Source of the DNA: an uncultured bacterium
Lineage (GTDB): Bacteria; Patescibacteriota; Minisyncoccia; Phycocordibacterales; UBA2100
DNA: 59,449 nucleotides
Reading direction: 5' to 3'
Assembly: GCA_903854215.1 (NCBI GenBank)
Contig: CAINVT010000058.1
Coordinates: 1-59,449 of the forward strand
Part shown: in pieces, positions 1 to 59,449 of the stretch
How the letters are laid out: every line of letters begins with the position of its first letter
Numbering within the stretch: the first letter of the stretch is position 1
The notes under the pieces: generated by a model
The model's database searches: none
What the model saw: the letters and a program-made list of their open reading frames with translations, nothing else
What the model was told of the DNA's origin: nothing
Made by a program: the position numbers and the translations under genes

Positions 1-12
1 ATCCATTCGGAT

Positions 13-50
13 TTCCTGTAATCTGTACACTGTTTTCTGTAAACTGGCAT
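13..50 (-). repeat. 7-nt periodic insertion in 23S rRNA at the H25 region
   Basis: CTGT/CTGG begins at 16, 23, 30, 37 and 44 (exact 7-nt spacing), next to a TGCATCACACGCAGTGTGATGC hairpin where conserved 23S sequence would be expected. Confidence 0.6.
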
Positions 51-387
51 CACACTGCGTGTGATGCACCCTCTTCAACTCCTTGTAGACATATGGTTTC
101 AGTTCTATTTCACTCCCCTCACCGGGGTTCTTTTCACCTTTCCCTCGCGGTACTAGTTCACTATCGATCTGAAGAAGTATGTAGCCTTACCGGTTAGTTC
201 CGGCAAATTCACTCAGGCTATTCGTGTCCTGAGTTACTCAAGAACTACAGCCATAGAGTTGCTTTGATTTCGAGTACGGGACTATTACCCTCTGGGGTCG
301 CACTTCCCAGTGCGTTCCTCTATCTAAGCAATTTTTGACTCTACCTATTACTAGCGCTGTAGCCTTATGACCCCCATCCCCTTAGAC

Positions 388-470
388 AGTTGCTAGTTGA
401 TAGTTGATAGTTTTTAGAAGATCAGCTCGTGCATTTCTGCATTTCGCTAACAACTAATAACTAACAACTT
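388..470 (-). repeat. Heptad-repeat stem-loop expansion segment inside 23S rRNA
   Basis: AGTT recurs every 7 nt (388, 395, 402, 409). The partner arm CTAACAA-CTAATAA-CTAACAA (447-467) is an imperfect reverse complement. Confidence 0.75.
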
Positions 471-904
471 CTTTACTGGCCCCTATCTAAGTGGCTGAGT
501 TTGGGCTGATCCCGTTTCGCTCGCCGCTACTAAGGGAATAACTATTGTTCTCTTTTCCTCCTGGTACTGAGATGTTTCACTTCCCAGGGTAAGCTCCTCT
601 CTGCGTTTAAGAGAGAGGTCATGGAAGTTCGTTCCATGGGGTTTCCCCATTCAGAAATCTCCGGATCAAAGGTTGCTAAGCACCTCCCCGAAGCATATCG
701 CCGCTATGCCGCGTCTTTCATCGCCTTCTTCAGTCAAGGCATCCACCATACGCCCTTATTCAGAACTCCCGCTAGGAATTCTGAGAACCGCGTACCCTAA
801 TCCATGTCTAAACAGATTAGGTTATTTTGAATCATCGTATCAATTCATTCCGACACCGCTGTCTTCGTGAATGAGGGACGACGATTTGTTATTTGTTTTA
901 GATT

Positions 905-1045
905 ATCCAGTACCACGTTCAGATCTCGAAAATGTGAAGTGGGGGCGATCGGAGGACGAACCTCGGCCGACCGCCCCACACCCCCCGCCTCGTGAACGAA
1001 GATATCGCGAGGCTAAGAGAAAAAGAGCTGAACGTGGTACTGGAT
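905..1045. repeat. Structured element bounded by an 18-bp perfect inverted repeat
   Basis: ATCCAGTACCACGTTCAG (905-922) versus CTGAACGTGGTACTGGAT (1028-1045), with an internal GGGGCG-TCGG...CCGA-CGCCCC stem. Confidence 0.8.
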
Positions 1046-1219
1046 GTGCCCCGCGCAATTTTCTTTGCACGAGGTTCCTTTTTCTCATCCGGTAGACGAT
1101 ACCGAGATAAGAAGTTTTGATTCTTGCTTTGCCGCGCCAAAGTCGCTTACGCGACGACGGCGGGTAAAGTTTTTTGTTTGTGTCGTTATTCAGTTTTCAA
1201 CGAGCATGTATATGGTACG

Positions 1220-1306
1220 AAAAAAGCCGCTGAGGAGCGGCCAGGGTTATCAGCTCGAGAGCCGGCTAACCTTGCCACTTCGCGCTAAATTCATTACTCA
1301 TATACG
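1220..1306 (-). ncRNA. Candidate small RNA of about 87 nt with its own promoter and intrinsic terminator
   Basis: Minus-strand TTGACA-17 nt-TATACT (1313-1341), a long imperfect hairpin (GGCAAGGTTAGCCGGCTC/GAGCTGATAACCCTGGCC), then GCCGCTcctcAGCGGCTTTTTT. Confidence 0.5.
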
Positions 1307-1312
1307 CTCGCG

Positions 1313-1341
1313 AGTATAGACGACTCTATTACTCGTGTCAA
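1313..1341 (-). promoter_or_regulatory. Near-consensus sigma70-type promoter
   Basis: TTGACA and TATACT with 17-bp spacing on the minus strand. Confidence 0.65.
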
Positions 1342-1358
1342 ATCGAGGTCGAGGGCAA

Positions 1359-1408
1359 AAATACAAAGGTCGGAGCTTAGGGTATTCCACGCTCCGACCT
1401 TTGTATTT
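1359..1408. repeat. REP-like long palindrome
   Basis: 18-bp perfect arms AAATACAAAGGTCGGAGC / GCTCCGACCTTTGTATTT. Confidence 0.8.
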
Positions 1409-1482
1409 CAGGCGTATTACGACACAAAATTTCTAAAGAAAACGACCTCTTTTTCTCCCGCCAAATGCCGATGTAAAAGTTT

Positions 1483-1510
1483 GCACCCCGCGGATTTTCC
1501 GCGGGGCGCA
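1483..1510. terminator. GC-rich hairpin downstream of the NUDIX gene
   Basis: CCCCGCGG-atttt-CCGCGGGG. Confidence 0.55.
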
Positions 1511-1520
1511 CTCTATTTTT

Positions 1521-1958
1521 TCAGAGCATACTTCGCTTCCGAAGTAACCGTGTCAAAACGTGACGTTCATGCGGTGGCAACGATGGCAACGCCAGCGCTG
1601 CTTCTACGGTGAACCATGCCTTTCCTTGTCCTTCACGCAGCTGCAATCGCTGCCACGGTTCCCAGTGCACGATGAACGTATGGTCGAGCACGCGCATAAC
1701 TGCTCGCCCGCGCTTCTTGAAATGCCACGCTACATCGAATAATCGATGTTCGGGCAAAAGACCATAGCCGAGTTCTTCTCTCCATTCACGACAAAGAGCT
1801 TGAAACGGAGACTCGCCCCGTTCGACACCGCCACCAAAGAATGCCCCGCAACCGGGATAGACATGTGCCCGCCTGCATCGTAAATGAAGAAGCACCCGAC
1901 CATCTCTTCTCAGCAGCATGGCACATGCCCCGCGCTTGTGATGTGTTATGTGCCGCAT
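1521..1958 (-). CDS. NUDIX hydrolase (MutT-like)
   Basis: Nudix box GGGVERGESPFQALCREWREELG. Confidence 0.85.
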   Translation of the reverse strand: MRHITHHKRGACAMLLRRDGRVLLHLRCRRAHVYPGCGAFFGGGVERGESPFQALCREWREELGYGLLPEHRLFDVAWHFKKRGRAVMRVLDHTFIVHWEPWQRLQLREGQGKAWFTVEAALALPSLPPHERHVLTRLLRKRSML

Positions 1959-2006
1959 TGGGCGCCTCCTTCCCCCTGAGGATAGTGCAGAAAAAATCGT
2001 GCGTGG

Positions 2007-2690
2007 TCAAACTTGTTTTAAAATTACTTCTGCTCGCACGAGATCCTCGGGATCCGTGATGACAATCCAATAGGATGCTTCAATAAGATGCAGCGGTTGT
2101 TTTGATGCAAGGATGGTTTGTGGCAGTCCATACTCATCGCTACCGGGTACTTTCGGGATCATCGGATAATCAAAGATTTTCGTATCAAGGAGGAATGCTC
2201 CGGTACTCAAAAAACCCGACCCACCATCATGATGCGATGCTTCGATAATATCTTTCACTAAACGATTCTCACCGAAGACAACTTTCGCCGCACTGGTAAG
2301 ATCATCACGTTGAAGACCAAGCACCGTCCACTCAGTCGACTGTGCGAGTACCCGTATATCTTGTGGCGCATAAATGTCGTCACCGTTGAGAACGAGGAAG
2401 CGATCTGTGAGTAAATCTTTCGCACGAGCGAGGGCGCCCATGGTGCCATCGAGAATATCCTGCTCGACATAGCACATATGTTTGCCATTATAGTTTTCGC
2501 CGAATCGCTCTCGTATCTTATTAGCAAGATAGCCGACAATGAGAATGATCTCATCGACTTCTTCGGGCAATGCATCGAACTTATGTTCAAGAAGCGATTT
2601 CCCCGCCACTTCGAGCATCGGCTTCGGAGTCTCATCCGTCAAAGGCTTCATGCGCGTGCCGCGACCGGCGGCAAGAATGACTGCTTGCAT
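2007..2690 (-). CDS. Sugar nucleotidyltransferase (NTP_transferase family)
   Basis: MQAVILAAGRGTRMKPLTDETPKPMLEVAGKSLLEH signature; start trimmed to this Met. Confidence 0.9.
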   Translation of the reverse strand: MQAVILAAGRGTRMKPLTDETPKPMLEVAGKSLLEHKFDALPEEVDEIILIVGYLANKIRERFGENYNGKHMCYVEQDILDGTMGALARAKDLLTDRFLVLNGDDIYAPQDIRVLAQSTEWTVLGLQRDDLTSAAKVVFGENRLVKDIIEASHHDGGSGFLSTGAFLLDTKIFDYPMIPKVPGSDEYGLPQTILASKQPLHLIEASYWIVITDPEDLVRAEVILKQV

Positions 2691-2728
2691 GCGGGCATTA
2701 TACAACAAAAAGCGGATCCAAAAAAGAA

Positions 2729-2817
2729 CAAGGGTCGGACCTTGGTAGCAACCCAAGGTCTAAGTAATTTAGAACATAGGTCAGAACTTGGATACCCTTA
2801 AGCTCTGACCTATGTAC
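2729..2817. repeat. REP-like tandem palindromes
   Basis: GACCTTGG...CCAAGGTC (2738-2760) and ACATAGGTCAGA...TCTGACCTATGT (2774-2815). Confidence 0.75.
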
Positions 2818-2824
2818 AACTCAC

Positions 2825-3517
2825 TTATTTCTGATCGTGTGACATCTCGCTGCGGATGTGTTCGATGGCACGTGCAGCCGCATCCTTGCCGCCGAGACCG
2901 AACGCAAGGCCGAATGCAATCGAGAGTGCGATCACGACTCCGGTAAAAAGCGTATTGATGAAGTCGGTGCCGATGCCGAGCTGCGTCATAACCGTCATAA
3001 TCGCGAAGATCCAGATCGCCCACTTGGCAACGGTGCCGGCGAAGTTACCGTGACGCGATCCCGCTGCACGCGCAGATCCTGCGATGAGTTTCTTCACGAC
3101 TTCCGCGACGACCGCGGCGAGAATAAGTATCAAGGCAGCAATGATCACGTGCGGCAAGTAGAGAAGGACAACTTGTTCGAGAACGATGGTCACCATGGTG
3201 AGCCCAAGTATGCTCAACGATGCGCCGAGGAATCCGAGGATCACGAACCACATGACCAGCGTTCCGAGGAAACGTCCGGTATTGAGTTTGAAACCGAGAT
3301 CTTTTGCTACCTCATCGAGACCGGCAGATTTCATCACGTCGTCGATGTGTAAGACTTTTACGACTTCGATGATGATGCGGTACAAAATGACACCGACGAT
3401 CCATCCTACGATAAGAACGATGACCGCCGCGATGATCATCGGCACATATTGAAGGACAACGAACCAGAGATCACCGAAGGATCCCTGTACTGCACCGGCG
3501 GATTGCGAGACTATCAT
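2825..3517 (-). CDS. Conserved TM-helix / MscS-like membrane protein
   Basis: Repeated hydrophobic segments with IVGWIVGVILY and AFGLAFGLGGKDAA. Confidence 0.75.
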   Translation of the reverse strand: MIVSQSAGAVQGSFGDLWFVVLQYVPMIIAAVIVLIVGWIVGVILYRIIIEVVKVLHIDDVMKSAGLDEVAKDLGFKLNTGRFLGTLVMWFVILGFLGASLSILGLTMVTIVLEQVVLLYLPHVIIAALILILAAVVAEVVKKLIAGSARAAGSRHGNFAGTVAKWAIWIFAIMTVMTQLGIGTDFINTLFTGVVIALSIAFGLAFGLGGKDAAARAIEHIRSEMSHDQK

Positions 3518-3645
3518 AAATATAAATGAGTAATTAATTTTGAATAATGAAAGATTTGCGACCTCTTATATACTCAAAATGATAGCATCCTATTGCACGA
3601 CTTTTCGACGCTCATTTCCCTCCTGTGGATAGGTTGATAGATTCA

Positions 3646-4281
3646 CTAGAGCAAGCGTGTCTTGTCTAAGAGTACGAGATGCGGGAAATCGAGCGTATCG
3701 CGAATGAGACGATCTTGCACCGTCAGCCGGTAGCGAAATTCAGGCGTCGTGAATGCGGCGTAGCGGATCTCACGTCCGAAACTTTGTTCAAGTCCTTTGA
3801 GCGCCGTCTCGAGACGTTGCTTACTGAGACCGTCTGCCGCAAGCAAAAGATCGGCAGGGCGTGTCGGGTCGCCCATGAAATTGCCCGAGAGCACGACGAC
3901 GCCGAGTCGGCCGATATGCTTCAGTGCGGTCGTGATCGTATCGTATCGTGCGGGCGATACCTCATGCACAAAAGTAGATAACGCACGAAAATGTTCGAAG
4001 TCGGTATTCACTGTCCATACCGGCTCGGTCTTCTTTGTAGAATTTTTCTTCACCAGCTTTCCGTTCTGTAAGACGGGCATCGGCAATTCCTTACCTCTCG
4101 TGATGGCCGCTATGTGTTCAAGTTCTCGTAGTGCGCGACTTGCAATGCGCGGTGTAATGCCGGCCCGCTTGGCAGCAAGTACAAGGGTGAATGATTCGGC
4201 ATCATTGAATATAAAGATACGCAGCAGACGTGCGCGCGCCGTATCGCCGATAAGTTCCGCCAAAAAATCCTTGCTTTTCAT
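3646..4281 (-). CDS. Predicted winged-helix transcriptional regulator-like protein
   Basis: N-terminal HTH-like segment (RARLLRIFIFNDAESFTLVLAAKRAGITPRIASRALRELE) and C-terminal nucleotidyltransferase-like region. Confidence 0.5.
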   Translation of the reverse strand: MKSKDFLAELIGDTARARLLRIFIFNDAESFTLVLAAKRAGITPRIASRALRELEHIAAITRGKELPMPVLQNGKLVKKNSTKKTEPVWTVNTDFEHFRALSTFVHEVSPARYDTITTALKHIGRLGVVVLSGNFMGDPTRPADLLLAADGLSKQRLETALKGLEQSFGREIRYAAFTTPEFRYRLTVQDRLIRDTLDFPHLVLLDKTRLL

Positions 4282-4308
4282 ATGCCGATAGTATCACGTG
4301 TCAGCCGC

Positions 4309-4356
4309 CAAAAGAAACCGGCCCCGACACAGGTGTGCCGAGGCCGGTTTCTTTTG
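4309..4356. terminator. Strong hairpin terminator after the rplL region
   Basis: CAAAAGAAACCGGCC ... GGCCGGTTTCTTTTG. Confidence 0.8.
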
Positions 4357-4387
4357 TTGCCCACAAAGTTCAGCGTTCGATAGTAAG

Positions 4388-4676
4388 TTGGATTACTTCA
4401 ACGTTACCTTCGTCGAAATCTGCTGATTTCGACATGATTCCCACATATGGGAATCACCACCCGGAAAAGTTACTTAAGAGTAACTTTTCCTCCAGGCCGG
4501 ACGCTACTGCGTCCGGCACGTTACTGAGCGTCGGGCCTTTGACGGCATCACGTTCAGCAAATGATTGTTGGATTATTTCAACGTTACCTTGGTCAAAAAG
4601 CTGCTGCTTTTTGACACTTCTCGGGCCAAGCCCTCGTCGCCACGGAAAAGTTACTTAAGAGTAACTTTTCCTCCAG
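4388..4676. repeat. About 180-bp tandem duplication of the rplL 3' end/3'UTR with hairpins
   Basis: TTGGATTAYTTCAACGTTACCTT at 4388 and 4568; GGAAAAGTTACTTAAGAGTAACTTTTCCTCCA at 4463 and 4644. Confidence 0.85.
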
Positions 4677-5079
4677 CCTCTTCGATCTTCTTCTTCCATG
4701 CTTCTGCGTCTTCCTTCTTGACTGCAGGCTTGAGCATGGCAGGAGCAGATTCGACGAGTGTCTTCGCTTCGGCAAGTCCGAGCGCGAGCAACTCCTTCAC
4801 CGCTTTGATAACGGCGATCTTCTGTTCGCCGATCGCAGTAAGTTCAACATCGAACTCTGATTTCTCATCAGCGACAGCACCTGCTGCAGCCGGACCGGCA
4901 ACAGCGACAGCTGCGGCCGAGACACCCCACTTTTTCTCAAGTAACTTCACGAGCTCATTCGCTTCGAGGATCGTGAGCTTCTCCATTGCTTCGACAAGAG
5001 TCTTGAAGTGTGAAGGGACGACAACGTCCGCCTCCGCTCCTTCGACTTTCACTTCAGTATCTTCAGTCATAATTTTCAA
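4651..5079 (-). CDS. rplL: 50S ribosomal protein L7/L12
   Basis: [25 protein letters not shown]...[42 protein letters not shown]...GGKVTLK. Confidence 0.95.
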
Positions 5080-5097
5080 TTTTTAATTTTATAATTT

Positions 5098-5601
5098 TTA
5101 TGCACTCATTTTCTGCGCGCGTTGGTCGATGACCATCGCGAGACGCGTGAGCGGCGAGTTGATGAGGTTCACCAACTTGCCACGCAAGACATCCAAGGAC
5201 GGGATCGTGGCGATCTCTTGCATCGCTGCGGCATCGACGAACTTGCCGTCAAAAATACCGCCGAGGATGACAAGCTTCTCCGGACCCCATTCTTTGCCGA
5301 AGCTATGAATGCGATTGGCCGGCAATGTGGAATCGGTACTTGTCGTGTTGTACGCGACAGCGACTTCACCATCCATCGGCACATTCTGATGGTCGTGACC
5401 GAGGTTATCGAGTGCACGCCGGATCAACGTCTTCTTCGCAACCGTGTAACCCAAGCCGTCAGCGCGGAATGCACGGCGCATCTTTGATTCCTGCGCGACG
5501 GTGACGCCTTTGAAGTGGACGAAGACCGAGGATGCAGCGCTTTTGATAGCGCCCTCGACCTGGTCGATTATTTCCTTCTTCTGGTCTCTTGTTTTTGCCA
5601 T
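5098..5601 (-). CDS. rplJ: 50S ribosomal protein L10
   Basis: MAKTRDQKKEIIDQVEGAIKSAASSVFVHFKGVTVAQESKMRRAFRADGLGYTVAKKTLIRRAL; upstream of rplL. Confidence 0.93.
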   Translation of the reverse strand: MAKTRDQKKEIIDQVEGAIKSAASSVFVHFKGVTVAQESKMRRAFRADGLGYTVAKKTLIRRALDNLGHDHQNVPMDGEVAVAYNTTSTDSTLPANRIHSFGKEWGPEKLVILGGIFDGKFVDAAAMQEIATIPSLDVLRGKLVNLINSPLTRLAMVIDQRAQKMSA

Positions 5602-5959
5602 GTATGTTCTAGATGTTATGGCACTAATAATGTGTACCCGCGTAAAGGACGTAAAATTGCTACGCAATCACGTCCCTCGCGGTTGTGAAAATTGTAGTCG
5701 CTTTCGCTTCTCAATTTTCTACAAGGCTTCGAGAGTTCTAAGGCTTAACCTTGGAACGTTCGACCTCAAGCAAGCTTCGTCCTTCCGTAGCCGCGTCAGA
5801 CGCGGCGGAGAAGGAGCTGAAATGAAACCTTCCAGTACTCGCTTTCTCTGGCCTTATGCGATGCATAGTACATTGTTTCGACACAACGTCAATTTGATTT
5901 TCACCAACAATGTGTTACTATATATCTCAGGTGCGTCCATGCACTTCGGAGGAAGGACG

Positions 5960-6343
5960 TTGACATCTGTTCAAATAATCAGTCCCGAGGAGATGGCAAC
6001 TCTCCTTGAGGAAATCAGTCTACGGGGCCGTGTGGCCAATATTGTTCTTCGCGATGATCGCCCTGATGCGCGAAGTGTGGCCATGCAGTTGCGAGCAAAA
6101 GTCAATTTGACTGATAGAGGCGAGAATCGCGTATCAAAAATCGGCGGGGGACGCATAACGCCCAACAGGGCAAAGGTTCTCTTGTTTGAGATACTCCTCC
6201 TCAACATCTATGCCCATGACCCCGGCGTATACACAGAGTTCGTCGCATGTATGCGTGACGGTCGATTGATGGAAAATCAGGTCCAGGCCAGATATATAAG
6301 AGAAATTGCCAAGCGGCACGGCCTTGTGGTTCCGAGTTTCTGA
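5960..6343 (+). CDS. Hypothetical protein, solitary gene unit (likely TTG start)
   Basis: GGAGGA Shine-Dalgarno at 5948 with a TTG start at 5960; followed by a hairpin with a T-rich tract. The longer ORF 5501..6343 overlaps rplJ antisense. Confidence 0.6.
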   Translation: MTSVQIISPEEMATLLEEISLRGRVANIVLRDDRPDARSVAMQLRAKVNLTDRGENRVSKIGGGRITPNRAKVLLFEILLLNIYAHDPGVYTEFVACMRDGRLMENQVQARYIREIAKRHGLVVPSF

Positions 6344-6365
6344 CCGTTAAGTTGCCGATCCGAAA

Positions 6366-6408
6366 AAGCGTCGGGAATCCTTCGGGATCCCGGCGCTTAT
6401 ATTTTTAT
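6366..6408. terminator. Intrinsic terminator
   Basis: AAGCGTCGGGA...TCCCGGCGCTT followed by ATATTTTT. Confidence 0.7.
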
Positions 6409-6409
6409 A

Positions 6410-6568
6410 TTATTTGAGCATGAGTGCGAACGCGGCTGAGGCCGCTTGTTGTACATCTTGTGTCTTCGTATAACTACTCACCGCAAGTGTAAGACTGAAA
6501 CTCAACACGAGGAACGTGACAAACCCGAAGGTGAATTTGAGAAACGATCCCGTCGGCGACTGTTGCAT
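6410..6568 (-). CDS. Small membrane protein, 52 aa (not in ORF track)
   Basis: MQQSPTGSFLKFTFGFVTFLVLSFSLTLAVSSYTKTQDVQQAASAAFALMLK read from the minus strand; one TM segment. Confidence 0.5.
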   Translation of the reverse strand: MQQSPTGSFLKFTFGFVTFLVLSFSLTLAVSSYTKTQDVQQAASAAFALMLK

Positions 6569-6616
6569 CACACTATTGTATACCGTCTAAACAATCAGAA
6601 AAGCGTTTTATCCATT

Positions 6617-7057
6617 CTATCCGACGCGAGTTGGTTTTGTCTTTGCATTCCGTGATAACCACCAGTATTTCCAGGCGATGACGATGACGCTTATAATGAC
6701 AAAAACTTTTTGCATCAAGTCGGTCATTTCGGTTCGGTCGGGGGTGAGGAATGCAGGCATTACCGGAGAAGTAACAATAAGCAATAACGCTACTACTGCG
6801 ACCAATCCGGTAACTTTCCACCAAGTGGCAAAAACTTCTTTACGAACAAATATTAAGACGAAGAAAAGTAGTGGCAACCAACGGATACTCCAGTAAAGAG
6901 GCTTTCCAATCCCAAAGTCAATTGACTCACTCAAACAATTTGCATTCAAGTTTTTTGGACACAAACCAATTAGGTCAGGATGAAGGAGAAAATACCCGAG
7001 CGGTATTGCCGCCAGAGATACTGCACAGAGCATGATTGAAATGACTCGATGACTCAT
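6617..7057 (-). CDS. Hypothetical membrane protein
   Basis: Several hydrophobic segments; overlaps the upstream LCAT-like gene by 4 nt (ATGA). Confidence 0.65.
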   Translation of the reverse strand: MSHRVISIMLCAVSLAAIPLGYFLLHPDLIGLCPKNLNANCLSESIDFGIGKPLYWSIRWLPLLFFVLIFVRKEVFATWWKVTGLVAVVALLLIVTSPVMPAFLTPDRTEMTDLMQKVFVIISVIVIAWKYWWLSRNAKTKPTRVG

Positions 7058-9846
7058 AGTTTTGTTCCCACCAATACCTTCAACTCCTCAATCATACCAA
7101 GAATTTGAGTGCCTTGGGCCGGTGTGATCTGTTCTACCTTCATCAGCAACTTCGGCTTCGACTTGGTAACTTCGTTCTCAACATACGTTTCGATCAGATT
7201 CAACTTGCGCAAAACCCGCGTCTTCACTACGTCTTTTGTATTGGTGTCTTTCAGATCTCCATCATCATTGTTCCATTGCGTGCTCTTACCAATGAGATAG
7301 CTGGCATTCATGATCTTCGCCTCGAGTTGGATCTTCACCAAGAGCCCGAGATCCATGCCAAGAATATCCGTGAACATCAGCTTCGCATATGCGGCAGGAT
7401 CGGTAAGCTGCGCAGATGATGATATCGTCATGTCGGTCTTGCCATCACCATTCTCATCGACCACGAGCGATGTCGCTGTAGGGTTTGTACTATTGAGACT
7501 TATGGCAACCGTGCTCGAAGCAGTGACCGGAATCCCACTGAAGGTTACCGGTATCGTCGCTACCCCACCGGAGACCGGCGTGACCTCGAAGGTGAACGTC
7601 CCTGTGTCGGTGCCATGCAGTTTGACATTGTAAACGCCGTTTGCAGGCAGCCCGATGTATTGTCCTTCTCCATATCGTTGGTAGTAACTTCCGGGAATCT
7701 GCTCTTCGACATACAGGTCGTCTGATTGCGGATTAGGATTTGGTGCCAGTCCGGTGTGATTGCCTTGGGCATCATAGACATCAAGCGACACCGGCGAGAG
7801 GACGCGGAGACGTAAGCTTTTGGTTAGCGAAGTAGGAGTAGGTTCCACCGAAGTTACATATAATGATGATAGTTGTGGAGAAGACGAAGCTATCAGTTGA
7901 CTGAATAGATCTTCAAAAATTTGTGTTTCCGTGATATTCGCGTGATTAAAGTTTGTGTGTTTATCATTGTTAATTTTATTTACATTTATGTAGTAAGTTT
8001 GCCACGCCGTCGTCGCCACCTGGCTTGGGATTACGACAGTCCCATCTCCATCTTCAGTCATATTTACAATGTGACGTGGATCTACCACTGTCTCACATGA
8101 TCCATTTTGACATTGCGCGTGAGCCACTTCAGAGTATGTGACTTCAGACGGCGTATCGATTCCCCATCCGGCAATCTGTATTACTTGCACTCCGACAGGC
8201 GGTACCCACGAATCTAGATTCGCATGAAGTGTAGCTGCGCTCGTCAGAAGTTTTGACGAAAGCACATCAGGTGTTTCTGTATCGAGGAATACTGGTTTCT
8301 TGCGTCCACCAGCACCGGTAATGAAGCTGGCAAGTTGTGTTGAATTTGTGATGGTCGGTGTGGATATCCCGGCAGTCGATTTGAGTGTCGGGGCGTTAGA
8401 GAGGTCAACAACGGGCGTCGCAACCTTTGTAAAGTATGCTGCGGATGGCAAGAGATCGTACGCGTCGGGCATATTCTCGGCAAGTCCGCGCGCAGTAGAA
8501 AGCGACGCCATAAATCCTTTCGACTCGGGAATATCCTGAAAATCTCCATGCAGCATTGACGCTATTGCTTTCGGCGTACCGGTCTGCGGCACGTCGACGA
8601 AGATTATTTTGTCGACAAGATTGGATTGGCCTTCGGATTGCAATTTTATCATGAGAGCCTTCGTGATGAGGCCTCCATTGGAATGTGCGACAATCGTCAC
8701 CTTGCCGGTTTTCGATGTCTTTGCGAGCAATATGAGTTCCTGATCGAGATAATGTGTCCCATCATCGTACTGTGTGCCCTTATTAACTACGTCGTCCGGA
8801 CTCATACGCCAGTCATAGGGAAATACGAGGTAATCACTAATCGAACTGCTCACCTTGAGACCCGCAAGCTGCGCCAGAAATGATTTGTAAATATTGTCTG
8901 CGTAATAGGTGTACCCCGCGATAATAGGCGCGCCTTCTGTATCAATCGCTGCATTCGTCTTTGTATAAATGTGGTTGATACTCGCACCACTACTATCAAG
9001 GTACAAGGATTTTACATCGGCCTGATTACTTAAAAAACCTGGTTCCCAAAGTTGGTGTTCCGTACTGCCAGTCAATGTGTACAAACGGCTCGATTCGACA
9101 CCAGGAATAAACAAGACATTCGATTCGCAATTCTTCGAACACGACGCGGTCGCTGCGCCGGCGACATAGTTGAATGAGATTTGTGAAATCCAAGTGATCG
9201 GGAAATTCATGTTTGGGTCATAGGGATCGGCGAACCAGTGCGCGATATCCGCATCGGTGGTCGGGCGGTCGATGCCGGTATCCGTAATCGGATCGTAGAT
9301 ACCGATCGTCGTCGGGAAGTATCCGGCGACAATCGTATAGGTATCTGAAGGGGTGGAAGCGTTGCCGAATGCCGGCAAATTGAATGTGACATGATTCGTC
9401 GTTACTTGCTTAATCGGGGCGGGAGCATCCACCACGGAATAATTCCCCCCTGATACCGCATCACCTCCTTCCAAATTTCCGTAGGTACCGCGGAATATTC
9501 CGTAGAATCCCTGCGTACCTGATGGCTGGCTGTTCGCCGGCTTGAGAATCGTAACGTCCCAATCACCGTTAATGGAATTGAGATCTGCACCATTGACGGT
9601 GACTAGCGGAGTAACGAATGTATCATTAACGGTGACACCGGCATGACTCGCAGAGAGCCATGGTTTTGGAGCAAGGATAATATCTGCATATGTTTTAGTG
9701 GTAGGTACGAACAAACAGAAAAGCACAACGAGCGACGCGGCGACAAAAGCCGCCGCGTCTGCTCCGCGCACATTTGAAATCGAAATGCCTGACCCCAAAG
9801 CATTTACATCTACGCTTGACCCCAGAGCGTTGTTCATATGTGACAC
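7054..9846 (-). CDS. Secreted LCAT/PGAP1-like alpha/beta-hydrolase with extra C-terminal domains
   Basis: VLFIPGVESSRLY, FPYDWRMS, and nucleophile elbow VAHSNGGLITKALM; N-terminal signal/TM segment. Confidence 0.75.
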   Translation of the reverse strand: MSHMNNALGSSVDVNALGSGISISNVRGADAAAFVAASLVVLFCLFVPTTKTYADIILAPKPWLSASHAGVTVNDTFVTPLVTVNGADLNSINGDWDVTILKPANSQPSGTQGFYGIFRGTYGNLEGGDAVSGGNYSVVDAPAPIKQVTTNHVTFNLPAFGNASTPSDTYTIVAGYFPTTIGIYDPITDTGIDRPTTDADIAHWFADPYDPNMNFPITWISQISFNYVAGAATASCSKNCESNVLFIPGVESSRLYTLTGSTEHQLWEPGFLSNQADVKSLYLDSSGASINHIYTKTNAAIDTEGAPIIAGYTYYADNIYKSFLAQLAGLKVSSSISDYLVFPYDWRMSPDDVVNKGTQYDDGTHYLDQELILLAKTSKTGKVTIVAHSNGGLITKALMIKLQSEGQSNLVDKIIFVDVPQTGTPKAIASMLHGDFQDIPESKGFMASLSTARGLAENMPDAYDLLPSAAYFTKVATPVVDLSNAPTLKSTAGISTPTITNSTQLASFITGAGGRKKPVFLDTETPDVLSSKLLTSAATLHANLDSWVPPVGVQVIQIAGWGIDTPSEVTYSEVAHAQCQNGSCETVVDPRHIVNMTEDGDGTVVIPSQVATTAWQTYYINVNKINNDKHTNFNHANITETQIFEDLFSQLIASSSPQLSSLYVTSVEPTPTSLTKSLRLRVLSPVSLDVYDAQGNHTGLAPNPNPQSDDLYVEEQIPGSYYQRYGEGQYIGLPANGVYNVKLHGTDTGTFTFEVTPVSGGVATIPVTFSGIPVTASSTVAISLNSTNPTATSLVVDENGDGKTDMTISSSAQLTDPAAYAKLMFTDILGMDLGLLVKIQLEAKIMNASYLIGKSTQWNNDDGDLKDTNTKDVVKTRVLRKLNLIETYVENEVTKSKPKLLMKVEQITPAQGTQILGMIEELKVLVGTKL

Positions 9847-9895
9847 GGATTATGCCACCAACGAAACCGCCCTCAAGAGGTTATCCACAAAAGTT

Positions 9896-10723
9896 ACCAA
9901 GCTCAGAGCTTGGTGATTTCTGTGGATAACTACAAAGCTCTGAGCTTTGTATATTCGGCATGTTTTTCGTGGACACGATGCGTTTCGGATTTGATGAGTT
10001 CATCGAGATCATCTTGTGCGTCAAAAAAATCGGGCAGCTCGTCGGCAAGGATGGCGCGTTCGGGACGTTCGTCGATATGGTCTTTGAAGCTCGAAAATCG
10101 ATATTCAGACAAGAATAGGCGCGCTTTCCTCGCGCAACGAATCCCCTTGTCTTTCCAATCGGATTGCAGAAGATCAAGCGGATTGAGATGCACGTAGGCG
10201 AACAGGTACCGAAAATACGATTCAGTGTCGATACGTTTGGATTGATATCTCCCCTGGAAAAGCGTGCCCGAGTGGTCATAGCGTGCATTGAAATACATCG
10301 AGTACGCACCGCAGATCTTTTGGAGAAATTGCTGGATCCCGTTGTCAGTTTTGGAACGCAAGACGAGATGAAAATGATTGGGCATCAGCGTGTACGCCAA
10401 AATGTCGACCAATGATTTTTCGCTATATTCGTGTTTGAAAATTTCCGCAAAACCCCTGCCCTTGAATCGTTTGGCGGAATATTTTGAGAGGACGTCCCGC
10501 ATCACCACGTGATCGCGTGTGTTGTACAGATAGAGCAGGAGTAGGAATCGCTCGCGATCTTCATCAGAAGTGAATATGTCATGCTTATGAGCACCGCGAT
10601 TGTAGACGTGGTAATTTTCTCCTTCAGCAAGCATCTGACCCCTAAGATACATCGGAAGATTGTAATCCTACAAAGCTCAGAGCTTTGTAGTTATCCACAG
10701 AAATTACCAAGCTCTGAGCTTGG
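9896..10723. mobile_element. REPtron-like element: RAYT gene flanked by inverted twin-palindrome units
   Basis: Left ACCAAGCTCAGAGCTTGGT-GATTTCTGTGGATAAC-TACAAAGCTCTGAGCTTTGTA (9896-9951); right end (10669-10723) is its near-perfect inverted copy. Confidence 0.85.
9930..10652 (-). CDS. REP-associated tyrosine transposase (RAYT, Y1/IS200-like HUH family)
   Basis: YHVYNRGAHKHDIFTSDEDRERFL, MPNHFHLVLR (HUH motif), SMYFNARYDHSGTLFQGRYQSKRI, YLFAYVHLNPL. Confidence 0.92.
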   Translation of the reverse strand: MYLRGQMLAEGENYHVYNRGAHKHDIFTSDEDRERFLLLLYLYNTRDHVVMRDVLSKYSAKRFKGRGFAEIFKHEYSEKSLVDILAYTLMPNHFHLVLRSKTDNGIQQFLQKICGAYSMYFNARYDHSGTLFQGRYQSKRIDTESYFRYLFAYVHLNPLDLLQSDWKDKGIRCARKARLFLSEYRFSSFKDHIDERPERAILADELPDFFDAQDDLDELIKSETHRVHEKHAEYTKLRAL

Positions 10724-10734
10724 CGTGTGGGGAG

Positions 10735-11466
10735 CTATTGGTATTTGGCGAGATCGGCTTTGAGTTCTGCTGCGTTGGGGTTGGCAGCGAGACCTTGTTT
10801 GAGCAGTGCGATGATCGTGGTCGTCGACTGCGGATATTGATTGGTATAGAGCGAAAACAAATCTTGATAGAGATACACCTGTGTCGGATTGTTCGCGATT
10901 GCAGCCTTGTATGCGGCGGCAGCTTGCGGATACTTATGGAGATAATTCGTATAGAGATCGGCTAGGTTGGCATTCGAGACGACATTGCTTGGATACAGCG
11001 CGAGCGCGTACTGCCAATCGGCAGCAGCGCCCGCATAATCCCCCGCTTCTTTTCGAGCATCGCCGAGTGTGATCCATGCATTGAAATTCTTGCTGTCACT
11101 TTTGAGCACAGCCTGAGCCTGTGTGAACTGCGTTTGTATCGATGACTGCAGATCGGTCGAGATTCCAGAAGTAAAAACGAGCGCCGCTTTGAAGTCGGGT
11201 GCCGCCGGTGCGTTGCCGGCAGATACGACGTGGATCGTGTAGCCCGCGTTCGAGGATGCGGACGTAACAGAGATTGATGCCGCCGGTGAAGCCGATGTCT
11301 TGACGGTCGTCGAAGTCGCACTCGTGGTGGTACTTGTAGCGGTATTCGAAGGAGTGCCCGGAGACGCCGGTTGCTTCGAGAAGTAATACGCGATACCGAT
11401 GAGTATGATCGCGACAATAATAATACCTCCGATGATCTGGTTACGTTTGTCCTGTCGTGGTTCCAT
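10735..11466 (-). CDS. Membrane-anchored TPR-repeat protein
   Basis: N-terminal TM (IIGGIIIVAIILIGIAYYF), Ser/Thr linker, TPR-like repeats. Confidence 0.75.
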   Translation of the reverse strand: MEPRQDKRNQIIGGIIIVAIILIGIAYYFSKQPASPGTPSNTATSTTTSATSTTVKTSASPAASISVTSASSNAGYTIHVVSAGNAPAAPDFKAALVFTSGISTDLQSSIQTQFTQAQAVLKSDSKNFNAWITLGDARKEAGDYAGAAADWQYALALYPSNVVSNANLADLYTNYLHKYPQAAAAYKAAIANNPTQVYLYQDLFSLYTNQYPQSTTTIIALLKQGLAANPNAAELKADLAKYQ

Positions 11467-11509
11467 ATGTCCCCAGAATACCACAGCTCGGGCATCGGGC
11501 AAAAGCGGC

Positions 11510-13093
11510 TTACGAAACCGTATTGCCAGTGCGTTTTTCTTCGTGATAATCCTCTTCGGAATTGATCGACCAGAGGGCCGACTTGTCGGTGCGACCGGCA
11601 ATGATATTGTCGACCGCCATCATGGCGGCGAGCATCGAATGATCTTGATTGTTGTATCGATGCATGCCGTTACGACCGATGAGAAAGAGATTTTCGAACT
11701 GATTGAAATGATCGCGTACGACAGAGAGTCGATCGTATGTACCGGTGTAACTCGGATACGCTTTCGGCTGCCGAATCACGACGCCGCCGATCACCGTACG
11801 ATCACGTAGCAATCCGATCTTCGCAAGTTCTTCACCGGCGAATGCGACAAGATCCTCGTCACGCATATTCCATAATGCATCACCTTCCGCACAAAAATAT
11901 TCGAGTCCGACCCAACCGCGTGATTGATCGGCAAGCAATTGCGGACTCCAATTGTTGAAAAATTGCACACGACCTACGTTGACCCCCGGTTCATGCACGT
12001 ACATCCATGTATCAAGAAATGGTGATCTGTCCGCTTCAACGAGCGGCGCATCAAGCAAAAGTCCGACCGTCAAAAAATCACGATATTGCAGGCCACCCGC
12101 AACGTCTTCGACTTCGGCCGGCAGATGACCGTTGAAAATCTGTGCCAAAAGACGCACGTCGGTCGTCGAAAAAACATAATCCGCATCGATGATCTCCGTC
12201 CCCGCTTTTGTCTGTACCTGCACGCTTGTAACGCGTGAACCCGCGCTTTCTATACCGACGACTGACTCACCCATGCGCACCTCGCCACCCTTTGATTGCA
12301 CCTGATCAGCGACACGTTCCCACAATTGGCCTGGTCCGTAAACAGGATATAAAAACTGTTCGATCAAGGATGTCTCGACGGATTTTCCCGCAAGTGGTCC
12401 GGCATGCAACAGCTTCTTGATCGCATGTGCGATCGCACCGCTCACCGAAAGACTCTTGATACGCTGCGCGCCCCACTCGGCCGAAAGTTCTCGACACGGA
12501 ACGCCCCAGACTTTTTCTGTATACGATTTGAAGAACGTCTTGTAGAGCTCAGTACCGAATCGATTGATGAAAAAATCTTCGAGCGTCGTCTCCGGCTTGC
12601 GTGGAAAAAGTCGCGACCACATGTACGTCCATCCGATCTTCACGACCTTCACGGGTCCCAGTTTGGAAAGCGTATCGAACGATAATTCAACGGGATACGC
12701 GAAAAGTTTGCCGCCGTAGAGAATGCGCGTCTTGCGCGGACGTACACGCAGGACGTTCTCACCGTCTGCCGACGATGCCATACGCATACCGTCCGTGAGC
12801 GCGCGCGTCGTGCGTTGATACGTGATATCGGTGCTTTTGTCGAGATCCAATTCGACCGGCAAGATCTCGCTCCACCATTTCATCACGCGATCCGACTTCG
12901 AGAAAAATCGATGGCCGCCGAGATCAATGCGATTGCCGTTCCATTTGACCGTACGCGAAATACCGCCGACGTATTCAGCATCTCGCTCGATCACGATCGG
13001 CTTGATATCGGTCCGCGTCAATAATTCATATGCTGCGGTAAGTCCCGCCGGCCCCGCACCGATAATGACTGCGATCTTTTTCTTTTCATTCAT
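11510..13093 (-). CDS. FAD-dependent amine-oxidase/UDP-galactopyranose mutase-like oxidoreductase
   Basis: [18 protein letters not shown]...[28 protein letters not shown]-terminal [21 protein letters not shown]. Confidence 0.85.
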
Positions 13094-13137
13094 AGAAATA
13101 TGATCAACGACAGTGCGGCAATCGTAGCATAAAAGTT

Positions 13138-13167
13138 GAAGGTCGGCTTTTGCGCCGACCTTCTGTT
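13138..13167. terminator. Hairpin GAAGGTCGGC-ttttgc-GCCGACCTTC
   Basis: 10-bp perfect arms between two minus-strand genes. Confidence 0.6.
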
Positions 13168-13196
13168 CGTGTTCGCATTCATTCGCATTCACGAGC

Positions 13197-13721
13197 CTAG
13201 AGTTTTCCGTTCTCGCGTCGCACAGCCGTTTTTTCCAGAAACCATTGACGCCAGCCAAGCACATCAACGATGGGAAAAACGACGTCAAGAATAAGGTCAG
13301 TCATCAATTCCTGCGGTCGCGGAATACCGAAGATGACGCGATGACTGACATTCTTCTCATTCCGCGTCAGCCACCAGACACGCGGGAAATGCGATAGTGA
13401 TGAAACAACGACGAGTTGGGCATTATTCTCGCGCACTCTGTTCAGAGCAGCTTCGATTTGGCCGATCGTCTCGAACCCTTCTGGAATGACGATCGTATTT
13501 TGACCGCCGAGTTTTCCAAGCGCTTCACGTTGAAAATCGCGCTCGAAAAATCCAGGCTCTTCAAAACCGCTCACGACCAGCAGTGCGCACTGTGCACTAC
13601 CGGCCCAACGTTGGATTAGTACGGCGGCTTCGCACGCGCGATACCAGTCCTGCCATCGAAGCGGACCGATACGACCCACGGGGTTCGGGCTTTTCATCAA
13701 TGGAAGAACAAAAGTGTACAC
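13197..13721 (-). CDS. YdcF/DUF218-like protein, GTG start with GGGAGGAG SD
   Basis: [11 protein letters not shown]...[40 protein letters not shown]. Confidence 0.55.
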
Positions 13722-13794
13722 CTCTACTCCTCCCTAAAAGACTGTCGGACTTCGTATACTATGACATTTTGATACAAAAAAGCAAGTGTTAGCA

Positions 13795-15270
13795 CTATCG
13801 CGGCGGACGCGTGCGCTTCGTCCGTCGAATTAACATATCCGTGAATGCTGAAACACCGGTAATCGCGAGGATGAAAAGATACGGCTCCGCGGGGATGCGG
13901 TAGCGCGCGAGAGAAACGGGGCCGGTGAGCAGTGCGAAGTACGCGACGAGTCCGGTAAATAACAGCATATAAAAGAGTTCGCCCCGCCGAATGATGAGCG
14001 CAGAAAGCGCGCCGAGGCATACGATGAACCAGAACGCGACTTCGAGTAAGATCGGCATGATCGTCCCAAGGCGAGCAAGCCGATCGCGAATGGTGCCGGA
14101 GGTACGTATTTGTGCGAGTACTGTCGAAGGCGGCACAAGATAGCTGCTGTTATCGCGTTCCTGCATCACCATCTGTTCATATGCCGCAACGCTGCTGTCG
14201 GCGAAAAATGGGATCGTATTGATCACATGAAAATAGGCGTACGAGAACGGATGCTGGAGGATCAGATCCTCCGCAAGCCTTCCTTGCTGATTCGTTTGAT
14301 CACCGCCCGGCGGTGTCAGCTGTGCGAGGCCTGCAGCTATCATTTTGTCGACTTGTGCGTATGCAGGATCAGCCCACGCGATTCGTACCGCAGCAATCGC
14401 CGAGATGTGCTCACCATTTGCATTCATCAAGCGCCACGCAAGAAAGTCACGCACATTGTACTCGAGAAGATTACTTGCTCCCACATGCGCGATCTCGATC
14501 GCGCCAAAATCTCGATCATTACGGATCACCCACGGCGTGACGACGAGGAGAACTGCGACAATATAAACGCACAGCGGAAGGATCATCGTTTTCCATTGCT
14601 TCATGGTGTTCACTGCGAAGATACCGCCGGGGCGGAAAAGATACATGATCGGTAGGATCGGGATCAAAAATTCGCCGATCGGCCGAATGAGGACCGCAAC
14701 GCCCATGAGAACTCCGACGAACGCCCAACGTATGATCTCGCGACCACGACTGCGCAGTTCGAAGAAAAACATCAAATAGACGCACATGACGATGAGTGAA
14801 CTGAAAATGCCGTCGGTGATGATCGTCGTGTTGCCGATGATGACCGAAGGGTCGAGCATGTACAGCAATGCGGGCACGAGTGCGAGCGCGGGTTGCACGA
14901 AACGTTGCGCCATCACATAGACCAAGATCGACGCGACAAGCGCGAGCATTGTTTGGATGACGACCGCGAGTACGAACCCTCCGCTTATCGCTTTCACGCC
15001 AGCAAGAAAGAGCGCATAGCCCGGCGGCCATTGCCGCTCCGGCGAGAGGTCAGGACTGTATGAAAAGACACCGTGTGCGAGGATGTTGTCGGCCATGAGC
15101 GCGTAACTTTGTGAATCCCCTTTCACGATAGGATACGGCGCCGACTGCGGATTGTGTACGGCACTGTGCGCGAGATACGCGTACGAGGATGCGTAGGTAC
15201 CTATGAGGATGATCGTCAGAATGAGAAGCCGATTCTGCTCTGATTGCAGCGCACCTCGAAACAAGTTCAT
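13795..15270 (-). CDS. GT39/ArnT-like membrane glycosyltransferase
   Basis: Multi-TM protein with VKGDSQSYALMADNILAHGVFSYSPD...RQWPPGYALFLAGV. Confidence 0.8.
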   Translation of the reverse strand: MNLFRGALQSEQNRLLILTIILIGTYASSYAYLAHSAVHNPQSAPYPIVKGDSQSYALMADNILAHGVFSYSPDLSPERQWPPGYALFLAGVKAISGGFVLAVVIQTMLALVASILVYVMAQRFVQPALALVPALLYMLDPSVIIGNTTIITDGIFSSLIVMCVYLMFFFELRSRGREIIRWAFVGVLMGVAVLIRPIGEFLIPILPIMYLFRPGGIFAVNTMKQWKTMILPLCVYIVAVLLVVTPWVIRNDRDFGAIEIAHVGASNLLEYNVRDFLAWRLMNANGEHISAIAAVRIAWADPAYAQVDKMIAAGLAQLTPPGGDQTNQQGRLAEDLILQHPFSYAYFHVINTIPFFADSSVAAYEQMVMQERDNSSYLVPPSTVLAQIRTSGTIRDRLARLGTIMPILLEVAFWFIVCLGALSALIIRRGELFYMLLFTGLVAYFALLTGPVSLARYRIPAEPYLFILAITGVSAFTDMLIRRTKRTRPPR

Positions 15271-15271
15271 A

Positions 15272-16114
15272 TCAGACGCGATTGTGGTCGTCTTCGAGTC
15301 GAACGATGTCGTTCTCGTCAAAATCACCGAGCGCGATCTCGACGACGATACCACCTTTTTTCGATTCGAGTCGGTGCACCGCCTTCACATCCACATTGAT
15401 CACCTCACCTCTTTTCATCGAGATCAGGCGCGGTGTACCGTCTTTGTCATGGACAGTCGCTACTGCATCCCCCTCCACGAGCATCCAATGTTCCTGTCGG
15501 TGATGATGATATTGCAAACTCAAACGCTGCTTCGGACTGATATAGATCGTTTTTAATTTCCATCCCTCACCCGCATCCCATCCATAAAATTCTCCCCACG
15601 GACGTACCGATCGGACGAAGTTGCGCGCCGCATCGCGAATCATCCATGACGACGATTGGACCTTGCCACCCCTTCCGATATTGTAGACAACTTTGATGCC
15701 CAACTTTTTGCAAAGTTCTACTTCGGGTATCGGATCACCACTCGGCTTACGATCGCCGCCATTGGCAAAGATTGCAGGTTTGAGTTTGGCGAGTTCGCGC
15801 GAGACACTTCGATCAGGATCATCTTTCTTGTGCGAAGTCAGCACAACCTTATCGACGAACGGAAAACTCTTGATGATCTCGGCGCGCTCTTTCTCTTGCA
15901 TGAATACATGTCCCTTCTTGGAACGAAGCCAATTATCATTGTTAATGACAACGACAAGCTTGTCGCCCAGCTTGTGTGCCGCTTCAAACATCCGCACGTG
16001 CCCGATATGTATCGGATCAAAACCGCCCGAAACCATGACCCACTGCTCCGCGCGAGGTTTCGCCGCGTTTGCCTTCTTCATATTCTTTCCTTTTTTCGCA
16101 TGTGTGATGGCCAT
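15272..16114 (-). CDS. Cytidylyltransferase-like domain fused to a mannose-6-phosphate isomerase type cupin
   Basis: GGFDPIHIGHVRMFEAAHKLGDKLVVVINND plus SLQYHHHRQEHWMLVEGDA...RGEVINVDVKAVHRLE. Confidence 0.8.
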   Translation of the reverse strand: MAITHAKKGKNMKKANAAKPRAEQWVMVSGGFDPIHIGHVRMFEAAHKLGDKLVVVINNDNWLRSKKGHVFMQEKERAEIIKSFPFVDKVVLTSHKKDDPDRSVSRELAKLKPAIFANGGDRKPSGDPIPEVELCKKLGIKVVYNIGRGGKVQSSSWMIRDAARNFVRSVRPWGEFYGWDAGEGWKLKTIYISPKQRLSLQYHHHRQEHWMLVEGDAVATVHDKDGTPRLISMKRGEVINVDVKAVHRLESKKGGIVVEIALGDFDENDIVRLEDDHNRV

Positions 16115-16140
16115 ACTTCTTTTATCGTTACGTGCGAATA

Positions 16141-16175
16141 GTCTAGCAAGCCCGACATGAACGCGCTAGGATGAA
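16141..16175. repeat. Direct repeat copy 1 flanking the NYN gene
   Basis: GTCTAGCAAGCccgacatgAACGCGCTAGGATGAA. Confidence 0.7.
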
Positions 16176-16253
16176 AGTACATCAGACGGTTAAGGGATTT
16201 TGTGTATTTTGCATACAGCATTGTGAACATATAATTGCTATATAATTGCCAAA

Positions 16254-16886
16254 ATGAAAACTTTTGCTTTTATTGATGCGTCCAACCTCTTTTATGGCGG
16301 CCAGAAATCGCTCGGCTGGAGCATCGATTATGCAAAGCTCCGAGACTATTTGAAAGAAAAATATGGCATTGAGCGAGCGTACTTTTTCGGCGGTGTTGAA
16401 ATATATCGGTATCCGTTTGATTATCTTGCGTACGAGTCAGTGCCCATCCGACAGCTTGAGCATTACATTCTCGATTTGATACAGAAAGAAGGCACACGAA
16501 TGACTGAGGCACAACTCGTTCTTTTCGATCGGCACCTGAAGCGCATTCGTTTCTATCGCAAACTGGAGTCATTCGGCTACACACTCATTTTGAAACCAGT
16601 CAAGACATATACAGACGAGGATGGCAACCCGCGTCGCAAAGCAAATTGCGATGTCGACATGGCTTTCTATCTTATGCGCGAACGCGACGACTTCGAACGT
16701 GCGCTGATACTTTCTGGCGATGGCGATTTCCTGCCCGTACTAAAATTCCTCAAAAAGAACGGTAAGCAGGTTGTCGTACTCGCGCGTAGCCCGCGCACCG
16801 CAAAAGAAATAAAGCAGTTCGCAGGGAACAACTTCAGGGATTTTGAGTACCTGCGCGAATTACTCAAACGCGATGATGAGGGGTGA
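16254..16886 (+). CDS. NYN-domain (LabA/DUF88-like) putative RNase
   Basis: FAFIDASNLFYGG...KANCDVDMAFYLM...ALILSGDGDFLPVLKFLKKNGKQVVVLA. Confidence 0.9.
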   Translation: MKTFAFIDASNLFYGGQKSLGWSIDYAKLRDYLKEKYGIERAYFFGGVEIYRYPFDYLAYESVPIRQLEHYILDLIQKEGTRMTEAQLVLFDRHLKRIRFYRKLESFGYTLILKPVKTYTDEDGNPRRKANCDVDMAFYLMRERDDFERALILSGDGDFLPVLKFLKKNGKQVVVLARSPRTAKEIKQFAGNNFRDFEYLRELLKRDDEG

Positions 16887-16890
16887 AAAC

Positions 16891-16915
16891 AGCGAGCGGC
16901 ACCCATGTAGGATGC
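16891..16915. terminator. Hairpin downstream of the NYN gene
   Basis: GAGCGGCA-cccatgtagga-TGCCGCTC. Confidence 0.5.
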
Positions 16916-16974
16916 CGCTCAAGTCTGGTACCAGTTATGATAGATGATCGGCGCAAAAAGTCAATGACAAGTCA

Positions 16975-17009
16975 GTCTAGCAAGCAAGGCAGCAACGCGC
17001 TAGGATGAA
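16975..17009. repeat. Direct repeat copy 2 flanking the NYN gene
   Basis: GTCTAGCAAGCaaggcagcAACGCGCTAGGATGAA. Confidence 0.7.
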
Positions 17010-18297
17010 CGATATGGGTGGAAAATTCGACGATCTCGCTGCACGATTTACCGCATTCACAGGGCGAATATTGAAAACCGATGGTCGCTATTTGCTTCAC
17101 GGCGGCTTCTGGTCGTTCATAGGTCAAGGCTCGGCAATTGTATCTTCGCTCGCGCTCGCCGTCGTCATTAGTCGGTACGTGCCGAAGGATGTCTACGGTG
17201 ACTATAAATACGCGCTCGCCGTCATCGGCATTCTTTCGATATTCACGCTCAACAGTCTCTCGTCGGCTGTCTTCCAATCGATTGCGCGCGGATTTGACGG
17301 TGCTTTGTTGGACGGCTTCCGCATCAATCTGCGCTGGAGCATCCTCGCGTTTGTCGGCGCGCTCGGCATCGCGGCGTATTATCTGTTCGCGCATAACTTC
17401 GTGCTCGCATTCTGCATTCTCCTCGGCGGATGTGTGATGCCTTTCCAGAACAGCGCAAATCTGTTCATTGCGTTCCTCGCAGGCAAAAAAGATTTCGCGC
17501 GCCGTGCGCTCTATGCCGACATGCTCGGCAATATCATCCCCGCGATCCTCATGATCGCGGTCGCGCTCTGGCTGCCGAATCTGATCGCGCTCGTCGTCGC
17601 CTATTTCATCGGTAATCTTGCCGTCGATCTCTATTTTTTCCGGCGGACCATGCAGCTCTATAAGCCCGATCCGGAGAAGAAAGATCCGGCAATGAAGACT
17701 TACGGACTTCACCTGAGTGCGATCGGCATTCTCGGCGGCATCGCGGGCAATTTCGATCAGATCCTCCTCTTCCATTTTGTGAGCGCAGCCGACCTCGCCG
17801 TCTACGCATTTTCAATCGGCATTCTCGACCAGGTGAAAGGGCCGGCCAAGATGCTCGACACGATGATGCAGGCGCACTTTGCGAACCGCGATTCCTCTGA
17901 CATCAAAAGTGGCATCGGCAACAAGATGCTCTGGATGCTCGGGGTCGCCGTCCTCATGATCGCCGTCTATTACGTCTGTGCACCGTTCATATTCAAGATC
18001 CTCTTCCCCGCATACCTCGCCGCGATCTCCTATTCGCGTCTCTACGTGTTCAACCTCCTCAGTCTCGCCGTAGTACCGATCAGCTCGTACTTCACCGCGC
18101 ACAAAAAAATCAAGGAACAATACATATCGAGCATCGGCGGCAACGCGATCATAATCATCTTCATGAGCGTAGGGACGATCTTCTGGGGTCTGTGGGGGCT
18201 CATCGCCGCCCGCGTCGCGGCGAGCATCGCTTCTAGTTTACTCTCCCTTATACTGTATTGGTATGCCACGAGAATTGATATGGGAGTTGCAGGTTGA
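17005..18297 (+). CDS. Polysaccharide flippase (Wzx-like)
   Basis: Multi-TM, GGFWSFIGQGSAIVSSLALAVVISRYVPKDVYGDYKYALAVIGI. Confidence 0.85.
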   Translation: MNDMGGKFDDLAARFTAFTGRILKTDGRYLLHGGFWSFIGQGSAIVSSLALAVVISRYVPKDVYGDYKYALAVIGILSIFTLNSLSSAVFQSIARGFDGALLDGFRINLRWSILAFVGALGIAAYYLFAHNFVLAFCILLGGCVMPFQNSANLFIAFLAGKKDFARRALYADMLGNIIPAILMIAVALWLPNLIALVVAYFIGNLAVDLYFFRRTMQLYKPDPEKKDPAMKTYGLHLSAIGILGGIAGNFDQILLFHFVSAADLAVYAFSIGILDQVKGPAKMLDTMMQAHFANRDSSDIKSGIGNKMLWMLGVAVLMIAVYYVCAPFIFKILFPAYLAAISYSRLYVFNLLSLAVVPISSYFTAHKKIKEQYISSIGGNAIIIIFMSVGTIFWGLWGLIAARVAASIASSLLSLILYWYATRIDMGVAG

Positions 18298-18301
18298 TCC
18301 T

Positions 18302-19297
18302 ATGCTTGAAACACCTGTCGCACTTTTCATATTCAACCGCCCCGAAGAAACGGCGCGCACGTTCGATGCGATCCGGGGAGCGCGACCGCGAAAACTTTTT
18401 ATCATCGCCGACGGTCCACGGTATCCCGAAGAGATACCGCTCTGCGAAGCGACTCGCGCCGTGACCGAGCACATTGACTGGTCTTGCGAGGTAAAACGTA
18501 ATTACACACCTATAAATATGGGGTGCGATCCGCGTGTATCTTCTGGAATTTCATGGGTGTTCATGCATGTCGACCGCGCGATCTTTCTTGAAGACGACTG
18601 CGTTGCCGATGGTTCGTTCTTCACGTTCTGCCAGGAACTTCTAGATCGATACACGAACGACACGCGCATACTTCTCATTGGCGGAACATCGTGTCAGGAA
18701 AAAAATCCCGATTATAAGGCAACTGCAAGCTACTATTTTTCCATGATGTCTATGGGCTGGGGCGCATATGGTACATGGCGGCGTGCATGGAGCCAGTACG
18801 ACTGGGACATGAAGCGCTGGCCGTCGTTGCGAGACTCCGGCGAACTCAAGCGGATATTCGACAATCCAGCCGCCTACGAGCGATTCGCACGCGTATGGGA
18901 TGAATATTATGAGGAAAAGATCCATCACACGTGGGATGGGCCATGGTCATTCGTACAAGCCATCAATGGCGGCCTGTGCGCCAATCCGGTGATCAATCTC
19001 GTCGAGAACATCGGGTTCAACGAGCGCGCATCCCATCAAAAGGTCAACCATCCTGGTTGGGTCGATCTACCGTCGAAACACATGACCTTTCCGCTCGTCC
19101 ACCCGTCCACCGTCACGCGCGATCGGGCTGCGGAAAATTTCGATTTCCTTTTTTTCTTTGGTATCGACAAAACCTCGTGGCAACGCATGATCCGACCGAT
19201 AAAAAATCGGTTTCCTACCTTGCACCACTTTGCAAAAGCATTGCGAACAAAGATTCGTACTGTTTTGCTTGCGAGGAAAGAGAAAAATCAATCGTAA
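18302..19297 (+). CDS. Glycosyltransferase (GT2/GNT-I-like, HlpA-like)
   Basis: PVALFIFNRPEETARTFDAIRGARPRKLFIIADGPR...AIFLEDDCV. Confidence 0.75.
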   Translation: MLETPVALFIFNRPEETARTFDAIRGARPRKLFIIADGPRYPEEIPLCEATRAVTEHIDWSCEVKRNYTPINMGCDPRVSSGISWVFMHVDRAIFLEDDCVADGSFFTFCQELLDRYTNDTRILLIGGTSCQEKNPDYKATASYYFSMMSMGWGAYGTWRRAWSQYDWDMKRWPSLRDSGELKRIFDNPAAYERFARVWDEYYEEKIHHTWDGPWSFVQAINGGLCANPVINLVENIGFNERASHQKVNHPGWVDLPSKHMTFPLVHPSTVTRDRAAENFDFLFFFGIDKTSWQRMIRPIKNRFPTLHHFAKALRTKIRTVLLARKEKNQS

Positions 19298-20474
19298 CTC
19301 GTTCGTATCCGGCGCGACCCATCGCATGTACTTTTTGATGATTGGATAAAAGCACGTCTATCTGGTCCGCAAGCATCTTCGTATCGAACGGATTGACAAT
19401 GTATCCTGACACGCCATCTTCGACAATCTCACGTGACCCGCCGAAGCACGTCGCAACGACGGGTTTTGCGCATGCGAACGCTTCGAGATTCATAGTAGGA
19501 AACGAATCAAATGAGAGTGTCGGCACGGCCACTATCGAGGCGGTATGATATGCAGCATGCAGATTGGCGCCGGAGACCCATCCGGTAAAAATGATTGCGT
19601 CGGAAATACCGAGGCGTTGCGCATAGTTCAACATGTTATCCGCAGCTGAATCCTTTTTCCCGATGACGAGAAGTTGCGCCGCGGGGATACGTTCGCGTAC
19701 TAATGCGACTGCTTCGACTATTTTCGATGTGCCTTTGACCCCCGAGAGCCGACCCCCGAAAAGGACTGCTGATTTTCCGATGTTGTGCTCACGCTTAAAC
19801 TGTTCAATCGACTCTGCCGATTCTTTCCATTCATCTACGTCGATACCGTTATGAATAACCTCGACATTGCCGATCCCGTTATCATTGAGTGCAATCTTCA
19901 AAGCATCGCTCACTGCGATGATCTTATTAACATCGCGAGCGAGAATCCGTCGGATGAGAAAATTGCGGAACGGATTGTATCGGAGCCGTTGTTCGCGCAA
20001 CTGCCGTAGCGGATGTATACGATAATTGAAATCGTGCGGAATCGCAAGATTGGTAGGATCAATGTATTCAGTGAGCTTTGAGTAGTTGAACGACATGACA
20101 TCGTGAGCCGTCAGAACGACACGCGCTCCGGATTTGTGCGCGAGTGTGAGCGTACGATACGACAGATATCCGTGGACATTGTGCACATGCACAATGTCCG
20201 GTTTGAACTCGCGTAAAATTCTTTTTACCTCTCGCGTTGCGCGAGGATTCCACAAGCTCACGTACGCTTGGAAACGCAGATCGTATGACGTTACGATCCG
20301 GAAAACCGGTATACCCTCGTATTCGGACTGCCCCTGCTTTTCTCGATCACGTGATGTCGTAACGACGAATACATCGTGCCCATCCCTTTTGAATTGTCGT
20401 GCGAGATTCGACGCGATTGCCGCAGCTCCACCGTAGCCTTCGGGTGGAAAATCGTCTTGTAAGATAAGGATTTT
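19215..20474 (-). CDS. Glycosyltransferase family 4
   Basis: MKILILQDDFPPEGYGGAAAIASNLARQ...KPDIVHVHNVHG...VPTLSFDSFPTMNLEAFACAKPVVAT. Confidence 0.9.
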   Translation of the reverse strand, partial: KILILQDDFPPEGYGGAAAIASNLARQFKRDGHDVFVVTTSRDREKQGQSEYEGIPVFRIVTSYDLRFQAYVSLWNPRATREVKRILREFKPDIVHVHNVHGYLSYRTLTLAHKSGARVVLTAHDVMSFNYSKLTEYIDPTNLAIPHDFNYRIHPLRQLREQRLRYNPFRNFLIRRILARDVNKIIAVSDALKIALNDNGIGNVEVIHNGIDVDEWKESAESIEQFKREHNIGKSAVLFGGRLSGVKGTSKIVEAVALVRERIPAAQLLVIGKKDSAADNMLNYAQRLGISDAIIFTGWVSGANLHAAYHTASIVAVPTLSFDSFPTMNLEAFACAKPVVATCFGGSREIVEDGVSGYIVNPFDTKMLADQIDVLLSNHQKVHAMGRAGYERVTIDFSLSSQAKQYESLFAMLLQSGAR

Positions 20475-21205
20475 CATATGAGTTCGAAATTCGTCACATA
20501 CCGACAATCTGTTCGGTGTGCGATATATGCCAAAAATTGATCGAGTTCATTCCACATATCATAGCGCTCGATCTCCCACGAATGGCCCCACAAATGAAAG
20601 ACTTCCCCGCGCTCGTGTGCTATGTCGAACGTCGCACGGGCCAACGCTTCCCAGGATCTGAATGATGGAAGAGACACCCCGAGTGCACGCAATGCGGGTG
20701 CACGTTCGCGTAAAGGACCGAGAAGATCTCGCCATACATACTGTGTCTTGTTCTTTTTTCGAAACGGCATCGGGTATACCTGCAACGTCGTCGGCATCTG
20801 AAAAGGATTTTCGGCAATTTTTATTTCTCCCAACTGCGTCGTCCGCGCACCACGGAATCCTGCTTGTCGTGCTGCCGCTTCCGCTTCAAGATCAAGATGT
20901 CCGCTCGGATAACAAAACATCGGCACCTCTCGTTGCAAGAGTTTCTCAAGCCATTCTTTCGATCCTGCGATTTCGCGTATTTTTTCTTCGTTGCTGATCT
21001 TCCGCAGGTCGGGATGCGTGAGCGTATGCGCACCGATTTCATGTCGGCTCCCGATCATGCGAATCGAATCGTCGCTGAGCCGCATCGGCCGATAATTTTG
21101 TGCGATATAGAAAGTCCCTTTGAGCCCATGGGTATCAAGAAGCGCGGCGAGTTTTTCATCAAGCACGTCTCCGTCGTCCCAACTTGTCGTGACAAGAATG
21201 CTCAT
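20474..21205 (-). CDS. Polysaccharide deacetylase (NodB-like)
   Basis: TTSWDDGDVLDEKLAALLDTHGLKGTFYIAQ...EIGAHTLTHPDL. Confidence 0.88.
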   Translation of the reverse strand: MSILVTTSWDDGDVLDEKLAALLDTHGLKGTFYIAQNYRPMRLSDDSIRMIGSRHEIGAHTLTHPDLRKISNEEKIREIAGSKEWLEKLLQREVPMFCYPSGHLDLEAEAAARQAGFRGARTTQLGEIKIAENPFQMPTTLQVYPMPFRKKNKTQYVWRDLLGPLRERAPALRALGVSLPSFRSWEALARATFDIAHERGEVFHLWGHSWEIERYDMWNELDQFLAYIAHRTDCRYVTNFELI

Positions 21206-21939
21206 AGAGGTTTACGTGCGATGAGAAGATAACCGTGCGCATACAAGCGAGACGCTGTACTTTGATCGTGACGATCGCGCCACATCATGAAGCCACCGTA
21301 TGTTCGTGCATACAAATTGAAAAAGCGCGACCACCACCGATGATAGATTCCGTATCGCTCAATGAGGTAACGTAAATGCATTTGCGCTATAACGCCCCGG
21401 TACCCCCCCCGCGATTCAATGACCTCGACTGTGAACCCTGCATCTTCCGCAAGTCGCCGCAAACTGTATGGAGTAAATCGCCAGTAGTCGTATGGTTCAT
21501 CGTGCAAGGGTGCGAACATGGCTTCCGTGATAAGCGCCGCGCCTCCCGGCTTGAGTACGCGAAAGCATTCGGCAAATGCATCACGGAGCTCGTATATGTC
21601 GCCCATGACTTGCGTCGATATAATGGAATCGAATGACGCATCGGGAAACGAAAGCGCGACCGCAGAACCAACCACATCGACGCCGGCCACACCTTCCACA
21701 TCAACGGTCACATATTCGGTGTAGTTAAAGAGATGTCTATATCGGGAATACGAACCTGCTCCGATATCGAGAGTCCGCCCTCGGACTACGGACGCATAGC
21801 GCCGTATCTGTTCTAAAAGCTCATATCTCGCGGGTTGGAAAATATATGTCATATGGCGAACGTTTTCCTCATGTCTCCATTCCTTCCACCGGTCGTAAGA
21901 AAAAAGCTCATAAAGGTTTTTGGGCGACGATATAGACAT
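21202..21939 (-). CDS. SAM-dependent methyltransferase (type 11)
   Basis: RTLDIGAGSYSRYRHLF...VVGSAVALSFPDASFDSIISTQVMGDIYE...FRVLKPGGAALIT. Confidence 0.85.
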   Translation of the reverse strand: MSISSPKNLYELFSYDRWKEWRHEENVRHMTYIFQPARYELLEQIRRYASVVRGRTLDIGAGSYSRYRHLFNYTEYVTVDVEGVAGVDVVGSAVALSFPDASFDSIISTQVMGDIYELRDAFAECFRVLKPGGAALITEAMFAPLHDEPYDYWRFTPYSLRRLAEDAGFTVEVIESRGGYRGVIAQMHLRYLIERYGIYHRWWSRFFNLYARTYGGFMMWRDRHDQSTASRLYAHGYLLIARKPL

Positions 21940-22555
21940 TGGCGTAAAAATACGGATTTGAGAACCACCCCCTCCGGTCAAGTGCATAGAGAAGGCACAT
22001 GAGCCGCTCGACGATAGTGCGTCGGATACGGCCATATGTTCGTCCGAGCCAGGGATGAATGAAGAAGAATTTCAAACCTTCCGCCAATACTGTGCAGGTG
22101 CCGCCATAAGCGCCCGCTTCTATGATCTCAAACCTCTCATCCTTAAAAGCCGTTACAGCACCCTCGACGGTATAGCGTCGATAATCGCTGGGGACACTAT
22201 GTTCGGCCATCAAGAACGGTACAGTGAGAACACATACGCCGCCCGGTCGGAGAACGCGGCGCAATTCGGAAAGTACTTTATTCGGATCCTCAACATGTTC
22301 AAGTGTTTGAAATGAAAGCACGGTGTCAAATGTGCGATCTGCATGAGAAAGAGAAAGTGCACTTTCGACGAAATCGATATGCGGGCCTTTTTCAATGTCC
22401 GAAGCTTTGTAGTCCGTAACATGTGCGCGAATGAATTCCCGATATTTTGCTGTACCAGCCCCGACGTCCAGCGTGAGACCTTTTGCATAGCGCGGAATCA
22501 GGTCATGGACGATCTCGCGTGTCGTCGGAAGATGCTTGAGTGGATAGGGACTCAT
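21908..22555 (-). CDS. SAM-dependent methyltransferase (type 11)
   Basis: LTLDVGAGTAKYREFI...HADRTFDTVLSFQTLEHVEDPNKVLSELRRVLRPGGVCVLTVPF. Confidence 0.88.
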   Translation of the reverse strand: MSPYPLKHLPTTREIVHDLIPRYAKGLTLDVGAGTAKYREFIRAHVTDYKASDIEKGPHIDFVESALSLSHADRTFDTVLSFQTLEHVEDPNKVLSELRRVLRPGGVCVLTVPFLMAEHSVPSDYRRYTVEGAVTAFKDERFEIIEAGAYGGTCTVLAEGLKFFFIHPWLGRTYGRIRRTIVERLMCLLYALDRRGWFSNPYFYANVYIVAQKPL

Positions 22556-22577
22556 AATTTCTCGTTATGATTATGCA

Positions 22578-23693
22578 TTAAGCTTTGGCCGAATATATGC
22601 GGACGTACGTTTCCACGGTCTTCTTCCAATCGAACACATTGTACCCCGCCCGTGCATTTTTGGAGAACACGTCGTACGAGTCGAGGATCGTTTGTATTTT
22701 TTCGGCAATGTCTTCCGGATCACGCTGGTTCGTAAGATATCCAGTTGCGCCGTCTTCGATCGCCGATTCTATGCCGCAGTCTCGGCTTCCGACCGCGGGT
22801 TTGCCGAATTGGTACGCCTCGACGACAACGAGGCCGAATCCTTCGAAATGGTGGTGTATCTCGTCAGTGTTCGAGTTGAGTGCGAATACGTCGCAGGTCG
22901 AATAAAAATATGAGAGTGCCCGGTCGTTCGCGTCACTCACAATAAGTAAGTTACTACCGAGGCTATGCGTATCCGCGTAGCTTCTCATCTGTACCGCATA
23001 GTTAGATGCAGATGATCCAAGTGCAACATACAGAATAGACGGATATTGAACTTTCAATAACTCGACAGCCTTCAGCGTCTCGAGTTGCCCCTTGCGGTCC
23101 TTGATCGCACCGACGGTAAGGATGATCGGGTGACGTTCGTTCGAAATGCTGTACTTCGCGGCAAAATTCGTTCGTTCGAGATCAGAGATTTCAGGCTGGC
23201 GCGTGGCACCATGCAATACGATGGTGAGTTTTTCTGCGGGGATCCCGGCATGCTCAAGCTGTCGTTTCGTATAATCGCTGATGCAAAAGATGCGCGATGC
23301 TTTCGCGTATGCGCGGCGTAGAAGCCAGCCCCTACTCCGCGAATAGAGCGGCGCAATCGAGTAGGTTCCCACGCCATTTGTGAAAAGTCTTTTGGAGGTT
23401 CCGATCGTTGCGAACCATCCGTAGACGCCGTATGGCCACCCGTCGATAGCATGGATCACGTCGACATTACGCGCCGCGCGGCGCACGATAAGCATGTTGA
23501 ACACGAGGCTCGCGGCTTTGTACCATGATCGCAACGGTGTGATCTTCGTCATCCGGCACGGCGCATTCGCGATGACCTCCGTGCAAACGGATACTTCCAT
23601 GCCTTGTACGATGAGTTGGTCCACGACCGCACGTGTATGCCGACCCCATCCCGATCGCTCATTCAGACTCCCGGTAACTATAAGAACTTTCAT
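22578..23693 (-). CDS. Glycosyltransferase family 4
   Basis: MKVLIVTGSLNERSGWGRHTRAVVDQL...EGFGLVVVEAYQFGKPAVGSRDCGIESAIEDGATGYL. Confidence 0.9.
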   Translation of the reverse strand: MKVLIVTGSLNERSGWGRHTRAVVDQLIVQGMEVSVCTEVIANAPCRMTKITPLRSWYKAASLVFNMLIVRRAARNVDVIHAIDGWPYGVYGWFATIGTSKRLFTNGVGTYSIAPLYSRSRGWLLRRAYAKASRIFCISDYTKRQLEHAGIPAEKLTIVLHGATRQPEISDLERTNFAAKYSISNERHPIILTVGAIKDRKGQLETLKAVELLKVQYPSILYVALGSSASNYAVQMRSYADTHSLGSNLLIVSDANDRALSYFYSTCDVFALNSNTDEIHHHFEGFGLVVVEAYQFGKPAVGSRDCGIESAIEDGATGYLTNQRDPEDIAEKIQTILDSYDVFSKNARAGYNVFDWKKTVETYVRIYSAKA

Positions 23694-23825
23694 ACACAGT
23701 AGTCTATCTAGATACTCGGTTAAATCAAGAACGACTGGATGTACTTGTAGAGGCAGTTGATACGACGTTGGAACTTTGCAAGATCAACGTGTTAAATTCA
23801 CCACCCCATTATCTAATATCATGGG

Positions 23826-25298
23826 CTAGAATGGATATTGTACTCCTATTCCGTTATTGTAGAGTTGGGACACTTCCGCCGGTGTGAGAGCCCGATTCCA
23901 GACACCTACCTCATCGATATAACCCTGGAAATATCCTCCAGATGTTCCCTCATACACACCATATCCGATGTAAGAATCAAGAGAACCACTACCAAATACT
24001 CCTCCGGATGAATTGCTACCGACATTGACTCCATTCAGGTAGAGGTTGTTTACGTAATTGCCACCGTTCCAGTTCGATGTTGCTGTCACCAAATACCACT
24101 TTCCTGTAAAAAACGTGTATGGATACACTACTGGATTATAACCAGTCTGCATTTGCAAACCTGAGTTGGTGACTTGAAGTGCAAAGATTTTGGGAGAAGT
24201 GTCCCACGACCAGAAGAGAGATTCGGCACTCGTGGGAAGCACAGTAAGATACATCCACTCAGAAACGGAATATGACTGTCCTACGGACATAGCAAGATGC
24301 GTATCAATGCCACTGTCGACTCCGTCGAATGCAGCACCTTGATTAATTTTCCCATATACTGTCCCATACAGAATGTTTGAATCGGTGCCGTTATTTGTGC
24401 CGAAGGCATCATTACTGTTGCCACCAAGTTTCCAATAACTAATCAATCCATTAGTAAGCGTTGGTGGAGATGTGGGAGGAGATGAAGAGACCGTTGCACT
24501 TCCAATATCAACAGATCCCAGATAACTTGTTCCGTCATACACGAAATGCACTATGTCCACACCTTTGGCAGCCGTAGTGAGCGTCGGCGTTTGACCGCCC
24601 GCGACCCATTTGATCGATGTTGGCCATGAGACCGTCCTCCCACCGGTTCCATCTTGCTTGAGAATGAGTGTGTATTCACCGCCCGCTTGCCCACCGGCAA
24701 AAGTCATCGTGGTATTCGCCGCCGTGAGTGCTAGTGATTGCACATTACCCGCATTCCAGTCGATCGAGCCACTGTTCGCGGCAACGAGACGACTGTACAT
24801 CGCTCCCGAGACATCGAGCTTATGCTGTGGGTTTGTGTTACCGAGTCCGACGTTACCGTTACTTGCAACGTACATCTGCGATACTCCTGATGAGGAGATC
24901 AGATTGAGCGTAGCTTGGCCAGAAGTTCCCTTCACCATAAGCCGCGCAATCGGTGACGTAGACGCATTCGTACCGATTTGCAACGAATGGTTAGTGGTGC
25001 TCCAGAACAAATTTGCGTTATCCTGTGCGAATCCGTTTGAATAAAACAGGAGCGAACCGTTGGTGAACGATGTCGCACCAGTGCCTCCCTGATCGACGCG
25101 CCACGGCGTCTTATCCCAGTCAAAGACCGGCATGCCGCCGACATTCTTGATCGCCAGATGCATGGCAGCAAGTGCAGCGGATGTTTGCCCGAGCATTATT
25201 TGTGCACCGAGTTCACCAGATCCGACGATCGCGGCAGATGAGATAGTCGGTAGCACGAGAAACGCGAGTAATGAAAAAACGACCCCTAATTTTTTCAT
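23826..25298 (-). CDS. Secreted protein with phage tail-fibre-like segment and C-terminal LamG/concanavalin-like domain
   Basis: Signal peptide; DQGGTGATSFTNGSLLFYSNG and NGNVGLGNTNPQHKLDVSGAMYS; C-terminal LISYWKLGGNSNDAFGTNNGT...GYIDEVGVWNRALTPAEVSQLYNNG. Confidence 0.82.
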   Translation of the reverse strand: MKKLGVVFSLLAFLVLPTISSAAIVGSGELGAQIMLGQTSAALAAMHLAIKNVGGMPVFDWDKTPWRVDQGGTGATSFTNGSLLFYSNGFAQDNANLFWSTTNHSLQIGTNASTSPIARLMVKGTSGQATLNLISSSGVSQMYVASNGNVGLGNTNPQHKLDVSGAMYSRLVAANSGSIDWNAGNVQSLALTAANTTMTFAGGQAGGEYTLILKQDGTGGRTVSWPTSIKWVAGGQTPTLTTAAKGVDIVHFVYDGTSYLGSVDIGSATVSSSPPTSPPTLTNGLISYWKLGGNSNDAFGTNNGTDSNILYGTVYGKINQGAAFDGVDSGIDTHLAMSVGQSYSVSEWMYLTVLPTSAESLFWSWDTSPKIFALQVTNSGLQMQTGYNPVVYPYTFFTGKWYLVTATSNWNGGNYVNNLYLNGVNVGSNSSGGVFGSGSLDSYIGYGVYEGTSGGYFQGYIDEVGVWNRALTPAEVSQLYNNGIGVQYPF

Positions 25299-25393
25299 AC
25301 GTGTGTATGTTACATAATAAGTACTTTGAAATTATACGCACGTCCGATCAAGATGCAGGTCTGTCGTGGCGAACAAAAGTGGATAACTACTAC

Positions 25394-27118
25394 CTAGTAT
25401 GTACTCGTCGTGTTAAATGTGTAAATCTCAAAACGCCCCACTGTCGCGAGAAGCTTCGTCCCTTTTAATTTTTGCGGTTGCATCTGCGGATCGAGCTCGG
25501 TGTCTTTGACGATATACGAGACGTTGTAGTGTGCGAGCGCCGCTTCCGGACTGGTGAGATCCTTCTGATACCGCGCATACAGATCATTGAAATACGATGC
25601 GCCCATATATGAGAGAGCGGAGACCATCGGCGGACAATTCGAGCGTATGAATATCATACAGAGCTTCGCAGAGCGATCCGCTGTTTGTGGGCCGTCATTA
25701 GCATTCCCCGCCCCCGCATAGAGCCGTAGATCGTTCTCGATATCGGTACGAGATGCACTATCGAATATACGCGACGCGAGGTATCTATTTTGCACGTCGG
25801 TGTCCGGTATGAGATAGAGTCCGCCGTCGGGTTGGAACAATACATAATCATCTGTCATGACCGGCACGTAATATGAGAATGAGTCGTCGGCAAAGATGAC
25901 CGATCCTGCTGGTACATTTTTATTTAACCATTGCATCGTGGCTGCATATACCTGTGATGCGAGCACCGATCGGTTATCGATACTGCGAAAGCCTTCAATC
26001 GTTTGAAACATATTCCAAGCGAGAAATGCAACGATGACGAGTGCGGCAACACTATAACGACTGATCATATCCTTCCGCCAGTCGATGCGTCCCGATCCGA
26101 AATAGACTGAGAGCGCATAGACACCGGTCAGTGCTGCCCATACGTAGCTGAATCGGATGAAATGGATCGCAGCCTCCATATCTTTCCCCGTAACGACGGT
26201 ACTAAAGGCCGCAACGAGAAGTGCCGTACCGGTAATGCTAAAAAATATGAGTTCAGTGCGACGCACCATTCGGTCGGTGCACAGGATCCACAGTACTCCG
26301 AACATCGCGATCGTTATGAGCGCGGTAATAATCGCACTCGAACCGAACGTATGCGTCGCGACGAATCCGGTCCGCGTCATCGTTTGCCAATACCACGATT
26401 CATGGAGTTGCAGGTAGGTGTACCACAAGACCGGCAACACGAGCAGGATCGTCGCTGCATCGATCAATACGAGCGAGATGAGCCGTCGCCGTTCATACAC
26501 AAAAAAGAAGACATGCGTCAGACCGAAGACAATGACGACGATCTGCCAGAGAAAAGTGTATACATAGAATGCAAGCGCGGACGAACTGATGAGCATGACT
26601 TTCGCCACGTGTGAATCCGGATCCTTGAGCCATGCGAGATATGAGAGGAGAAAAAAAGCGAAGCAGGGAAATACGATCTGCATCGAGACAGGTCGTTCCA
26701 TGAGCCAATACGAGGAGGCGAGCACCGCAACAAGCGCAGCGATGATCCACCATCCGCGCATACCGAGCTTTCGTGAAAGCGCAATGAGAAGCCACGCGAA
26801 GATCGCAAACGCAATAGCGGTATCGAAAATAATTGCAGGCACGAGGGGAATGCCGATAAGAAGCGGCGCAGCGGCGATCCAATCAGCACCGAAGAATGAG
26901 GTCGCCGGCTCATTCGCGTATTCTTTGAAATACGGATTGCCGATAAAGGGATATCCGTGCGCAACATCGTGCAACTGCGCAAAATAGTAACCACTATCGT
27001 TGGTGAATTCCGGCGGCACGTGTAGAAGTCCGCGATTCATCACCAGTGCGGCGATCCATGGGACGAGCGCAAGCGCGACAGTAACTCCGAGTATAATCGT
27101 TATCAATCGCTTGCTCAT
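25394..27118 (-). CDS. Large multi-TM membrane protein, possible glycosyltransferase/oligosaccharyltransferase-like
   Basis: Many TM helices and a C-terminal soluble domain; within the glycan locus. Confidence 0.6.
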   Translation of the reverse strand: MSKRLITIILGVTVALALVPWIAALVMNRGLLHVPPEFTNDSGYYFAQLHDVAHGYPFIGNPYFKEYANEPATSFFGADWIAAAPLLIGIPLVPAIIFDTAIAFAIFAWLLIALSRKLGMRGWWIIAALVAVLASSYWLMERPVSMQIVFPCFAFFLLSYLAWLKDPDSHVAKVMLISSSALAFYVYTFLWQIVVIVFGLTHVFFFVYERRRLISLVLIDAATILLVLPVLWYTYLQLHESWYWQTMTRTGFVATHTFGSSAIITALITIAMFGVLWILCTDRMVRRTELIFFSITGTALLVAAFSTVVTGKDMEAAIHFIRFSYVWAALTGVYALSVYFGSGRIDWRKDMISRYSVAALVIVAFLAWNMFQTIEGFRSIDNRSVLASQVYAATMQWLNKNVPAGSVIFADDSFSYYVPVMTDDYVLFQPDGGLYLIPDTDVQNRYLASRIFDSASRTDIENDLRLYAGAGNANDGPQTADRSAKLCMIFIRSNCPPMVSALSYMGASYFNDLYARYQKDLTSPEAALAHYNVSYIVKDTELDPQMQPQKLKGTKLLATVGRFEIYTFNTTSTY

Positions 27119-27120
27119 AG

Positions 27121-27825
27121 TTACCGTCTCAACCGCATCTTCCACGGCGCGAGAACACCTTCCAGAATGATGTGTTTCGATATTTTGGATTGTCCTTCGC
27201 GCCGCTCCACAAATATAATGGGTACTTCGGCGAAGTGCGCCCCCCTTCGCCAAAGCCGATATTTCAATTCCATCAAAAAAGCGTATCCGGAAGCATCGAA
27301 GGACGATATGTCGGCGCTCCGCAATGCATCGACCTTGATGAGAATGAATCCTGCCGTCGCGTCATAGATCGGCATACCGGTGATCGTACGACAATAACGA
27401 TTCGCAAATCCGCTCAGAAGTTTCCGCCACGGCTTCCAGCCCTGCGTACCGCCGCCCGCGCAATAACGCGAACCGATGACAACATCCGCGTCAGTGTTCG
27501 CTCGAATCATGGCTTGAATGTATGACGGATCGTGAGAGAGATCCGCATCCATCATCAGGATACGCTGCACTGACTGATCTTTCAGGACCTCCGAGAACGC
27601 GTGCAGATACGCCTTACCGAGACCTTCTTTTCCCGCACGTTTGAGCAACCGCAGACGCGGTTCGCTTTGCATGATCTTCTCTACAATACTTGCGGTACCG
27701 TCCGGCGAATTATCATCGACTACCAAGACTTGTGCTTCGGGAACATGTTGAAAAATGCGTTCGATGATCGTCGCGATATTTCCCGACTCATTGTACGTCG
27801 GCAGAATAACGGTGAGACTGTTCAT
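27121..27825 (-). CDS. Dolichyl-phosphate mannosyltransferase-like GT2
   Basis: LTVILPTYNESGNIATIIERIF...VLVVDDNSPDGTASIVEKI...LMMDADLSHDPSYI. Confidence 0.92.
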   Translation of the reverse strand: MNSLTVILPTYNESGNIATIIERIFQHVPEAQVLVVDDNSPDGTASIVEKIMQSEPRLRLLKRAGKEGLGKAYLHAFSEVLKDQSVQRILMMDADLSHDPSYIQAMIRANTDADVVIGSRYCAGGGTQGWKPWRKLLSGFANRYCRTITGMPIYDATAGFILIKVDALRSADISSFDASGYAFLMELKYRLWRRGAHFAEVPIIFVERREGQSKISKHIILEGVLAPWKMRLRR

Positions 27826-28226
27826 ACCTGTTTGTCTTGAGACTCATTAAATATGAGATGCTGGTAAATGAAAAAGCTCGATACCGCAACGATCACGCTC
27901 GCAAGTATCTGTGCAAGCACGTACCACACGCCGAGATACTCGACCGCCACATATACGATACCGGTGTTCAAAAGAAGATTGAATATTGCGACTCCAAAGT
28001 AACGTGTCATTTGGTGCGTCATCGTGCCGGGAGTATTTTGTTCGAACGTCCACGTACGCTGAAGGTAAAAGCTCACGAAGAACGATGTGATGAACGCGCA
28101 CACAGAAGACGCGAGGTACCACACGCCGAGAAAGTGCGTCAGCAAGAAAAGGGTACCGATGTTCACGACCGCTCCGGTACTTCCCGAAATGATGTAACGT
28201 GCTGCCTTGGGTAGAGCTACGGTCAT
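27822..28226 (-). CDS. GtrA family membrane protein
   Basis: RYIISGSTGAVVNIGTLFLLTHFLGVWYLASSVCAFITSFFVSFYLQRTWTFE. Confidence 0.85.
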   Translation of the reverse strand: MTVALPKAARYIISGSTGAVVNIGTLFLLTHFLGVWYLASSVCAFITSFFVSFYLQRTWTFEQNTPGTMTHQMTRYFGVAIFNLLLNTGIVYVAVEYLGVWYVLAQILASVIVAVSSFFIYQHLIFNESQDKQV

Positions 28227-28227
28227 A

Positions 28228-29367
28228 CTAGTGTGCGATGAACGCAAGGATGCGCGCCGCGCGATTCTGCCAGGTATATTGATCGACATCCTCGCGCGCC
28301 TGTGCCGCGCAGACTTCCGCCTGTGCCGGATCATTGAGAAGTGTTTGTATCGCACCGGCGATCGCCTGCGGATCACCCGGCGGCACGATGACCGCATTCT
28401 GTTCGGTCAAGACCTCGCGAATCGTCGGCAAATCGGATGCAATGATCGGCCTGCCGCTTGCCATATATTCGAACATCTTCACCGGCGACATATGGTTGCG
28501 ATAATGCGGCGTGTCCGGGAACGGCATGAGGAGAACGTCGGCAGCTTGCTGATACCGCGCAAGTGTCGTTTGCGATGAATGTCCAAAAAGAAGCACGCGC
28601 TCGTCGACCCTCTGCTGCGCTGCGAGTGCACGATACCGCGCAATATCCGGATCCGCACCACCGACCGCAGCGAATAGGACGTCCGGAATTTCTTTGAGTG
28701 CCAGAATGATGTCGGTAATACCTTTGTCCGCTCCCATTGTCGTGAAATTTCCTGTATAGAGCACGATCTTCGCATCCGGCGGAAGCGAGAGTTCACGGCG
28801 TGCTTGCGACTTCTCTACTTTGTTTCCGAAGATTCCGACATCTACGCCGCTCGGTGCCACCATGATGTTCGCAGCTTCGAATCCTTCCGCCACGAATGCT
28901 AGTTTCAAGGCATCTGAGATCGTAATAATATGTCGCGCGTGGCGGCAACGGCGAAAGAATGCCGCTCGATTATTCGAGATGAGGTGACACTCATAGACGA
29001 CCGAGAATCCGATGCGAGAGAACAGCTCGATGAGCGGAACATCACGCGTGTAGATCACCGTATTTTTCCGACTCCGGAAAAGCATGTAGAAAAAGGCACT
29101 TGCATAGAAACTCACGATGCGAAGCGCGAACATCATACGTCCGCCGTTAATCCGCAAAAAATCGAGCACAAAAAGATGTCGAACGTTGAATACGTGTGCG
29201 ACGTGATACCGTTCAAAAATATCTCCCCGTTCATGCGTCGTGAGCGAGGGCATGACGAGTGTCACTTCGGCGCCGCCCACCGCGAATGATTCGCACGAAC
29301 GTACGATCGTAAGACCGTACGCTTTGTCGGTCGGCATACGTGTGTGAACGATGTAGAAAATTTTCAT
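28228..29367 (-). CDS. Glycosyltransferase family 4
   Basis: Rossmann N-terminus; SPVKMFEYMASGRPIIASDLPTIREVL. Confidence 0.88.
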   Translation of the reverse strand: MKIFYIVHTRMPTDKAYGLTIVRSCESFAVGGAEVTLVMPSLTTHERGDIFERYHVAHVFNVRHLFVLDFLRINGGRMMFALRIVSFYASAFFYMLFRSRKNTVIYTRDVPLIELFSRIGFSVVYECHLISNNRAAFFRRCRHARHIITISDALKLAFVAEGFEAANIMVAPSGVDVGIFGNKVEKSQARRELSLPPDAKIVLYTGNFTTMGADKGITDIILALKEIPDVLFAAVGGADPDIARYRALAAQQRVDERVLLFGHSSQTTLARYQQAADVLLMPFPDTPHYRNHMSPVKMFEYMASGRPIIASDLPTIREVLTEQNAVIVPPGDPQAIAGAIQTLLNDPAQAEVCAAQAREDVDQYTWQNRAARILAFIAH

Positions 29368-29401
29368 AGCACCGGCGTGGTCTCATTGAGACAACAGCAC
29401 A

Positions 29402-30433
29402 TTACGACGTCTGATGCTTCAACGCGTCATAATCGCTCTTGACCATCATCTCGACGAGTTGGTCGAACGAAACTTTCGGTTTCCACCCGAGCTCGCGTCG
29501 CGCTTTGCGCGCATCTCCAAGAAGCTGATGCACCTCATGTGGGCGATAGAATTCCGGATCAACCGCAATGATGACTTTACCACCTGTATCTCTACCGACT
29601 TCACTTTTTCCCTTTCCTTTCCAGGTGATGTGCATATCAAGTGCTGTCGCAGCCGCGTCGACGAAATCACGCACCGTGCGTGTCTCCCCCGTCGCTATCA
29701 CATAATCATGCGGTTTTTGTTGCTGAAGGATGAGACGCATCACCTCGACATAGTCCCCCGCATATCCCCAATCGCGCTTCGCCTCCAGATTGCCGAGCAG
29801 AAGTTTCTCTTGGAGACCAAGTTTGATCTTCGCGAGCGAATGGGTGATCTTACGCGTGACAAAATGTTTGCCGCGACGCGGCGATTCGTGATTGAAGAGA
29901 ATACCGGAAGCAGCGAAGAGTCCGTACTTTTCTCGATAGCCGACGATGAATTCTTCATGCGCCTTGAGCTTGGACTCGGCGTAGGGCGAGACCGGCGCAA
30001 ACGGTGACCGTTCATTCTGCGGCGGCAGTGTCGCACCGAACATTTCACTCGTGGATGCCTGGTAGATCCGTACATCTTTGTTGACCCGCATCGCTTCGTT
30101 GACCACGCGCCCCACGCCATAATAATTCGTATCCCATGTCTCGTCGGGCACTTTGAATGAGACCCATACATGCGACTGCGCCGCGAGATTGTAGACCTCG
30201 TCGGGACGCACCTCCTCCATCACCATACGAACAGTGCTTAAGTCGCGCACGTTGCCGTACACATACGAGAGTTTCTTCGCCAGATGAAGATCTTCGATAT
30301 ATGGCGGCGGCCCAGCGCTTGTGCGACGCAAAAGCCCGTACACATCGTATCCCTTATCGAACAAGAGTTCGGCAAGATACGAGCCGTCTTGCCCGGAGAT
30401 CCCCGTGATAAGCGCCCGTTTCTTCTTTGCCAT
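29402..30433 (-). CDS. gmd: GDP-mannose 4,6-dehydratase
   Basis: RALITGISGQDGSYLAELLFDKGYDVYGLLRR...YQASTSEMFGATLPPQNERSPFAPVSPYAESKLKAHE...HESPRRGKHFVTRKIT. Confidence 0.93.
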   Translation of the reverse strand: MAKKKRALITGISGQDGSYLAELLFDKGYDVYGLLRRTSAGPPPYIEDLHLAKKLSYVYGNVRDLSTVRMVMEEVRPDEVYNLAAQSHVWVSFKVPDETWDTNYYGVGRVVNEAMRVNKDVRIYQASTSEMFGATLPPQNERSPFAPVSPYAESKLKAHEEFIVGYREKYGLFAASGILFNHESPRRGKHFVTRKITHSLAKIKLGLQEKLLLGNLEAKRDWGYAGDYVEVMRLILQQQKPHDYVIATGETRTVRDFVDAAATALDMHITWKGKGKSEVGRDTGGKVIIAVDPEFYRPHEVHQLLGDARKARRELGWKPKVSFDQLVEMMVKSDYDALKHQTS

Positions 30434-30486
30434 AATGAGCTGAATAGTAACAAGAAGCCGCCTTATTTCCTATATCTCATCTATTT

Positions 30487-31404
30487 TTAGTATGTGATCC
30501 CCAGAGACCGTTTCAATTCAGCCACGCCGTCATCGAATGAGACCGCGGGTTTCCACGCGAGAAGTTTTTCCGCACGGCTGACATCCGCACATGAGCGCGC
30601 TGGCTCGGTACGTGGTGCAACATACTCCACCGGACCACCGATCTGTTCTGCAATAGCAAGGACCGACGTTTCGCGACCCGTTCCTATGTTGATGACTTCA
30701 CCATGCCCGACGTTCATGGACTCCGCCGCGAGCATATTCGCGCGAGCGACATCACGCACATGCACATAGTCGCGCGTATGTTTCCCGTCTCCCGCAATGA
30801 GAAGAGGCTTACCAGCAAGACGTAAAGAAAGAAATTTTCCTACGACAAGTCCATAGGGACCCTCCGCATCGAAGCGTGGTCCATACACATTGAAGTACCG
30901 CAGAGACACCGTCGAGAGTCCATACAACTCCGCCCAGAGGCGACACGCATTTTCGGAAACATATTTTTGAAATGCGTAGGGACTCATCGGATGCGCAGGC
31001 ATGTCTTCTTGCAGTGGCGATGTTTCTTGGTCTCCATACACCGATGCGGAGGTCGCGAGGACGACCCGCTTCACATGCGCCGTATGCGCCGCTTCCAAGA
31101 CCGATATCGTGCCGCCGGCATTCACCTCAAATGTCTCTTGCGGATTTTGTATTGAATATTCGACACGCGGCAGCGCCGCTTCGTGGAAGACATATGCTGC
31201 GTCTTTGAAGATCGGAGTGAGTGCGCCTGTGTCGCGAACATCGATCTCGTGATAGATCGCTTTCGTATGCATACGATCCGCACGTCGACCGGCAACGAAC
31301 GTATCAACGACATGCGTTTCGTATCCGCGCTCAAGAAGCATCTCGACAATATGTGATCCTATGAACCCCGCTCCGCCAGTGACGACTGCTTTTGTCTGAC
31401 TCAT
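30487..31404 (-). CDS. NAD-dependent sugar epimerase/dehydratase (GalE-like)
   Basis: AVVTGGAGFIGSHIVEMLLERGYE...ATSASVYGDQETSPLQEDMPAHPMSPYAFQKY. Confidence 0.9.
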   Translation of the reverse strand: MSQTKAVVTGGAGFIGSHIVEMLLERGYETHVVDTFVAGRRADRMHTKAIYHEIDVRDTGALTPIFKDAAYVFHEAALPRVEYSIQNPQETFEVNAGGTISVLEAAHTAHVKRVVLATSASVYGDQETSPLQEDMPAHPMSPYAFQKYVSENACRLWAELYGLSTVSLRYFNVYGPRFDAEGPYGLVVGKFLSLRLAGKPLLIAGDGKHTRDYVHVRDVARANMLAAESMNVGHGEVINIGTGRETSVLAIAEQIGGPVEYVAPRTEPARSCADVSRAEKLLAWKPAVSFDDGVAELKRSLGITY

Positions 31405-31436
31405 GTAAAAATAATAACCTGAAAGTATCAAGAAAA

Positions 31437-32594
31437 CTACGGCGTTGTGAGGAGATCAAGATACAATACTGCAGTATTTGAAGCGGTCCTTTCCCAAGAA
31501 AATTCCCGTGCACGAGATAATCCCTTTTCGATGAGTTCTTTTTGTAGCGTTTCATCTGTAAGAAGTGCTCGTATCTTTGCTGCAATGTCGGATACATTTG
31601 TCGGGTCAACAATGAGTGCGGCATCGCCTGCAATTTCCGGCATTGAGGTAACATTCGATGTAATGACCGGCGTCCCCGATGCAAATGCTTCAACAATCGG
31701 AAGACCAAAACCCTCGTTCAAAGACGGGAACACAAAAAGTTCTGCAGCAGAATACAGCGCATTCAGATCTTCTTGTGCGACGTAATTAATAAAAATGATA
31801 TCATCGGGTTTTGGCGAATTTCGAACCTCCGCCTGCGCTACCCCAAATGCTTGGTGCATATTTCCCACAATAACTAATGTGGGAAGTTGCACTCCTTCGA
31901 CCTGGAGGGATACGTACGCACGGATAAGCGCAGGAATATTTTTGTGCACAACGTGCCGAGATATGTCGAGTATGAATTCATCATTTATACCGTATCGCTC
32001 TTTAATCTGTGCACGTGCGATATCTTTATTGATCATCTGATACGATTCACCGCCGCCGAGATAAATAGTACGAACCCGATCACGGGCAGCATGATAGTAC
32101 TCAACGATCTCTTCTTTGCCGAATTGTGAATCGGCGATGATCGCAGAAACCGCAGCGTTACAGTGTTTCAAAATAAAATTGAATATATGACGCGAAGGGG
32201 GAAATTGACCGCCCGCAGTGATGTCACCGGCACCGTGCGCCGTCACGACAATATGCGTGGCCGGTGCCAACCAGAAGAACGGATAGAGCCGCGGCTGGAA
32301 CCAATGGATGATATCGAAACGGTTTTTGCGATATTTCCAGAAGAACAGCATCGTGCGTACGAACCGAGTTGCGACCGGTAACTTCAATTCCGGCATTATG
32401 ATTTCGTGTGCACGTTTATAGATCGGATCGTCCACCCGATCAAAGTGAACCAAATACCATTCAAACCGATCATCTTCCAAAAGATTCTCAATGAGCTTGC
32501 GCGTATAGAGTGCCGTGCCTTTTGCCGGACGATTATCCATCGCATAACTCATGAGCGCGACTCTGACCTTACCTTGCCTATCGTTCGTTTTCAT
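31437..32594 (-). CDS. Glycosyltransferase family 4
   Basis: YSAAELFVFPSLNEGFGLPIVEAFASGTPVITSNVTSMPEIAGDAALIVDP. Confidence 0.92.
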   Translation of the reverse strand: MKTNDRQGKVRVALMSYAMDNRPAKGTALYTRKLIENLLEDDRFEWYLVHFDRVDDPIYKRAHEIIMPELKLPVATRFVRTMLFFWKYRKNRFDIIHWFQPRLYPFFWLAPATHIVVTAHGAGDITAGGQFPPSRHIFNFILKHCNAAVSAIIADSQFGKEEIVEYYHAARDRVRTIYLGGGESYQMINKDIARAQIKERYGINDEFILDISRHVVHKNIPALIRAYVSLQVEGVQLPTLVIVGNMHQAFGVAQAEVRNSPKPDDIIFINYVAQEDLNALYSAAELFVFPSLNEGFGLPIVEAFASGTPVITSNVTSMPEIAGDAALIVDPTNVSDIAAKIRALLTDETLQKELIEKGLSRAREFSWERTASNTAVLYLDLLTTP

Positions 32595-32704
32595 ATACTC
32601 GCAATCCGCATCGAATGAGGATACCATTTAAAATCAAGAAATATAAAAAATCAGTTAAATGATAACTTATTCATATATGAAGCTATTCCAACATTAGACC
32701 AACA

Positions 32705-33514
32705 ATGGGGTATAATTACTTTATGAGAAGCATGAAAGATTGGGTGTTTGAGGCAGTACGAAAAACTGGTTACCCGCTTGTATTTACAGATAATTATGGG
32801 ATCCGATCAATTCTCTATAGATGGAATGGGACTCCGACATGGAAACTGCGCGGCAAATACCACATGGCGAAAGAGTTTGCCGCATTCAAGAAACTTATTC
32901 CTGGGGGTGGAGTAGTGCTAGATGTCGGTGCGAACATCGGAGTCCATGCCATCATGATGAGCCGTCTCGCAAAAAAAGTATACTCATTCGAGCCCACTGG
33001 AGAGTCATTCCAACATCTGAAAGAAAACATTGCACTTAATAATGCAGATAACATCACCCCCATACTAAAGGCCGTATCGTCGAAAAACGGGACCGCGACT
33101 TTTCATCTTTTTTCTTCGGAAAATGCGGAGTGGAATTCTCTCCGGTATCGCGAAACGCCTTCTGTAAAACCTGCGACTGAACGGACTGTTTCCACTATCA
33201 CCCTCGATACGTTTGCGGAAGAACAAGGCCTGGAGTTTATTGATTTCGTCAAAATAGATGTTGAGGGAGCAGAAAAAGAAGTACTCATGGGAGCATCGAA
33301 TTTACTAAAGAAGCATTCAATAAAGGCACTCTCCTTTGAGGTTTGGGGAGAAAATCAAGGAGGAAAAACTTCTGTTGATGAATTGATTGGCATATTTGAA
33401 TCGTTCAAATATACGGTTTGCGACTATGATCAAAAAGAAGATTCATTTCAGACGCTGTCACGCCCATACACTTCACAATTAAACAACGATAACCTATACG
33501 CCTTTCCTAACTGA
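32705..33514 (+). CDS. FkbM family methyltransferase
   Basis: GGVVLDVGANIGVHAIMMSRLAKKVYSFEPTGESFQHLKENIALN...FVKIDVEGAEKEVLMGA; TATAAT box just upstream. Confidence 0.9.
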   Translation: MGYNYFMRSMKDWVFEAVRKTGYPLVFTDNYGIRSILYRWNGTPTWKLRGKYHMAKEFAAFKKLIPGGGVVLDVGANIGVHAIMMSRLAKKVYSFEPTGESFQHLKENIALNNADNITPILKAVSSKNGTATFHLFSSENAEWNSLRYRETPSVKPATERTVSTITLDTFAEEQGLEFIDFVKIDVEGAEKEVLMGASNLLKKHSIKALSFEVWGENQGGKTSVDELIGIFESFKYTVCDYDQKEDSFQTLSRPYTSQLNNDNLYAFPN

Positions 33515-33603
33515 GTCGCAAAGTGAATCCCTTGATGGCGGTCCGTCGGCCGTTGATCTTATGGCAAAAAAACATTTGTGCTCTTACGTTTCCGACAATC
33601 ATA

Positions 33604-34719
33604 CTACGAATCCGCCGAATTGAACGAATCGTGCCCCGACGATTCCGCGACGGACCGCAAAAGTGTATCAACATGGCGTGTGATAGAAAAACGCGTAATC
33701 TCTGTCTCGCCGGCGTGCAGTAATCGGAATCGCAGTTGCGGATCGGTGTTCATTCGATTCATGGCTCGGACAAGCGAATCGACATCACCTATAGGAACGA
33801 TGAGTCCCGACACACCATCGTTCACCACTTCACGCGCAGCACCAAAATCCGAGACGATGATTGGTAGACCGGACGCCATTGCCTCAAAGAGTACGATTCC
33901 AACACCTTCCCAACGCGACGGAAGCACAAAACAATCCACTGTTTTCATCAACGCGGGAATATCGTCGCGCGCGCCCAAAAAAGTAACCCGTGAGTCGATG
34001 CCGAGCGCATGCGACCGTTCTTCAAGTGCAGCTCGTTCAACGCCGTCTCCTGCAATGAGAAGATGTGCATCGGCAACACGCGCAAATGCATTGAGGAGAA
34101 TGTCTACGCCTTTTTGGTGTATCAGGCGCCCGACAAAAAGAAAAAGGAAGGTGTCTCCGAGATTTTTTTCACGGCGCACATTGGACGGTACGACATCATG
34201 AAAACGATTCAAATCTATACCGTTCTCGATGACGACGATGCGTCGTGCATCAATGTTGTGGATAATGAGCGACTCACGCACAGCTTGTGATACGGCGACG
34301 ATGCGTGTCGAGAGCCGCTGCAGGATGCGATCCAGAAAAAATTGCCGTTTCGTTTTTACGTTATCGTACACATTGTGCTCGAAAGAAATGCGCACGGGGA
34401 TGCGGGCAAGGAAAGCCGCCGCCCGCGCGATTGCATTCGCGAACCACAGATGGCTTACTACGACAGAGAATTTTTCACGATGCAGAAAAGATGCGAGGAC
34501 GACGTAGCCGCGCACATCATACACAGAATGAATTGGAATATAACGACGCTGTTCGGTCGGAAGTATGCACAGATCCGTAAAACTCCCGGCTTTCCGTTCC
34601 GGTCGGAGCGTTATCAGCACGACCGGTACACCGCGACGATACAGTTCGTTGACCTCGTCGACTGCGAGACGTTCCGCTCCGCCGAAACCAAGGTTGTTTA
34701 TGATAACTGCGATACGCAT
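33604..34719 (-). CDS. Glycosyltransferase family 4
   Basis: MRIAVIINNLGFGGAERLAVDEVNELYRRG...PSRWEGVGIVLFEAMASGLPIIVSDFGAAREVV. Confidence 0.92.
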   Translation of the reverse strand: MRIAVIINNLGFGGAERLAVDEVNELYRRGVPVVLITLRPERKAGSFTDLCILPTEQRRYIPIHSVYDVRGYVVLASFLHREKFSVVVSHLWFANAIARAAAFLARIPVRISFEHNVYDNVKTKRQFFLDRILQRLSTRIVAVSQAVRESLIIHNIDARRIVVIENGIDLNRFHDVVPSNVRREKNLGDTFLFLFVGRLIHQKGVDILLNAFARVADAHLLIAGDGVERAALEERSHALGIDSRVTFLGARDDIPALMKTVDCFVLPSRWEGVGIVLFEAMASGLPIIVSDFGAAREVVNDGVSGLIVPIGDVDSLVRAMNRMNTDPQLRFRLLHAGETEITRFSITRHVDTLLRSVAESSGHDSFNSADS

Positions 34720-34729
34720 AGTATTCATT

Positions 34730-35788
34730 TCATCGCTCAAATAAATCACCGATCTTGTCGGCCAAAAGTGCAAGCGAATGTTCCTGTTCGATGAACGCGC
34801 GGTTGTGCTTCCCCGCTTCCGAAAGTTCTTCCGGAGTACGTGCGAATGCCGCTGTAAGGGCGCGGGCGACGCCTGTGGCGTCGCCCGCAAAAAAGTCGTC
34901 TCCAATCACCTCACGCACCGCATCATTTGCGACGACGACGATACAGCCGCACGCCATCGCCTCGCCGATCGTCTTATCGAACGAGCCCGACGGCGTGAGG
35001 TTCACATAGATCTGATGTGCACCGTAAATCTTCGGCGTATCTTCATTGCGAACGGACGGATAGAGTGTCACGTAGCCGTTCTCGACGAGCGATTGTGCCG
35101 CATCTGTAAAACGCTTGAAATACGGGTCGTCAGGATAGGTCGGATCGCCATAGATATCAGCATGGAAGTCGATATGTTGATCAACGAGCATATTGAGCGC
35201 ATTGAGAAATTCGATCGGCTTTTTTACCTCGTCGATGCGGCCGAGAAAAAGGATCGAACCTGTCGGAGGTGCGACCTCCGGTGGAACGAATCGCTCCGTA
35301 TCAATACCGATGGGCATTTGTTCTGCATTTTTGAAATGCGCCACGTATGCGGCCGACGAGGTGTAACACACCGTATTCGCGAGCACACCGACAAGCCGCG
35401 TCATCCATGACCCTTTCTTATGATTACGCCAGAGGATGATTTTCTTTCCGGATAATCTCCAAAAAATACCACCGAGTAATACATACTCTTGATTCATGTG
35501 TACAAAAACTGCATCGTAATTGCGGCGCAAATTCCAAATATATCTATAGAAAAAAAACAGATACTGTATTCGCACCAGCATTTTTCTGAAAGCTGACAGC
35601 TGACAGCTGACAGCTGTCTTCCCCAACGAATGCACCTGCACATTCGACGGAAGATGCATCCGTCCCCGCTTAAGACAGATCACCTCGATCGATTGATAAC
35701 GCGGCGCAAGCACTTCGATCCAGCGATGCATGAATCCCAAGACGGGATCGTCGAGGTCGACCGCCTGGGTTGTTATGAGAAGCCGCAT
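34730..35788 (-). CDS. Glycosyltransferase family 4 with embedded palindromes and heptad repeat
   Basis: GSILFLGRIDEVKKPIEFLNALN...DKTIGEAMACGCIVVVANDAVREVI. Confidence 0.88.
   Translation of the reverse strand: MRLLITTQAVDLDDPVLGFMHRWIEVLAPRYQSIEVICLKRGRMHLPSNVQVHSLGKTAVSCQLSAFRKMLVRIQYLFFFYRYIWNLRRNYDAVFVHMNQEYVLLGGIFWRLSGKKIILWRNHKKGSWMTRLVGVLANTVCYTSSAAYVAHFKNAEQMPIGIDTERFVPPEVAPPTGSILFLGRIDEVKKPIEFLNALNMLVDQHIDFHADIYGDPTYPDDPYFKRFTDAAQSLVENGYVTLYPSVRNEDTPKIYGAHQIYVNLTPSGSFDKTIGEAMACGCIVVVANDAVREVIGDDFFAGDATGVARALTAAFARTPEELSEAGKHNRAFIEQEHSLALLADKIGDLFER
34862..34888. repeat. In-gene perfect hairpin with 12-bp arms
   Basis: GCGGGCGACGCC-tgt-GGCGTCGCCCGC. Confidence 0.85.
35591..35618. 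repeat. Heptanucleotide tandem repeat inside a GT4 ORF
   Basis: AGCTGAC x3 then AGCTGTC. Confidence 0.85.
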
Positions 35789-35792
35789 AGGC

Positions 35793-36794
35793 TTATTTTC
35801 TCACATGTCTGACGGCCTTTTTTGCAGTTTTCCGGACATTCTTTTTGACGGATTTTTTAGCCTTCGACTTTCGCTTCAAGATATCTTTGCCGTATACACC
35901 CGAAAGCAGGTCGAGATCTTTTTTACTGCCGAGAAGAAGCTCGATATTCATATTTTTCATCGCGTCGATGAGCTTCATGCCGTGTTCGTCGCCCACGTTC
36001 TCCGCGAAAAGCCGCGAGAACGTCTCGAAATCCTTGATATGGCAGTCGCCGCCGATGCCGCGGCCTGACGAATGCGCCGGCTCGATGTGCCATTTGGCGA
36101 TGACCGGATCCTGGAACGCGATCATCGGATCGCGAATGATCATTTCCTTGATGTGCGTCCAATCGACATCGAGCTCTTGTGCGATGTCATACAAAAGATT
36201 CATGTAGATCGAACGCGCGAAGAGCGACGTGTTGTGAACGTATTTGAAAAATTCCGCCGTCTGCGCCGGCACGATGATCGACGGCGCTTCCGGTAGGATC
36301 GAGAGCAGGCGCTCTGCCCGCGTGCGATATTCCTCGTTGTCGACGGGAATACCGATGATGTTCTGCAACGGGTGAGATGCATCATACGCAGCCGTGCCGC
36401 GCGAAAGGAATTCCGGCGAGTGCATGACGAAGATATCCGGATATTGTTTTTGGAATGAGTGCGTCGTGCCGGGCTTCAAGGTCGATTTCACCACCGCCGT
36501 CTTTCCGTTGCCCACATGTTTCAAAACGCCGCGTGCGATCGAGTCATCAAATCCTTCGATCGTAGTCGGCGTCGGCACCGCGATGAAAACGATATCCGCC
36601 TCTTTAATCTTGCTTTCGTTTTGCCGATACGGTTCTTCGAGCGCGAAGCGGATCGTCTCAAAACCGCGCTTCTCGAAATCCCCCGCGTAGTTCTTGCCGA
36701 TCCATCCCTGGCCGATGAAACCAATGACCGGCTTCTTCTGGCCGTTCTTCACTGTTTTTTTCGCCGTCTTTTTTGTTGTTTTAGTCGCAACCAT
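35793..36794 (-). CDS. UDP-glucose/GDP-mannose dehydrogenase-like protein with Lys/Arg-rich termini
   Basis: PVIGFIGQGWIGKNYAGDFEKRGFETIRF...DIVFIAVPTPTT...VVKSTLKPGTT...GGDCHIKDFETF. Confidence 0.85.
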   Translation of the reverse strand: MVATKTTKKTAKKTVKNGQKKPVIGFIGQGWIGKNYAGDFEKRGFETIRFALEEPYRQNESKIKEADIVFIAVPTPTTIEGFDDSIARGVLKHVGNGKTAVVKSTLKPGTTHSFQKQYPDIFVMHSPEFLSRGTAAYDASHPLQNIIGIPVDNEEYRTRAERLLSILPEAPSIIVPAQTAEFFKYVHNTSLFARSIYMNLLYDIAQELDVDWTHIKEMIIRDPMIAFQDPVIAKWHIEPAHSSGRGIGGDCHIKDFETFSRLFAENVGDEHGMKLIDAMKNMNIELLLGSKKDLDLLSGVYGKDILKRKSKAKKSVKKNVRKTAKKAVRHVRK

Positions 36795-36919
36795 AGATTC
36801 CGCATTATGCTTCTTTGGCTTAATTTATGCAAGAATCGACGTTGACATATTCATAAAAAGGTTTATTATATTGATTCGATCTTTGATTAAATACGACCCA
36901 TATAAGGAAAGGTTTGCCA

Positions 36920-37606
36920 ATGTCGAACAGACTCGCACACACAGTCGATGTCGTGTGCGGCTTTGCATTCGACATCGAAAAGACCGACGATCCACAACGT
37001 CCGAGCGGTTTTAAGCCCGCTGAAGTTCATCTGGGATCAATCGAACTGAACCCTCTTTACGCGCAACCTCGACTTGAAGGCTTGGCCGCAATGCTACGCC
37101 TTGGTTTCTGTCGAATGCTCGTAATCCCCGGAAAAGACGAGAGGCGCTATAAGGACGAAACTATTGTGATCGACGGCAAGCCACCGAAGTACTGGCAGGG
37201 GTGGGTAATTCGGGAAATGCTCATCCATGATCTTTCTGCAGATCCATCGAAAATACACTGGCTGCCTTCGACGGGCACGACTGGTAATGCGGCGATCGCT
37301 TTCTGTGAATTCGCTCGATGGGAACACCTCTCGATCGAGGAAGGAAAGGTGGAGTTTGTCACGAGTTGGTATCACTGCACGCGAGCCGGCCGAATCGCAT
37401 TGCGATCAGCCGGGCTGCCTCCATTTTTGACTCCTGCTGAGGCGTTCACGTTGGCCGAAGCGGAATTGGACGGAACGCGTGATGCGGCCGAACAGCGACT
37501 GCGGTCATTCGGCGGCCACTACCTCGATCCACGGGTCATCCAAGAAATTCGTGGCATAGCAATGTTCTTACTTGGAAAAGATCAGCCCCAGATGAAGGGT
37601 TGGTGA
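36920..37606 (+). CDS. YdcF/DUF218-like protein in a solitary promoter-gene-terminator cassette
   Basis: MLVIPGKDERR...VIREMLIHDLSADPSKIHWLPSTGTTGNAAIAFCEF...EFVTSWYHCTRAGRIAL. Confidence 0.6.
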   Translation: MSNRLAHTVDVVCGFAFDIEKTDDPQRPSGFKPAEVHLGSIELNPLYAQPRLEGLAAMLRLGFCRMLVIPGKDERRYKDETIVIDGKPPKYWQGWVIREMLIHDLSADPSKIHWLPSTGTTGNAAIAFCEFARWEHLSIEEGKVEFVTSWYHCTRAGRIALRSAGLPPFLTPAEAFTLAEAELDGTRDAAEQRLRSFGGHYLDPRVIQEIRGIAMFLLGKDQPQMKGW

Positions 37607-37618
37607 CCGACACTCCGA

Positions 37619-37648
37619 AAGGCCGCGACGCGAGTCGCGGCCCTTTAC
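37619..37648. terminator. Hairpin terminator
   Basis: GGCCGCGACgcgaGTCGCGGCC followed by CTTTACTTTTTT. Confidence 0.7.
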
Positions 37649-38718
37649 TTTTTTATAGATGCAGCGATATCATCGCTGTACTCGCGCACATATTCCTCAA
37701 AATTCTTATACGAATAATTTTTCAATTGCATCGTCCGAGGACCGTCCTTGAACCATTGTGCTAACGCTGCGGGAAATTCTTGTTCACTCGTGATGATCGC
37801 TCCAGCCGCGCGGGCGATGCCGACGTCAGTCGAGAGAACGGGCTTCCCTGCCGCAAGAGCTTCGATAATGACGAGTCCGTAGCCTTCGTAGTGGGAGGTG
37901 ACGAGGACAAGATCGACTATGGGATAATAATCGATCGGCGCGGCCGCATTTTCAAAAAACACTCGTTCAGCGATGTTCTTTTCCTGCGTCAGTTTTTTCA
38001 GTTTCTCTTCTTCACTACCGGAACCAATGATGATAAGGCATGACTCCCGAGGCGAAGCCTTTGCGAATGATTCGATCGCGAGCGCGACATTCTTCTCCGG
38101 TTCCAGACGCGAGACAATGAGTAATTTTGTTTTGAATTGCTCGAAGCAGGCCTCCAGCCCAGATAACCGTGGCGCATCTCTAAATTTTTCGACATCGACG
38201 AATATCGGCAAGACACTGATGTGCGTTTTGAGCCTGTAGTGCACGACGATCTCGTCTTTGATGCGATCGGATACGACGCGCACGTGCTGAGCTCGATGCA
38301 GGACGAAACCTGCGATGGCGACGCGCAAACGATTTAAAAAAGAATGTTGTGTGTAGTGCGGCGAAAGAAAATCCGTATGCACTTGCACGTGCAAGGGCAC
38401 GTTCAGCATGCGCGCGATGAAAAGTCCGAGCATTCCCGTTTCGAAGGGGTCTTGTACCGAGATCACATCGGGCCGCGGCAAACGCCGCACAATACGTATG
38501 GTGTCGAGCCCGTAGAATAATTTTGAAAATGAATTGGTCGGATGAATAGAAAGACCTTCTTGCAGATGCTCTATCGCTCCGTCGCTGTGCAACGAGAAGC
38601 CGACGATGTCCAAGCGTCCAAAGGCATGGGCATAGGAAATTTGCCGCTCGAATGCGGGCGTCCCCGGGAAGAGGATTCCGCGTTTTGATCTATCCGAGCC
38701 GATCTGGAGTACGTGCAT
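37645..38718 (-). CDS. Glycosyltransferase family 4
   Basis: LVTSHYEGYGLVIIEALAAGKPVLSTDVGIAR. Confidence 0.9.
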   Translation of the reverse strand: MHVLQIGSDRSKRGILFPGTPAFERQISYAHAFGRLDIVGFSLHSDGAIEHLQEGLSIHPTNSFSKLFYGLDTIRIVRRLPRPDVISVQDPFETGMLGLFIARMLNVPLHVQVHTDFLSPHYTQHSFLNRLRVAIAGFVLHRAQHVRVVSDRIKDEIVVHYRLKTHISVLPIFVDVEKFRDAPRLSGLEACFEQFKTKLLIVSRLEPEKNVALAIESFAKASPRESCLIIIGSGSEEEKLKKLTQEKNIAERVFFENAAAPIDYYPIVDLVLVTSHYEGYGLVIIEALAAGKPVLSTDVGIARAAGAIITSEQEFPAALAQWFKDGPRTMQLKNYSYKNFEEYVREYSDDIAASIKK

Positions 38719-38725
38719 ATGATTT

Positions 38726-39742
38726 TCAAATGTGGGACTTACGAAGTCCCCCGTTACTGATCGCGAGCATTTCGTGGGCGATGTCGTCGTAGGTGCGGAC
38801 TTCCGTATATGCGGCGATGTTCGCGCACAAACGCGCATAGGTTGCCGGATCGGCAAGTTTTGTAATTCCTTGCGTCAAGTCGGACTTGTCCAAGGGATCA
38901 ACGATGATGCCCATGTCCTTATACTTTTCCGCGTAACCGGAATACTTCGTGAGGATGAATGGTACGCCACAACGGAGAGCGTCGATGACACTATTGGGAG
39001 CGACTTCCGATATCGATGGAATGGCTACGGCATAGCTCGCGCGCATTTTCTCGATGAGCTCCGGGTATGGCACCATTCCTTCTTCCAGATCGAGATCCAC
39101 GCCATCGGCGCGCGCTTTTTCGAATGCGGAGCGAAATGCGGCAGTATTCTTGAGCGCGATTTGTCGGCCGTACAAGAGTATTGATCGATCAGTCGTCGTG
39201 TTGCGCTGCAATCGCTCACCGATCATGTTTTCGACAACGTGGACACGGCTGTCGTCGAGGTGATACGGCTCATGCCAGATATCCGCGAGCCACGATGTGT
39301 TGAACGCAAGTTCGGCATGACGCAGCATCCACGCAACGAGTTTGAATGCGATGCGTTCTTTGCGATTGAGATCACGCGAAACTCGATAGAAATCCGGTAG
39401 CGGAACGAGATCTTTTGTGCGTTCAGCATATGACTCCCAGACGAAATCCCCACCGATACGAATGACGACAGGAACGCGACGCAGCTTCGCGACGAGTGTT
39501 GCCGGTACACCGACGCTGTACGTGTCGAATGCAAATATCGCATCCGCTCCGCTCGCCACGCGCCACAGTTTGATCGCGTACAAAAGATGCCGAACACCTG
39601 ACGGATATTTTCGCAAACCACCGAAGAGAACGACGGGGGCATCGTGCCCGGATCGTTCGAGTGATTCTTTGACACCTTTGGCATACAAGGCGGGTCCGCC
39701 GACCTCCGGCGGATAAATGCCCGTCGCTATGATGATGCGCAT
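38726..39742 (-). CDS. Glycosyltransferase family 4
   Basis: MRIIIATGIYPPEVGGPALYAKGVKESLERSGHDAPVVLFGG. Confidence 0.88.
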   Translation of the reverse strand: MRIIIATGIYPPEVGGPALYAKGVKESLERSGHDAPVVLFGGLRKYPSGVRHLLYAIKLWRVASGADAIFAFDTYSVGVPATLVAKLRRVPVVIRIGGDFVWESYAERTKDLVPLPDFYRVSRDLNRKERIAFKLVAWMLRHAELAFNTSWLADIWHEPYHLDDSRVHVVENMIGERLQRNTTTDRSILLYGRQIALKNTAAFRSAFEKARADGVDLDLEEGMVPYPELIEKMRASYAVAIPSISEVAPNSVIDALRCGVPFILTKYSGYAEKYKDMGIIVDPLDKSDLTQGITKLADPATYARLCANIAAYTEVRTYDDIAHEMLAISNGGLRKSHI

Positions 39743-39760
39743 AGGAATACTGTAGCGCAC

Positions 39761-39793
39761 GAAGATGCGGCGCGCCATGAGGGCGCGCCGCAC
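39761..39793. terminator. Hairpin between GT4 genes
   Basis: TGCGGCGCGCC-atgag-GGCGCGCCGCA. Confidence 0.5.
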
Positions 39794-41019
39794 TATTGTG
39801 TTAACGTGTCGAAAACCTGCGTCTTCATATCTTTTGCGATGATATTCCAGTCATATTTTTCGATCGCGAGCACACGCGCGTTCTTCACGATGGTCGCCGT
39901 GAGCGCCGGATCGTCGAGGTAGGCACGCACCGCTTTAGCAACTGATTCCGGATTGCGCACGTTGCAAAAGATTCCCGTCGAGGGATACTCCGGATCTTTC
40001 CACGGATCGAAGAGGAAATCGACGATGCCGCCGACCGGTGTGGCAACGACCGGAATCCCCGCGGCATATGCTTCGACGAATGCGTTGCCGAATCCTTCAA
40101 TGATCGACGGCCGCACGAAGACATCGCACATTTTGAAATATGCCGGCAGTTCAGAATGGTCAATGTGTCCGGCAAAAATTACCCGTTCGTCGACACCGGC
40201 CTCTTTGGCGATATCGCGCAACATGTCGCGATCTTCACCATCGCCTGCAATGAGAAATCGCACGTTTTCCGGCAAATACGTGAGCGCACGGATCACATCC
40301 TCTATACCGCGCGAAAGTACGAGTCTCGAGGCGGTGAAGAGATACACATCGCCGTGCTGTTTGCCATATTTATTTTTCAATTCCCATAGCAGTTCACCTT
40401 CAACCGGGGCGGAAAATTTCTCCGTGTCGACTGCATTGGGAATGACGACGACTGGCCCTGTGTACCCGACTTCACGCGTAAGCTTCTCGATGAATGTAGA
40501 AATTGCTTTGATGAGATCCGCCTTGAGATACAGGCGACGGTAGAAGAACCACATCGCTTTCAATATCGGCTGGCGTGACTGTACCTGAGCGAGTGAATTG
40601 CCGTCTTGCAGTTCGAGATAATACGGAACTGACGGATGTGTGTATTTGAAAAGCAGCGCGCCGAATGCGGCATAGTTGGCCATCATCGCCCAGGTCATGT
40701 CGTACTTCTTTTCGCGATGCAACGAGAGCGCCTTCCAGAATGATGTGAACGGGAAAAGTAATTTTGCGCGTTTCAACGCCGGTGGCAGTGCACGATCCGA
40801 CACTTTTGGATTTTCCACCACGTCGCCGATGCGGTACACCGTGATATTTCCGATCTTCTCCACCTCCGGCAACTTTGCATCGAATCGCAACGTAATCATA
40901 TCGAACTGATAGTCCGCCGGATCGATCCGATCGGTTATTTCCTTGATCGCCACCTCCGCTCCACCCACGAATGGGTGGTATGTGAGTGAGAATATGAGGA
41001 TGCGTTTCATTGGCTTCAA
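39793..41019 (-). CDS. Glycosyltransferase family 4
   Basis: ILIFSLTYHPFVGGAEVAIKEI...VFVRPSIIEGFGNAFVEAYAAGIPVVATPVGGI. Confidence 0.92.
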   Translation of the reverse strand: MKPMKRILIFSLTYHPFVGGAEVAIKEITDRIDPADYQFDMITLRFDAKLPEVEKIGNITVYRIGDVVENPKVSDRALPPALKRAKLLFPFTSFWKALSLHREKKYDMTWAMMANYAAFGALLFKYTHPSVPYYLELQDGNSLAQVQSRQPILKAMWFFYRRLYLKADLIKAISTFIEKLTREVGYTGPVVVIPNAVDTEKFSAPVEGELLWELKNKYGKQHGDVYLFTASRLVLSRGIEDVIRALTYLPENVRFLIAGDGEDRDMLRDIAKEAGVDERVIFAGHIDHSELPAYFKMCDVFVRPSIIEGFGNAFVEAYAAGIPVVATPVGGIVDFLFDPWKDPEYPSTGIFCNVRNPESVAKAVRAYLDDPALTATIVKNARVLAIEKYDWNIIAKDMKTQVFDTLTQ

Positions 41020-41043
41020 TCCTATCCCAATCGGGACAAAAGA

Positions 41044-41076
41044 AAAGCGCCGCAGGATTGCTCCCGCGGCGCTTGA
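41044..41076. terminator. Hairpin downstream of the YdcF-like gene
   Basis: AAGCGCCGC...GCGGCGCTT. Confidence 0.55.
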
Positions 41077-41099
41077 AAGTGCCCCACATTATCGCAGTC

Positions 41100-41798
41100 T
41101 CAGAGGCCCATAGCATTCACTAATTGCGCCACAGAAAAGGCCTTGTCATCACCGAATACATTGAGGTACTCCCGTATTGTTTCCTTGGCAACATAACCCT
41201 TGCCGAGGTCGTCGACTATAGTGTCTTTCGGATGACCATCTGCATATCCCGTCGCGGCCGGATGGAACCCATGCTTCACAAAAAGCAGATCCTCGAATGG
41301 TCCTTTGACCGTGTCACGCAATACTCGCGGCGAATGGTTCGATGATGCGACATGCAGGAGATAACTCGGCGCGAAGCCGAATTTCCCGGCACGGTACCAC
41401 CGTGCGACCTCGACGATCGTACCGGAAGTAGTCGGACTCACTTCGTCAAAGAATGCGATTCTCCTGAGCATTTTTGGATCGAGCCCATACTCGTGGGCGA
41501 GTTCGTACGTGCGTTCCGCACAATACCGCGCTTCCGTCACCGTTCGCTTGCCATTGAAGGCCACCCACGATGCGCCGGTCGAGAAGATGATATTGGACAG
41601 ATTCACACAATCTCGTGCGAGTTCCAAAACTCTCCGAGCGCGACCGGGGCGCTCCATAGTCCCGATGCAGACTTCTTCCCAGTCGCGATACGGATATTCG
41701 TGCGCGGGCTTTCCGTCATATGTTTCGACCCCTTTCAGTTCGGGATTTGCAGCGAGAGTATATCCATGAAATAGGATGCGAGTAGGAACTTTGAACAC
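41100..41798 (-). CDS. YdcF/DUF218-like protein (GTG start, GGGAGGA SD)
   Basis: IIFSTGASWVAFNGKRTVTEARYCAERTYELAHEYGLDPKMLRRIAFFDEVSPTTSGTIVEVARWY...YLLHVASSNHSPRVL. Confidence 0.55.
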   Translation of the reverse strand: MFKVPTRILFHGYTLAANPELKGVETYDGKPAHEYPYRDWEEVCIGTMERPGRARRVLELARDCVNLSNIIFSTGASWVAFNGKRTVTEARYCAERTYELAHEYGLDPKMLRRIAFFDEVSPTTSGTIVEVARWYRAGKFGFAPSYLLHVASSNHSPRVLRDTVKGPFEDLLFVKHGFHPAATGYADGHPKDTIVDDLGKGYVAKETIREYLNVFGDDKAFSVAQLVNAMGL

Positions 41799-41860
41799 GA
41801 CGAATCCTCCCTGCTAGGGTCATTTCCTAACTGAGGTTATATCACAAATATAATATATGT

Positions 41861-43357
41861 CTATACCGGTCGGATCAACTTCCCTTCCTGCTTCATGGTC
41901 ATTTCTTGGTAATTTTTTCGTACCCGCTCGATAAGCGCATTCGTCTCCTGCATTTCTGTACCTTGATATATGTGGTCTGCTTTTTTTTCTGCGTACGCCG
42001 CGAGTTTTTTCTTCAGTGGTGAGGTGTACAGTTCGCTCGCATGATGCGCGATGATGAAGCTTGCCTTGGAGCCGAGTAGTTTCAAGATCACGCCGACCAA
42101 CGCACCATAGCTCGCCATCAAGGACCACATGAATCGGAAATGCCGCTGTCGATCAAGTTCGCGCGCTTTGAAAGCACCCAAGACCGGTAAGAGGAATTTA
42201 TCTAACTTCATACCGAATCCGAGACGATAGACAGTGATATTGTCCATGATTTCCACACGCTTCAGGCCACGGCGGAATTTGGTCGTGATGACGTGGAATT
42301 CTGTCTCGGGCATCGCGCGGGCAAGCATCGCAAGTCGTTCTTCGGCAAGACCAGCATCGGGATAGTAGGTGGCCGCGAAGACGAGTATGCGGCTCTCGGG
42401 AAGTCCAATATGTTTATAATGCGCGATCATGTCATCGAGCAGCTCGTCCAACGTTTTAGTTGGTTTCCAATTGAGCTCATGCTTCGCAAGTGTGATGTCG
42501 GGCTTCCGGAAAAGTGGCGCGTCATCTTGCGGTTCGAATACGATCTTTGACTTCGAGCCGGTCTTCTCAAGAATCTTATGCACGAGGTCGAGCATACTGA
42601 TCTCTTCGTCATTGCCGATATTGACCGGTCCGATGAAGTTCTCTTTGTGCATGAGCTTGTCGAGTGCTTCGATCTGATCGTCGACATGCAGGAAACAACG
42701 CGTCGCTGACCCATCGCCGTAGATGACGATATCACGATTGCCGAGCGCGTTGTAAATGAAAATCGAAGGGACACGACCGTCGGTCATCTGCGTATTCGGT
42801 CCGGCAGTGTTGAAGATGCGCGCGATACGAATATCAGTGCCATGCACGCGACTATGATCTACGAACAGCGTCTCGGCGGCACGTTTTCCCTTTTCGTAAC
42901 ATGCGCGAGGGCTGAGCGCATTGGCATTGCTCGCATAATTGTCAGATTCACGGAATGGATGGTCGCCCATCTCACCATAGACATCTGCGGTCGATCCTTG
43001 GAGAATGCGTGCACCGTGTTTCTTGGCGAGATCGAGCATGTTGATAACGCCATCGATCGATGTACGCATCGTATGGATCGGATCGACCTGGAGTGAGAGG
43101 ACGGAAACGGGACATGCAAGGTTGAAGATCAAATCTATTTTCTCACCGGGAAAATCGAGCGGCTCGATGATATCGTGCTTGATGAATTTAAAATTTGGAT
43201 GTTTGAGGAATGCATCGATGTTCTGTGTCGTGCGCGTTTTCATCAAGTTGTCGACGACGATCACGCGATGACCTTCATCGAGATATCGTTTTGCCATTAC
43301 TGAGCCCAAGGCGCCGGCTCCACCCGTAATGAGAATGGTTTTCTGTTCTTCAGACAT
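41861..43357 (-). CDS. NAD-dependent epimerase/decarboxylase fused to a GT-B N-terminal-like (acceptor) half
   Basis: ILITGGAGALGSVMAKRYLDEGHRVIVVDN...; after about residue 325, ILVFAATYYPDAGLAEERLAMLARAMPETEFHVITTKFRRGLKRVEIMDNITVYRLG resembles GT4 N-termini. Confidence 0.8.
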   Translation of the reverse strand: MSEEQKTILITGGAGALGSVMAKRYLDEGHRVIVVDNLMKTRTTQNIDAFLKHPNFKFIKHDIIEPLDFPGEKIDLIFNLACPVSVLSLQVDPIHTMRTSIDGVINMLDLAKKHGARILQGSTADVYGEMGDHPFRESDNYASNANALSPRACYEKGKRAAETLFVDHSRVHGTDIRIARIFNTAGPNTQMTDGRVPSIFIYNALGNRDIVIYGDGSATRCFLHVDDQIEALDKLMHKENFIGPVNIGNDEEISMLDLVHKILEKTGSKSKIVFEPQDDAPLFRKPDITLAKHELNWKPTKTLDELLDDMIAHYKHIGLPESRILVFAATYYPDAGLAEERLAMLARAMPETEFHVITTKFRRGLKRVEIMDNITVYRLGFGMKLDKFLLPVLGAFKARELDRQRHFRFMWSLMASYGALVGVILKLLGSKASFIIAHHASELYTSPLKKKLAAYAEKKADHIYQGTEMQETNALIERVRKNYQEMTMKQEGKLIRPV

Positions 43358-43366
43358 ATATGAAGA

Positions 43367-44185
43367 CTACACGTCTTCGGGACTTTCTTCAACGATGTCC
43401 CATTCGTTTTTCTTGACGTGCCGCGCGCTCGCTATCACGGCAATGGTGAAAAGCACGACGGCGGCAAGCGCAAAGAACCAATATGCGTCGATACCGGGTG
43501 CGGCCGCAGCGGCCGTTTGTGGCTCTACAACGGCCATATTTCCCGCGTCATTGCTCGCACGAACCTGTGCCTGAGACGAAGATTTAACCTTCCCCTGATC
43601 GGCGGCCTCGTTGGGCGACTTTATGGGGGCTTTCTTCGAAGTTGTGATCGGTGCCGTCCTTGGCGCGATCATTGTGGTAGACATTGTGGCACCGGGGGTT
43701 GGTGCGTGCGGAACGAATTGTCCTGTATCATCCGGTGCGCGTTGCAGCGAATTACCATCACCGAGTCCGCCCCACGCGCTATCGTACGATACGGTATCGA
43801 TCGCAATGAGTGATTTGTCACGTAGCGTCAATGTCGCGCCGCCGTTGTCGAGTTCAAACGCGCTATGAAATAGTGCGCCGACATAATCCGGATGATCCGT
43901 TTGAAATTTCGTCGCGTTCGACGCGATGACCGCGTACGTATCCGGTGCGAGCAGGGAACCACCCGATACGGCAATGATGTTGTGATTGGCATCACCTTCA
44001 TACACTTTCCAGCTCGTGAGCAGAATCGATGATGTACCGGTGTTGTAAACCTCTATCCACTCATGCCCGCTGTCGACACCAGGCGGATCGTACATGATCT
44101 CAGTGATCACTGCCTGCGCATTCGCGATGAACGGCACGAGCAGTAGTGCGATCGCGGCGTTACGTATCTGAAATATCTTGTTCAT
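43367..44185 (-). CDS. Lamin-tail domain (LTD) surface protein with C-terminal TM anchor
   Basis: AVITEIMYDPPGVDSGHEWIEVYNTGTSSILLTSWKVYEGDANH...; C-terminal TM. Confidence 0.82.
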   Translation of the reverse strand: MNKIFQIRNAAIALLLVPFIANAQAVITEIMYDPPGVDSGHEWIEVYNTGTSSILLTSWKVYEGDANHNIIAVSGGSLLAPDTYAVIASNATKFQTDHPDYVGALFHSAFELDNGGATLTLRDKSLIAIDTVSYDSAWGGLGDGNSLQRAPDDTGQFVPHAPTPGATMSTTMIAPRTAPITTSKKAPIKSPNEAADQGKVKSSSQAQVRASNDAGNMAVVEPQTAAAAAPGIDAYWFFALAAVVLFTIAVIASARHVKKNEWDIVEESPEDV

Positions 44186-46325
44186 GACCCCCGTCATCAT
44201 TGATAATGCGTTTGAGCAATTCAGGTGAAATCTCCTCCATTCCGCTTTTTTCCGGTACTTTCACTTCCTCGCGAGTTCGCAGTGGTTCGGAAATCGATTC
44301 GCTTGGTTGTGGTCGCGGCGCCGGCTGCACAGGCCGCGGCGAGGGTGTTGGTTCAGCCGGTCGCGGAGGCTGCGACGGGCGAGTAGAGCGGAAGTCAGTC
44401 GCACGAAACGATCGCGGCGGCGGATTTTGTTGGTATTTTTGTGTGGGACCGGTCGATGCTGCAGCGAGCGGTCGTTGCAAACGTGAACGAAGCAAGTCGG
44501 CTGGAGAACGTATTGGCGCAGTGGTGGATGCGGGTGTTGGTGGCGGGGTTGGTGTTGGCGCTGCCGATGTCGTGCGTGCGCCTTCGATCGCAGCGCGCAA
44601 TGCGGAGCGCTGTTCTACTTCACCATTATTTGATCGAGACGCTGATGCCACCGGAGCGACATACTGCGTTTGCGAGCGTTCCCCCTTCTGCTCCACGGGT
44701 CGTTCATATGTTCGTTCAACTGCTCGTTCTATCGGTGGAGGTACTGCAGCTGCCGGAGGAACCACTGTTGCCGCAGAAGCCGGTATATACGTATTCGCAG
44801 GACGAGCTGCTTCTTGTCGAGGCTCTGTGTGTATGACAGGCTCCGGTGTCGGCGGCGGCGGTTGAGGCGAAGGTGTACTGTTGGTAGCACGCATAATTGC
44901 GATCGGTGGAACCGGCGGCGTACTCGGAGCGCTCGGAGCGCTCGACGCCGGACGCGATCCATAGCTGCTACCACCTTCCATTTTGCGGATCTGTGTTTTG
45001 GACAAGACAGGCGGCGGGATGAACGCTTTCTGCTTCTCGGCGATCACTGCCTCGACATCGGCACGTTGCCGGCCATAGGTCTCACGCGAGTGCATGACGA
45101 CATCTTCACGATATGAAATGTGCGGCGATTCGATGGGCGGGATCGTCTCGGCGGAGAACGGCGGCGAGCCGACACCATCGATCATCAGCGTAAGATAGAT
45201 CTGTCCGATGCCGAGGCCGACCAGGTCTTCCGCTTCGAAGGTCGGTTCAAAAACGATCTTCAATGTCTCGGCGTCGAACGGACCGACACGGAAGGTGATG
45301 AGCGTCCCTACGTTGCCGAAGACGGCATCACGAACCGTTTCTTCCATTTGTTCGATGTATTGATTCGCGAGCGTGAGCGCAAGCTTGTACTTGCGCGACT
45401 CCGAAAGAATGTCGGCGAATGCTTCATTCATCATTGATTGGAATTCATCGACGTAGAAGAAGCAGCGCGGCAACTTCGCCATGCGTGACGGCGGTTCGTC
45501 CGCGCGACTCATCGCCGCGAGATAGATCTTGACGGTGAGCATGGATCCGAGCAACGACGCGTTGGTCTCGCCCATCCGCCCCTTGGAAAGATTGACGATG
45601 AAAATCTTTTTCTCGTCCATGATCTTGCGCAGGTCGAACGATGATTTGGGTTGGCCGATGATATTACGAATGAGCGGGTTGGAGACGAATTGTCCGATCT
45701 TGTTCTGGATCGCCGGTGTCGCTTCGCGGGTGTAAGTATCGGTGAATGCCGCGAACTCTTCCGTCCAAAAAGCGCGGACGATCGGATCCTGCACGACTTT
45801 GATGACCGCTTCGCGGAACGTCTTGTTGGTGAGCATCCGGTTCACATCGAGCAAGGTCGAACCGGGATATTCGAGAAGTGCCAAGAGTGTGTTCTGCAAG
45901 ATGTATTCCATGCGGGCGCTCCATGCGTCGACCCAAATACGCTTGAGAGCACCCATGAGGCCGGAGACGACGAGATGCCGCTTGTCGAAACCAACATCTT
46001 CCATGACGTTGAAACCAATCGGGTAGTCAACGTCGAACGGCGCGAAGTAGACGACGTCGTTGATGCGATCATGCGGAACGAAGTCGAGCAGCTTTTCGGC
46101 GGTCGAACCGTGCGGGTCGATGAAGGCGATTCCTTCACCATGCTGGATGTCCTGGATCGCCATATTCTCGAGCATGGTCGACTTGCCCATACCGGTCTTG
46201 CCGATCACGTAAACATGCTTGCCGCGATCTATAGAACGTATGCCGAACATCTCGCGTTTGCCGCGTGTGTGCGTTGCCGCAAAATATGTGATGCGGCGAT
46301 CATCGTCGCGTGCATCGGGATGCAT
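44160..46325 (-). CDS. VirD4/TraG/TraD-like DNA-translocase-type ATPase with Pro-rich tail
   Basis: HVYVIGKTGMGKSTMLENMAIQDIQHGEGIAFIDPHGSTAEKLL...FYVDEFQSMMNEAFADILSESRKYKLALTLANQYIEQM. Confidence 0.85.
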   Translation of the reverse strand: MHPDARDDDRRITYFAATHTRGKREMFGIRSIDRGKHVYVIGKTGMGKSTMLENMAIQDIQHGEGIAFIDPHGSTAEKLLDFVPHDRINDVVYFAPFDVDYPIGFNVMEDVGFDKRHLVVSGLMGALKRIWVDAWSARMEYILQNTLLALLEYPGSTLLDVNRMLTNKTFREAVIKVVQDPIVRAFWTEEFAAFTDTYTREATPAIQNKIGQFVSNPLIRNIIGQPKSSFDLRKIMDEKKIFIVNLSKGRMGETNASLLGSMLTVKIYLAAMSRADEPPSRMAKLPRCFFYVDEFQSMMNEAFADILSESRKYKLALTLANQYIEQMEETVRDAVFGNVGTLITFRVGPFDAETLKIVFEPTFEAEDLVGLGIGQIYLTLMIDGVGSPPFSAETIPPIESPHISYREDVVMHSRETYGRQRADVEAVIAEKQKAFIPPPVLSKTQIRKMEGGSSYGSRPASSAPSAPSTPPVPPIAIMRATNSTPSPQPPPPTPEPVIHTEPRQEAARPANTYIPASAATVVPPAAAVPPPIERAVERTYERPVEQKGERSQTQYVAPVASASRSNNGEVEQRSALRAAIEGARTTSAAPTPTPPPTPASTTAPIRSPADLLRSRLQRPLAAASTGPTQKYQQNPPPRSFRATDFRSTRPSQPPRPAEPTPSPRPVQPAPRPQPSESISEPLRTREEVKVPEKSGMEEISPELLKRIINDDGGHEQDISDT

Positions 46326-46346
46326 GCGATTAAGTATACCAGATGA

Positions 46347-46622
46347 CTACGCGACTGTGTGTGCGTCGTCGTGCGAATGTTTCTCGTTAAATGTTTGCGT
46401 ATCGTGCGATACGAAGTTCACGGGCACACTTTCAACAAATTCCCCTTTGCGCGCACGTACCTGCTGCGGTCGTTCCCCGCGGCGGCGTACGGCGATGCCG
46501 AGACCGATAACGACGATACCGAGTACGAAGAAGATCAACATCTGCGTATCCACTGTAAAACCAAGAAACGGCATCAGAGCGACAAGGGCTCCAACGAGCA
46601 TAATGAGTGCATCGAGTGACAT
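46347..46622 (-). CDS. Small membrane protein, hypothetical
   Basis: Two TM segments (LIMLVGALVALMPFLGF, MLIFFVLGIVVIGLGIAV). Confidence 0.6.
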   Translation of the reverse strand: MSLDALIMLVGALVALMPFLGFTVDTQMLIFFVLGIVVIGLGIAVRRRGERPQQVRARKGEFVESVPVNFVSHDTQTFNEKHSHDDAHTVA

Positions 46623-46660
46623 ACGAAAAGTGTACCCCTATAGTCCAATAAAGAAAAGCC

Positions 46661-46685
46661 CTCGCTCCAGCATTGCTGAGGCGAG
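46661..46685 (-). terminator. Terminator of small gene unit
   Basis: Minus strand CTCGCctCAGCaatGCTGgaGCGAG followed by GGCTTTTCTTT. Confidence 0.65.
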
Positions 46686-46698
46686 AGACTTTGAGGTG

Positions 46699-46827
46699 TT
46701 AGCGGAGCAATAATTGTCCCGCGGGGCTTGCCACGAGGAAGAGGATAAATAATCCTTTCATGGCATAGCCAGGAATCTGATCTTCGAAAATGTCATTTCC
46801 GAAAATGGTGAAGAAAATGATACGCAT
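46699..46827 (-). CDS. Small hydrophobic peptide, 42 aa (not in ORF track)
   Basis: MRIIFFTIFGNDIFEDQIPGYAMKGLFILFLVASPAGQLLLR with GGAG upstream. Confidence 0.5.
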   Translation of the reverse strand: MRIIFFTIFGNDIFEDQIPGYAMKGLFILFLVASPAGQLLLR

Positions 46828-46890
46828 TACACACTCCATACTCGGCATGCCGCAACGCTGCGCATCCTGCCGAAAGACGACGCTGGTAGT

Positions 46891-46918
46891 ATTATATTCT
46901 ATTTTTGTATTTTGTCAA
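46891..46918 (-). promoter_or_regulatory. Consensus sigma70-type promoter
   Basis: TTGACA-16 nt-TATAAT on the minus strand. Confidence 0.75.
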
Positions 46919-46926
46919 TGCCTTCG

Positions 46927-47676
46927 TTATTTACTGACGATAAGCACGAATTCTCCCCGCACACCGCCTTTTGCTTCTAATTGTTTCGCGATATCCAGTG
47001 GCTCGCCGACGAGCATTTCTTCGTGCATCTTGGTAAGTTCACGACCAACGTACACGCGTTGGATATTATGTGCAGCGAGTTCGGCAAGCAGTTTCAAAAT
47101 ACGATGCGGTGATTCGTAGACGACGACCGGATGTGAACTAGCCACAATTTCTTTGAGCATCGTCTGTCTCCCCTTCTTATGTGGTAGGAATCCAAAGAAG
47201 GTGAATGATGGATCATCAATACCGGCGATCGAAAGTGCCGCCGTGATCGCTGACGCGCCAGGAATTGCTTCAATGGTAAATGATGGAGGTAGCGGCGCGG
47301 AAGAAACTTCTTTTCCGCTTCCGCCTATCGTTCGGGTCGAAAAAAATACATTGGGAATGTCGCTTTGCAATGCTTCACGGACTCGTGCAACGAGCCGAGC
47401 ACCAGGATCTGAAATGCCCGGTGTCCCCGCATCAGAAACGAACGCGACTTTTTCTCCGCGCTCTAGTCGTTCGATGATCTCATCTGCTTTCTTCAACTCC
47501 GTTGCCGCATCAAGGCGATGTACCGAAGTCTGTATTTCATACTTCACCAAGAGCTTCGCGATCACGCGCGTGTCTTCAGCATAAATAGCATCCGCCTCCT
47601 TGAGCACGCGCAGCGCACGTAGAGTAATGTCCTCCATATTACCTATCGGTGTCGCTACTATTGAAAGGGTTCCCAT
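46927..47676 (-). CDS. rsmI: 16S rRNA (cytidine(1402)-2'-O)-methyltransferase
   Basis: GTLSIVATPIGNMEDITLRALRVLKEADAIYAEDTR...FVSDAGTPGISDPGARLV...FFGFLPHKKGRQ. Confidence 0.93.
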   Translation of the reverse strand: MGTLSIVATPIGNMEDITLRALRVLKEADAIYAEDTRVIAKLLVKYEIQTSVHRLDAATELKKADEIIERLERGEKVAFVSDAGTPGISDPGARLVARVREALQSDIPNVFFSTRTIGGSGKEVSSAPLPPSFTIEAIPGASAITAALSIAGIDDPSFTFFGFLPHKKGRQTMLKEIVASSHPVVVYESPHRILKLLAELAAHNIQRVYVGRELTKMHEEMLVGEPLDIAKQLEAKGGVRGEFVLIVSK

Positions 47677-47677
47677 A

Positions 47678-48976
47678 TCAATCAGCAATTTGCTCCGCTA
47701 CCTTATAAATATCTCCCGCTCCCATCGTGATGATGAGCGTATCCGAGCCGCAGGTAAGCAGCTCGTCGCGGATTTCGTCGAATGACTCATACGCAGTCGA
47801 ATCACCACCGATCTCTGCGGTGCGCAGCGCGAGGATACGGCTGGACACGCTCGGATCGGGCGCTTCACGTGCCGCATAGATCGGCGCTATGAGCGAACGG
47901 TCAGCGGTCGCAAGCGCGATCGCGAATTCCGAGAGAAATGACTTGGTACGACTGTAGAGGTGCGGATGAAATGCAACGACGATCTTTTTGTTGGGAAATT
48001 TCTCACGTGCAGCTTCGATCGTTTTGCCGATCGCAGTCGGATGGTGCGCGTAATCATCATAGACCAAAGCTCCCAAGGGAGTTTCACCTTTATATTCGAA
48101 ACGTCGCCATGATCCCTTGAAGTCGGTGAGTGCGCGATCAATAGTATCCTGCGGGACATCGGGAAATGCGGCGCGCGCGGCCGCTGCGGCCGCGCGCGCA
48201 TTTTCCCTGTTGAATTCTCCGATCTGATTGAGCTCTGGAATATTGACCTGTGTGTAATCGACAATATGTGCGGAAGCATCAGCAAGCACACGTGCAATAT
48301 TCGGACCAGCAGGATTCGTCACAATATATCCGTCACGTGAGACTTTGTGCGCTGCCGTGCGAAACGTCTCGACGAGCGCGTCGAGCGTCGGAAAATAATC
48401 CGTATGATCGAGCTCGACATTCGTAATGACGAGAATTTCCGGATCGAGCTTCAAAAGATGATCGCGATACTCGCATGCTTCAACAACGAAGGGTCCCTCC
48501 TTTGTTAAAACTCCGGCGGGCGAAGCAAGGAAATTAGAACCAAAATCGCGCACAATTGAACCGACGATTGCCGTCGGATTCTTGTCGGCCGTCTGCAATA
48601 TTTTTGCAAGCATGCCGGTCGTCGTTGTCTTTCCGTTGGTGCCCGCGACCGCAATGGTCCGTATCCCTTTTGAAATCTCGCCGAGTGCTTCAAAATACGA
48701 CAATTCTGGGATTCCACGTTCATGCGCCTTCATGCGCTCCGGATTCGATTCAGGGATCGCATCGCTATAGATAAGGAGCTCCGTGCCCGCAGGCACATTC
48801 TCCGCACGCTGGCCAACATCGACGGGAACGCCCACTTCTTCAAGTAACGCGGTCGTCGGCGATTCATCCCGATCTGAACCGGCGATCGTTTTGCCCTGTT
48901 GCGCCAGCAATTGAGCCAACGCCGACATCCCGATCCCGCCGATGCCGGTCATATAGATGTTTTGAGGAATGTTCAT
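47678..48976 (-). CDS. murC: UDP-N-acetylmuramate--L-alanine ligase
   Basis: YMTGIGGIGMSALAQLLAQQGKTIAGSDRDES...AVAGTNGKTTTTGMLAKIL...DDYAHHPTAIGKTIEAAR. Confidence 0.93.
   Translation of the reverse strand: MNIPQNIYMTGIGGIGMSALAQLLAQQGKTIAGSDRDESPTTALLEEVGVPVDVGQRAENVPAGTELLIYSDAIPESNPERMKAHERGIPELSYFEALGEISKGIRTIAVAGTNGKTTTTGMLAKILQTADKNPTAIVGSIVRDFGSNFLASPAGVLTKEGPFVVEACEYRDHLLKLDPEILVITNVELDHTDYFPTLDALVETFRTAAHKVSRDGYIVTNPAGPNIARVLADASAHIVDYTQVNIPELNQIGEFNRENARAAAAAARAAFPDVPQDTIDRALTDFKGSWRRFEYKGETPLGALVYDDYAHHPTAIGKTIEAAREKFPNKKIVVAFHPHLYSRTKSFLSEFAIALATADRSLIAPIYAAREAPDPSVSSRILALRTAEIGGDSTAYESFDEIRDELLTCGSDTLIITMGAGDIYKVAEQIAD
48171..48199. repeat. GC-only perfect palindrome inside murC
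   Basis: GCGCGCGCGGCCGC-t-GCGGCCGCGCGCGC. Confidence 0.85.
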
Positions 48977-49118
48977 ACTTCTACTATACACAGCAAAAGC
49001 GTAAAGCGCACCAATACAAAAAAGTTATGCACATTGCCAATAGAATCTCAGGGGTATAGGCTTATTATGGCAACCTAAAAGAGGAGGCGCCGGCAAACTA
49101 TAGGATGCATGTCCCTCT

Positions 49119-49225
49119 AGTGAAAGGAGGTGATCCAGCATCTCATTTCACTCGCGGAATGCTGCCCAAAAGTCGCGGCACGTGGTGAAATGCCCCCAAC
49201 TGAGCACGCTGTCAAAGGCGTGCTC
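49119..49225. promoter_or_regulatory. Intergenic structured region containing a 16S-3'-end-like/SD motif and a terminator-like hairpin
   Basis: TGAAAGGAGGTGATCCAGC (49121-49139) within hairpin 49119-49152; GAGCACGC...GCGTGCTC at 49202-49225. Confidence 0.5.
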
Positions 49226-49241
49226 TCCTCATTCACCTTTT

Positions 49242-50633
49242 CTACAGTTTCTCCACGATTCTTAAAAATTCATCATTCCGTTCATATTCATTCTTGAACA
49301 TCCCGAACGACGCAAATGCGGGACTGAAAAGGATAATATCGCCGGGTTGTGGCTCACCAATCGCTGAATCAATCGCTTTTTGTAGTGAGTCGAAAATCGA
49401 GGCGTCGGGTAATTCGTTTTTGATGCGATCCGTCCCCGTTCCCGCAAGCAGAATCACCTTTTTACAGCGAGATCGAACCTCGCTGAGAAGTTCCTCCATG
49501 TTCAAACCCTTATCCGCCCCCCCCATGATCAAAATGATGTGGGACTTCGTAAGTCCCACATTGGGTGCGAGCGCGCATAATGCTGCGATGGTTGCGTCGG
49601 GAGTCGTGGCATTGTTGTCGTTGTAGATTTTGACCCCATTTATTTCACGGACGAATTGCAAACGGCCTTCGACACCTTCAAATGACTCGAGTCCGGCGCG
49701 GATTTCTTCTTCGGACAATTGCAATGCGCGCAGTGCCTCCGCGGCAAGTGCCGCGTTCTGGCGATTATGCTCACCGGGTATCTGTACGGTCCAGTCGGTT
49801 GGAATCGCTGGCGGAACGTGCGGCGCGACCGCAGGTCGCGCCGCCTTTATTCGTTCTTCAACTGACTTTCCACAAATAAGCATATCCCCGTCTTTTTGAC
49901 TCGCAAAAATATTCGCTTTGTCGGCAAAATATGCATCCATATCTGGATAGTAATTCTGATGATCGGGCAAGAGGTTGGTGAAGACTGCGATTTGTGGGCT
50001 AATTTTCAAATCACCGAACCCTTGCAACTGCCACGAGTCCAATTCGAGCACCACGATATCCCGAGGTTCAACCTCGGGAAGTAGTGCGAGCGTTGAAACG
50101 CCGCGGACATTACCGCCGAGAAAGACTATTTTTCCAGCTAATTTGAGTCCATGGTAAATCATCTGCGTCGTCGTCGACTTCCCGCGTGTACCGGTGACGC
50201 CGACAATCGTCGCACCTTCTTCCATCACATACTTGGCGAAAAGCGCCGTAGACATATAGACCGGTACTCCAGCACCGTGCGCAGCAACAATATATGGAGA
50301 ATCGAGCGGCACACCGGCAGCCTTCAAGACCATGTCGCACGACGTGAAGTCTTCTTCACGATGGTCGCCGAGATTTTCTTGACGGTACTCCGTCTTAGAA
50401 AATCCAAGTGCAGTTGCCGACGGCAAGCTGCCGCCGAGGTGAAATGTCACATTTGGATATTGTTTGAGGCGCACAACTGACGCGGCGAGCTCAGATTCGG
50501 TTTTTCTATCGGTTACGATGACTTCCGCGCCGCAACGAGCGAGGAAGTCAACGTCTCCTACTCCGCGCCCCAATACTCCGAGCCCCATTACGGTAATCTT
50601 CTTTCCTTGAAACAGCTCGTATGCATTTTTCAT
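49242..50633 (-). CDS. murD: UDP-N-acetylmuramoylalanine--D-glutamate ligase
   Basis: ITVMGLGVLGRGVGDVDFLARCGAEVIVTDRK...GVTGTRGKSTTTQMIYHGL...NDNNATTPDATIAAL...IILIMGGADKGLNMEEL. Confidence 0.93.
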   Translation of the reverse strand: MKNAYELFQGKKITVMGLGVLGRGVGDVDFLARCGAEVIVTDRKTESELAASVVRLKQYPNVTFHLGGSLPSATALGFSKTEYRQENLGDHREEDFTSCDMVLKAAGVPLDSPYIVAAHGAGVPVYMSTALFAKYVMEEGATIVGVTGTRGKSTTTQMIYHGLKLAGKIVFLGGNVRGVSTLALLPEVEPRDIVVLELDSWQLQGFGDLKISPQIAVFTNLLPDHQNYYPDMDAYFADKANIFASQKDGDMLICGKSVEERIKAARPAVAPHVPPAIPTDWTVQIPGEHNRQNAALAAEALRALQLSEEEIRAGLESFEGVEGRLQFVREINGVKIYNDNNATTPDATIAALCALAPNVGLTKSHIILIMGGADKGLNMEELLSEVRSRCKKVILLAGTGTDRIKNELPDASIFDSLQKAIDSAIGEPQPGDIILFSPAFASFGMFKNEYERNDEFLRIVEKL

Positions 50634-50709
50634 CTCTCTACTCTATACCAAATATCTGCTTTTGAGTATCAATCCATGCACGTATAGAGCCACATCAGTG
50701 GAGGACTTG

Positions 50710-50925
50710 TTGTATGGTCGGCAAAATCGTTTTCTAACCGATTATCCACATGGAGAAATGCGGGTCGAACAGCAAATGATAGTGCATAATGTGAGTCGCG
50801 ATGAAAGACAGGTGACGACGACGCGATCGTCACATCAAAAGCGTGCGCGCATTGCCTCGAACATAATTCCGAGGTCTTTTGGCGCCCGCTCCGGGCGTCT
50901 TTTTTATCACGGCAACAATTACTGA
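50710..50925 (+). CDS. Possible small ORF preceded by GGAGGA and overlapping a terminator hairpin
   Basis: GGAGGA then TTG starts; GCGCCCG-ctc-CGGGCGTCTTTTTT lies before the ORF stop, which weakens the coding call. Confidence 0.3.
   Translation: MYGRQNRFLTDYPHGEMRVEQQMIVHNVSRDERQVTTTRSSHQKRARIASNIIPRSFGARSGRLFYHGNNY
50880..50906 (+). terminator. Intrinsic terminator
   Basis: GCGCCCGCTCCGGGCGTCTTTTTT. Confidence 0.7.
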
Positions 50926-50996
50926 TCACAAAAGATCGAGGAGTTCATTATTAGTCGACGGGCAATTATCAGATATCAGAGAGACAAAAGAAACAT

Positions 50997-53765
50997 ATGA
51001 GTATATCGATTACGAAGCGCGACGGAGAGAGGGCACCATTTAACGCAGATAAGATCAATCGTTCGATTGAGCGTGCCTGTGCAGGACTTCTTGATCCGAT
51101 CTCGATGGTGACGCAGATCGCCACCGAGACAGAGCTCACGCTTTATGACGGGATCACCACCGAGGAAATGGACAAGGCGACCATCAATGCCGCCGTTCAG
51201 AACATCAAAGAGGATATCGAATACGACAAGGTCGCCACACGACTCCTCTTGAAGACCGTCTATCGTCGTGTTGTCGGTGATTACGATCTCGATGACCCCG
51301 CCGACCTCAAACAAAAGCATCGCGATGCGTTTCCGCTCTATATAAAGAAAGGTATCGCCGATGGCCGACTGCATCCCAACATGGGGCTCTACGATCTCAA
51401 AAAGATTGCTGATGCGCTTTCGATCGAACGCGACGAGCTCTTCGTATATGCCGGACTCGACGGTTTGCTCAATCGCTATGCGATCAAGAGCATGGATCAG
51501 CATCCATTGGAGACGCCGCAGTTCTTCTTCATGCGCGTCGCTATGGGCCTTTCTTACAACGAAAAAGATCCGACTGCGGCGGCGATCAAATTCTACGACA
51601 AGATGTCGCGACACGAATACATTCCCGGCGGATCGACCAATCTCGGATCCGGTACCGTTCGCTCCGCACTTTCCAACTGCTTCCTCCTCGAGATCCACGA
51701 CGACATGGCACATATCGCGAAGTCAGTCTCCGATGTCATGTTACTCTCGAAAGATTCCGGCGGCATCGGCGCGTCGATCACCAAACTCCGCGCAGCTGGC
51801 TCACCCTTACTGTCCAATTTCGGGGGCGCATCGAGCGGTCCCACGCCGTTCGCCAAGATCATCGACACGGCAATTCGCGCGATCCAGCGCGGCGGCAAGA
51901 AGAAGGGGGCGTTGTGTTTCTACATGGAAAACTGGCACTACGACTTCCCCGAATTCATCGACTGGAAGCATAATGCCGGCGACGATTATCTCCGCATGCG
52001 CACCGCAAATACTGCCGCGTGGCTCTCCGACGAATTCATGCGCCGCGTCGAACGCAACGACGATTGGTACATGTTCGACCCAAAGGAAACACCAGATCTG
52101 AACGAGCTCTACGGCCAAGCATTCAGCAAGCGCTATGCCGAATACATCGAGATGGCGAAGACCGGTAAAATGCGCATGTGGAAGAAAGTTCCCGCAACCG
52201 AGCAATGGCACCAGATATTGACTGCGTTGCAATCTACCTCGCATCCGTGGCTCACGTGGAAGGATCCGGTCAACCTGCGCGCCTTGAACAACAACACCGG
52301 TACGATCCACATGAGCAATCTCTGCACCGAGATCTGCCTACCGCAAGACAAGAACAACATTGCGGTTTGCAACCTTGCTTCGATCAACATTTCCGGTCAC
52401 ATCGAAAGTAAGCAGATCAACTGGGCGAAACTCGAATCAACCGTCCGCCTCGCCGTACGTCACCTCGATAATCTCATTGATATCAACCAGCTTTCGATCC
52501 CCGAAGCGGCGCGCAGCGATAAGGAAAATCGCGCGATCGGACTTGGCGTCATGGGATTCGCTGATGCGCTTGAACAGCTTTCCATGTCCTACGAAAGTGC
52601 GCATGCATGGGACTTCGCGGATCGCCTCTTCGAATTCGTCAGCTACATGGCGATTGATGAGAGTGCCAACCTTGCGCGCGAACGAGGCTCCTATCCCAAC
52701 TTCGCCGGTTCACGGTGGTCACAAGGCATGGTGCCGATCGATACGATCGAAGTGCTTGAAAAAGACCGCGGCATGACGATCGACCTTTCCAAGATCACCA
52801 AACAGCGCCGTCTCGACTGGGACAAATTGCGCGGGAAGGTCAAGGAAGGTATGCGAAATGCTACCTTGATGGCTGTCGCACCGAATGCCAACATCGGGCT
52901 GCTCGTCGGCACGACGCCAGGCATTGATCCGCGATTCGCACAAGTATTCTCGCGCAACAAGATCTCCGGCAAATACCTCGATCTCAACCACAATCTCGTC
53001 AAAGACCTCAAGAATATGGGTCTCTGGGAGGATATCAAAGAGATGATCATCGAAAGCCAAGGTGACATCAGCAACATACCCGGCATTCCGGCGTATCTCA
53101 AAGAGATCTATCGCACGGCATTCACCACCAATCCGCATGCGTACATCGAGGTCGCCGCGCGCGCGCAGAAGTGGGTTGACCAAGCACTCTCGCGCAATAT
53201 GTATCTCGAAAGCCGTGATATGGAAGAGATGAAAGGGGTCTATATGACGGCATGGAAGAAGGGTCTCAAGACGACCTACTACCTCCATATGAAGCCGCGA
53301 CATACCGCCGAACAATCGACGACAACCGTCAATAAGGGACAACTCACCGGCAAACGTGGATTTGGCGCGATCAAAGTCGCCGCGAGTGCACCGACAACGA
53401 CCGAGTCTGTCCCTGAGTCGGCAGAAGCACCGTCGCCGGTCGTCATTGAGAAAACACCACTTTCTCCTTCACCGATGCCAACGAGCAATCCGCTCGGATT
53501 CTCGACGGTTACTGCTGCCCCGTCGTCCGTGTCGATAACACCATCGCCGATCATTCCTCAAGAATCACAGCCCGTTCTCGTCCGACAACCCGTCGCACCA
53601 GTTGCAGCAGAAACCACTAGTAGCATGCGTGCACAACAGAGCGAAGCACCGATCGCCTCGACCGTATCAACAACATCAACATCGATACCACCCGTTAAAC
53701 GAGAACTTCCGGATGCACCGATGGATCCGGCGGATAATCCCAACGTGTGCATCTCGTGCCAGTAA
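50997..53765 (+). CDS. nrdA: Ribonucleoside-diphosphate reductase, alpha subunit
   Basis: N-terminal ATP-cone (ITKRDGERAPFNADKINRSIERAC), SNCFLLEI, NLCTEICLP, C-terminal NVCISCQ. Confidence 0.95.
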   Translation: MSISITKRDGERAPFNADKINRSIERACAGLLDPISMVTQIATETELTLYDGITTEEMDKATINAAVQNIKEDIEYDKVATRLLLKTVYRRVVGDYDLDDPADLKQKHRDAFPLYIKKGIADGRLHPNMGLYDLKKIADALSIERDELFVYAGLDGLLNRYAIKSMDQHPLETPQFFFMRVAMGLSYNEKDPTAAAIKFYDKMSRHEYIPGGSTNLGSGTVRSALSNCFLLEIHDDMAHIAKSVSDVMLLSKDSGGIGASITKLRAAGSPLLSNFGGASSGPTPFAKIIDTAIRAIQRGGKKKGALCFYMENWHYDFPEFIDWKHNAGDDYLRMRTANTAAWLSDEFMRRVERNDDWYMFDPKETPDLNELYGQAFSKRYAEYIEMAKTGKMRMWKKVPATEQWHQILTALQSTSHPWLTWKDPVNLRALNNNTGTIHMSNLCTEICLPQDKNNIAVCNLASINISGHIESKQINWAKLESTVRLAVRHLDNLIDINQLSIPEAARSDKENRAIGLGVMGFADALEQLSMSYESAHAWDFADRLFEFVSYMAIDESANLARERGSYPNFAGSRWSQGMVPIDTIEVLEKDRGMTIDLSKITKQRRLDWDKLRGKVKEGMRNATLMAVAPNANIGLLVGTTPGIDPRFAQVFSRNKISGKYLDLNHNLVKDLKNMGLWEDIKEMIIESQGDISNIPGIPAYLKEIYRTAFTTNPHAYIEVAARAQKWVDQALSRNMYLESRDMEEMKGVYMTAWKKGLKTTYYLHMKPRHTAEQSTTTVNKGQLTGKRGFGAIKVAASAPTTTESVPESAEAPSPVVIEKTPLSPSPMPTSNPLGFSTVTAAPSSVSITPSPIIPQESQPVLVRQPVAPVAAETTSSMRAQQSEAPIASTVSTTSTSIPPVKRELPDAPMDPADNPNVCISCQ

Positions 53766-53788
53766 ATTATGAGCGTAGAAACGAATGA

Positions 53789-53884
53789 GGCGCATATGTT
53801 TTGCGATATTTGCCCAAGGTTCGAGCCTTGTGGGATCCCAAGGTCGAGCCTTAAGATTCCGGCAAATCTCGCAAAATATATGCC
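53789..53884. repeat. MITE/BIME-like element between nrdA and nrdB
   Basis: Outer arms GGCGCATATGTTTTGCGATATTTGCC / GGCAAATCTCGCAAAATATATGCC enclose CAAGGTTCGAGCCTTG and AAGGTCGAGCCTT hairpins. Confidence 0.8.
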
Positions 53885-53924
53885 GACATTTGTTTCAAAT
53901 ATTATTCAATAATAAACTATCCAT

Positions 53925-54941
53925 ATGTTACTAGGAAAAGCAGCGCCAAAGGACTACAACATCCAACCGAGTATTTATCCGTGGGCAAAAGATCTTTATG
54001 ATCAGGCGGTACGCAACACGTGGTTCCCCCATGAAATTGCGCTCAAAGAGGACCTCGATGATTGGGCGAAGATGACCGAAGACGAGCGACATGCGGTCGA
54101 ATTCCTCATCTCGTTCTTCAATCCATCAGAATTGATCGTCAACCGCGTGCTCGCACTCGGTGTCTATCCGTACCTCAAATCTGCCGAATGCCATCTCTAT
54201 CTCGCCAAACAAATGTGGGAGGAAGCAAATCACTGTGTCGCGTTCGAGTACGTCCTTGAAACCTTCCCGATCGATCGCGATCGATCATTTGCGCTGCATG
54301 AGGAAATTCCATCCATGATTGCAAAGGAGGCGTTCATCAACAAGTACATGCGGCACATGACTGAGGAGAAGCTCGATATCACCACGGCAGACGGTAAGCG
54401 CGCATTCGTCCGTAATCTCACGGCATACAACGTCGTCATGGAAGGCATCTGGTTCTATTCTGGCTTCATGGTCGCGCTCTCATTCCGCCAACGCAATCAG
54501 CTTCGCAACCTCGGCAGTATGATCAACTGGGTCCTGCGTGATGAATCACTGCACCTCAAATTCGGCATCAATCTGCTCCACGGCATTCTTGAAGAGAATC
54601 CGGAGCTCGTCACACCTGAGTTCGCTGCGGAGATCCGCGACATCATCGTCGAAGGCGTCAATCTCGAGACAGAGTTTAACAAGGATCTTTTCCCGCGCGG
54701 CATCCTCGGCCTCAATGCCGACTATGTGAATCAGTATGTGCAGTACGTCGCCGATCGCCGACTCGTCGAGCTCGGTATGGAAAAATATTTCAACGCGACA
54801 AATCCCGCCAAATGGATGTCCGCTGCGACTGATGTCTTCGAGCTCGTCAATTTCTTCGAGGCTCAGAACACGAGTTACGAGGTCGACTCCGGCGGCGACA
54901 AAAAGAAAGTCGCTTCGGCTCCGGATGCGCCAACAGAATAA
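53925..54941 (+). CDS. nrdB: Ribonucleoside-diphosphate reductase, beta subunit (class Ic-like residues)
   Basis: Ligand pattern E...E-x-x-H-x-x-x-F (MWEEANHCVAF) and RDESLH; downstream of nrdA. Confidence 0.92.
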   Translation: MLLGKAAPKDYNIQPSIYPWAKDLYDQAVRNTWFPHEIALKEDLDDWAKMTEDERHAVEFLISFFNPSELIVNRVLALGVYPYLKSAECHLYLAKQMWEEANHCVAFEYVLETFPIDRDRSFALHEEIPSMIAKEAFINKYMRHMTEEKLDITTADGKRAFVRNLTAYNVVMEGIWFYSGFMVALSFRQRNQLRNLGSMINWVLRDESLHLKFGINLLHGILEENPELVTPEFAAEIRDIIVEGVNLETEFNKDLFPRGILGLNADYVNQYVQYVADRRLVELGMEKYFNATNPAKWMSAATDVFELVNFFEAQNTSYEVDSGGDKKKVASAPDAPTE

Positions 54942-54951
54942 TTCACTGATA

Positions 54952-55005
54952 GAGAGGGAGGCGCAAAAAAGACCCGCACGCGGGTCTTTTTTGCGCCTCC
55001 CTCTC
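54952..55005. terminator. Bidirectional terminator with 26-bp perfect arms
   Basis: GAGAGGGAGGCGCAAAAAAGACCCGC-ac-GCGGGTCTTTTTTGCGCCTCCCTCTC between convergent genes. Confidence 0.9.
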
Positions 55006-55007
55006 GG

Positions 55008-55871
55008 TTACTTTTTCAATCCCTCCAAGAACGCCATGATCTTTTCTTTGCGCTCAGCCGCATCGCGTGCGCGCGCGATGAACATTATGCGGATGATGAT
55101 CGCGCCGGCGGCGTTATATTCAAAATTGATCTTATATGAGACACCCGCATACCCGCGATAACTGCCCACTTGCCGCAGGTTGCGCTTCGGCAAGAGCTCG
55201 TCAAGAAATACGCGCAACTCTTTCACCAGCACATCGAACGTCATGTCGTAGGTCTCCGCAGAAAACGGAATATCCATGACGATCTGTCGATGGGTATCGG
55301 CTTTCAGATTTTGCTGTTCCGTCGGATTGAGGAGGAATTGATAATTCGGTATCGTAATGCGTTTGCCGTTGTATTCCCCGCCTTCATCTTTGCCGGCAAA
55401 GATCGTATGGAAGAGACTGATGCGAACGATCTCGCCGAAATTCCCATTCATCCCGATGTCATCGCCGACATTGTAATTCGAGAGCAGGTAAAAATAGGCG
55501 ATGATTGAATTGATATTTTCCTTCTGATTGATCACGACTGCACCCATTGCAAGTGCGAGAAAACTGAACGCTTGAATGTTGTAGAAGAGCACGCCGAGCA
55601 ACACGCTCAGCAAGAGCAGGAGCGCACGGACAACATCGAGTATTTGCCGGCGGCGGAAATACGCGAGCGAAACCTCCTGCACTTCTTCCATATCGGCGAG
55701 ATCCTTCGTCTCATGCGTATAGCGTCGTCGCAGACGGAATTTGAGGAACCACACGACCCCCTGCGAAATCAGCACGAACACAATCAGAGCGGAGCCTTTG
55801 ATGAGCCCGTCGAGAATGTCGATATTCAATGTTTCGATCCAATGCAACATATGTTCATTTCGAACGTTCAC
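55008..55871 (-). CDS. MscS-family mechanosensitive channel-like protein
   Basis: Hydrophobic N-terminus, YNVGDDIGMNGNFGEIVRISLFHTIF...ITIPNYQFLLNPTEQ. Confidence 0.85.
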   Translation of the reverse strand: MNVRNEHMLHWIETLNIDILDGLIKGSALIVFVLISQGVVWFLKFRLRRRYTHETKDLADMEEVQEVSLAYFRRRQILDVVRALLLLLSVLLGVLFYNIQAFSFLALAMGAVVINQKENINSIIAYFYLLSNYNVGDDIGMNGNFGEIVRISLFHTIFAGKDEGGEYNGKRITIPNYQFLLNPTEQQNLKADTHRQIVMDIPFSAETYDMTFDVLVKELRVFLDELLPKRNLRQVGSYRGYAGVSYKINFEYNAAGAIIIRIMFIARARDAAERKEKIMAFLEGLKK

Positions 55872-56451
55872 CCGCTCGCTCCGGCATCTTTCCTCCGAGC
55901 TCTTTGATAATCTTTTCCTCTTTTACCACACCCCAGTCACAGAAATTATTCTGTCCAAGACGGTCAAAGGCATGGTCGAGTTCGCCGGCGAGTTTTGCAA
56001 AATATAAATTCATTGTCATGCCGTGTCCGACAATTAAGATCTTCTTGTCCTTATATTCTCTGTTAATCTGTTCAATCTTTTTCGAGAACCTGTTGAGCGC
56101 GTGATCGGCGGTCTCCCACTGATGAGAGGATCTATCTTGATACGTCATACATTCTCTGACTGCCTCTTCATATTCATTGGGATGCAGTAACCCGCTTGCT
56201 TCTCGATCGAGCTCGCTCAACTCCTCTACCTGGATAATCTCCTTGCCGAGGCGGTCTGCAAGCGGTTTTGCCGTTTGATATGCCTTATGTTCTGTAGAAG
56301 AAACAATGATATCAACTCCTTGCAACTCTCTGTTATCTGCAACTTGCGAGGCTTCTGTTTCTCCCCGTACAGACAATACCCATTTATGTATGGGTGTATC
56401 TCGATCTATCTGTGTGTGACCGTGTCGTAAGAAATAGATGGTATTTGCCAT
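55855..56451 (-). CDS. Histidine phosphatase family protein (phosphoglycerate mutase-like)
   Basis: IYFLRHGHTQID...ILIVGHGMTMNLYF. Confidence 0.9.
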   Translation of the reverse strand: MANTIYFLRHGHTQIDRDTPIHKWVLSVRGETEASQVADNRELQGVDIIVSSTEHKAYQTAKPLADRLGKEIIQVEELSELDREASGLLHPNEYEEAVRECMTYQDRSSHQWETADHALNRFSKKIEQINREYKDKKILIVGHGMTMNLYFAKLAGELDHAFDRLGQNNFCDWGVVKEEKIIKELGGKMPERAGERSK

Positions 56452-56470
56452 AAAATAATAATACTACAGG

Positions 56471-56552
56471 TGCCGCGGGGGAGACTCGAACTCCCATGGG
56501 TTGCCCCACATGCTTCTGAAGCATGCATGTCTACCAATTTCATCACCGCGGC
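56471..56552 (-). tRNA. tRNA-Leu (CAG)
   Basis: Acceptor GCCGCGG/CCGCGGC, anticodon loop TTCAGAA, long variable arm, T-arm GGGAGTTCGAGTCTCCC; CCA not encoded. Confidence 0.9.
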
Positions 56553-56588
56553 GTGACTGTAAAGCGCATTCTATACTTTTAGCGCCTT

Positions 56589-57893
56589 TTATTCCACCGC
56601 TTCGATCGACGCTCCCAATGCCTTCAAACGTTGGTGGAGATTCTCATAGCCGCGATTGATCGGGTAGACATCTCGAAGTGTCGATTCCCCTTCTGCTGCA
56701 AGCATACCGATAAGCAAGATCGTGGCGGGGCGCAAGGCGGGCGGCGCCTTGATATCGGCACCATGTAATGGCGTAGGACCTTCGACTTCTACACGATGTG
56801 GATCAAGCAGCGTCGTCTTTGCCCCCAGTTTATTTATTTCCGTAAACCAATGCGCGCGACCATCATACATCCAATCATGTATCAGCGTCGTGCCAACCGC
56901 TTGCGTCGCGATAGGGACAAAGAACGGGAGATTGTCAGCGTTGATTCCGGGGAATGGGCGCTCAGAAATCTTCTCTGGCGGCGCTATCAGCGTCGAGGGC
57001 TTGATAACGATATCGGCAAGGTGTGTTTGTCCATTCTCAGCCAGATATTTTGCACCGCGATCATACGAAAGCCCCATACTTTCAAGCGTCAAGAGTTCGA
57101 GCTCGAGCATATCAATCGGACAGCGTCGTACGGTAAGCTCGGAACCAGTCGTTGCCGCCGCAGAAAAGAAAAACATCGACTCAATGGGGTCCTCGCTTGG
57201 ATAGCCGACGATATCTGCGTTGATGTCATCCACGCCGTGTACCACGAGCGTTGACGTGCCAATACCGTCAATCTTCACGCCGCATCGCTCAAGAAAGAAG
57301 CAGAGATCCTGAACCATGTAGTCAGCGCTCGCGAATTTGATTGTCGTCACGCCGGGGATTTTTGCCGCCGCCATAAGCGTATTTTCGGTGCCGGTATTGC
57401 TCGCCTCATACATGACAATCTCCGCGAGGTGCTTATCTGCAACCTCTACATGGTAGGTGTGCTTTTCCTCATCACCTTGGAGTGTGATGCCCATACGTGC
57501 GAGCGCGTCCACATGTGGTCCGAGCGTTCGCTTACCTAAATCGCAACCAGCTGGAGCGGGCAGATCAAATGAGGTAAGCACATGCGCAAGCGGGGCTACG
57601 AACATCGCGATGGAACGCGTGCGCACCGCCGCCTCGCGATCGATATGCGAGAGATCAAATGTCGCAGGCGGCGTGATGACAATGTCACCGCCTTCTTTCC
57701 AATCAACAGTGACACCGATGCTCTTCAGTACTTCAAGGATTCGTTTCACTTCCTCAATGCGCGGCATGCGCTTCAATGTCGTCGTGCCTCTATTCAAAAG
57801 CGACGCGCAAAGCAAAGCGACTGCGGCGTTCTTGGAAATATTGGTCGTGACTTCCCCGCTTAGTTTCTTTCCGCCGATGACATGGTAATTCAT
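56589..57893 (-). CDS. murA: UDP-N-acetylglucosamine 1-carboxyvinyltransferase
   Basis: [33 protein letters not shown]...[22 protein letters not shown]...[17 protein letters not shown]. Confidence 0.92.
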
Positions 57894-57897
57894 AGAA

Positions 57898-58422
57898 CTA
57901 TTGTACTTCAAATAACCTTGAAAGTATCGAGGCACCTGAAGTCTTAAGTTCGGTGAAATTCATGTCTTTATCGATACGGAAAAGAACATCAAATCCGTCA
58001 CCGGCAGTTGGCGGTTGCGCTTGGAGTTCTGCATATGCCGTACGCAGATATTCCTCGGAGACTTTCTTTCCCCTCGATGCGTTACGGTTCAGCACTTCCT
58101 CCAGAGGAATATCAAAGAAGAGTCCTTCAATCGTATTTACGCCCGCTAATCTTGCATCATCTACGAATCGTCTGCGTCGTGCCTGGTTCGAAAACGTCGA
58201 ATCGAAAACGGTGGTGCGACTCGCCCCGATACTGTCCATCACTCGTTTTCTCGCCTCGTTCCAGACAGCTTTGTCATCCGTATGATCATCTTCCTTGCCG
58301 AAGAGTTCGTTTCGGATGTCATCCGGAGATATATATTCATATCCATGTTCTATTGCGAATTTTCTCAGGATCGTCGTCTTTCCTGAACCCGGGATTCCAA
58401 TGCCAAAAATAAAGCTTGCCAT
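57898..58422 (-). CDS. P-loop kinase (polynucleotide kinase/zeta-like AAA)
   Basis: FIFGIGIPGSGKTTILRKFAIEHGYEYISPDDIRNELFG; start trimmed to the ATG next to the tRNA. Confidence 0.85.
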   Translation of the reverse strand: MASFIFGIGIPGSGKTTILRKFAIEHGYEYISPDDIRNELFGKEDDHTDDKAVWNEARKRVMDSIGASRTTVFDSTFSNQARRRRFVDDARLAGVNTIEGLFFDIPLEEVLNRNASRGKKVSEEYLRTAYAELQAQPPTAGDGFDVLFRIDKDMNFTELKTSGASILSRLFEVQ

Positions 58423-58424
58423 TG

Positions 58425-58496
58425 TGCGCCGGGAAGGAATCGGACCTTCGACCTCTGTCTTATCAGGACAGCGTTCTACCACTGAACTACCGGCGC
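58425..58496 (-). tRNA. tRNA-Ile (GAT)
   Basis: Acceptor GCGCCGG/CCGGCGC, anticodon stem-loop CTGTC-CTGATAA-GACAG, T-arm GGTCCGATTCC. Confidence 0.9.
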
Positions 58497-58582
58497 TTAC
58501 AGGAGCGATAGTAGCAAAAAACGATGATATATGCTAGTTTTTGTCAGGGCAATGAGGCTCTGTTCAACGTGGGAGATGTTCT

Positions 58583-58806
58583 TGTCGTATATTTCGTATG
58601 TGCCAGGCAAAGATCATCGCGGAGATGATCGCGGGCGGACGAACACATTCGGAGGCAAGTTTTTCGCTGACGTTCGGCTTCTCGACGCCGACATTGAGAA
58701 AGTATCCCAACACATGGCGGCGGCCGAAAAAAGTCGCAAAAAAACGCGCCGCAAGCGGAAAACGTTGAGCCAACAGGAGCAAGCTGCAATTCAGCATGGA
58801 AACTGA
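58583..58806 (+). CDS. Small basic orphan protein (start uncertain, TTG/ATG)
   Basis: GGGAG upstream; reads LSYISYVPGKDHRGDDRGRTNTFGGKFFADVRLL...EKSRKKTRRKRKTLSQQEQAAIQHGN; followed by terminator. Confidence 0.5.
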
Positions 58807-58822
58807 TGCAATTTTCTATACA

Positions 58823-58854
58823 AAAAGAGCGGTCGCATAGCGGCCGCTTTTTTA
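58823..58854 (+). terminator. Intrinsic terminator
   Basis: GAGCGGTCGCATAGCGGCCGCTTTTTT. Confidence 0.7.
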
Positions 58855-58946
58855 TGAACTTTTCAAACTGTGGAAATGACAGTGGCGAAGAGATGTGCCA
58901 TATGCTAGCATCTTCGACGGAGCATGGGGCTCCGGGAGGCTTAACA

Positions 58947-59138
58947 GTGGTCAAAATTATTGGACCCGACGGCAAACAACACCGTAAGCCAAAAGACCGG
59001 CTCGAGAGCGATGAGTCTGTAGATTCCGCGCCGAATATCGTCACCACAAGACGGAGAGGCAAGCCGCGCTGGACATCTGAAGACTACAGGCTCCGTGGTA
59101 TTGAAACGGCGACGTCTACCCCCATGTATATCGAGTAG
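58947..59138 (+). CDS. Small orphan protein, about 63 aa, GTG start
   Basis: GGGAGG SD, GTG start, VKIIGPDGKQHRKPKDRLESDESVDSAPNIVTTRRRGKPRWTSEDYRLRGIETATSTPMYIE, then hairpin plus T-rich tract. Confidence 0.5.
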   Translation: MVKIIGPDGKQHRKPKDRLESDESVDSAPNIVTTRRRGKPRWTSEDYRLRGIETATSTPMYIE

Positions 59139-59156
59139 GCGCGCTCACGGGACTAT

Positions 59157-59190
59157 GCGGCCACCCTCTTCTGGGCGGCCGTTTTATTTT
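59157..59190 (+). terminator. Intrinsic terminator
   Basis: GCGGCCacccTCTTctGGGCGGCCGTTTTATTTTA hairpin-like sequence. Confidence 0.55.
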
Positions 59191-59449
59191 ATCGACCCAA
59201 ACCAAAAACCACCTCTCGACTGTGCTCGGGGTGTTTTTCGTATAGCAAAACAATTCACAAACAGTAGAAAATCACTCTTTTGTTCCGTCCATCTCGTCAC
59301 GGTCTTTCCCGTGTGTCTGACAGATTGAAGGGTATTACTGTCATAACCCTTGTGTGCTCAGCTGAGACACACAAATCGACAATCAGTCTCCTTCCACCGA
59401 AGTGGAGATCAACGTCCAATTTTGGAATGAATCCACGAGCAGCTTCCGC

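Follow-up and report, generated by a model that had tools for sequence, protein, structure and literature searches.

The stretch of DNA analyzed here (59,449 nucleotides, called the window) very probably harbors a REPtron, in which one resident RAYT (REP-associated tyrosine transposase) gene, vertically inherited, is accompanied by a cognate population of REPINs, non-autonomous short elements built of twin palindromes. This interpretation was reached because the gene is intact and under purifying selection, its flanks are cognate, the dispersed repeats are confined to genomes holding this RAYT clade, the repeated unit has sharp edges, and unit forms turn over between species. An earlier note on the window had proposed a REPtron-like unit, and this stands as concerns the RAYT and its cognate REPIN system. 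It is refined in two respects: the RAYT is resident rather than moving as a block, and the host belongs to the Patescibacteria and not to the Gammaproteobacteria. The window is contig C58 of a Candidatus Kaiserbacteria genome of 1.1 Mb in 73 contigs, designated G000. Its nearest named relative, judged by the transposase, is Candidatus Kaiserbacteria bog_1339 (Paceibacterota, Patescibacteria), designated G033 in the genome searches and L166 in the contig scans. The sister-species comparisons of locus and dN/dS given below concern these two species only.

The features of the locus are summarized in Table 1. The product of the RAYT gene matched Pfam Y1_Tnp (E=1.8e-11), in agreement with the intact IS200-like HUH transposase reading frame noticed earlier, and the Tyr of its YVHLNP motif is the predicted catalytic residue. 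When compared to NCBIfam models, the protein scored 42.8 bits with REP_Tyr_transpos versus 22.7 bits with the IS200 model, both values being under the respective cut-offs (80 bits for the REP model). The AlphaFold model (pLDDT 85.5) gave as its top PDB fold match 4er8, the structure of the REP-associated transposase of E. coli in complex with a REP hairpin (E=2e-6), followed by ISDra2, with a TM-score to 4er8 of just 0.61 on the target and an rmsd of 6.9. By both the NCBIfam scores and the fold match, this Y1 HUH transposase is closer to TnpA-REP than to IS200 TnpA. It displays the NH[YF]H, FQ and Y[IV]HLNP motifs of TnpA-Y1 subclass 2.1, which is the same as Bertels RAYT group 1, and on these motifs only it would belong to that class. 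A PHROGs search yielded no match, and an Rfam search yielded none above threshold.

Table 1. Coordinates of the RAYT gene, its flanking units and its neighbors in the window.
Feature	Positions	Strand	Remarks
RAYT-like Y1 HUH transposase	9930..10652	-	240 aa; NHFH (HUH motif), FQ and YVHLNP motifs
Left twin-palindrome unit (REPIN/BIME-like)	9897..9951		Overlaps the 3′ end of the RAYT gene
Right twin-palindrome unit	10669..10723		Inverted versus the left unit
Palindrome X, ACCAAGCTCAGAGCTTGGT	9896..9914
Palindrome Y, TACAAAGCTCTGAGCTTTGTA	9931..9951
TTATCCACA, DnaA-box consensus sequence, left linker	9921..9929	-
TTATCCACA in right linker	10691..10699	+
Extra inverted linker copy outside palindrome X	9880..9894	+	Second TTATCCACA at 9881-9889
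Neighbor, LCAT-domain protein	7054..9846	-	Outside the unit; in G033 the junction is likewise at its start
Neighbor, TPR protein	10735..11601	-	Outside the unit; in G033 the junction is likewise at its C-terminus

In G033, the RAYT gene lies at the same junction as in G000, between the C-terminus of the TPR protein and the start of the LCAT protein. The two RAYT proteins are 80% identical, with a dN/dS of 0.095 (dS was 1.3, so the ratio is approximate), and the value near 0.1 points to strong purifying selection. Because the locus is the same in both species, the gene is under purifying selection, and the family of units is dispersed, the RAYT is best interpreted as a resident gene, inherited vertically at a stable locus, rather than as a self-moving insertion sequence that travels as a block. 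Vertical inheritance at a stable locus and purifying selection, seen here in two species only, are features of RAYT/REPtron systems, in which REPINs have been described as non-autonomous elements duplicated by RAYTs, and RAYTs as vertically inherited (PMC8049555).

Concerning the flanks, the inverted two-palindrome units of about 55 bp described in the earlier note were found essentially as described. The units are 55 nt each, 98% complementary and 717 nt apart, and each consists of palindrome X (ACCAAGCTC-W-GAGCTTGGT), a 16-nt linker and palindrome Y (TACAAAGCTC-W-GAGCTTTGTA), X and Y being joined, as also described, by GATTTCTGTGGATAAC or its near-complement. The folding of all four single strands was far beyond that of shuffled sequences (z from -5.4 to -6.5; 0/200 shuffles as good). 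Two features had been absent from the earlier description. One is the overlap of the left unit with the 3′ end of the gene, where a hairpin supplies the codons for the C-terminal YTKLRAL and the stop. The other is the extra linker copy, which extends hairpin X into a hairpin with 25-nt arms over 9880-9930; the G033 end has a similar sequence beyond its last palindrome. The tetranucleotide GTAG is nearly invariant but is placed at the 3′ foot of palindrome Y, and neither GTAG nor GTGG was found 0-2 nt 5′ of the hairpin foot, a position that marks canonical REPs, not every RAYT flank (PMC6006769, PMC3733652).

The palindromes are not restricted to the RAYT locus. The earlier note had made its reading depend on the existence of other copies in the genome, and 35 core palindromes were found in G000 at ≤1 mismatch versus 4 for the reversed control, a modest copy number. 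The search for exact cores, run in G000, G033 and 59 other genomes (same-genus ones included), gave 26 copies in G000, 57 in G033 and none in the 59 others. Most of the latter carry other RAYTs, the full-length ones among those listed being ≤53% identical to the focal RAYT, and G033 was the sole searched relative with a full-length RAYT above that value (80%). The palindrome family is confined to the two genomes that hold the focal RAYT clade, and the flanks were found in no relative lacking the transposase. Palindromes on either side of a RAYT, with further copies scattered through the genome, are characteristic of a RAYT/REPtron system.

Twins with a 36-nt spacing occur in G000 at both RAYT ends and on contigs C36, C51 and C68, the last three being full 57-bp units free of transposase. 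Considering the 18 distinct 36-spaced twin units of both species, their consensus was TACAAAGCTCWGAGCTTTGTAGTTATCCACAGAARTTACCAAGCTCTGAGCTTKGTA, with a length of 57 bp and sharp edges. Like REPINs, these are short non-autonomous units of two inverted REPs present in several copies. Further arrangements in G000 were a long form (spacing 116-117), a 64-spaced form, compact pairs spaced 20-23, hybrid singles, and nested composites with other palindrome families; the same spacing classes were seen again in G033. Among the composites, mosaic elements were observed in which the palindromes TAGGACATCSGATGTCCTA and AAGGTCCGACCTT, of other families, are nested between focal-family ones (G000:C73:20850-20922 and C35:15262-15370). 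Compact inverted pairs around GGGATCC were observed at G000:C13:24612, C31:3867 and C36:4991, those on C31 and C36 being bordered by A-runs and T-runs and resembling bidirectional terminators.

Unit forms turn over at orthologous sites. As seen from L299:9808-10816 and window positions 9897-10723, the RAYT end units are of the short form at both ends in G000 and of the long form at both ends in G033, as if the two ends had been converted together. The long form looks as if some 80 bp had been inserted into the linker box, with TTATC on either side. At another shared site, G000 has a single palindrome where G033 has a twin, and the ends of the single are hybrid, as expected from deletion between the two cores.

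One copy of the unit is located inside a gene. In G000, folA (DHFR; G000:C68:11225-11767, L246) holds an in-frame REPIN unit at C68:11467-11521, encoding about 19 residues, approximately YQAQSLVPSVDTNKSLSFV, in a variable loop. Among 29 DHFRs of the same genus, encoded by genomes without the palindrome, the modal length of this loop is 10 aa shorter, and the folA copy is absent from relatives with a DHFR that is ≤69% identical. It was also observed that folA is adjoined by a RAYT of another type in at least six same-genus genomes (G001:C26, G003:C6, G005:C10, G011:C9, G014:C28 and G027:C21), which suggests a conserved neighborhood and vertical inheritance.

The association of RAYTs with palindromes extends well beyond the window. 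RAYT-like genes were found in 45/60 relatives, with genomes of 0.4-1.1 Mb and up to 13 genes per genome. G000 itself gave nine RAYT-like matches, the next best paralogue being 44% identical and accompanied by different palindromes. In the Paceibacterota, the same palindrome was present on both flanks of 59 of the 94 RAYT loci of a first set, versus 0/86 control windows. In a second set, cleared of the loci of the first, the figures were 46/67 versus 0/67 controls. When pairs among 155 RAYTs were compared, the proportion sharing a palindrome core increased with protein identity, from 1-2% at <45% and 7% at 50-60% to 52% at 60-80% and 100% (7 pairs) at ≥80%; these pair counts are not independent, due to common ancestry, so the evidence is the trend and not a p-value. 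Such matched evolution, in which each palindrome type has its own RAYT, is again a feature of RAYT/REPtron systems. Within G000, the palindrome of the C41-type paralogue occurs in 9 dispersed copies (control 0) and the CAAGGT-type palindrome in 43 (control 5), and paralogue C13:40301 carries a GGAGGTTTAACCTCC palindrome pair. The copy at C73:6010 was dropped as a member of the focal family, as its counterpart in G033 is a CAAGGT..ACCTT hairpin, hence another palindrome family.

By analogy with characterized TnpA-REP proteins (PMC8266576), the RAYT would be expected to bind a REP as a folded single strand, to cut next to it by means of its Tyr and to join strands. It can be proposed that replication probably exposes the palindromes as folded single strands, in which form the RAYT would recognize them, that its Tyr would nick beside the palindrome, and that twin units could then be rejoined or copied elsewhere, leading to their spread or exchange, while the gene itself would stay in place, kept by selection. 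The earlier suggestion of a RAYT with twin-hairpin ends as a palindrome-spreading system receives support, with binding, cleavage, current mobility and any benefit to the host being presumed. Since a clean empty site was not found among the REP sites aligned between G000 and G033, present mobility is something we only infer. Most of these sites were occupied in both species, by a REP or by what is left of a degraded one; elsewhere, the surrounding genes differed or one flank only could be aligned. The search for an empty site by means of the neighboring amine oxidase met no synteny in six relatives. Besides this lack of a clean empty site, the points that speak against the REPtron reading are the modest copy number, the missing GTAG 5′ of the hairpin foot, the sub-cut-off score with the NCBIfam REP model, and the TM-score and rmsd to 4er8.

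Another observation concerns the linker, as TTATCCACA fits the DnaA-box consensus TTWTNCACA and is present in the linkers of both window units, exactly in 9/18 twin units and within consensus in 12/18. It is conceivable, if unlikely, that the REP linker serves as a functional DnaA box and that RAYT/REP ends of Paceibacterota recruit the replication initiator, so that REP processing is coupled to initiation or REPs titrate DnaA in very small genomes. Quite unlikely is the related proposal of a domesticated RAYT, with REPs that are now mainly DnaA-binding sites, their processing being tied to replication initiation or their copies titrating DnaA. In line with a DnaA role, and with the focal family excluded, intergenic DNA within 150 nt of other RAYTs contained 17 boxes in 18.7 kb (0.91/kb), versus 9 in 39.0 kb (0.23/kb) of other intergenic DNA (odds ratio 3.9, p=6e-4). 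The raw count near RAYTs (14 versus about 0.14 expected) overstates this effect, which the intergenic control brings to about 4-fold. The counts of TTATCCACA in the genus were the highest in G033 (36) and G000 (34). However, the sequence is enriched across G000 regardless of the family (34 versus 6 for the reversed control), with some 27 of the 34 sites outside it (e.g., L073, L086 and L089), mostly solitary and seemingly intergenic. It was also found in all 60 relatives, in most of them above the control count. The notion of the box as a specifically conserved element is weakened by the equal conservation of the whole GTTATCCACAGAA linker, the box being conserved no better than the adjoining GAA, and by the boxes at other RAYTs, which show no preference for hairpins (p=0.34). 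A domain search of the RAYT protein found no DnaA-type DNA-binding domain. The domesticated-RAYT proposal is compatible with the REPtron explanation, to which it adds a function.

It is very unlikely that the palindromes are regulatory or terminator hairpins of the host, with the transposase lying between two of them by chance or using them as insertion targets. Such a role would fit copies that are mostly intergenic and often near gene ends, the terminator-like character of some of the compact 20-23-spaced pairs, and the C36 unit, which in both species separates the stop of a gene from a tRNA-like sequence and seems more conserved than the DNA around it. Nevertheless, host hairpins would not be expected to be missing from 59 other genomes, including those of the same genus, nor to track RAYT identity across the phylum, nor to occur as the same palindrome on both flanks of most RAYT loci and of no controls.

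The least credible alternative, an ordinary IS200-like insertion sequence whose transposase and subterminal hairpin ends move as one block, would account for the intact Y1 transposase and its matched inverted ends, but conflicts with the single copy (the next paralogue having other palindromes), the shared locus in the sister species, the strong purifying selection on the gene, the palindromes dispersed without it, the twin-palindrome ends that are inverted instead of asymmetric left and right ones, and the weaker match to the IS200 model.

Compared to known systems, IS200/IS605 transposases (IS608, ISDra2) share with the RAYT the Y1 HUH fold and the expected recognition of hairpins, but the RAYT has no adjoining tnpB partner and no multiple near-identical copies of a whole element, is a longer protein at a conserved locus, and has inverted twin-hairpin ends. 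The nearest precedent is that of the RAYT-like genes with inverted-repeat flanks of Di Nocera (TIRtrons/TIRYT, Di Nocera 2013, PMC3733652), some of the flanks being self-complementary and some belonging to dispersed families. The TIR motif of TIRtrons is GGGGWSAS, whereas the present units are twin hairpins whose linker contains TTATCCACA, and cognate flanks are found phylum-wide. With TnpA-Y1 subclass 2.1 (Quentin 2018, PMC6006769), the likeness is in the motifs, a length of about 238 aa and a C-terminal extension beyond the core. This subclass was reported without REPs and with HTH or DnaA_C tails (PMC6006769), unlike most members examined here, which are flanked by cognate palindromes; HTH_23, HTH_28 or Bac_DnaA_C was found at the C-terminus of 0/16 members at E<1.

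Most of what is known of RAYT/REPIN systems comes from Gammaproteobacteria, and a link between the presence of RAYTs and larger genomes has been reported (PMC6006769). A search of the literature, the coverage of which left out most subscription journals, returned no paper dealing with RAYTs of Patescibacteria. What is new is the setting, i.e., reduced Patescibacteria genomes, many parallel RAYT-palindrome pairs and a motif class thought to be REP-less, and not the kind of machine. The many natural enzyme-palindrome pairs offer a means of testing the co-evolution of RAYTs and REPs, and why a reduced genome keeps them. As in the REPtrons of Gammaproteobacteria (RAYT or TnpA-REP plus REPINs; Nunvar 2010, PMC2817692; Bertels and Rainey 2011, PMC3116915; Corneloup 2021, PMC8266576), there is a single-copy, vertically inherited, REP-flanked Y1 HUH gene, with transposase-free dispersed twin palindromes, one palindrome type per RAYT, and the REP-bound E. 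coli enzyme as the best fold match. Unlike those REPtrons, the one described here has a 1.1-Mb Patescibacteria host with nine RAYT-like matches, another motif class, no GTAG guide 5′ of the hairpin, a low copy number and a DnaA-box sequence in the linker.
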